In this document: piece after piece, positions 1-38,997 of the stretch | Numbering within the stretch: the first letter of the stretch is position 1 | Layout of the letters: every line of letters starts with the position of its first letter | Source of the DNA: Candidatus Magnetominusculus sp. LBB02 | GTDB taxonomy: Bacteria > Nitrospirota > Thermodesulfovibrionia > Thermodesulfovibrionales > Magnetobacteriaceae | Length of the DNA stretch: 38,997 nt | Assembly: GCA_022321325.1 (NCBI GenBank) | Contig: JAKOEO010000006.1 | Coordinates: forward strand, 25,501-64,497 | Direction: 5' to 3' | Program-made: the position numbers and the translations under genes | The notes under the pieces: model-generated | What the model saw: the letters and a program-made list of their open reading frames with translations, nothing else | Told to the model about the DNA's origin: nothing | Database searches by the model: none

Positions 1-1075
1 GGGCAAGGCAAAGCCGACAAAGAGGTTTAACGAAAGGCTTAGAAGCTGTGTCCTCTGCGGCTCATGCGCAAACCACTGTCCGCTGAACATTGACCTGATG
101 GAGGTGTTCTATCACGCAAGGACAATAATCAAAGACCATGACAGCATAATGGCTGCCGCGGGGTTTTTGAGTAAGCTCGCGTTTAAGAACACTGACAGGA
201 CTGTTAATCTGTTTAAACCGTTTCAGAAGCTGATAAACAGCAGGCTCGCCAGAAAGAAATTAATCCCGGCTAATGTCCAGTTCACAGACAACCAGTTCAA
301 AAAGACCGGCATATTCATGGTCAAAAATAAGATAGGGCGCGTAGCGATATTTGCCGGTTGTACGATAAAGCATGTCTATCCGGAGCTGATGTTCTCGGCG
401 GCAAGGGTATTTAACGCGCTGCGCTACGAGGTGGTATTTCCTACGACGGAGGTCTGCTGCGGTGCCCCATTCAGGTCGCTTGGGCAGGAGGCAATGGCGG
501 TGTCATATGCACAGAAAAACTATGAGACCTTTATCAGGCTAAAGGTTGACGCCATTGTATCGCTTTGCCCGACGTGTGTGGTTGCGCTCAAAAAACACTA
601 TCCTGTGTTAATAAATAAAGAGCTTGAAAATGTCTATGACATATCTGATTTCCTGTGCGGCAAGATAGACATGTCCATGATTGAGGAAAGTGGCCCCGCT
701 ATGCGTAAGCCGGTTAATCTGAAAGCGGTATTTCATGAGTCTTGCCATCAGCGAAACGAACTGAAAAATGGCGCCAATACAAAAAACCTGATACGCCAAC
801 TTCAAAGTGAAGACCAGACCGCACAGTACAACATAGAGCTGCTTGAGCCGGCCAAACAGTCATGCTGTGGTTTTGGCGGTACGTTTAGCGTATTTTTTCA
901 GGACATGTCAAACTTCATACTAAGTGAAACCGTAAAGGCGTTGGACAAAACTGGGGCAGAGGCCGTAATCACAGGCTGCCCAAACTGCATATTCCAACTA
1001 AGCAAGGCGATTCAGGACAAACCCATCTACCACTTAATTGAAATCATTGAAGAGGCCATAGCGCCGTCAGCGTAA
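1..1075 (+). CDS. (Fe-S)-binding protein, GlcF/LldE/HdrD-like with two CCG domains; 5' truncated by window edge
   Basis: Frame stays open upstream of the listed ATG (98): GKAKPTKRFNERLRSCVLCGSCANHCPLNIDLM, containing a CxxCGxCxxxCP ferredoxin motif. CCGAPF and CCGFGGTF motifs follow downstream. Confidence 0.88.
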   Translation, partial: GKAKPTKRFNERLRSCVLCGSCANHCPLNIDLMEVFYHARTIIKDHDSIMAAAGFLSKLAFKNTDRTVNLFKPFQKLINSRLARKKLIPANVQFTDNQFKKTGIFMVKNKIGRVAIFAGCTIKHVYPELMFSAARVFNALRYEVVFPTTEVCCGAPFRSLGQEAMAVSYAQKNYETFIRLKVDAIVSLCPTCVVALKKHYPVLINKELENVYDISDFLCGKIDMSMIEESGPAMRKPVNLKAVFHESCHQRNELKNGANTKNLIRQLQSEDQTAQYNIELLEPAKQSCCGFGGTFSVFFQDMSNFILSETVKALDKTGAEAVITGCPNCIFQLSKAIQDKPIYHLIEIIEEAIAPSA

Positions 1076-1143
1076 CTTTCGGCAAGTTGGCTCACATTGC
1101 GGCGTCCAATTTATGTTATAATAGAATTAACGAGGATAGTGTG

Positions 1144-1659
1144 ATGACAAAGAAAATTGTACCTGACGAACAGCTTCTGCCGCTCTGTAAGGAGCTTATC
1201 AAGACCGAGATAGCTACGCTTAACGACATTCCCCGCGCTCTGGCAAATACACTGGCTAACGAATATTACAGGTTTATAATGCTTGCCGCGCCGCATATCA
1301 AAGAGCGGCTTACCGAAAAGATTACTCTTTCGCTGTTAAAAGAGGAGCTGCTTAGTGGTGAGCTCAACTTTGGCTCTGCTGACGAAACTAAGTCACCCCC
1401 CAAGGTGCAGCTTGCCGCAGCCCTTGCCGCCGTTGAGGCCATTGCCCAGTTCATAGGCATACTGCGCGGCATAGACAAAGAAAAGGACCCGATACAGTAC
1501 CGCTCAACCGTCGAACTTATCACAGATTATCTGAAATACGATATAGAGGACGCCGGAGGAAAGCTGCTATTGAAGCGCTTTTTCGAGCGTGCGGTGAAAA
1601 AGACTAACAAGCAGATAAAAGAACAAATCCCAGACCTTATTGATTATATTGACATGTGA
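1144..1659 (+). CDS. hypothetical protein (start MTKKIVPDEQ preferred over ORF-track start 1087)
   Basis: Intact ORF; GAGGA upstream of ATG 1144; no family recognised. Confidence 0.6.
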   Translation: MTKKIVPDEQLLPLCKELIKTEIATLNDIPRALANTLANEYYRFIMLAAPHIKERLTEKITLSLLKEELLSGELNFGSADETKSPPKVQLAAALAAVEAIAQFIGILRGIDKEKDPIQYRSTVELITDYLKYDIEDAGGKLLLKRFFERAVKKTNKQIKEQIPDLIDYIDM

Positions 1660-1835
1660 CGGCGAGGATCAACTTGGACGGTCTATGGCCGCTGACAGTG
1701 GGTTCAGCCGATGAGAAATTGCTGCCAGACTATCACACAGCATGCTATCCTCATCGAAGAAAGGTCCCTACGGTTTAATGGCCAAAGCGGGGCTTGACAT
1801 ACAGGTTAGTTAACCATTCCCGTGCGTGATGTTTG

Positions 1836-3260
1836 TCAGCACGGTAGTTCTATTGTGAACTCTGCGCCGTCCTGAATATTTCTTACGTAAATTTTACCGC
1901 CTAACTTATCTTCCATGATTACTTTAGATATGTAAAGTCCTATGCCTGTTCCATGGTCTTTCGATTTGGTTGTGAAGTACGGGTCAAATATCTTATCAAT
2001 TAACTGCTCAGCAATCCCGCCCCCATTGTCACTAATCGTTAATTTTAGTGTTTCTCCTTCCTTGTATACATCAATGTCTATGGTGCCAGCAGCCTTTGCA
2101 TCAAGCAAACCGGATAGTTTCCTGGCGATAATTGCCTCTTTAGCGTTATTTAAAATATTAAGAACAATATGTGCTAAATGGCTTTTATTTGTCGTTATTA
2201 ACGTTGCATCGCAGGGTATGATTTCGGCAATGCTTCTGAATGTCTTGTTATGAGTTTTGCAGTTAATGCTGTATGATATCAAGTTTTTACTCAGCTGCGG
2301 CTCAAGAAATTTTAAGACTTCAGATGTAATTGCAATTAAATCGAACCGTTCCTTTTCCATGGAAGGCTTCAAGAAGTTGCTGAAATCATCTACAGTTTCC
2401 GACATAAACATGACCTGCGACATCGTTTCTTTTACGGCTGAATCGAAATAGGCGTTGTCAAGCTCTCCATGCTGGTATGCATCCTGCATGTTCTGCACAA
2501 TAAGGCCGAGGGCGTTAAGAGGCTGTTTCCATTGGTGCGCTATGGCTGCTATCATCTCGCCCATAGCCGCCATTTTCGATTGCTGAAGCAACATATGTTC
2601 CTGCAGCATACGCCTGTTAGTTTCCTCAACTACACGCTGTTCAAGGGTTTGGTTTAACTTATTTATTCTTGCATTTACTTTTTGCAGCTCTGCCGTCCGC
2701 TCTATAACCTTATTCTCAAGCTCATCGCGGGATTGTTTCAGGGCCTCCTCCGCCCTCTTAGTCTCCGAAATATCTGAGACAATGGCAAAAACATAAGACG
2801 GCTCTCTATTTGTCGCATGAGTGTTACAAGACATAGAAACAGGGAGTGTGACACCATAATATTGCAGTCGAAGTTCAGCTTTGCCGCTGCCAACGAGCGC
2901 GTTTTGCCAGAGCGATTCAAATTTCTTTATATCTTCCTGAGAGATCAGACTCACAAGCTTTACCCCTACTAAATTCCTGTAATCTATAAGCATCATATCG
3001 GCAAACGCCTTGTTACAGTAAAGGATAACGCCTTCTTTTGTAAGCGTTACAGCCCCTTCATTCATTGATTCCACGAGCGCCTGATAAACATACGCCGCAT
3101 CTTCAATGTGATATATCTTAGTGCCGTCTTTTTTGGTAACAACGATGGCGTCCACCACTCCACTACGCAGTGCGTTGAGAATGTCGTTTGCCTCGTCGAG
3201 ACGTTTTTGAAGGTCTTCTATTTTTTTAATTAAATTTACTTCTTCTATTTGTTCAGCCAT
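1836..3260 (-). CDS. PAS-domain sensor histidine kinase
   Basis: PAS-like N-terminal half, H-box IAAIAHQWKQPLNAL, N-box LNILNNAKEAI, G-boxes ISDNGGGI and GTGIGLYISK. Confidence 0.92.
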   Translation of the reverse strand: MAEQIEEVNLIKKIEDLQKRLDEANDILNALRSGVVDAIVVTKKDGTKIYHIEDAAYVYQALVESMNEGAVTLTKEGVILYCNKAFADMMLIDYRNLVGVKLVSLISQEDIKKFESLWQNALVGSGKAELRLQYYGVTLPVSMSCNTHATNREPSYVFAIVSDISETKRAEEALKQSRDELENKVIERTAELQKVNARINKLNQTLEQRVVEETNRRMLQEHMLLQQSKMAAMGEMIAAIAHQWKQPLNALGLIVQNMQDAYQHGELDNAYFDSAVKETMSQVMFMSETVDDFSNFLKPSMEKERFDLIAITSEVLKFLEPQLSKNLISYSINCKTHNKTFRSIAEIIPCDATLITTNKSHLAHIVLNILNNAKEAIIARKLSGLLDAKAAGTIDIDVYKEGETLKLTISDNGGGIAEQLIDKIFDPYFTTKSKDHGTGIGLYISKVIMEDKLGGKIYVRNIQDGAEFTIELPC

Positions 3261-3269
3261 AGTATAAGC

Positions 3270-3644
3270 TCATTTGCTCTCATCGTGCGTTTTAGTAATT
3301 TTCTCTATATCAAGCCCCACAAGTACATTATCGGTGTCAGAGAGGTCTCCTAGTATTTTCCTCAACGGCATGGGAAGGGTTTTTACCAGAGTCGGGATTG
3401 CCACTATATCGTCTTGTAGTGCAAGCTGTGGTTCTCTCCTGAGGTCTACCACTTCAATTTTATATTTGGAATTAAGGTGTTTTTCACATATCTCGTTGAG
3501 ATTAGAGATAGCGGTGACTGATTTAAGAGTCTGACCAGCCACATAAAGCCTTAGCTGCCATGTCGTATGGTTACCTATTGATTCAGTCTCTTGCGCCACT
3601 GGCTCATTGGATCTCCCAACATTTTTCTCATCAACGTCATCCAC
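3270..3644 (-). CDS. kaiB: KaiB-like circadian clock/thioredoxin-fold protein
   Basis: [70 protein letters not shown] is the typical KaiB pattern. GTG start with AGGAGG (3654-3659) inside the 3' end of kaiC. Confidence 0.9.
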
Positions 3645-5152
3645 TGGTAAGTTCCTCCTTTTGTTGTTATTCCTGAGCCTGTGTAAGCGTCGAGAATTTT
3701 GATACCCTTGTCTGTGATCAAAAAATCTCTTGTCTGATTTGAATGAGACATCCCCCTTGACTTGATTATAGAAAGCCCTCTTGTACGCTCTCCGCTATAT
3801 TCATTGTTTGTTAGAAATATCCATGTATCCATCAGCGAAGAAATACCCATGGAAGAGGTGTAGAGGCTCTCGTCAGACCCGTTAAGAGTGGTGTAAAGTG
3901 ATGTGATGTTACTTGCTTTCATTAGGTCTATAAGCCTCATCATAAGCATCTTTATTTCATTTTCACTGCCAATATCGCTATAATTTGTAATCGGGTCCAT
4001 GATAATCACAGATGGCGCGAATTCATTAATAAGCCTGTGTGTGGCGACAAGGTGAGTCTCTATGCCGAAGGAGGTGGGCCTGCTTGCGACAAGTCTTAAA
4101 GCACCCTGTTTAACAAAAGGCTCAAGGTCCATGCCTATTGATCTGGCATTCCTGATTACCTGATGCGGAGATTCCTCAGATGCAAGATAGAGACATCTCT
4201 GCCCGCGCGCACAGGTTGCATTAGCTAAGTGTAAAGCAACGCTTGTCTTTCCTGTGCCTGCAGTGCCTGAGACAAGCACCGTGCTGCCACAGAAATAGCC
4301 CTTTTCGTCCAACATCGTATCGAGATGGGCAATGCCGGTAGAAATATGCTCATCAGACACCTTGTATTCAAGCCCAATGGATGTGACAGGCAGTACCGAG
4401 ATACCGTTTGAGTCTAAGAGAAATGGATATTCGTTTGTGCCGTGACTCGATCCGCGATACTTTGTGACGCACAGACGCCGGGTTAAGATCTGCCTTTCCA
4501 CCCTGTGGTCTATGAGGATTACACAGTCGGCAATATACTCTTCGAGTCTGTTTCTTGTGAGTGCGCGCTCGCCCCTTTCAGCAGTGACAATGGCTGTTAA
4601 GCCTTTTTCCTTCAGCCAATTTAACAGCCTTTTAAACTCAGACCTTAGTAAATTATGCTGCGTCAGTCCTGAAAAAAGAGAATCTATGGAATCAATGCCT
4701 ACTCTCTTTGCCCCAATTGCGTTTACTGCATAATCGAGTCTGATAAACAGACCTTCGAGGTCATATCCCCCCGATACTCCAACTTGATTGTGATCAATAC
4801 TGATGGAATCAACAAATATTTTGCCTTTTTTCGATAAGTCGGCAAGATCAAAACCGATGGAGGCAGCGTTTATAGCGATGTCTTCCTTATTCTCATCGAA
4901 AGATATAAAGACGCCGGGCTCGTTATATTCTATAGCCCCTCTCACAAGAAACTCTACTGTTAAAAGTGTTTTACCGCACCCTGGGTTGCCGCAGACGAGC
5001 GTTGGACGCCCCGCTGGAAGCCCGCCAAATGTGACCTCATCAAGTCCCTTTATTCCCGTCAAAGACTTCAGGAGCTTCCCATCCTGTTGAATGCGCTGAT
5101 TTGTCAGACTCACCGATATGCCCCCCCTTTGCCCACCTTGGCCCACCATCAA
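3575..5152 (-). CDS. kaiC: KaiC-like double-domain RecA-family ATPase (likely start ATG 5149, or GTG 5113 behind a GGGGGG stretch)
   Basis: Two P-loops, GNPGCGKT and GTAGTGKT, in tandem KaiC domains; [12 protein letters not shown]-terminal [23 protein letters not shown]. Confidence 0.93.
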
Positions 5153-5329
5153 TGTTAGGTCAGACGGCCTTATGAACGCTGACGCTACATCGAAATTTAC
5201 ATGTATAAGTGCTATTCTACCATAAAGAAATATAAAAACGCAATATGCCTCGCGCGCCTTGTTATCCCTGTCGCTAAAGACAGCTTAGCCATCTTTACTT
5301 CCATTGCCGCATTTTGGTATTAGTATAAT

Positions 5330-6925
5330 GTGGATAACGCAATTGTCGTAACATATGAACTGGCCTGCAAAGATGCGGAAGAGGCGCAAATGGCCGCCGT
5401 GGCTATTGCCTATGAACAGACGGTAGAACTGCCCGTTGACTTTCCACTGAATGAGGAAATCACAACGCGCATAATCGGCGTGATAAGGCAGGTCAGGCAG
5501 ATAGGCGACGGTCTCTATGCCGCAGAGATTGCCTATGCCGCAGAGATAACCGGTGGGCAGATACCGCAGCTCCTGAATGTCCTCTATGGCAATATCTCTA
5601 TCAAGAATAATATTAAACTTACGGGAGTTGAATTCCCCGCGCAATTTCTCGATAATTTTAAGGGGCCAAACTATGGGATTGAAGGCGTCAGGGCGCTGAC
5701 CGGCGTCTATGGCAGACCGCTTCTGGCAACGGCGCTAAAACCTATGGGGGCCTCCCCCTCTGAACTTGCCGCAATTGCCTATGCCTTTGCTGCGGGCGGC
5801 GGCGACATTGTAAAGGACGACCACGGACTTGTTGACCACAGCTTCTGCGGCTTTAAAGACCGCGTTATCAGATGCATTGAGGCCGTTGAAAGGGCGGCTG
5901 ATAAGACCGGCAGGAGATGCCTCTATTTCCCGAATGTCCTTGCCGAGGTTGGCGTTATTGAACGGCAGGTGGAGTTTGCATTATCTCACGGCGCACCCGG
6001 CATATTAATCTCGCCATATATTGTCGGCCTCGATACGGTGAGGTCATTGGCCGTTCGCTATCCAATAGCCATAATGGCGCACCCGGCCCTTACTGGGACG
6101 AATTTCCAGGCCCCGCGTCACGGCATTACGCCCTCTGTGCTGCTGGGCACGCTATTTCGCCTTGCCGGTGCTGACATCTGCGTCTATCCAAACGTTGGCG
6201 GCAGGTTTAGTTTTACTCTGGATGAGTGCAGCCGTCTAAACAAAGCGCTAAGGGGCGGACTTGGCGGCCTTAGGCCATCGTTCCCGGCACCGGCAGGCGG
6301 CATGTCCCTCGCTAATATCGCTGAAATGGCGGCGCTATATGGCCCTGATACGATTTACCTGATTGGCGGGGCGCTCCACGGCTATGACAAAGACCTATCT
6401 TTGGGCAGTCGCGTATTTATGGATAAGATACGCGGTTTTTTCAGCGAACGCGTAGAAACACCGGCTGCTAATTCCAACGCCGCGGTATCGTCATGCGATA
6501 TAAACGCAGGCAGTGTCAATCATGTAAGCGTGCCAAAGATACATATGGCCTTCAACGAAGATTTCCGATGGGACGGCGTTACCCCTAAGGTCTATAAGAC
6601 GGGGGGGCAATTGGATTTTAAAGCGGTTACAAGGCATGAGCTGATAGGAACAAACGAAGAGGGGGCCGACTTTGACTTGCGATATTTTCAGATAGAAGAG
6701 GGCGGCTTTTCTTCGTTAGAGAAACACGTCCATGTCCACGTAATCATATGCGTAAGAGGGAAGGGCACGCTGCATTGTAACGGCATCGCGTACACGCTGC
6801 GCCCATTAGACGTTGCCTATGTACCGCCGCTCCATGTGCACCAGCTAAGCAACGACGGCAAAGACGGGCCATTTGGTTTTTTCTGCATAGTAAACCACCT
6901 GCGCGACAAGCCGCTGAGGCCATAG
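5330..6925 (+). CDS. RuBisCO-like protein (form IV type) fused to C-terminal cupin domain
   Basis: RuBisCO large-chain landmarks: GVRALTGVYGRPLLATALKP, AGGGDIVKDDHGL, IAIMAHPALTG, IYLIGGALHGY. C-terminal cupin: RYFQIEEGGFSSLEKHVHVHVIICVRGKGTLHCNG...PLDVAYVPPLHVHQLSN. GTG start. Confidence 0.9.
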   Translation: MDNAIVVTYELACKDAEEAQMAAVAIAYEQTVELPVDFPLNEEITTRIIGVIRQVRQIGDGLYAAEIAYAAEITGGQIPQLLNVLYGNISIKNNIKLTGVEFPAQFLDNFKGPNYGIEGVRALTGVYGRPLLATALKPMGASPSELAAIAYAFAAGGGDIVKDDHGLVDHSFCGFKDRVIRCIEAVERAADKTGRRCLYFPNVLAEVGVIERQVEFALSHGAPGILISPYIVGLDTVRSLAVRYPIAIMAHPALTGTNFQAPRHGITPSVLLGTLFRLAGADICVYPNVGGRFSFTLDECSRLNKALRGGLGGLRPSFPAPAGGMSLANIAEMAALYGPDTIYLIGGALHGYDKDLSLGSRVFMDKIRGFFSERVETPAANSNAAVSSCDINAGSVNHVSVPKIHMAFNEDFRWDGVTPKVYKTGGQLDFKAVTRHELIGTNEEGADFDLRYFQIEEGGFSSLEKHVHVHVIICVRGKGTLHCNGIAYTLRPLDVAYVPPLHVHQLSNDGKDGPFGFFCIVNHLRDKPLRP

Positions 6926-6957
6926 TCTGAAATTTTTTTGCATTAAAAAAATAACTC

Positions 6958-6986
6958 TTGACTATCACAATAGGTAATGGTATAAT
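6958..6986 (+). promoter_or_regulatory. sigma70-type promoter
   Basis: TTGACT (6958-6963), 17-nt spacer, TATAAT (6981-6986). Confidence 0.7.
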
Positions 6987-7212
6987 TAAGTAAATATGTA
7001 TTGTAGTCGGTTCTGAGAATGTTGGCAGAGGAGGGTTGGATGATTAAGTGAAAAGGGTCGTCAGTGAGGGTAAATATTAATATTAGTGGAAGTTTTTTTA
7101 AGAGGCAGTAAGAAAGAGTACCAGCTTGGTATGTGGAGGTGCCTATGTTTGGAATATTAATCAGATGTTATTTAAATTGTATCGCAGGTCTGGCAGTCGG
7201 TAAGGAGGAAGA

Positions 7213-7543
7213 ATGGGGAAATCTAATAGGATTAAAATGAAGACGTATAATCTAGTAATTCCGATGAAATACAATAACGGAAAGAGGATAGAAAAGGATA
7301 AAATCAACCAAACTTTTGGAGATATAAGAACAAAGTTTAGTGAGTGCTCATGGACAATGGTAGTAAGGAATATGGGAAAGTGACGGTATTGTTTACTACG
7401 ACAAAAGTTATAGGGTTAGCATTACAACTTATGATACCAAGGAAAATGATCAATGGTTTATAAATTTTGGGAAAATGTTAGAGGACAGACTACAACAGAT
7501 CAAAATTTACATTACTCAATCAAGGGAAATGCCTTTAATATGA
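7213..7543 (+). pseudogene. frameshifted small hypothetical gene
   Basis: TAAGGAGGAAGA RBS before ATG 7213. Frame 1 gives MGKSNRIKMKTYNLVIPMKYNNG..FSECSWTMVVRNMGK* (stop 7381-7383). The +1 frame continues as GIWESDGIVYYDKSYRVSITTYDTKENDQWFINFGKMLEDRLQQIKIYITQSREMPLI* (stop 7541-7543). Confidence 0.6.
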
Positions 7544-7570
7544 TGCTTTTTCCAATCCGAGAGGAAATAT

Positions 7571-7714
7571 ATGAATCCTTATTTTAGGATAAAGATAAGT
7601 TGGGTTGAAAAGGATGATCACAGAGAGATTAAATTATGGCCTGAGGTGATTTATGAGTTCATAATCGTAAGCAGTTATAAATCAATAGATAGTTATATAG
7701 TAACAGGAGGCTAA
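7571..7714 (+). CDS. small hypothetical ORF (47 aa)
   Basis: MNPYFRIKISWVEKDDHREIKLWPEVIYEFIIVSSYKSIDSYIVTGG, ending 1 nt before the next ATG; its end contains the RBS AGGAGG of the RHH gene. Confidence 0.35.
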   Translation: MNPYFRIKISWVEKDDHREIKLWPEVIYEFIIVSSYKSIDSYIVTGG

Positions 7715-7715
7715 C

Positions 7716-7916
7716 ATGGCAGCACCGAGGAGATTAAAGAAACCGGTACACATTACTACGGTTGTAGAGGAGTCACAGCATGAAGCGTTGCGTTATTTTG
7801 CGTATACAGAAAAGAGGCCGATAGCCAATTTGTTGAGAGAGGCAATAGAGAATTTCATCAAAGAAAAAACTGTAAAGCAGGGTATGTCTGATATCAAGCA
7901 GGCGGCAGTTAAGTAG
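7716..7916 (+). CDS. ribbon-helix-helix (CopG/Arc-like) antitoxin-like protein
   Basis: KKPVHITTVVEESQHEALRYFAYTEKRPIANLLREAIENFIKEK: beta-strand plus two-helix RHH pattern; AGGAGG RBS. Confidence 0.65.
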   Translation: MAAPRRLKKPVHITTVVEESQHEALRYFAYTEKRPIANLLREAIENFIKEKTVKQGMSDIKQAAVK

Positions 7917-7951
7917 CTATGCCCGTAGGATTTGTGTGATGAAGAGATAGA

Positions 7952-7986
7952 CCACCCCCATGCTATTGGCAATATCATGGGGGTGG
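7952..7986. repeat. near-perfect 35-nt palindrome
   Basis: CCACCCCCATG-C-TATTG-G-CAATA-T-CATGGGGGTGG, symmetric around 7969 with one mismatched pair. Confidence 0.9.
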
Positions 7987-8112
7987 GAGACTGTTTAACA
8001 AACTGTATCAATACTGAGAAAGCGAAGGGAAGCAGTGGTACTGAAATAGATATCGGTATCGCCTGGCGAGTAGCGGCTATCCCCTCTCGTTCTGAAAGAA
8101 GGCAGCCTACAC

Positions 8113-9447
8113 TTATACGGGCGTGGGATTGTCGAAATATCTGCCCAGCTCTTCAAATGCGCAGAGCGCTATTAGTCCTATTACCGACAGGGTCATTCTG
8201 AACCCTCCTCCGGCTATTAATGGCGGTAACAAAAAATATACTATGACGCCTATGATTGTCAGGCCGTATAACAACCTCCCTTCCCGTAATTGCCTGATTA
8301 TGTACGAGGCAAACAGGCTGTAAATAAATACGTAACATAGCGTAATCAGCATTGCAAGCGCCTTGTCAATCATGCGCTGCCTTGGCGTCAGCTTTGCAGC
8401 CGCAGTCGGCGATAGATCTACTCCGGCAAGGGCCGCTGTGTCTAACCACGGCAGCTTCAACACTATCGCCTCGGCGTGCGTCACAAGTTTCCCCACCGTT
8501 GTCGCAGGATATTGCAGGAAGACCCTTAACGCTGTTTCCTTCTTCTTTTTTATCTGGTCTTCAAGGTTGGGTATCCTGGCAATCTCTTGATTTGTCTTAT
8601 GATATACGTCCATTTTGTCCTCTAAAAACAACACCTCTACCATCAGGTAGTCATACAAATTTATCGCCGCAATATCAGTAAATTCAAAAAGCCCGTGATT
8701 TATATAATTTCTGATAGCAGGGCCGCTGCAGACAACCATCAGAATAAGCGTTGAGGCCGCTATCCATGACCTTATTTTTTTTGTGTTAATAACGCCCGCC
8801 TTTCGTGCCGCAATAACCAACACTGCCGCGTTTAAAACTGGATATAGCCCAAGCGTCGGCCTGACCTCTGCCGCATATCCTATTAATATGATGTACATTA
8901 TGAGATAAAGAAGGCGCTGCCTCACTATCGAGAGGATGCCTAGACACAACCCACACGTAAAAACCACGGCAAAAAACATATCTGTAAGTACAACGGGCGC
9001 TGTTACGATAAAACATCCCGTCGCGGTTAAAAATATCGACGCCCTGTAGAAACCCCTATCCCCGCCGCCAAGAAAGTCCCTGTTGATAATAAAAAGCGCT
9101 GGATATATGGCGGCAAACAAAAGCGCCTGTACAAAAAACACCGCATAGAGCCAGTTCCCGCCAAAAACGGCCATAATTAAAGATAAAAACATCGGGTAGC
9201 CGATAGTCCTGACATGATCAGGCACCGTGCCCTTTCCAAACACGCCATATGTAAGAAAATTCCTCGCCGGCTCGACATAGGTCATCACGTCTGTGCCGTT
9301 CATTGCATTCTTAGTAAACTGACCCTCCGGCATTTGTAGGTTAAACGCGGTTGTCCCATTTGATAACATGACAATAATATAGATTATGTTAATTACAGCG
9401 GGAACAATGTATTGGACAACTATCGGGGGGAACTTATTTGTATTCAT
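8113..9447 (-). CDS. polytopic membrane protein, GT-C/ArnT-like glycosyltransferase family candidate
   Basis: 444 aa, many hydrophobic helices, acidic residue after TM1 region (NGTDVMTYVEPARNFLTYG, HVRTIGYPMFL) as in GT-C proteins. Confidence 0.6.
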   Translation of the reverse strand: MNTNKFPPIVVQYIVPAVINIIYIIVMLSNGTTAFNLQMPEGQFTKNAMNGTDVMTYVEPARNFLTYGVFGKGTVPDHVRTIGYPMFLSLIMAVFGGNWLYAVFFVQALLFAAIYPALFIINRDFLGGGDRGFYRASIFLTATGCFIVTAPVVLTDMFFAVVFTCGLCLGILSIVRQRLLYLIMYIILIGYAAEVRPTLGLYPVLNAAVLVIAARKAGVINTKKIRSWIAASTLILMVVCSGPAIRNYINHGLFEFTDIAAINLYDYLMVEVLFLEDKMDVYHKTNQEIARIPNLEDQIKKKKETALRVFLQYPATTVGKLVTHAEAIVLKLPWLDTAALAGVDLSPTAAAKLTPRQRMIDKALAMLITLCYVFIYSLFASYIIRQLREGRLLYGLTIIGVIVYFLLPPLIAGGGFRMTLSVIGLIALCAFEELGRYFDNPTPV

Positions 9448-9476
9448 AATTCAGGGCGTCTCATCATTTTCAATAG

Positions 9477-9522
9477 AAAAAAAAGAGGACTGCAACGGCT
9501 GCTTATCGCCGCCATTGCAGTC
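9477..9522 (-). terminator. Rho-independent terminator of the OmpA-family gene
   Basis: Minus-strand GACTGCAA..GGC..GCC..TTGCAGTC stem (9488-9495 / 9515-9522) followed by CTCTTTTTTTT. Confidence 0.8.
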
Positions 9523-9546
9523 TGCTCAGCTTAAGGTTCAGTGTAT

Positions 9547-10257
9547 CTATTTAGCTATTATATGAATCTCAGCGCGTCTGTTTTTCGCCCTGCCGGCATC
9601 AGTCTTGTTATCGGCAATAGGGTCGTTGTAGCTGTGGCCTACGGTCTTAACCTTTGCCGCGTCTACGCCTTTTTTCACGAGCGCTGCCTTTGCGGCCTCT
9701 GCCCTTCTTAACGATAATCTCATGTTATACTTAAAACTTCCCTTGTTATCTGTATAACCGTCAATCGTTACGTCAGGGTTTGGATACTTCTTGATAATAT
9801 CAGCCGCCATATCCAGCTCCGGCTTATAGACAGCCTTGATGTTGTATTTATCGAAATCGAAGTTGACGATTCTGATAACGGCCACTTCTTTAGGAGCGGC
9901 AGGCTCAGGCTTTGGCGCCTCTGCTACTGGCGGGGCCGGTGGCTTTGGACATAGTGCGCCGGCCATCTCAGCGGCCTTCTTCGCCATATCTATACCTTCC
10001 TGCGTCCTGCAGCTTAGATATACATTGTACGCATCGTCTCTCATCTTTGCCGCTGCGTTAAACTCTGCCGGGCATGCCTTGTCCTTACCCTCTGCTTGCG
10101 CCTTTGCTATTGCCCTGTCGGCAGCAGGCAGTTCCTGATGATAATACCAGACTGTACGCTTTGGGGCAAACTCCATACCTGCACAACCGGTAAATGCCAA
10201 AGCAATAACCGGCAGCAACAACATCAACATCTTCCTCAACACATTGTTCATAGACAT
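9547..10257 (-). CDS. OmpA-family peptidoglycan-binding lipoprotein
   Basis: Lipobox ALAFTGCAG; C-terminal NFDFDKYNIKAVYKPELDMAADIIKKYPNPDVTIDGYTDNKGS..NMRLSLRRAEAAKAALVKKGV; GGAGG RBS. Confidence 0.93.
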   Translation of the reverse strand: MSMNNVLRKMLMLLLPVIALAFTGCAGMEFAPKRTVWYYHQELPAADRAIAKAQAEGKDKACPAEFNAAAKMRDDAYNVYLSCRTQEGIDMAKKAAEMAGALCPKPPAPPVAEAPKPEPAAPKEVAVIRIVNFDFDKYNIKAVYKPELDMAADIIKKYPNPDVTIDGYTDNKGSFKYNMRLSLRRAEAAKAALVKKGVDAAKVKTVGHSYNDPIADNKTDAGRAKNRRAEIHIIAK

Positions 10258-10303
10258 ACCTCCAGTTTGTGGTTTTCGTTACAATGTATTATAGCCATGT
10301 AGT

Positions 10304-10334
10304 ATCATACTCTATCTACACCGGTACTTGTCAA
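10304..10334 (-). promoter_or_regulatory. possible sigma70 promoter for the OmpA-family gene
   Basis: Minus-strand TTGACA, 19-nt spacer, TATGAT; the spacer is long, so weak. Confidence 0.3.
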
Positions 10335-10349
10335 GAGTAAACTTTAACT

Positions 10350-11042
10350 TTAATTGACACGCGCTACAGTGACCAGAGACTCACCCCATCGCGTTGGAAT
10401 GATCAAACGTCCGGTCAAGACCTGTAAGGCCGGGGCAGGATAAAATATCAACTTTTGCAGCGATAATGGCATCCAGTCTATATACGGTACATCCCAAAGC
10501 CCGTCAGCAGCCGTTTTGACAATTGTAAATCCAGCTGCCTCTGTCAACGTCAACCACCTCTGTGCCGGATATAACGCCACATGCGCCGGGTCGCCATACC
10601 CAATCCAATTGCGCTTTTTAAGCGTATGGCCAATGCCGGAGAGATTCGGCACGACATACATCAATATGCCCTGCGGGCGCAGAAGCCCCCTTAGCATCTG
10701 CAACGCATCAAGCGGCCTTTCAATGTGTTCAAGGACATGTATCGCACATATTAAATCAAAACTTGAAGTTGGAATTTCCTCTATACTGCTGAATAAATGC
10801 CCCGGCAGGGCGGTTTCTTTAGCTATATCGAGGGCGTCAGCAGATGTGTCAAATCCATATGTATCATAGCGCTGCCTGCTAAAATATTTCAGGAAATGCC
10901 CGCAGCCACAGCCGTAATCAAGTATAGCGCCACGCCTTACATAACTTCTCGCTACTCGGGAGTAAAACCACAGGGCAAGACGTCCGCCGTTCTGACCGCG
11001 TGCGGCATAGTAGGCACTGCTGTATGACTGCGGCTCTGACAT
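10350..11042 (-). CDS. class I SAM-dependent methyltransferase
   Basis: AILDYGCGCGHFLKYFSRQRYDTYGFDTS, FDLICAIHVLEHIERP, QGILMYVVPN. Confidence 0.9.
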   Translation of the reverse strand: MSEPQSYSSAYYAARGQNGGRLALWFYSRVARSYVRRGAILDYGCGCGHFLKYFSRQRYDTYGFDTSADALDIAKETALPGHLFSSIEEIPTSSFDLICAIHVLEHIERPLDALQMLRGLLRPQGILMYVVPNLSGIGHTLKKRNWIGYGDPAHVALYPAQRWLTLTEAAGFTIVKTAADGLWDVPYIDWMPLSLQKLIFYPAPALQVLTGRLIIPTRWGESLVTVARVN

Positions 11043-11046
11043 TGAG

Positions 11047-11697
11047 CTACGACAGCGTCCCGATTATCGGAATTATCTCACTGATGTCGTCTATGATATA
11101 GTCTGCCTGACTTAGCGTACTAACCGCCCTGTAGCCATAGCTTACTGCGACGGCCTTTATGCCTGCGGCATGACCTGCCTCTATATCTGTGGCGCTGTCG
11201 CCTACGATTATCGTGCCGGTGGGGTCAGCCCTCAGCTCTTCCATCATCTTAATAATAGGTACGGGCGATGGCTTACGCCCTCCACATGTGTCATATCCAT
11301 AAACAGCCTCAAAATAGCGAAGCATGGAGAGTTTCTCAAGCAGCAGCCTTGACAGAGATTGCAGTTTATTGCTGACCACGCCCTTTTTCATCTTAGACAA
11401 GTCATCAAGCGTCTCTAAGACGTTCTCATACGGCCTTGATTTGTCGGCTATATGGGATGTGTAATGCTCAAGGAAATGGCCCTTCAACAGGTCTTTCCTT
11501 GCTGTGTCAAATTCCTCTATGCCTGCCGCCTTCAGCAAAAGATTTTCAACGCCCGCGCCCACAAGCCCCCTTATCTCATCAACCGTAAGAGATTTCAAGC
11601 CAATCTCACGCAGGGCATAATTCACAGCACCGGCAATGTCCCCGATAGAATCAACCAGCGTGCCGTCAAGATCAAAGATAATCAGCTCAATTGCCAT
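11047..11697 (-). CDS. gph: HAD-family phosphoglycolate phosphatase-like hydrolase
   Basis: MAIELIIFDLDGTLVDS, VVSNKLQ, KPSPVPI, IIVGDSATDIEAGHAAGIKAVAVSYGY. Start set at the internal Met matching the family N-terminus. Confidence 0.85.
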   Translation of the reverse strand: MAIELIIFDLDGTLVDSIGDIAGAVNYALREIGLKSLTVDEIRGLVGAGVENLLLKAAGIEEFDTARKDLLKGHFLEHYTSHIADKSRPYENVLETLDDLSKMKKGVVSNKLQSLSRLLLEKLSMLRYFEAVYGYDTCGGRKPSPVPIIKMMEELRADPTGTIIVGDSATDIEAGHAAGIKAVAVSYGYRAVSTLSQADYIIDDISEIIPIIGTLS

Positions 11698-11935
11698 CTT
11701 GCTCCGGCAGCTTTTTGAGCCTGTTATATTTCTCAATGCCTACGCACTCCTTCGCCGCAGGACACCAATCCAGACATGTCGGCTTCATTTCTCTGCTGAT
11801 TGTCTTATTGCACTCTTTACATTGAGTTTCTGTCTCATCAGACCAGATTTCATTAAAATGCCCGCAGGAATAACATTTTAGCTCCTCCGGGTATGGGTTT
11901 CTTATCTCGCTGCTTCCTGGACAACTTTCTTTCAT
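11687..11935 (-). CDS. small zinc-ribbon/cysteine-rich protein
   Basis: CYSCGH..CKECNK..CLDWCPAAKEC; ends overlapping the start of the HAD gene. Confidence 0.65.
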   Translation of the reverse strand: MKESCPGSSEIRNPYPEELKCYSCGHFNEIWSDETETQCKECNKTISREMKPTCLDWCPAAKECVGIEKYNRLKKLPEQDGN

Positions 11936-12074
11936 AAAATCACCTCATCGTTTTGTTGATTATAACATTATAATATTTCTGCGGCGATAAATTACATGAC
12001 GGTAATCATAAAGATTATGATGGCGCCGCTAAAAAAACTTTGCATTTTTTAGTTGAGTTGATATAGTATAGTCT

Positions 12075-12656
12075 ATGGGCAGTGAAGCTGTTGACAGAGA
12101 CCCGTTGGACGATGACCCGGGCAATGGCGGCCATAAAGAAGGCCGTGACGGAGACGGTGACGCGCGGCGGCCCTCTTTAGATATGATAAAGCTGTTTGCG
12201 CGGTATAAGGCAGGCGACTTCAACGAAAAGGCTGCAAGAGAGGTTGCCAATGTCTTCAGAGAACTATCCGATACAGCCGTCACAATCAAAACCGATAACT
12301 CAGACGGCCTTGCCGCCCTCAATGATGACCGCAAGCCGGTCAGAGAAGACTTCTCTGATTTAAAAGACGATTTCTACGGCTTGAAAGATGATTACTTTGA
12401 TTTAAAAGACGACTATTTCACTCTGAAAGATTCATATCACCACATTAAAGACGAATATACGTCGCTCAAGACTGAATATCTGAGACTAAAAGACCTCTAT
12501 GAACGCGAACTCGACGAAGAAAAGGCAAGAATAAAGGCAAAAGTCAAATCCCTGCAGCGCAGAGTGAGGATTTATTTCCTGCTCCTTCTGATTATAGTCC
12601 TTCTAAGTTCGCCGCCTTCGATGGACATGATTTACAAACTTTTAGGACTGCACTGA
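12075..12656 (+). CDS. coiled-coil heptad-repeat protein with C-terminal membrane anchor
   Basis: Seven successive heptads LKDDFYG/LKDDYFD/LKDDYFT/LKDSYHH/IKDEYTS/LKTEYLR/LKDLYER, then basic KSLQRRVR and hydrophobic IYFLLLLIIVLLSS. Confidence 0.75.
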   Translation: MGSEAVDRDPLDDDPGNGGHKEGRDGDGDARRPSLDMIKLFARYKAGDFNEKAAREVANVFRELSDTAVTIKTDNSDGLAALNDDRKPVREDFSDLKDDFYGLKDDYFDLKDDYFTLKDSYHHIKDEYTSLKTEYLRLKDLYERELDEEKARIKAKVKSLQRRVRIYFLLLLIIVLLSSPPSMDMIYKLLGLH

Positions 12657-12662
12657 CCTGCC

Positions 12663-12799
12663 GAAAGGCTGCACGTTATACTTGGCCGCTTGTCATACCT
12701 GAAAGACCATACGTTATAACAGAAAGGCTGCACGTCATACCCGAAAGGCTGCACGTTATACTTGGACGCTTATCATACCTGAAAGACCGTACGTTATAC
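12663..12799. repeat. degenerate short tandem/interspersed repeat array
   Basis: Five copies of GAAAG(G/A)C(T/C)(G/A)(C/T)ACGT(T/C)ATA starting at 12663, 12701, 12722, 12743 and 12781 (spacing 38/21/21/38). Confidence 0.85.
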
Positions 12800-13749
12800 T
12801 AAGCCATGAAGTGTTCCACCGTTACGGCAATCCCTTTTTTGAGATCAAATTCAGGGTGCCAGTTCAGCGTCCTTGAGGCCTTTGAGTTATCCAGACAGCT
12901 TCGCCTGATGTCTCCGGCTCGCGCCGGTCCTTTGTGCGGGGCATCAAACATGGCGTCTTTGGCATTTCCTTTTTCTCTTAGCACCTCAAGTGTAGTCCTG
13001 TAAAGCTGCCCTGTGCTTGTCTCTACACCGGTGCTTATATTAATAATCTGTGAGTCCCCGGCAGCCAAAGCCAGCAGGTTTGCCCGTACTACATCTTTTA
13101 CGCAACAATAGTCGCGCGTCATGCCATCCGGATCATTCTCATAATGGTATATTGTCGGAAGGCCGCCAGAGATAATCTTCTCCATAAAAATCGCCACGAC
13201 CCCGGCCTCGGCGTGTGGCACCTGCCGCGGTCCGTAGACATTGGCATACCTAAGCACGGTATAGTTCAACCCATAGTGGGCGGCGTAGAAATGCAGATAC
13301 ATCTCGGTCGTTTGTTTTGTAATCGCGTAGGGAGAGAGAGGGTTTCCATGATATGTCTCAGCCGTGGGAATTACATCGGCCTCGCCATATATTGCGCCTC
13401 CTGTGGAGGCGAATATTATTTTTTTTGTGCCATACCTGACTGCGCACTGAAGTATATTTACCGCCCCAAGCACATTTACCTGTGCGTCAAAGTGCGGGTC
13501 AGCCACAGAGGCCGGCACTGACATCTGGGCGGCATGGTGGTCAATCACATCCGGCCTTTCCATCTCGAAGACCTTCTTTAGCTCATCAGAGCGCACGTCC
13601 ATGAGGTAAAATTTAGCCTTTTTATTGATATTTTCCCACTTGCCGGTAAACATGTTATCTACGATAATCACGTCGTGGCCAGCCGCTATAAACCCATCTA
13701 CAACGTTTGAACCTATAAAGCCCGCGCCGCCTGTTACTAATATTCTCAT
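12799..13749 (-). CDS. NAD-dependent epimerase/dehydratase, UDP-glucose 4-epimerase-like
   Basis: MRILVTGGAGFIGSNVVDGF, SPYAITKQTTEMYLHFY (YxxxK), VLRYANVYGPRQ. Confidence 0.92.
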   Translation of the reverse strand: MRILVTGGAGFIGSNVVDGFIAAGHDVIIVDNMFTGKWENINKKAKFYLMDVRSDELKKVFEMERPDVIDHHAAQMSVPASVADPHFDAQVNVLGAVNILQCAVRYGTKKIIFASTGGAIYGEADVIPTAETYHGNPLSPYAITKQTTEMYLHFYAAHYGLNYTVLRYANVYGPRQVPHAEAGVVAIFMEKIISGGLPTIYHYENDPDGMTRDYCCVKDVVRANLLALAAGDSQIINISTGVETSTGQLYRTTLEVLREKGNAKDAMFDAPHKGPARAGDIRRSCLDNSKASRTLNWHPEFDLKKGIAVTVEHFMA

Positions 13750-14852
13750 CGTTGTCCCTTTCCCGCGGCAATGGTGCTGAACAGATCCAACGCCCTCTTT
13801 ACCGCCTGGTCCATGTTGTAGTATTTATATTCGGCAAGACGCCCTGCAAAATAAACGGTTTTCAATTTGTCAGCCTCTTTTTTGTACTTTTCATATATTG
13901 CGGCGGCACTGGCCATCGGCACAGGATAGTAGGGTTCGCCCACGGCCTCAGGGAACTCGCGCACAATCGTCGTGCGCGGGTGCTTCTGTTTCGTGAAATG
14001 CTTGCTTTCGGTTATCTTCGTAAATCTGTTGTCATTGGGATAGTTTATTACCGCAGCTTCCTGATAGTATTCGACATCCAAAGTCTCAAACTCAAAACTC
14101 TGGCTCCTGTAGGGAAGCTCTCCGTGCATGTTGTCAAAGAAGTAGTCAACAGGGCCGGTATAAATAAGGTAGTCAAACTTCACGTCGCCGATTATTTTTT
14201 TGTAGTCTGTCTCAAGCGCAACAGTTATATTTTTATGGTCAAGCATGTTATCAAAGAGTTTGTAAAAGCCGTCAACCGGAAGCCCCTCGTACTTGTCGCC
14301 AAAATATCTGTCATCGGTATTGAATCTCAATGGGATTCGCCGCGTTACCTCAGGAGAGAGTTCCTCAGGATATACGCCCCACTGCTTATATGTGTAATTT
14401 TTAAAGAATTTTTCGTAGAAAAATTCCCCGACTTGCGACAGAACGACATCCCTTGAGTCTTTAATATTTGCAATATTGACTCGCACCGCGGCAAGGTAGT
14501 CTCTAAGGCCCTGCTCATCAAAGTTCTTCTTTAGGAGAGTGTTTACCGTGGTCAAATTAATAGGGATAGGGAGCTTAAGGCCGTCCACATAGGCCAGCAC
14601 CCTATGTACATAGCCGTTCCAGCTTGAAAACTGGTTTACATACTGCCAGACGTCGTCGTGGTTGGTATGAAATATGTGCGCCCCGTACTTATGAACCAAA
14701 ATTCCGGCTTCGTCATAATAGTCATAGGCATTGCCGCCTGTGTGAGGGCGTTTCTCAACCAGCAGTACCTTCTTATCTAATTGAGAGGCGAGGCGTTCGC
14801 ATACTACCGCACCGGCAAACCCAGAACCAACTACCAGATAATCATATTTCAC
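13746..14852 (-). CDS. glf: UDP-galactopyranose mutase
   Basis: DYLVVGSGFAGAVVCERLA, TGGNAYDYYDEAGILVHKYGAHIFHTN, GRLAEYKYYNMDQAVKRAL. Confidence 0.95.
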   Translation of the reverse strand: MKYDYLVVGSGFAGAVVCERLASQLDKKVLLVEKRPHTGGNAYDYYDEAGILVHKYGAHIFHTNHDDVWQYVNQFSSWNGYVHRVLAYVDGLKLPIPINLTTVNTLLKKNFDEQGLRDYLAAVRVNIANIKDSRDVVLSQVGEFFYEKFFKNYTYKQWGVYPEELSPEVTRRIPLRFNTDDRYFGDKYEGLPVDGFYKLFDNMLDHKNITVALETDYKKIIGDVKFDYLIYTGPVDYFFDNMHGELPYRSQSFEFETLDVEYYQEAAVINYPNDNRFTKITESKHFTKQKHPRTTIVREFPEAVGEPYYPVPMASAAAIYEKYKKEADKLKTVYFAGRLAEYKYYNMDQAVKRALDLFSTIAAGKGQR

Positions 14853-15703
14853 GCCCCGGCAGCCTCCGACTTTAGATATTCAGCCAGAGCCTCATCCCAC
14901 TGGCGGATTTTAAACGGCGTGGAATATATCAATGTCGAAAGATCAAGCACAGAGTATGCCGGTCTTTTGGCCGGCCTTGGAAACTCATCAGTCGTCACAG
15001 GAATAACCTTGTTGTTCTTGCCGCTTAATTTCAGGATTTCCACGGTGAAATCATACCAACTAAGCCTGCCGTCAGTGGCGTCTGTTACGTGGTATATCCC
15101 GTACTTGCCGCTTTCTATGATGGCCTTTATGCCGTGTGAGAGGCTTACTGTCCAGGTGGGCGAGCCTTTCTGGTCGTTAACCACTCTTAATGTGTCCATC
15201 TTGCCGCTTAAATCAAGGATTGTCTTTACGAAATTCTTGCCGTAATGGCCATAGAGCCAGCTTGTCCTTACAATATAGAATTTTCTTAACAGCCACTTCA
15301 CATATTTCTCGCCTGCAAGTTTACTAAAGCCATAGAAATTAACGGGGTCAGTATTGTCAAACGGCGTGTAGGGGACGCTGTTTTGACCGTTGAAGACATA
15401 GTCTGTGCTGACGTGACAGAGCGGTATATCGCGCTCGGCACACACTAAAGCCAGATGCTGGGTGCCGGTTGCGTTTACAAGCATAGCGGTATCGCGTTCT
15501 TTTTCAGCGCAGTCAACGTTTGTGTATGCCGCACAGTTTATGATTATATCCGGGGAGTGCACATTAACCACGCTGCGGACTAACTCAAGCGATGTGATGT
15601 CCATCTCGTCTACCGTAGCCCCAAAGCATGTGTGGCCCGTGGAGAGTACGGGTATTATGTCAGTGGAGAGCATACCGCCTGCGCCTACAACTAAGATTTT
15701 CAT
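14849..15703 (-). CDS. rfbD: dTDP-4-dehydrorhamnose reductase
   Basis: MKILVVGAGGMLSTDI, INCAAYTNVDCAEKE, HVSTDYVFNG, YGFSKLAGEKYV, VRTSWLYG. Start trimmed to the family N-terminus. Confidence 0.92.
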   Translation of the reverse strand: MKILVVGAGGMLSTDIIPVLSTGHTCFGATVDEMDITSLELVRSVVNVHSPDIIINCAAYTNVDCAEKERDTAMLVNATGTQHLALVCAERDIPLCHVSTDYVFNGQNSVPYTPFDNTDPVNFYGFSKLAGEKYVKWLLRKFYIVRTSWLYGHYGKNFVKTILDLSGKMDTLRVVNDQKGSPTWTVSLSHGIKAIIESGKYGIYHVTDATDGRLSWYDFTVEILKLSGKNNKVIPVTTDEFPRPAKRPAYSVLDLSTLIYSTPFKIRQWDEALAEYLKSEAAGA

Positions 15704-16716
15704 TTCCAGAACCCCTCGCTCTCGGCGGCAAGCCGTTTTTTCAGGGTCTGCCACCATATCTCATTTTCAATATACCACTTGATTGTTGCGGCAAGCCCCT
15801 CCTCTATTTTCATTTGCGGCTGCCAGCCAAGCTCAGCCGTAATCTTTGAGTTATCGAGCGCATAGCGAAAGTCATGCCCTGGGCGGTCTTTCACATATTT
15901 AAAGGCGGCCTCCCCCGTGAGTTTCGCAACCCCTAACTTTCCCATCATCGCAACGACCATATTTAATATATCGAGATTTCTCTGTTCGCTGTTGCCGCCA
16001 ATGTTATAGGCCTGCCCCTCTCTGCCTTTGTGAAATACCACATCAATGGCCTTACAGTTATCACCGACATAGAGCCAGTCTCTGACATTAGTGCCCTGTC
16101 CGTAGACGGGGACGGGCTTGCCGGTGAGCAGATTGGTTATCATCAGCGGGATGAATTTCTCTGGATATTGGTAAGGCCCATAGTTATTTGACGGTCTGAC
16201 GGTGATAACAGGAAACCCGTATGTCTTAAAGAATGCCTTAATGAGTAAATCGCCTGCGGCCTTCGAGGCGGCATATGGCGAGTTCGGGTCAAACGGTGTG
16301 GTCTCGGTAAATTTCCCGTCCCCCGTTTCAAGGCTTCCATAGACCTCGTCTGTGGAGACATGGACAAACCTTGAAACCTTTGCCTTTAGCGCCGCATCGA
16401 GAAGCACCTGAAGGCCAATGACGTTAGTTTCCAAAAAAGGGCGTGAGTTTTCAATCGAGCGGTCAACATGGCTCTCGGCTGCAAAATTAATAACGCCGTC
16501 TACCTGTCTGATGAGTTGGGCGACCGTCTGCTCATCCCCGATAGAGCCGCGTATGAAATGGTATCGGCCCGAGTCAACGCCTTCCAAATTGTCCAAATTA
16601 CCGGCATATGTCAAGGCATCCAGATTAAATATTTCATATTCAGGGTACTTCTGAAGCATATATCTGACAAAATTAGAGCCTATAAAACCGCAACATCCTG
16701 TAACAAGAATCTTCAC
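15700..16716 (-). CDS. rfbB: dTDP-glucose 4,6-dehydratase
   Basis: MKILVTGCCGFIGSNFVRYML, NLDALTYAGNLDNL, FAAESHVDRSI, HVSTDEVYGSL, NNYGPYQYPEKFIPLMI. Confidence 0.96.
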   Translation of the reverse strand: MKILVTGCCGFIGSNFVRYMLQKYPEYEIFNLDALTYAGNLDNLEGVDSGRYHFIRGSIGDEQTVAQLIRQVDGVINFAAESHVDRSIENSRPFLETNVIGLQVLLDAALKAKVSRFVHVSTDEVYGSLETGDGKFTETTPFDPNSPYAASKAAGDLLIKAFFKTYGFPVITVRPSNNYGPYQYPEKFIPLMITNLLTGKPVPVYGQGTNVRDWLYVGDNCKAIDVVFHKGREGQAYNIGGNSEQRNLDILNMVVAMMGKLGVAKLTGEAAFKYVKDRPGHDFRYALDNSKITAELGWQPQMKIEEGLAATIKWYIENEIWWQTLKKRLAAESEGFWK

Positions 16717-16729
16717 CGCAGTCTCCTAA

Positions 16730-17800
16730 TCATACCTCAACAATTGAATCGTCGCTAATCATAAGACGCAATGCCTTATGTTGATGGGCGCTTTTAATCA
16801 CCCTGGCCCCCCTGCCGATAAGGCTGTCCTCAAGGCGCTCAATGCCGTCAATGCAGGCATTGTCCAAAATAACCGAGTGTTCTATTGCGGAGTTTTTAAT
16901 GGTAACGTTATCTCCAATGCTGGTAAATGAACCTATAAATGTATTTTCTATAATAGAGTTCTTTCCTATTTTAACAGGGCCGCGAATGTTGCTGTTTGTT
17001 ACAACAGAGCCGGCTTCGATTGTCACCCTGCCAATTGTGCGGCTGTTTGCGTCCATTTTCCCTTTGATGTCATTTTTGATATACTCATCGAGGACGATAC
17101 AATTAGCCTGAAGCAGGTCGTCTTTTTTGCCGGTATCAAGCCACCAGCCGTCTAAAATCTCGCTGTCCACGGCATAGCCCATGTTGATAAGTTCCTGAAT
17201 GGCGTCGGTTATCTCCAGTTCTCCGCGTTGTGAGGGTTTGATGCGGGCGATGGCGTCAAATATCCTTTTTGTAAATATATAGACCCCGACAAGGGCAAGA
17301 TTTGAAGGAGGATTCTGGGGCTTTTCCATAAGCTCGATTACCTTGCCGTCAGAATCCAGCCGCGCCACGCCAAAACGCCGCGGGTCTTCGACCTCCTTGA
17401 GAAAAATCATCGCATCGGATTTATTTTTCTTAAAACGCGCAATAGCGGTACGTACACCTGAACTGAGAAGATTGTCGCCAAGATACATGACAAAATCGTC
17501 ATCCTTCAGGAATGACCGCGCCGAGAGGACGGCATGGGCAAGGCCAAGCGGTTTTTTCTGCACAATATAGCGCGTCTTAATGTCCCACGGTTTTCCTTCT
17601 CTCAAATAATCCCTGACGTCCTGTCCAGTTTCGGGGGAGATAATAATACCGGCATTTTTTATCTTTGCCTCGCATATATGGTCAAAGACATAACCAAGTA
17701 TAGGTTTGCCGGCAACAGGCACCAACTGCTTTGCTATAGTATGGGTCAAGGGCCGCAGCCTCGTACCTTGCCCGCCGCTTAGTATCAGCGCCTTTTTCAT
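16730..17800 (-). CDS. rfbA: glucose-1-phosphate thymidylyltransferase, long form with C-terminal left-handed beta-helix
   Basis: MKKALILSGGQGTRLRPLTHTIAKQLVPVAGKPILGY; C-terminal hexapeptide-like repeats (VTIEAGSVVTNSNIRGPVKIGKNSIIENTFIGSFTSIGDNVTIKNSAIEHSVI). Confidence 0.92.
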   Translation of the reverse strand: MKKALILSGGQGTRLRPLTHTIAKQLVPVAGKPILGYVFDHICEAKIKNAGIIISPETGQDVRDYLREGKPWDIKTRYIVQKKPLGLAHAVLSARSFLKDDDFVMYLGDNLLSSGVRTAIARFKKNKSDAMIFLKEVEDPRRFGVARLDSDGKVIELMEKPQNPPSNLALVGVYIFTKRIFDAIARIKPSQRGELEITDAIQELINMGYAVDSEILDGWWLDTGKKDDLLQANCIVLDEYIKNDIKGKMDANSRTIGRVTIEAGSVVTNSNIRGPVKIGKNSIIENTFIGSFTSIGDNVTIKNSAIEHSVILDNACIDGIERLEDSLIGRGARVIKSAHQHKALRLMISDDSIVEV

Positions 17801-17845
17801 TTTTTTCTATCCTTTATCATTATCCTGACACGTAGCAGCCCGGAG

Positions 17846-17881
17846 CTGCCGCCCAAAGCCTGCCGCCCAAAGCCTGCCGCC
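17846..17881. repeat. 14-nt tandem repeat CTGCCGCCCAAAGC (2.6 copies)
   Basis: CTGCCGCCCAAAGC CTGCCGCCCAAAGC CTGCCGCC, upstream of rfbA. Confidence 0.9.
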
Positions 17882-17990
17882 CCGGCAATTAACTTGAACT
17901 TTATGGACGCTTTGTATTATAACAGATATAGCGTGTTTTTTTACAACCCTGTGTGTTGTTCAAAGAAAACGCAGTGGAAATGAATTATCT

Positions 17991-19412
17991 ATGAAGAAAT
18001 TTATACAGTTATTATCGCTCATTACTATAGACATCGCGGCGTACTATGTGTCCCTGTACGGCGCGTGGTACTTTAGGGAAAAGGCAATCCCCTTGTTTTA
18101 TACGCCTTTGACGCCGAACTATTCCTTTGCGTATTACTCAGGGCTTTTGTGGATGCCTGCAATTTTCTTATTCTTCATAGCCTACAATAACATCTATACG
18201 GGCAGAACCCCCCTATGGGACGAAACGAAAAAGCTGATACACGCCAATACATTATCTTTTATGGTACTTATGGCCGTCGTAATGCTAGGCAAGATTCAGG
18301 GCATGGTTTCGCGCGCCGTAATATCGGCGTTGTGGGTGTTTGCAATTTTTATTTTCCCTATCTTTCATCTCTATGGTAAGAAACTGCTCTTTATATTGGG
18401 TATCACCAAAGAAAAGGTCCTCGTTCTTGGCGCCGGCAAGACAGGCAAGATAATCTCCCAATGGCTTGAAAGAGAACGGCACATCGGCTATGAAGTCATC
18501 GGTTATCTGGATGACGATGTAGAGAGAATCGGCACATTCATTGACGGGAAAAAGGTGTTTGGCCAGGTCAGGCACTACACGCGTTTCATCAAAGAACTGC
18601 AAATCCAGACCATCATCATAGCAATGCCGTCCCTGGGCCCTGAGAAGATATCTTCTCTGGCCTTTGAAATACAACAAAAAGTAAAAAACACGCTGATTGT
18701 CCCCAATCTCTACGGCATCGCTCTTTTAAACACAGAACTTCTGCATTTGTTTTACGAAGAGATATTCCTTCTAAAGGTCAGAAATAACCTGAAATCCATG
18801 TACAACATGATAATGAAAAGATTTTTCGACCTTGCGTGGGCAATATCGCTGCTGCCCTTTGTACTGTTTGCGGTGGCTGTAATAGGCATTATTACAAAAC
18901 TGTCGTCACCAGGTCCGGTCATATATAAGCAGGAAAGAATAGGAACGGGCGGGCGGCCTTTTAACTGTTATAAGTTTAGGACAATGGTCGAAGACTCTGA
19001 GAAAATCTTAGACGAGCTGCTACAAAGTAACAGCGATATGAAAGATGAGTGGGAGAAACACTGGAAATTAAGCAAAGATCCGCGTGTTACAAAGATCGGG
19101 ATGTTTCTGAGAAAGACCTCGCTTGACGAGCTTCCTCAGATCTTTAACGTCCTCAAAGGAGAGATGAGCCTCATCGGGCCGCGCCCATATCTTCCAAGAG
19201 AGATGTATGCAATTGCAAACGACATTGGAGACATCACAAAAGTGCCGCCAGGAATCACAGGGCTTTGGCAGGTATCGGGCAGGAGTTCTACGACTTATGA
19301 AAACAGAATCAGGCTTGACATCTGGTATATGATGAACTGGTCTTTAGGGCTTGACTTGTTTATCCTTTTAAGAACCATTAAGGTAGTATTATTTATGAAG
19401 GGGGTACGTTAG
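17991..19412 (+). CDS. undecaprenyl-phosphate hexose-phosphotransferase (polyprenyl glycosylphosphotransferase, WbaP/WcaJ type)
   Basis: N-terminal TMs, CoA-binding-like VLVLGAGKTGKIISQWL; C-terminal MKRFFDLAWAISLLPF, SPGPVIYKQERIGTGGRPFNCYKFRTMVED, LDELPQIFNVLKGEMSLIGPRPYLPREM, PGITGLWQVSGRS. Confidence 0.95.
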   Translation: MKKFIQLLSLITIDIAAYYVSLYGAWYFREKAIPLFYTPLTPNYSFAYYSGLLWMPAIFLFFIAYNNIYTGRTPLWDETKKLIHANTLSFMVLMAVVMLGKIQGMVSRAVISALWVFAIFIFPIFHLYGKKLLFILGITKEKVLVLGAGKTGKIISQWLERERHIGYEVIGYLDDDVERIGTFIDGKKVFGQVRHYTRFIKELQIQTIIIAMPSLGPEKISSLAFEIQQKVKNTLIVPNLYGIALLNTELLHLFYEEIFLLKVRNNLKSMYNMIMKRFFDLAWAISLLPFVLFAVAVIGIITKLSSPGPVIYKQERIGTGGRPFNCYKFRTMVEDSEKILDELLQSNSDMKDEWEKHWKLSKDPRVTKIGMFLRKTSLDELPQIFNVLKGEMSLIGPRPYLPREMYAIANDIGDITKVPPGITGLWQVSGRSSTTYENRIRLDIWYMMNWSLGLDLFILLRTIKVVLFMKGVR

Positions 19413-19413
19413 A

Positions 19414-20037
19414 ATGAGAAGGTTTCATGCGCTGAGTGCGATAATGTTGTCATTGGCTCTGCTATTAATTGGTGCGGCGCCTGCTGCCACAATCTTTGAG
19501 AGAATCACCTCTGCCTATAGCACGTTTAAGGATATAAGCGGCAGGTTTTCACAGGTAAGCAAGATAAAGGAACTCAATAAGGAAATGGCCTACGAGGGCG
19601 CATTCCGCCTCAAGCCACCGTCAAAGATGTCATGGAAGTACGAGGGCGATAACGAACAAGAGGTTTTCATAAACGGCGACGCCATAACAATATACAAAAA
19701 GAAGCTCAACCAGGCCGTCCGCTCTAATATTGACGAAGCGGCCATAGCCCAAACGCCGCTGGCTCTTTTAAGGGGCATCGCAGATATTGAAAGAGACTAC
19801 GATGTTACGGAAAAGAACAATGTCATGCGCCTGACGCCTAAAAACTCATCAAATAAGGTCAAATATTTCGATGTCTATCCATCGAAGGACGCGTTTCCTA
19901 TAAAGAAGATTGTCCTCTTCGACAATAACGACAACACCGTTGAGATAACCTTACAGGGCGTGAAGACAAACTCCGGCCTCTCAGATGAGTTATTTATATT
20001 TACGCCGCCCAAGGACGCTGAGATCATCAACAACTGA
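19414..20037 (+). CDS. lolA: outer membrane lipoprotein carrier protein LolA
   Basis: Signal peptide; FKDISGRFSQVSKIKELNKEMAYEGAFRLKPPSKMSWKYEGDNEQEVFINGDAITIYKKKLNQ. Confidence 0.88.
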   Translation: MRRFHALSAIMLSLALLLIGAAPAATIFERITSAYSTFKDISGRFSQVSKIKELNKEMAYEGAFRLKPPSKMSWKYEGDNEQEVFINGDAITIYKKKLNQAVRSNIDEAAIAQTPLALLRGIADIERDYDVTEKNNVMRLTPKNSSNKVKYFDVYPSKDAFPIKKIVLFDNNDNTVEITLQGVKTNSGLSDELFIFTPPKDAEIINN

Positions 20038-20055
20038 TTTCAGAACGTACGCTTG

Positions 20056-21045
20056 ATGCCAGAAGATATAATACTTGCCATTGATACGTCATGCGACGAT
20101 ACGTCTGCTGCCGTTGTAGAGGGCGGAAGGCAGATAATTTCGAGCATCGTATCGGGGCAAAATCAGGTTCATGAGCGGTTTGGCGGCATAGTGCCGGAGC
20201 TTGCCTCACGGCGGCACCTTGAAATCATAGCAGATGTCGTTGACGAGGCGCTGAGGGCGGCCTCTATATTGCTTTCCTCTGTGAGCGCCATTGCTGTGTG
20301 TAAAGGCCCCGGCCTTGTTGGCTCTTTGATTGTGGGGACTGCCTTTGCCAAGAGCCTTGCCTATGTTCACAGGCTGCCGTTTATAGGAGTAAATCACCTT
20401 GAGGGGCATATCTGCTCTGCGTTCCTAAAAGAAGGCCAGCCTCCTACACTGCCGTTTATCTCTCTTGTAGTCTCAGGAGGCCACACAAGCCTCTACAGGG
20501 TAGACGGACTGGGGCAATACAGAGAGCTTGGCAGATCCCGTGACGATGCCGCAGGGGAGGCATATGACAAGGTGGCAAAGATGCTGGGACTGGGGTTTCC
20601 CGGAGGTCCGGCGATTGACTGTCTTGCTAAGGCCGGTAACGCAAAGGCCGTGCCATTTCCGCGCGCTTATATGCCTCACACGTTGGACTTCAGCTTCAGC
20701 GGCCTGAAGACATCGGTCAGGAGTTATATAGCAAATAATACGTTTGCCGTTGAGGACATATGCGCCTCATTTCAGGCTGCGGTAATAGACGTCCTGATAA
20801 GGAAAATCGAATGGGCAATAGAAAAAGAAAATATCGCGGCAGTGGCGCTCTCTGGCGGCGTAGCAGCCAACGACGCCCTTCGCGAAAGATTAGGACAACT
20901 CAAAGGAGTTAAGACCTATGTACCTCCCAAACCGCTCTGCACAGACAACGCCGCCATGATAGCAGCAGCCGCCCACGCGCAATTTCTAAAAGGCGAATTC
21001 GACGGTTTCAGCTTAAATCCAAAGGCATATCTGCCGGTGGGGTGA
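20056..21045 (+). CDS. tsaD: tRNA N6-adenosine threonylcarbamoyltransferase
   Basis: ILAIDTSCDDTSAAVVE, VGSLIVGTAFAKSLA, GVNHLEGHI, LVVSGGHTSL, GGVAAND. Confidence 0.97.
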   Translation: MPEDIILAIDTSCDDTSAAVVEGGRQIISSIVSGQNQVHERFGGIVPELASRRHLEIIADVVDEALRAASILLSSVSAIAVCKGPGLVGSLIVGTAFAKSLAYVHRLPFIGVNHLEGHICSAFLKEGQPPTLPFISLVVSGGHTSLYRVDGLGQYRELGRSRDDAAGEAYDKVAKMLGLGFPGGPAIDCLAKAGNAKAVPFPRAYMPHTLDFSFSGLKTSVRSYIANNTFAVEDICASFQAAVIDVLIRKIEWAIEKENIAAVALSGGVAANDALRERLGQLKGVKTYVPPKPLCTDNAAMIAAAAHAQFLKGEFDGFSLNPKAYLPVG

Positions 21046-21055
21046 AGCGCTTACT

Positions 21056-21499
21056 TCACTTAACGCCCCGTACTTCTTTTAACGCCTTATTAAAGGCGTC
21101 ATTTAATTTATCGCCTGCTACTATTGAGCTTATTTCTTTTTCTAAATAGAATACCGCGAGTTTAGCCGCATTGATTGTATTATTATCAATAACCGAAGTC
21201 AAATCATAATCAGATGAATTACGATAGTCCTTTAATATCTGAAGATATCCCGATATGTCAGTTCTATCATAATATGTCATTGTCCTTTGAATTAATATAT
21301 GTATATTTCGTATCTTATAAACATCAAATCCATTTTCAACAGTTATCATATGAAATAAGGTTTCCCTATATTTAAGAAATATGTAATAATAATACCTGCC
21401 AATTACCGTCCTACACATAGCATGAGTTATACTCTTATCTATATATTTGATATATGGCAGTTCCTCAGCCATTATCTTAAACTGATCAATCGGAAACAC
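21056..21499 (-). CDS. HEPN-like domain protein
   Basis: CRTVIGRYYYYIFLKYRETL ... NIHILIQR ... YLQILKDYRNSSDYDL ... AKLAVFYLEKEI resembles HEPN-family RTAISRxYYAxFxxARExL / LRxxRNxADYDL patterns. Confidence 0.55.
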   Translation of the reverse strand: MFPIDQFKIMAEELPYIKYIDKSITHAMCRTVIGRYYYYIFLKYRETLFHMITVENGFDVYKIRNIHILIQRTMTYYDRTDISGYLQILKDYRNSSDYDLTSVIDNNTINAAKLAVFYLEKEISSIVAGDKLNDAFNKALKEVRGVK

Positions 21500-21500
21500 A

Positions 21501-22316
21501 TCACCTGCCTAAAACTCTAACCAATACTAATATGCCAGGATATTTAGATATGATTAGTTTATAAATATATATCTCTAAATTGAACTGTTCTTCAATTGAC
21601 ATCGGCTTTGCAATTATTTTTAATGAGAAATATTTTTCATCCGGAAATTCTATATCTATGTCCTCAAATGAAAATATTTCATATACCGCCTGATTATCCT
21701 TCAGTGACTCTTTAACATATTCATAAATGTCTGAATACATTTTATTTTTCAATAGAGCCTTCCCATTTAAGTAGGATTTAACTTTAGTCATAATACTGAT
21801 TAATGGCCGAGGATCAAAATATTGTGATATCTTGGCATAGAATACATTATCATCAAAGTCTATTTCATAATTGTGGTTTACCATATTCCACAGCTCCAAT
21901 ATGGCTTGATACATTTCTTCATAATATGACATGTTTGCATATGACGTAGCAAGGTGTGATAGAACATATGCCTTCTCGTATTCAGTCGTTGCATTTTTGA
22001 GTAAATGCCTTAAAATCTCTAAAGCCGCTTCCGAATTACCCTTACTTGCTTCAATTGTCGTTTTGAGCATGGCTAATTCAAAAGGCAGTTCTCCATTAAG
22101 CATCTCAGAACACTTTCCGAATATTATTTCAGCATTTTCTATATCATCTAACAGATAATAGCATTTTATCAGCAGTATCATAGAGTCAATCAAATCTTTA
22201 GGATTTTTCTCTATATAGTCGGTGAGTTCTAAGACCAACGAACGCAACTCCTCTTCAGAGGTATGCTGCCTAAGTCTATTAGCATAGTTGACGCTTAACG
22301 GAAATGGTAACGCCAT
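21501..22316 (-). CDS. TPR-like helical-repeat protein, partner of the HEPN-like gene
   Basis: Helical repeats (ENAEIIFGKCSEMLNGELPFELAMLKTTIEASKGNSEAALEILRHLLKNATTEYEKAYVLSHLATSYANMSYYEEMYQAILELW) and a distinct alpha/beta C-terminus; ends 1 nt before the HEPN-like start. Confidence 0.5.
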   Translation of the reverse strand: MALPFPLSVNYANRLRQHTSEEELRSLVLELTDYIEKNPKDLIDSMILLIKCYYLLDDIENAEIIFGKCSEMLNGELPFELAMLKTTIEASKGNSEAALEILRHLLKNATTEYEKAYVLSHLATSYANMSYYEEMYQAILELWNMVNHNYEIDFDDNVFYAKISQYFDPRPLISIMTKVKSYLNGKALLKNKMYSDIYEYVKESLKDNQAVYEIFSFEDIDIEFPDEKYFSLKIIAKPMSIEEQFNLEIYIYKLIISKYPGILVLVRVLGR

Positions 22317-22405
22317 CAGCGCACCTGCCTGATATTATTTGAAAATCCTGTCATCTTCCAATCACCTTCATTACCATAACACAACATTGAACAGCCTGTC
22401 AATGT

Positions 22406-23062
22406 TTAGCGTAGTTTGTCTTTGTATGTGGTCTCTGTCTCAGTCTTTAGCAGGCGTCTTATTGTGTCGTTATTTGTGTCTTTTACCTTTCTGAATACCA
22501 GAGGGTTTCCTTCAAATAGTTCTTCATGTTTACTTATGAATTGCTGCAATTGTTTTGTATCTGAAGTAAGAATAAACTCATCGGCATCGGCTGCCCCTTT
22601 TGCGTTTTCATAACTTATCTCTTTGCTGTGCCTTTGCAGATAGTCCTTGTCTAAATTAAACGTATAAACGTACATTGTGCTCTCATCTATAAAGTCTATT
22701 CTTAATATATTATGCACCTTCTTTCCTTTGTACTCTGTTAACATCATATCAATATAATATGAACCCGCTATATTAACAAGATTAAACTCAATAATCTCTA
22801 CATTATGATTAGTCTTTTCATTTTCCTCTACAACCCAATAATATGAGGTCTTGTTGTTCGGATTATAATAAATATTGTAAATGTTGGTTTCATTAATCCA
22901 TTGGCCGTATAGCAATTTATTATATACAAAATTAGACCCGTCCTCAGCCGCTATCCCGTGCAGGGACTGAACGAGGCAGCCGCTCATAGAAATTAAAAGA
23001 GCCGCCGCTAACATAGCGACCGCTAATTTATAAATAACGCGGTACCGGTAGTTACAACCCAT
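22406..23062 (-). CDS. hypothetical lipoprotein
   Basis: N-terminal hydrophobic segment with lipobox ALLISMSGCL. Confidence 0.6.
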   Translation of the reverse strand: MGCNYRYRVIYKLAVAMLAAALLISMSGCLVQSLHGIAAEDGSNFVYNKLLYGQWINETNIYNIYYNPNNKTSYYWVVEENEKTNHNVEIIEFNLVNIAGSYYIDMMLTEYKGKKVHNILRIDFIDESTMYVYTFNLDKDYLQRHSKEISYENAKGAADADEFILTSDTKQLQQFISKHEELFEGNPLVFRKVKDTNNDTIRRLLKTETETTYKDKLR

Positions 23063-23213
23063 CTATCGCCTAAGCGGCATGTCTACTATTGAGGTAAATG
23101 ACATATGGCTATTATACAGATGTCGTATGTTTAATGCAATGGCAGTGCAGGGTGCCCTTGACAATATCGCGGCATTAGTGCAACAATGGATAGGTTAGGG
23201 TAAGGATAATTAT

Positions 23214-23777
23214 ATGGTAAAATATTTCATGGTTACGTTGATTGGATGTGCCTTTGCGGTGCTTGTCGCGTGTTCTGATAAGCAGGCGCCTGCACCTGAG
23301 GTCAGCATTAATCAGGATACGCTTGCTAAGCAAAAGCAGGAGGCTCAACATCCTGTCAATCGTCCCGACATCTCAAACGAACGACCCTCCCCACATCAGG
23401 AAACCGGCGAAAAGCATCAACTTGATATCGTTGTCCCTGAAAATGTAAGGGATAAGTGGCAGGCTGTTAAATTTTCTATTCGTGATAAGAAGGCCGATAA
23501 GACTCAAACTGTCACCGTCCAACTCGGCTCTGAATACACAGTTGCCGGTACGTCAATTACCATAAAGCCAACCGTGTTCCTGCCTGATTTCAAGATGGAC
23601 TCACATACTATTACATCAGTCAGCGCGGAGCTGAATAATCCCGCCGTCAATGTCGTTATCTCAGACACTGATAAGGAACTCTTCAAGGGCTGGCTCTACT
23701 CGAAATATCCCGATGTCCATCCATTTGAACATGACACGTTTGCCATTATTTTGGTTGAGGCGGTAAGGAAAGGTTGA
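23214..23777 (+). CDS. lipoprotein, DUF2155-like
   Basis: Lipobox AVLVACSD; C-terminal LFKGWLYSKYPDVHPFEHDTFAIILVEA resembles the DUF2155 pattern F.GWMF...P....EH..YD. Confidence 0.6.
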   Translation: MVKYFMVTLIGCAFAVLVACSDKQAPAPEVSINQDTLAKQKQEAQHPVNRPDISNERPSPHQETGEKHQLDIVVPENVRDKWQAVKFSIRDKKADKTQTVTVQLGSEYTVAGTSITIKPTVFLPDFKMDSHTITSVSAELNNPAVNVVISDTDKELFKGWLYSKYPDVHPFEHDTFAIILVEAVRKG

Positions 23778-23778
23778 T

Positions 23779-24555
23779 ATGGCACATATTATAGCATTCT
23801 CAGGGAAGGGCGGTACGGGCAAGACCACACTTGCAGGGCTTGCCATTCGATATTTAATCGAGAGAACCGGCAGTCTTGTCCTTGGCGTTGACGCTGACAG
23901 CAACTCCTGCCTCAATCTGGCCCTTGGAGTTGACGTTCATGCCACAATTGGCGGCATCAGAGAGACCGCCCTTGAGGCAATACGCTTAGGAAACCGTCCA
24001 GGCGGCCTCACCACTGAGGAGATTTTTGATTATCAGATTAAACAAACAATCGTCGAGGCCACAGGCTATGATCTGCTTGTTATGGGACGCCCGGAAGGGC
24101 AGGGCTGCTACTGCGCCGCTAACAATATTATCAGAAAATATACTGACAAATTAGCAGATGACTACTCCTATGTCGTAATTGATAACGAGGCCGGCATGGA
24201 GCATTTAAGCAGACGGACAAGCAGCGGCGTTGATGTCATGTTTACCGTAAGTGACGCAACTGTAAAAGGAGTTAGAACCGCAAAACGAATATACGACCTG
24301 ATTAAAGAGCTATCCCTTCAGACCGGCAAGCTGCTTTTAATTATCAACAGGGTCAAAGGAACTGACGATGCGGCTAAACTCAAGGCTTATGCGGAGGAAC
24401 TTGGACTCACCGTGGCGGGCACTATACCTGATGACGAGACGGTTTTCAATGCAGACCTAAACGGCAGGCCGGTTGCCGAAATCCCGGCGGAGTCGCCGTC
24501 GCTCAAGGCGTTTTACGGCATTTTAGACGATGCGCTGAAAACTCTTAGCATATAG
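23779..24555 (+). CDS. cooC: CooC-like MinD-family ATPase (CO dehydrogenase maturation type)
   Basis: IIAFSGKGGTGKTTLAGL deviant Walker A, GVDADSNSCLNLALGV, MGRPEGQGCYCAANNIIRKY, VVIDNEAGMEHLSRRT. Confidence 0.88.
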   Translation: MAHIIAFSGKGGTGKTTLAGLAIRYLIERTGSLVLGVDADSNSCLNLALGVDVHATIGGIRETALEAIRLGNRPGGLTTEEIFDYQIKQTIVEATGYDLLVMGRPEGQGCYCAANNIIRKYTDKLADDYSYVVIDNEAGMEHLSRRTSSGVDVMFTVSDATVKGVRTAKRIYDLIKELSLQTGKLLLIINRVKGTDDAAKLKAYAEELGLTVAGTIPDDETVFNADLNGRPVAEIPAESPSLKAFYGILDDALKTLSI

Positions 24556-24579
24556 CGGCTTTCTAATGTTTTCTTACTT

Positions 24580-26352
24580 TTACATCTTTTTCAACATCAT
24601 ACCAACTATCGGCGCATCGGGATTCAGGCGCTGGCTTTCTCTGAAACTCTGTACTGCCTCGGCCTCCTTGCCCATCTCTTTTAGTACTAACCCCCTGTGG
24701 AAATGGAGTTCCCACGAGGATGGCATTATCTTTATGCCATTGTTAAAGCACTCAAGCGCCGCTTCGTATTTCCTCTGTGCACCAAGCAGCAGCCCCAGAT
24801 AATTATAAATCTCCGCATCGTTTGGGGCAGCCTGCAGGGCAATTAATAAATACTGTGATGCCTTGTCGAAGTTTTTTGCTCTCATTAGTTCAATGCCGCG
24901 CGCTTTAAACAGCGATGGCTCAGAGGGGTTTGTGCGCGCTACGGCTGCCGCATAATATCTCTTTGCCTCATCCTTCAGTCCTTTGGCGGTTAGGGCCTCC
25001 CACATGTTGAAATTTAAAAGCGAGTTATCAGGCGCCGCCTCAAGCCCCTTCGTAAACGCCTCAATTGCCTCATCAAGCCGTCCTTCATTTACCAGATACA
25101 TCCCATATTCGTTATAGGCGACATAATTGCCCTTGGTTACAAGGGTGGCGTGTTTAAATAGCGTCCCGGAGTTTTTCCAGACCCATGCCTGCCGCCACGT
25201 CATTCCCGCAAAGACAACTATCACCACTGCAAACGCCGCAACCAATAGCCGTTTAATCGTCTGTTGACGCACTGAACCAACACCAAAGCATATCATCACA
25301 TAAATCCCTATCAACGGCACATACGCATACCGGTCTGCCATTGCCGCCCCGCCAACCTGTATAATCTGAATCACCGGCAAGAGTGTCACAACATACCATA
25401 GCCATCCCATCAGCAGATGGGGCGCCCTCTTTCTTAATATATATGCTGAAACGGTAATAGACAACAGCGCAGCGCCCTTAAGGGCCGCCTCTTTCACTGA
25501 TAACGCCGCAGCCTGAGGATAGAACACTGCAAGTGCCGCCGGATATGCCATCTTTTCTAAATAGTCCCAGTACGCGGTCACGGCATTTATGAGACGACTG
25601 CCTATGGGCACACTCTGAAGCGAGATAATTGCCCCGTCCTTTTGCTGAACCAATATGGTGATTATGCCGCTGATAATTGATAAAAGAATAAAGGGGAGCT
25701 TCTCTGTAATAATCTTAGCTATATTTTGCCGCCCCGTTTGAAACCTTCCAAGCGGCCAATAATCTACAAGCAACAGCGTAAAGGGCAGTGTTACGGCCAT
25801 CGGTTTTGACATCAGGGACAAGGCAAATGACAATAACGCCGCCTCATATCTGGCAGCGGTCGGTCTTTTCACATAATACACGTAGGCGGCAATTGATAGC
25901 AGCCAAAAGAATGTGCTAAGTACGTTTTTCCTCTCCGACACCCACGCCACACTCTCAACGGCAAGCGGATGTAGGGCAAATAACGCGGCAGCCAGAGCGC
26001 TCTCTAAATTCTTGCCGGTCATCAGACGCAACAGTTCAAATAATATGACAGTATTAAAGGCATGAAACACCACGCTCATCAGATGATGTCCCATCGGACT
26101 CAGACCGTATAGGCTGATGTCGGTCATGTGCGAAGCCCACGTCACAGGGTGCCAGTTCGCAAAATAGGTACTCGTAAATGCCCACTGAATATTTTTCAGC
26201 GTCACACCGTCTTTGATATATGAATTGAGGGTAACATAGTTCAGGTCATCAAGGCTTACAAAGCCGCTGTCTTTAAGCGGCATATATGCAATAAACACAG
26301 CGGCTGCAAGGAAGAACATCGTAATGTAATTGCGTGTAGAGGCGTCTTTCAA
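24580..26352 (-). CDS. polytopic DUF1736/TMTC-like membrane protein with C-terminal TPRs
   Basis: FVSLDDLNYVTLN, WHPVTWASHMTDISLYGL.PMGHHL, HPLAVESVAWVSERKNVLSTFFW; C-terminal TPR repeats. Confidence 0.85.
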   Translation of the reverse strand: MKDASTRNYITMFFLAAAVFIAYMPLKDSGFVSLDDLNYVTLNSYIKDGVTLKNIQWAFTSTYFANWHPVTWASHMTDISLYGLSPMGHHLMSVVFHAFNTVILFELLRLMTGKNLESALAAALFALHPLAVESVAWVSERKNVLSTFFWLLSIAAYVYYVKRPTAARYEAALLSFALSLMSKPMAVTLPFTLLLVDYWPLGRFQTGRQNIAKIITEKLPFILLSIISGIITILVQQKDGAIISLQSVPIGSRLINAVTAYWDYLEKMAYPAALAVFYPQAAALSVKEAALKGAALLSITVSAYILRKRAPHLLMGWLWYVVTLLPVIQIIQVGGAAMADRYAYVPLIGIYVMICFGVGSVRQQTIKRLLVAAFAVVIVVFAGMTWRQAWVWKNSGTLFKHATLVTKGNYVAYNEYGMYLVNEGRLDEAIEAFTKGLEAAPDNSLLNFNMWEALTAKGLKDEAKRYYAAAVARTNPSEPSLFKARGIELMRAKNFDKASQYLLIALQAAPNDAEIYNYLGLLLGAQRKYEAALECFNNGIKIMPSSWELHFHRGLVLKEMGKEAEAVQSFRESQRLNPDAPIVGMMLKKM

Positions 26353-28214
26353 GGGACCTGCCCCCTTGCCGCCTCAAGCGTCTTGCGCACTGTCTCTGAG
26401 GCGGGATTTAGACGGGCGGCCTCTTCAAACTCTGCAACAGCCTCTTGCAGCCTGCCTGCCGTCTTTAGGGCCAGGCCCTTGTTAAAACGTAAGGTGGCGC
26501 TGTCAGGCTTCACCGCAACGCCGCGCGAAAACGCCTCAAGCGCCTCGTCCGGTTTGCCAAGTCCCATAAGGGCAATCCCCATATTATTCAGCACCTCGGT
26601 ATCCATGGGATGAGCAGCCAGCGAAATCCTAAAATATGAGACTGCCCCTGCATAGTCCTTTTCCTTGAGAGACACTATGCCGTAGCGCTTGTTCAAAACG
26701 GCCTCGCCGTCAAAGAACATGAGCGCCGAGGAGCGTGCGTAATATGTAATGGCCTGGTCATACTTGCCCTGCCTTGTGAGGGCCTCGCCCATGTTGTAGT
26801 TAAGTTCCGAACTGTCAGGCTTGATTTGAAGGCCCTTGTTTAAAAATTCCACCGCCTTGTCCGTTTGTTTGTCTTCAAAAAAGGCCATGGCGTAGTTGTT
26901 ATAGGCCATGTAATTTCCCTTGATAGTCTTAATAGAATGGCTAAACAGTGTATATGAGTCTTGCCAGTAGCCGATTTGAACCCACGTAACGGCGGCAAGC
27001 GATATGACAACTATGGCGGCTGCGATAGTCAGGCAATATCTTCTGAGACGATTCCCTGACATGACATCAGTGGCAGCCATCGCCATGATTATAGAAATCC
27101 CGATAATCGGCACATATGTATATCTGTCTGCAATTGCATCCCTGCCCGTCTGAACGAATCTTATTACCGGCAAGAGGACTATAAGATAGAAGCCCCATCC
27201 AAATAACACATACGGCTTGCTGCGCCTAAGACGTATGGCCGCTATGGTTACTATGACAAGCAGCAGTACTGATATAGATATTTTAAGCGCAGGCAGCGTC
27301 TCAGGATATGGATATGGAATGGCAAGGTCATAGGGAAGCGCCATCTTTCTGAGGTACTGGACATATGAAATTGCGGCTGTTGCAAGGCGTCGGCTAAGCG
27401 GCAGTTCGGTCAATGGCGCAACCGCAAATGACTTAACCTGAACTATATATGTTACCAGGGCCGAGGCCAGAGAAAGGGCAAACAGCGGCAATTTCTCTAT
27501 CACCGCGCGAATAAGTAATCGCATTACACCACGCGAAGAATTACTGCCGCCTTCTACCGCCGTAAATCTGTTTAGCGGCCAGAAATCCAAAAGCAAGAGC
27601 GTAATAGGAAATGTGACAAGCATCGGCTTTGCCGCTAGCCCCAGAGCAAGAGATAAACACACTGCGGTGTATCTGATAGAGCCCGGCCTTTCCCTATATC
27701 CAACATATGCCCATATCCCAATAAACCAAAACAACGTGCTTAACACATTTTTTCGTTCAGATACCCAGGCAACAGACTCAACCGCCAGAGGATGCACGGC
27801 AAACACAACCGCAACAAACGCACTCTGCCATGCGGTTAATGTCAGGCGGTTTAAGAGAAAAAATAACAGGACAGTGTTGATGATATGAATAATGAGGCTT
27901 GTCAGATGATGTCCCCGCGGGTTAAGTCCGAAAAGCTCAACATCTGTCATATGAGAAAGCCACGCCAGCGGGTGCCAGTTGAAAAAGAATGTAGTGCGCA
28001 TAGCCCACATCACGCTTTTAGAGGTCAGCCCCTGTTTGACGAAAGGGTTTTCGGTAACATACTGAGGGTCGTCAATATTGACAAATGAATTGTCTCTGAC
28101 AGTCCAGTAAACGCCAAAAGCGATGGCAGCCAAAAGAAGCGCGATACAAATATTTTTCCCGCGGGGACTCATAAGGTGATAGGTATTATAAGTAAAACAA
28201 CGGGCTATTTTCAA
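26349..28214 (-). CDS. polytopic DUF1736/TMTC-like membrane protein with C-terminal TPRs (paralog of the preceding gene; MSPRGK start at 28172 is an alternative)
   Basis: FVNIDDPQYVTENPFV, WHPLAWLSHMTDVELFGLNPRGHHL, HPLAVESVAWVSERKNVLSTLFW; TPR repeats; 4-bp overlap with its paralog. Confidence 0.85.
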   Translation of the reverse strand: MKIARCFTYNTYHLMSPRGKNICIALLLAAIAFGVYWTVRDNSFVNIDDPQYVTENPFVKQGLTSKSVMWAMRTTFFFNWHPLAWLSHMTDVELFGLNPRGHHLTSLIIHIINTVLLFFLLNRLTLTAWQSAFVAVVFAVHPLAVESVAWVSERKNVLSTLFWFIGIWAYVGYRERPGSIRYTAVCLSLALGLAAKPMLVTFPITLLLLDFWPLNRFTAVEGGSNSSRGVMRLLIRAVIEKLPLFALSLASALVTYIVQVKSFAVAPLTELPLSRRLATAAISYVQYLRKMALPYDLAIPYPYPETLPALKISISVLLLVIVTIAAIRLRRSKPYVLFGWGFYLIVLLPVIRFVQTGRDAIADRYTYVPIIGISIIMAMAATDVMSGNRLRRYCLTIAAAIVVISLAAVTWVQIGYWQDSYTLFSHSIKTIKGNYMAYNNYAMAFFEDKQTDKAVEFLNKGLQIKPDSSELNYNMGEALTRQGKYDQAITYYARSSALMFFDGEAVLNKRYGIVSLKEKDYAGAVSYFRISLAAHPMDTEVLNNMGIALMGLGKPDEALEAFSRGVAVKPDSATLRFNKGLALKTAGRLQEAVAEFEEAARLNPASETVRKTLEAARGQVP

Positions 28215-28327
28215 CGGGCGTTCATTGGGCTATAGGGAGACGTAACCCTGTGGCTATTCATCCTGAGAGCGGCATTCAATATACATCTGATGGTTTTCGA
28301 TAAATTCTCAAACAAAACGCAGTTATT

Positions 28328-30724
28328 TCAAGAATGAGTAAGAAAAGGCGACTGCTCAAGAGGCAGATCTATCGTTACCGATGTCCCCTTGCCAACTCTA
28401 CTTTCTATATTAATTTTACCATTATGGCGTTTTATTATCCCGGCAACTATGGATAGTCCCAATCCCTTTCCTGAACCCACTTCTCTTGTTGTGAAAAAAG
28501 GAGTGAAAGCGCGCTTCAATGTTTCTTCGGACATGCCTATTCCATCATCACATATCTTGATTTGTATTGCTTCGCCATGCACCTCATCTATAGGACACAT
28601 ATGCAAAGTGGTTATTATTATGTTACCGATATTCTTAGTAGATTGGATGGCGTTGTCCAGTATGTGATAGAAACACTGGTTTATTGACCTTGGTTCACAA
28701 CTATATGGCGGCAGCTCCGAATATTTTGTGACGACATTCACTTTACAAGTCTCAGTTATCAGTATTGACAATGTCTCATCAATACACTTGTTAATGTCAA
28801 CATCCATAATTTCTGCTCTGTTGAGATGAGAAAATTGCTTTAACCCATTGACGACCTCCGCAATCCTCTCGATGCCCCTGTTGGACGAATTGATTTTATT
28901 ATTCATCATAGAAACCATATCAAGTATCTTGTCTTTTGGAATTGCTTCTATTTGTTTCTCCGATAAGGACTCTGGTGTGGGAGATATCTGAGAATGCCTT
29001 ATAAAGGATTCAATTTTGACAAGATATTTATTAAATGTGCTTATAGAGGATTTGATGAACGATAAGGGATTGTTGATCTCATGCGATATTCCCGCCGCCA
29101 GGGTGGTAACGCTTTCCGCCCTGTCCATCTCCAAAATCCTTATTTCATTGTTGAGTTGAATTAGTCCGGCAAGAACGTGCGCGATACTCATTAATAATTC
29201 CTCATCTGCATCATTGCGTTCATTTCCTGCTTTTATATAGATACTCATTACTCCCAGTAATCCGGTAGATGACATGATAGGTACGCAGTAATGTACATGC
29301 CCTGTAGGGTCTTCAGGTGTGCTTGTATTCTTGACTTCGTTACAATCCGATGACAATACTACCTTTTTAGTGGATGACAACCAGCACAAGCATTTAGCAT
29401 AGGGTAGATTATGGCACATAGATGCCATTCCCTTACTAAAACCATGACACGCTGCCATTTGAAGCGTCTTAGTCTTTTCGCCACAAATAAATATACAACC
29501 TTTCGATTGGTATGAAGTATGCGAAAAAATAAATAGAGCATCCAATATCATTCGCAGTTTTTCTTTAAATGAATCATGCGACAACGATATTAAAAGTGCT
29601 ATTTTTATTATTTTATCATCCTTTGTAATCTTATCTGATATTTCCTTTTGCCTTAATAAATCATTATTGCTTTCTTGCATTTGCGCAATGGCCTTTGAAA
29701 GTTCACTTGTACGTACCTGGACTAAAACTTCCAGGTCGTCTTTTGCCCTGCGTATCTGCTCTTGCGCTTCCTTACGTTCAGTTATGTCTCTTATAATGCC
29801 CGTGAAATAATCATCTTCCTTTGCTTTCCACTTAGCCAGGGATAGTTCCACAGGGAATTCCTCGCCATTTCTCCTTAATCCTGACATCTCAAACGTTTTT
29901 CCGATCAAATCTGAATGCCCTGTTTGGGTCACTCTTTTTACGCCTTCTATGTGTCTCTGCCTATATCTTTCAGGAATTATTATTGATATATCCTTGTTCA
30001 ATGCCTCAGGTTCAGAGTAGCCGAATATCTTCTCTGATGCCTTATTCCAATAGATTATCTTTTGACTGCCGTCTATTGTTATAATGGCGTCTGCGGCTGT
30101 GTCCACTATAGATTGTAGTTTCATCTCATGGATTTCAAGTAACTCTCTGGCTCTGCTATTGCGTAACGCTATTGCAGCATATTTACCAAAGGCTAACGCT
30201 AAATTAGCGTCTCTATCGGTAAAATCCCCTTGTTTATTGGCTAAACCTATTAAACCGACAGCCTTTTCGTCCAAAATCAGAGGAGAAAACATAACATTGT
30301 TAAGTTGAACATGGCCATCAGGCATGAAATCCATCCATGCACTGTTACCAAAATCGTTATCGTATACCGCCTTGCCAGTTCTATATGAGACCTCACGTAA
30401 TCCTCTTATCGGCATTGGCAAGTCCGGATCCACTGTACAAGGCATTCCCCCTGCCTCTAAAAACAGAACTTCGTTTTCAGAGCCATCAGGCGTTAGCAGC
30501 GCTACATAGCCTGCCGTGGCCCCTATAATATCCTTACAAGCGTCAAATATCTTTCTTGCCGACTCTGCAAAATCTTTATACTCTAAAACCGCCTGCGTAC
30601 CTTTTAACAGAGCTGCAGTCTCAGCCTCTGCCCGCTGACGTTCCGTTTTCTCTGTCTTCAGTTGCTCATTTGCTTTGTTTAACTCTTCTAAGAGTTCATT
30701 TATTCTCTTATCTCGTGTTTCCAA
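28328..30724 (-). CDS. GAF-PAS-GAF sensor histidine kinase (TTG start 30724 preferred over GTG 30733)
   Basis: GAF-like segments, PAS IVDTAADAIITIDGSQKIIYWNKASEKIFGYSEPE, H-box LAAGISHEINNPLSFI, G-box GSGKGLGLSIVAGIIKRHNGKI. AAGGAG lies 8 nt upstream of TTG 30724 but directly abuts GTG 30733. Confidence 0.92.
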   Translation of the reverse strand: METRDKRINELLEELNKANEQLKTEKTERQRAEAETAALLKGTQAVLEYKDFAESARKIFDACKDIIGATAGYVALLTPDGSENEVLFLEAGGMPCTVDPDLPMPIRGLREVSYRTGKAVYDNDFGNSAWMDFMPDGHVQLNNVMFSPLILDEKAVGLIGLANKQGDFTDRDANLALAFGKYAAIALRNSRARELLEIHEMKLQSIVDTAADAIITIDGSQKIIYWNKASEKIFGYSEPEALNKDISIIIPERYRQRHIEGVKRVTQTGHSDLIGKTFEMSGLRRNGEEFPVELSLAKWKAKEDDYFTGIIRDITERKEAQEQIRRAKDDLEVLVQVRTSELSKAIAQMQESNNDLLRQKEISDKITKDDKIIKIALLISLSHDSFKEKLRMILDALFIFSHTSYQSKGCIFICGEKTKTLQMAACHGFSKGMASMCHNLPYAKCLCWLSSTKKVVLSSDCNEVKNTSTPEDPTGHVHYCVPIMSSTGLLGVMSIYIKAGNERNDADEELLMSIAHVLAGLIQLNNEIRILEMDRAESVTTLAAGISHEINNPLSFIKSSISTFNKYLVKIESFIRHSQISPTPESLSEKQIEAIPKDKILDMVSMMNNKINSSNRGIERIAEVVNGLKQFSHLNRAEIMDVDINKCIDETLSILITETCKVNVVTKYSELPPYSCEPRSINQCFYHILDNAIQSTKNIGNIIITTLHMCPIDEVHGEAIQIKICDDGIGMSEETLKRAFTPFFTTREVGSGKGLGLSIVAGIIKRHNGKINIESRVGKGTSVTIDLPLEQSPFLTHS

Positions 30725-30876
30725 CGTTACCACTCCTTTTAGGCAATGTTGTCATAACGCCATGACATTGCCAGCCTCACTGTGACATGGTTTAATTCTA
30801 TCTTATCTGCTAATATGTTGTAAATGGCGTTATCGTAAATAGTTGTAACTTATGTCACAAGCTCGCCGTTTTGGCG

Positions 30877-33267
30877 TTACAGCCGCTTCTTCTTTAGCCG
30901 CAGCGAATTGCTTACTACGCTTACAGAACTAAAGGCCATCGCCAATGAGGCTATCATTGGGTTTAACGACGGGCCTCCAAATAGCGTCAATACCCCGGCG
31001 GCAACTGGTATCCCTACAATGTTATAGAAAAACGCCCAGAACAGGTTTTCCTTTATCGTCCCGATTGTAAGCCTCGACAGCTTAATCGCGTCAGCCACTG
31101 CCATCAGATCACCCTTGACCAGCGTTATATCCGCCGCCTCCATCGCAATGTCCATTCCCGTCCCAAGCGCTATCCCCACGTCGGCCTCGGCAAGGGCAGG
31201 GGCGTCGTTTATGCCGTCTCCTACCATCGCCGTTATCTTGTTTTCGCTTTTCAGTTTTTTGATTATCGCGAGCTTCTCGTTTGGCAGGAGCTGCGCATAG
31301 ACCTTATCAATTCCAGCCTCGCGCGCTATCGCCTCCGCCGCATGGCGGTTGTCGCCCGTAAGCATTATGGTCTCTATCCCCATTGATTTAAGCTTCGCAA
31401 CCGCCGCCTTCGCCTGCCCCTTTATCGCGTCAGATATGGAAAAGGCCGCCTGTAATTTTCTATCTATCGCAAGGTAAACCGTCGTGCCAACATTGTCTTT
31501 CTCTTCGACATTAATGCCCTCGTCACGGAGAAATCTGGCACTTCCTACAATTATATCGCTGCCTTTGTACTGCCCCTTAACGCCGCCTCCCGTTATGGAG
31601 ACAAATGAGTCAAGCTCAAAGAGCGCTATGCCATGAGCCGCCGCCACAATTGACCTGGCTATTGGGTGGGCAGAGTTGTTCTCTGCCGAGGCGGCTGTCC
31701 TTAGAGCCTCTTGCTCGCTCAAGCTGCCGTTTAATAGCTCAATGCCGGTAAGCGCCGGCCTTCCCTCTGTCAGCGTTCCGGTCTTGTCCAGGGCTACGAC
31801 CTGTATTTTGTGCGCGGTCTCAAGGGCCTCAGCGCCTTTTATCAGGATTCCCCTCTGCGCCCCTTTTCCAGTGCCGACCATGACCGCTGTCGGCGTTGCC
31901 AATCCCAACGCGCATGGACACGCGATTATCAGGACGGCGATAAAACTCATCATAGCGCGGTTGAACGAGGGTGCCGCACCCAAGAAATACCACAATAAAA
32001 ACGTGAGTGACGCAATTGCCATAACCACCGGCACAAACACCGAGGCCGCCCTATCGGCAAGCCTTTGAATGGGTGCCTTCGTAGCCTGCGCCTCTTCGAT
32101 AAGCCGTATGATTGACCCAAGCATGGAGGCCTTGCCGATGCGCGAGGCCGTCATCTTAAAAGCCCCATATAAATTCACCGTCCCGCCATAGACAATATCG
32201 CCCTTTGCCTTGTCAACCGGTATGCCTTCGCCAGTAATCGTTGACTCATCCACACTTGAGTTTCCCTCAATTAAAGTCCCGTCAACGGGAATGCGCTCCC
32301 CCGGGCGCACTATCACAATGTCCCCAACCGCTACGTCATCAATAGCGACGGCGGTCTCAACGTTGTCTCTAAGAATTGAGGCGGTCTTTGCCTGCAGGCC
32401 GATGAGCTTTTTTATCGCCTCCGAGGTCTGCCCCTTTGCCCGCAGCTCAAGCAGCCGTCCAAACAGTATCAGCGTTATGATAACCGCCGATGTGTCAAAG
32501 TACAAATGAGGCGCCATCCCGTCGTGCGTAACCCTGTCAGGGAAAAACACGGCAAATGCGCTATAGAAAAATGCCGCAGACGTACCCACGACAACCAGCG
32601 TGTTCATATTGGTTGACAGATGTCTAATGGCGGCAATTGCCGCACGGTAAAATCTCATCCCCGCAATAAACTGAACGGGTGCTGCAAGGGCAAAAAGCGC
32701 ATATGGATTTGACAGTATTGGGATATCAACCATCGAGGCGGCCATGATTATGGCTGACATAACGGCGCTGCCTATGAAAGTCCTCTTGAGTGAGGCATAT
32801 TGCCTCTGTCTTTCATGCCTTTCAGTATCTTTGACAATCTCATCGGCGGCCTTTGCCTTATAGCCTGCTGCGTTTACCGCCCTGATTATCTCGTCAAGGC
32901 CGGTAATCGTGGGGATATATTCAACCGTTGCGGTTTCTGTGGCAAGATTTACAGAGGCCGCGGTAACGCCGCTTACGGCGCTGATTGCGCCCTCGACTGC
33001 GGCCACACACGCGGCACAGCTCATATCTGAGACTGAGATTGTCGCCTTCGTGGTTAACACCCCGTAGCCCTCTTCTTTAATCAAATTTACGATAGCGTTA
33101 ATATCGGCAGGGCTGCCAGAAGTCGTAACGATGGCCTTTTCAGAGGCGAAGTTGACCGATGCCGCGGTCACTGAGGCGTTTTTTCGTATAGCCTTCTCAA
33201 CCGACTGTGCGCAGACGGCACATGTCATGCCGGTTACGGGTATTGTTATGTGCGTATCATCTTTCAT
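30877..33267 (-). CDS. copA: heavy-metal (Cu+) translocating P1B-type ATPase with two HMA domains
   Basis: [10 protein letters not shown] and [63 protein letters not shown]. Confidence 0.95.
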
Positions 33268-33408
33268 AGCGCTCCATTAAAAAATTTTGCTTGCAAAAAT
33301 AGTAATATTAGTTTATCATAAATAGCCGTTAAGATAAATACGCCGTAAAATAATAATTACAACGGGTGCGTTTGGCACTCAATCAAACTGTTGCAGGAGG
33401 AGTATAAG

Positions 33409-33594
33409 ATGAAGGTTCCATATGTAGAGACTGACCTTTGTACGGGATGTGAGACATGCGTATCCCTTTGTCCTGAAGTATTTGTAATGCAGGGAGACCA
33501 TGCCTTTGTGGCCTCGCCAGATAAGTGCAATACGTGCGACGTTCAGGAAGCCATAGACACATGTCCGGTAGAAGCCATTAAGTGGGCAAGCTAA
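33409..33594 (+). CDS. 4Fe-4S ferredoxin
   Basis: VETDLCTGCETCVSLCPEVF and CDVQEAIDTCPVEAI; AGGAGG RBS before ATG 33409. Confidence 0.93.
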   Translation: MKVPYVETDLCTGCETCVSLCPEVFVMQGDHAFVASPDKCNTCDVQEAIDTCPVEAIKWAS

Positions 33595-33605
33595 GATAAC
33601 AACTG

Positions 33606-33632
33606 AGGGCTGCCCTTGCTGGGGGCAGCCCT
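33606..33632 (+). terminator. Rho-independent terminator after ferredoxin gene
   Basis: AGGGCTGCCC-loop-GGGCAGCCCT followed by TTCCT; short T-tract. Confidence 0.65.
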
Positions 33633-33772
33633 TTCCTACGCTCCTACAGTCTTCTGATGATATCGTTTTTTTATCATCGCCAGTGTACCAAAATGCCGTT
33701 GTTTCGGGTTACTTTCCAGATGGAATAGCAGTTGACTTCCGTTTATAGGTTGTGGTATTTTCTATCCGTTAG

Positions 33773-34306
33773 ATGGCAATAGATAAAGAGAAGAAGAGTG
33801 TCCTTGCGCGTTTTATCATAGTCTATATAGTGCTGATGTTTGTTTTTTTTAATTTGGCAAACCTGAACTTCTTCGAGCGGTTGTTAGACATAAAAGGCGG
33901 GTATTCTAAGGCTATTGTCATCCTCTTGTCTAAGATTCTTAAAATCTTTGGGATAAGCTCTTCATACTACCGGCTTGATGATGGTACGGTTATAAACCTT
34001 CCCACGATTTCTCTCAATGTAAAGTTTGGCTGTAACGGGCTTGAGGCGGTGATTATGTACGTCTTTGCCGTTGTGTCTTTTCCCGCGGCGTGGCTAAACA
34101 AGCTCAAGGCAATTGCCGCAGGTTTTGTTGTTATACAAATACTTAATATTATCAGGCTCTTAGCGCTTGTATTTGTCTCTATCCATTATAAGGGTTTGTT
34201 CTTTTACTTCCACACATATTTCTCTCAGAGCGTTATGATAGTGGTATCGCTTGCCATGTTTGTTATTTATGTCAGAAGATATGCGGCAGAGGAGAAATCG
34301 GCATAG
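33773..34306 (+). CDS. xrtH: exosortase/archaeosortase-family transpeptidase, exosortase H-like
   Basis: LNVKFGCNGLEAVIMYVFAVVSFPAAWLNKLKAIAAGFVVIQILNIIRLLALV...FYFHTYFSQ: catalytic C, R and H positions in the exosortase arrangement. Confidence 0.82.
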   Translation: MAIDKEKKSVLARFIIVYIVLMFVFFNLANLNFFERLLDIKGGYSKAIVILLSKILKIFGISSSYYRLDDGTVINLPTISLNVKFGCNGLEAVIMYVFAVVSFPAAWLNKLKAIAAGFVVIQILNIIRLLALVFVSIHYKGLFFYFHTYFSQSVMIVVSLAMFVIYVRRYAAEEKSA

Positions 34307-34845
34307 GGCGGGCAACTGCTATATTTATTGTTTCCTATCTGGTATGTTTCGCTATGTGGCTGCCAATAAAGGACTACTACGCCGCTCTGCTGGTTTATGT
34401 CTCTGCGCCTGCCGCGGCCATGACTAAGGGCGCATCTTTTGATATGATGGAGCGCCTTGACGGCGCGATACGCGTTAAACTTACTCTCAAAAAATACATG
34501 GCGCCATGCACCATCACAATTGCAACCTCGCGTTATACATTTAATTTCCCGCTAAGCCTTGCAATAACCGCCGTGCTTTTAACCCGCATTGACAATAAAA
34601 GAAAGGCCATTGCCGCCGTCCTCGCTGTGCTGCTTTGCGTCCATTTATTATATCTCTATAGTTTAGAGACGCTTGCATTGACCCGTACCTTATATGAAAA
34701 AAACCTGCGCGACGTAGGATTCATAGAGATGAATGTCCACATGCTGTTGTATAACTTCACAGATGAGCTTCTGCTGAGGTTAGAGCCGTTTATCATGGGC
34801 TTTGTCCTTTATTTCAAGTTTATGGGAAAAAATGAGGGAGGGTAG
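34303..34845 (+). CDS. exosortase-associated membrane protein; true start uncertain (only canonical ATG is 34354)
   Basis: Directly downstream of the exosortase-like gene, polytopic. Open frame GRATAIFIVSYLVCFA precedes ATG 34354 and completes TM1. Confidence 0.6.
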   Translation: MGRATAIFIVSYLVCFAMWLPIKDYYAALLVYVSAPAAAMTKGASFDMMERLDGAIRVKLTLKKYMAPCTITIATSRYTFNFPLSLAITAVLLTRIDNKRKAIAAVLAVLLCVHLLYLYSLETLALTRTLYEKNLRDVGFIEMNVHMLLYNFTDELLLRLEPFIMGFVLYFKFMGKNEGG

Positions 34846-34877
34846 GGCGGCAGTGACTAAAAAGACGGTTTTATCGC

Positions 34878-34907
34878 TTGACAAACGCCATTAAAATATG
34901 ACTTAAT
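34878..34907 (+). promoter_or_regulatory. possible promoter for tRNA-Val
   Basis: TTGACA (34878-34883), 18-nt spacer, CTTAAT (34902-34907). Confidence 0.4.
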
Positions 34908-34921
34908 AGTTACTGCGACGT

Positions 34922-34997
34922 GGGCGGGTAGCTCAGTTGGGAGAGCACAGCCCTTACAAGGCTGGGGTCACAGGTTCGAGCCCTGTTCCGCCTACCA
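34922..34997 (+). tRNA. tRNA-Val (anticodon TAC), CCA encoded
   Basis: GGGCGGGTAGCTCAGTTGGGAGAGCACAGCCCTTACAAGGCTGGGGTCACAGGTTCGAGCCCTGTTCCGCCTACCA; anticodon loop CTTACAA, TTCGAGC T-loop, full cloverleaf. Confidence 0.97.
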
Positions 34998-35003
34998 TTT
35001 CCA

Positions 35004-35042
35004 CGCCGCCCCATCAGCGCCGCCCCCATCAACGCCGCCCCC
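35004..35042. repeat. approx. 14-nt repeats CGCCGCCCCCATCA
   Basis: Copies at 35004, 35018 and 35033 (last partial), right after the tRNA. Confidence 0.85.
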
Positions 35043-35076
35043 GGCAGCATAAATGTCTTATCTCGTTTGCGCAGAT

Positions 35077-35967
35077 TCATTGCATAATCCTAAACGGCAC
35101 TGGTATAAACGTTAAGATAAATATGGCAAGGGCAGCCGCCGCCACCTTCTTTCTCGATGCCTCTAACTCTATCTCGCTATAAATTACCGGCGGGTGTCTT
35201 AACCCTAAAATAGTCATCAATGCCGCCCAGAACAGCCAGCCATTCCAAAACTCCATTCCCATTAAGGCAAGGCATAAGACAAGTACCCTTGAAATCCAGA
35301 AATGCCTCTTACCTGTAACGGCGTACATGATATGCCCGCCGTCAAGCTGACCAATAGGCAGAAGGTTTAGCGATGTGACAAAAAAACCTATCCAACCGGC
35401 AAACGCAACCGAACTCAATATTACGTCCTGCCCCTCATGAGGACTTCCCACTATGAGCTTTGCCAGAAATGAAAATAACAGGCTATCCCCTAAGACCATC
35501 CCCGCCTGAGCGTCAGCAACTCCAATCCTTGAGTAGAACAGCCCGCCTACAACCGCTATAAACGAGACGACAAAACCGGCAATCGGCCCCGATGCCCCTA
35601 TGTCTGTAAGCGCAGTACGCGTGAGAATAGGAGATTTCATCTTGATAAACGCCCCAAACGTCCCAATTGGCGAAAGCGGGGCAGGGATAAAATATGGCAG
35701 CGTAGCCAGCGTGCGATGCCTTATTGACGCATAGTAGTGGGCCAACTCATGCGTCATCAAAATTGTCAGGAGCGTCAGCGAAAACGGCAGCCCCTCGTAA
35801 AACCGCCCTGGCTCCTCAAATGGATTAATCCCCTTTTGCATCATCCCGGCAAAGAGCGTAGTCAACATAGTTGCAATGAATAAGACCACTTGAAGAGGCG
35901 TAAGCCCCTGCAAAGGGCTACCTTGCTGCTCGGCGCTATTATATGTAACGTCAGTCTCTTCTGGCAT
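35077..35967 (-). CDS. site-2 protease family (M50) intramembrane metalloprotease
   Basis: LMTHELAHYYAS (HExxH) and LNLLPIGQLDGGH. Confidence 0.92.
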   Translation of the reverse strand: MPEETDVTYNSAEQQGSPLQGLTPLQVVLFIATMLTTLFAGMMQKGINPFEEPGRFYEGLPFSLTLLTILMTHELAHYYASIRHRTLATLPYFIPAPLSPIGTFGAFIKMKSPILTRTALTDIGASGPIAGFVVSFIAVVGGLFYSRIGVADAQAGMVLGDSLLFSFLAKLIVGSPHEGQDVILSSVAFAGWIGFFVTSLNLLPIGQLDGGHIMYAVTGKRHFWISRVLVLCLALMGMEFWNGWLFWAALMTILGLRHPPVIYSEIELEASRKKVAAAALAIFILTFIPVPFRIMQ

Positions 35968-36004
35968 AACTGGTTAATTTTAACATTAATCGCACGGCGC
36001 GGGT

Positions 36005-37288
36005 TTAATAAATTATTTCGCCTGTGAGGTCATATTCCTCGGCGCCCGTTATTTGAACGGTAACAAAATCGTCTGCGCTGAAACCATCGGGGAGCTTTTC
36101 GATAAATACGCAGCCGTCTATTTCCGGGGCATGGCAGTATAAGCGGGCGGCTGCTGTGCCCTCATGAACTTCGTCAACCAGAGCCTTAAACTGCATTCCA
36201 ACTAACGCACAGTTCTTTTCGTAGTGAATTTCAGCCTGCAAGGACATAAGCTCCTCTACACGGCGCTGCGCGGTCTTTTTTGTAACTTTCTCAGGCATTG
36301 CACAGGCGGCAGTTCCCTCTTCGTCCGAATAGGCAAAGACGCCTAACCTGTCAAATCTCACCTCTTCTATAAATGACAAGAGCGCCTTAAAATCCCTCGC
36401 GCCCTCGCCGGGAAATCCGGCCATCAGCGTGGTTCTAAGACATACATCAGGCAGATGACGCCGTATCCTCTCAAATAACTCAATATAACCAGCGCGCGAC
36501 CCCGAACGTCCCATCGCCCGCAGTATGCCCTCCTCAGAGTGCTGAATTGGAATATCGAGATATTTCACCACCTTGTCGTGCCGCTTGATGCAGTCAATCA
36601 GCCCGCCGGTTACCGAAGTTGGATATAAATACAGCATGCGTATCCAGAAATCCCCGTCTAAAGAGGCGAGGGCGTCTATGAGTGAAACGAGGTCACCGCC
36701 CGTGTCAGTGCCAAAAGAGGCGCTGTCCTGGGCTACAAGTATCAGCTCTTTCTTGCCGACACCAAGGTGTGTCTTTGCCTCTTCTATTATGCTGTCTAAG
36801 GTGGCGCTCTTAAAGCGCCCGCGGATTGACGGTATGGCGCAGAAGCGGCAGCCCCTGTTACATCCCTCGGCTATCTTCAGGTATGCGTATGGTTGGTGCG
36901 CCGTGGTTTGATTTGCCGGCGTTATGGCAGGCCCGTTATATTCAATACTCTTACAATACTCAACTATCGCCCTGTCTTGCCCTATGCCGAAAATAGCGTC
37001 TATTTCCGGTATTTCTCTTATCAACTCTTCCTTATACCTCTGTGCGAGACATCCAAAGACTATGAGCCTTGTTCCATCGGTTTTCAGCGTGGCAAGTGCC
37101 AGGATTTCGTCAATGGATTGCCGCTTTGCGTCTTCGATAAACCCGCATGTGTTTATGAGTATAACTTTGGCCTCATCAGGCGTCTCGGTACACGTAAACC
37201 CCTCGGCTGTAAATGCGGCAGCAAGGTGGCTGCTATCAACCTGATTTTTAGGACAGCCAAGCGTAATTATTGACAGGGGGGGCCTCAT
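36005..37288 (-). CDS. rimO: ribosomal protein S12 methylthiotransferase
   Basis: ITLGCPKNQVDS, INTCGFIEDAKRQSIDEIL, IAEGCNRGCRFCAIPSIRGRFKS; C-terminal TRAM-like domain. Confidence 0.95.
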   Translation of the reverse strand: MRPPLSIITLGCPKNQVDSSHLAAAFTAEGFTCTETPDEAKVILINTCGFIEDAKRQSIDEILALATLKTDGTRLIVFGCLAQRYKEELIREIPEIDAIFGIGQDRAIVEYCKSIEYNGPAITPANQTTAHQPYAYLKIAEGCNRGCRFCAIPSIRGRFKSATLDSIIEEAKTHLGVGKKELILVAQDSASFGTDTGGDLVSLIDALASLDGDFWIRMLYLYPTSVTGGLIDCIKRHDKVVKYLDIPIQHSEEGILRAMGRSGSRAGYIELFERIRRHLPDVCLRTTLMAGFPGEGARDFKALLSFIEEVRFDRLGVFAYSDEEGTAACAMPEKVTKKTAQRRVEELMSLQAEIHYEKNCALVGMQFKALVDEVHEGTAAARLYCHAPEIDGCVFIEKLPDGFSADDFVTVQITGAEEYDLTGEIIY

Positions 37289-37746
37289 GCCGTGGTTTCG
37301 CGAAGTCTCTTTCTCTGTCTGTACCTGAAGACATAGAGCATTATATAGTAACTCAAAATACCGCCGATTAACGCAACCACTGTTGAACCTACAAAAAAAG
37401 GCAGCAGAAAGGCATTTAACTCATCAACTACATTAGAAAACGTAAGATGCTTGAAATTAAACTCAATGATGCACAGGTCACTGCCGAGCAGCTTTATCCC
37501 GACCCATGTGCTAAACGTATAAATCGGCACCATGGTCAATGGATTGGTAATATAAACGCCCGTAATCGTAGCGGGCTTATTCAGTCTGAAAAGCCATGCC
37601 GCTAAAATGCCCAAAGGCGTATGTATCCCAAAGAGCGGCGACATGCCTATCATCGTCCCAACGCCAAATGACAGAGCCATCATTGTCGGCGTGTCGTTTT
37701 GCCCCATCAGGGAGTTAAACATATCCTTAAATTTTGAAATGATCAT
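37285..37746 (-). CDS. DUF2062 domain membrane protein
   Basis: ALSFGVGTMIGMSPLFGIHTPLGILAAWLFRLNKPATITGVYITNPLTMVPIY. Confidence 0.8.
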   Translation of the reverse strand: MIISKFKDMFNSLMGQNDTPTMMALSFGVGTMIGMSPLFGIHTPLGILAAWLFRLNKPATITGVYITNPLTMVPIYTFSTWVGIKLLGSDLCIIEFNFKHLTFSNVVDELNAFLLPFFVGSTVVALIGGILSYYIMLYVFRYRQRKRLRETTA

Positions 37747-37748
37747 AC

Positions 37749-38747
37749 TTAAATAAAATGCACGTAGCCGCAGTCCGCCAAATCCTTTGCGTCATTGTTT
37801 TTGTCAATCATAACAAGCCCGGTGTCTGTTATGTCTCCAATATAGCGGGCTGTGTCTATATCCTCTGCGCTGGTAAACAGGTACTCGTAGTCTTCGCCGC
37901 CGCAAAGGCTGAAGTGAAGGGGGTCTTTGTCTAATAATTCTGATGCGGCAAGCATGTGGGAGGACATTGGAAGTTTATTTTCGTAAATTACGGCGCCAAC
38001 GCCGCTCTCTGCACAGAGCCGTCTGAGGTCAAGCGCAAGGCCGTCGCTTATATCCATCATTGCGCTTGCCGCCGACGCTCCTAAGCTTGGCTTTAGAACT
38101 ATAGGCATAAGGTGCCTGTGAATAAGCGGTCTCATCGCAGGCCACGGCATGGGCCTGTCAGGCCCATTGTCCTTGTCAAGCTCAACCGGCGCCATAATAT
38201 GCCTGAGAAGCTCAAGGCCGCAGGCCGAATCCCCAAGCGCCCCGGTAACGTATATCTTATCGCCGACGCGGGCGCCGCTTCTTGTAATGGGTTTCTCGGC
38301 AAAACCCATTACTATGCCTGTTACCACAATGCCTGATTTGGAGGATGTAATATCACCGCCGACAAGCCCCGCGCCATAGAGGTCTAAGGCGTCTTTTACG
38401 CCCGATAAAAATTCTTTGGCAAATTTCTCTGAGGTATCAGGTGCAAATGCAGCGGTTAGTAAGAACCAGTTTGGCGTGCCGCCCATCGCATATATATCGC
38501 TTACGTTAACTGAAACCAGTTTAAATCCAACCTGATATGCCGTGGCAAAGGTCATGTCGAAATGTATCCCTTCGCACATCGTATCAGCGCTGATAAGCAA
38601 ACCCTCTCTGCCGCCAACCCGCAGCACGGCGGCGTCGTCGCCAATGCCTATCGCCACATCTTTTAATAAAGCTGAGGAGAACTCACTGCGTATGTGCCTT
38701 ATAAGCGAAAGCTCTCCAATTTTGACAGCACTGTCAGAGACAGTCAT
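37749..38747 (-). CDS. thiL: thiamine-monophosphate kinase
   Basis: GIGDDAAVLRV, VNVSDIYAMGGTPNWFLL, GGDITSS, DISDGLALDLRRLC, CGGEDYEYLFT. Confidence 0.95.
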   Translation of the reverse strand: MTVSDSAVKIGELSLIRHIRSEFSSALLKDVAIGIGDDAAVLRVGGREGLLISADTMCEGIHFDMTFATAYQVGFKLVSVNVSDIYAMGGTPNWFLLTAAFAPDTSEKFAKEFLSGVKDALDLYGAGLVGGDITSSKSGIVVTGIVMGFAEKPITRSGARVGDKIYVTGALGDSACGLELLRHIMAPVELDKDNGPDRPMPWPAMRPLIHRHLMPIVLKPSLGASAASAMMDISDGLALDLRRLCAESGVGAVIYENKLPMSSHMLAASELLDKDPLHFSLCGGEDYEYLFTSAEDIDTARYIGDITDTGLVMIDKNNDAKDLADCGYVHFI

Positions 38748-38997
38748 AGTTTGGTGTTTTTGGGTTCAGCCTTCGTGGACTGTCCTCCCTTAGCGTTGCC
38801 ATTTTTCAGGGCGATAGCCAGAACCTGATCCATAGTGTCTACAAATATGAACTCCATGTCTTTCTTGATATATTTCGGAATATCCTCAAGGTCTTTTTCA
38901 TTTCTCTTAGGGACAATTATCTTTTTTATTCCCATGCGTTTTGCGGCGAGGGATTTTTCCTTGAGACCGCCTATGGCCAGGACGGTGCCGCGAAGCG
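38744..38997 (-). CDS. lon: C-terminus of ATP-dependent protease Lon (5' part beyond window)
   Basis: Open frame to the window end: RGTVLAIGGLKEKSLAAKRMGIKKIIVPKRNEKDLEDIPKYIKKDMEFIFVDTMDQVL, typical Lon P-domain end. Confidence 0.92.
   Translation of the reverse strand, partial: LRGTVLAIGGLKEKSLAAKRMGIKKIIVPKRNEKDLEDIPKYIKKDMEFIFVDTMDQVLAIALKNGNAKGGQSTKAEPKNTKL

Follow-up and report, generated by a model that had tools for sequence, protein, structure and literature searches.

The methylthioadenosine (MTA)-isoprenoid shunt has been established experimentally in two alphaproteobacteria (PMC5893883; PMC4958253). Rhodopseudomonas palustris encodes two RuBisCO-like proteins (RLPs), and its RLP1 was demonstrated in vivo and in vitro to be the 5-methylthioribulose-1-phosphate (MTRu-1P) 1,3-isomerase of the shunt (PMC5893883). 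The step directly after the RLP is carried out by a cupin-type 1-methylthioxylulose-5-phosphate (MTXu-5P) methylsulfurylase, Rru_A2000 in R. rubrum, which uses glutathione (PMC4958253; PMC5893883). In both R. rubrum and R. palustris the RLP and the cupin are consecutive enzymes, as established by experiment, and are encoded by genes that lie close together (PMC4958253; PMC5893883). RLP and cupin homologs are also found in H. halophila in a similar gene order (PMC4958253).

Results

An RLP and a cupin are encoded in one open reading frame

The window, the whole 38,997-nucleotide stretch of Candidatus Magnetominusculus sp. LBB02 DNA that was analyzed, encodes an RLP and a cupin together in a single open frame. 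An earlier note, made from the letters alone, had described this continuous frame, and the linker and motifs it quoted are present letter for letter. Both Pfam domains exceed their gathering scores (RuBisCO_large, E 6.9e-26; Cupin_2, E 2.4e-07). The features of the gene, all on the + strand, are as follows.

5330..6925, +: RLP-cupin fusion gene, 531 aa, GTG start; predicted bifunctional MTRu-1P 1,3-isomerase / MTXu-5P methylsulfurylase
5330..6445, +: RuBisCO-like domain, residues 1-372, assigned to the DeepYkr clade (Pfam; 3qfw by sequence and fold; tree; model confidence)
5738..5740, +: K137, equivalent of RuBisCO K175, kept and invariant (alignment)
5813..5824, +: KDDH motif, K162-H165, at RuBisCO K201, D202, D203 and E204, with Glu replaced by His (alignment)
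6080..6085, +: H251-P252 at RuBisCO H294-R295, His kept and Arg replaced by Pro (alignment)
6203..6205, +: R292 in GGRF at the loop-6 K334 position, invariant in the clade (alignment)
6473..6529, +: disordered linker, residues 382-400 (pLDDT below 50)
6554..6922, +: cupin domain, residues 409-531, relative of the MTXu-5P methylsulfurylase Rru_A2000
6719..6739, +: E464, H466, H468 and H470, predicted cupin metal-binding motif (invariant in 31 fusions; common with Rru_A2000)
6839..6841, +: H504, predicted last cupin metal ligand (invariant in 31 fusions; common with Rru_A2000)
6884..6886, +: C519, conserved in all aligned cupins (also in Rru_A2000; invariant in 31 fusions)

An AlphaFold model of the full-length protein, computed from an alignment of 31 fused relatives, has a mean pLDDT of 88.5, with mostly good confidence in the cupin. 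A model of the cupin only, made without an alignment, reached a pLDDT of 33.5 and was left out of the analysis. Immediately upstream and divergent from the fusion is a gene for a KaiC-like double ATPase (window 3575-5152, - strand). It was not found next to the fusion in the relatives checked, and a search among relatives for a conserved gene neighborhood around the fusion found none.

The RuBisCO-like half has the signature of the DeepYkr clade

For the RLP half, 3qfw, an R. palustris RLP, is both the best solved sequence match (E 8.7e-74, about 40% identity) and the best fold match (TM-score 0.94 on the target). By elimination we take 3qfw to be RLP1 (RPA2169), because R. palustris has two RLPs and 2qyg bears the name of RLP2. 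A tree of 93 RLP domains was built with FastTree and read without reliance on its weak branches. In it, a branch with a support of 99 separates the window protein, 3qfw and 86 more relatives from MtnW and other RuBisCO relatives. This phylogenetic placement, a check the earlier note had proposed, assigns the window RLP to the DeepYkr clade.

Catalytic positions were mapped by alignment to a RuBisCO relative from the same order with intact catalytic motifs (L022). As had been read by eye, the K175-type Lys and the carbamylated Lys (K201) are kept, as K137 and K162, and the KDDE Glu (E204) and loop-6 Lys (K334) are replaced, by H165 and R292. D203 is kept as D164, and A322 is at the S379 position. 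The HRAMHA motif had been considered replaced altogether; this is correct for the Arg (R295 is P252) but not for the adjoining His, as H294 is kept as H251.

The substitutions are not peculiar to this protein. They recur in nearly all of the 87 clade members examined: K334 is Arg and R295 is Pro in 87 of 87 sequences, and the E204 position is His in 85 and Gln in two. The R. palustris structure 3qfw carries identical letters at the positions of K137, K162, D164, H165, H251, P252 and R292. Across the aligned sequences, then, Glu to His in KDDE, Lys to Arg in loop 6 and HR to HP form a signature of the DeepYkr clade. As K334, E204, R295 and S379 of the CO2-fixing RuBisCOs (forms I-III) are all substituted, the window RLP should not fix CO2, in agreement with the earlier expectation.

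The cupin half resembles shunt cupins

Only three PDB entries match the cupin half strongly, 3ibm, 3jzv (Rru_A2000) and 3kgz, with E values from 1.7e-25 to 9.9e-20; the fourth match drops to E 4e-5. The match to Rru_A2000 has an E value of 4.2e-20, and identity to the characterized alphaproteobacterial cupins is 35-36%. The source of 3ibm is presumably H. halophila. Given the membership of the domain in the cupin family, the Glu and His residues of its motif would ligate a metal. The conserved C519 is a candidate residue for thiol chemistry. Another Cys, right after the HxHxH (HVIICV), was considered as the nucleophile and dropped, as it is missing in many fusions from other phyla.

In the cupin tree the fused cupins are neighbors of standalone cupins, with a support of 97, and Rru_A2000 is in another branch together with RLP-associated cupins. 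These standalone cupins, from the same order, are the closest relatives of the fused domain, and they are encoded in genomes with mtnA but in which no RLP of the clade was detected. Most Thermodesulfovibrionales-type relatives that lack a clade RLP encode one. In all seven loci examined (L159-L165) the standalone cupin has, within a few kb, a gene for a zinc-type alcohol dehydrogenase, always of the same family. Some other Nitrospirota (L018, L019, L020, L057, L070 and L078) encode an RLP followed by a separate, divergent cupin with about 30% identity to the fused cupin; it lacks the RDxP ending and forms a long branch of its own.

The fusion is found in about eight phyla

Genome contigs were scanned with an RLP alignment, yielding 80 loci; a single-protein query had found nothing. 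The RLP is fused to the cupin in 27 loci and has a separate cupin nearby in 21 (in one about 1.8 kb away). In another 22 the cupin is absent and a transketolase half is upstream, and the last 10 lack both. The fused loci span about eight phyla. They include Nitrospirota (Ca. Magnetominusculus, Magnetobacterium and others), Planctomycetota with anammox bacteria among them, Fibrobacterota, Hydrogenedentota, FCPU426, Firestoneibacteriota, Desulfuromonas and Gammaproteobacteria. One is on a complete chromosome (CP066225.1, L052).

In the family of the window, 16 of 20 genomes encode the full-length fusion, with the 15 relatives at 50-76% identity. Of the remaining four, one has fragments of the fusion and three have no match, two of the three being incomplete. 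With the same single-frame fusion in these 16 genomes, in other phyla and on a complete chromosome, its recurrence goes well beyond chance and a one-off assembly artefact is excluded. The earlier note had held that a one-off fusion without homologs would count against its proposal; homologous fusions exist, so this objection does not hold.

Every fused RLP falls within one group with a support of 99 in the RLP tree, along with a few unfused members, and every fused cupin within one group with a support of 96 in the cupin tree. The RLP tree alone requires up to five changes between fused and unfused. A single origin of the fusion, after which it spread and was in some cases lost or split, would fit the trees best. 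In the literature searched we found no description of an RLP-cupin fusion, though the primary papers on the shunt may contain an earlier mention.

A sister clade without the cupin is linked to mtnK and mtnA

The cupin-less sister clade has the gene order mtnK-mtnA-transketolase N-transketolase C-rlp. This order is found in Alicyclobacillus (L076) and an Acidimicrobiia genome (L107), in both of which MtnK is above its cut-off, and as annotated on plasmids of Rhizobium and Mariluticola (L174, L176), whose RLPs were left out of the RLP tree. In all four transketolase-rlp loci examined mtnK and mtnA are upstream. The position of rlp in an mtnK-mtnA operon therefore ties the RLP family to methylthioribose independently of the cupin. 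In about 20 further loci a DeepYkr-type RLP without a cupin immediately follows a transketolase encoded by two genes, one each for its N and C halves. The arrangement is a candidate cupin-free route for MTXu-5P; no paper joining its terms was found in the literature searched.

Enzymes flanking the fusion in its proposed pathway are encoded in the genome

The genome encodes an MTA phosphorylase (MtnP; 296 bits against a curated cut-off of 275), an MtnA above its curated cut-off, the gene of which is broken by a contig end, and both Dxs and Dxr. MtnP, MtnA and Dxr, the enzymes by which shunt membership was judged, are all present, and substrate supply and product use for the shunt are in place. 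The fusion as the only source of 1-deoxyxylulose-5-phosphate (DXP) was rejected: as Dxs is present, it would be at most a supplementary source.

The oxygen-dependent dioxygenase ARD had no match in this genome, and no O-acetylhomoserine sulfhydrylase was above the cut-off in the genome search. No match to glutathione synthetase (PF02955) was obtained in this genome or in the 15 searched genomes with a completeness of 90% or more, and the single match, marginal and partial, came from a less complete relative. Because the genome is 91.6% complete, a single absence weighs little, and absence across the relatives is stronger. The lack of a detected glutathione synthetase suggests that the thiol partner probably differs from that of R. 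rubrum; glutathione is unlikely to be the thiol here.

In most of the order a polyprenyl diphosphate synthase gene comes after mtnA, whether or not an RLP is encoded (L035/L036, L119-L158), mostly together with an AMMECR1/MEMO-like gene. In the genome of the window the mtnA stop and the synthase start overlap. As the pair occurs regardless of the RLP, it is non-discriminating and was set aside as support for an isoprenoid link. On a Terrarubrum flagellatum plasmid (L175) an RLP, a cupin and cysE (serine O-acetyltransferase) are encoded in a row, which suggests that the methylthio group, once released, is captured on an O-acetylated amino acid.

Discussion

We propose that the fusion is a bifunctional MTRu-1P isomerase/methylsulfurylase of the MTA-isoprenoid shunt, a reading to which we give a probability of roughly 0.72. 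It draws on the domain identities, clade membership, predicted active-site conservation, recurrence of the fusion and the presence of the flanking pathway enzymes, all of which the analysis shows. MTA phosphorylase and MtnA would supply MTRu-1P. The RLP half would shift the keto group of this substrate by a 1,3-proton transfer to give MTXu-5P, from which the cupin half, with a thiol, would remove the methylthio group. The products would be DXP for isoprenoids, consumed by Dxr, and, for the recovery of sulfur, either a methylthio disulfide or methanethiol. The flexible linker may keep the two active sites near each other. What we infer are both activities, the sequence of the steps in the fusion and any benefit of fusing them. 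The isomerase step is very likely. The methylsulfurylase step is held less firmly, mainly because the nearest relatives of the cupin are the standalone cupins of the same order. Also against the proposal are the distance of the characterized enzymes, the missing glutathione synthetase and sulfhydrylase matches and the lack of a conserved gene neighborhood. Of the activities suggested earlier for the protein (enolase, isomerase or decarboxylase), isomerase fits the DeepYkr clade and RLP1, and no decarboxylase step is implied. The suggestion that the cupin provides a second catalytic step is the best reading, with its relative Rru_A2000 acting after the RLP; it is predicted to act on the product of the RLP, however, and not on the same substrate as had been thought.

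The main competitor is that the RLP half is the MTRu-1P isomerase and the cupin catalyzes another reaction, for instance that of the standalone cupins. The cupin tree, which groups the fused domain with them and apart from Rru_A2000, is consistent with this, as are their genomes, with mtnA and no detected clade RLP, and the alcohol dehydrogenase adjoining all seven loci. Yet the cupin is fused to the enzyme that would make the substrate of the methylsulfurylase, shares the motif residues and has strong PDB matches solely to shunt-type cupins, and we consider the other reaction unlikely. Less probable still is that the RLP half mainly isomerizes 5-deoxyribulose-1-P directly to DXP while the cupin takes the methylthio version. 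The by-product of radical SAM enzymes, 5'-deoxyadenosine, is a source of 5-deoxyribulose-1-P. MTAP and MtnA, the makers of the methylthio substrate, also accept the deoxy sugar and are present, and from the reaction chemistry the same 1,3-shift on a 5-deoxy sugar would give DXP. This would leave the fusion to a cupin unexplained, however, and MTRu-1P is the sole published substrate of the clade that we found (PMC5893883).

Two further explanations are very unlikely. The cupin could be a ligand-sensing or regulatory domain and no enzyme, as a weak Pfam AraC_binding match to the same region might indicate, but the fusion has no DNA-binding domain, its predicted metal ligands and C519 are invariant in the 31 fusions, and Rru_A2000 is an enzyme (PMC4958253). 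Equally improbable is an MtnW-type 2,3-diketo-5-methylthiopentyl-1-P (DK-MTP-1P) enolase with a dioxygenase-like cupin in oxygen-dependent methionine salvage. Although DK-MTP-1P enolase is the top NCBIfam name, the scores are far under the curated cut-offs (215 of 409 bits for NF007095, 150 of 513 for TIGR03332), the RLP is outside the MtnW branch (support 99), the genome has no ARD match and the strong solved cupin matches are not ARD. Diketo-MTP-1-P, put forward earlier as an assay substrate, accordingly belongs to the wrong clade.

The two-domain protein of the window is genuine and conserved, and the best reading is that two known enzymes of consecutive steps have fused naturally; what is new is the single-gene form, both component enzymes being already known. 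So read, it offers strong natural evidence that the RLP isomerase and cupin methylsulfurylase act jointly, with one gene for two enzymes that would recycle methylthioadenosine, a sulfur-containing metabolic waste, into an isoprenoid building block. It would extend the predicted shunt to about eight phyla, and provide a specific annotation for proteins labeled merely as RuBisCO large-chain domain and cupin. As a single expressible protein, it also lends itself to studying the two-step reaction, how substrate is passed on and which thiol is used. More tentatively, and with somewhat less than even odds, the fusion may be a glutathione-independent one-polypeptide route from MTRu-1P to DXP, using another thiol or a protein reductant, perhaps with C519, and possibly passing the intermediate between sites. 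Its hosts would include many anaerobes (magnetotactic Nitrospirota, anammox bacteria and others).

Comparison with known systems

Tetrahymena MtnBD is a precedent for a fusion of methionine-salvage enzymes, in which one part is the dioxygenase MtnD (PMC3698126); it differs from the window fusion in its oxygen-dependent pathway and unrelated first domain. MtnW, the DK-MTP-1P enolase of the YkrW clade, shares with the window RLP the RuBisCO-like fold, methionine salvage and the kept K175 and K201, but is of another clade and retains KDDE, and the window RLP is far below the MtnW model cut-off. The MTXu-5P methylsulfurylases Rru_A2000 (3jzv, R. rubrum) and RPA2170 (R. palustris) are, like the window cupin, partners of an RLP. 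They have in common with it the cupin family, metal-motif residues, conserved C519 region and RDxP end; the window cupin differs in being fused, in its 35-36% identity and in a genome without a detected glutathione synthetase. The MTRu-1P 1,3-isomerases RLP1 (RPA2169) of R. palustris and Rru_A1998 of R. rubrum (PMC5893883; PMC4958253) are DeepYkr RLPs, the clade of the fusion. 3qfw, taken as RLP1, and the window RLP have the same fold and the same KDDH, GGRF and HP signature. While the known DeepYkr isomerases consist of a single domain, the cupin having its own gene, the window protein, at about 40% identity to 3qfw, carries its cupin fused.
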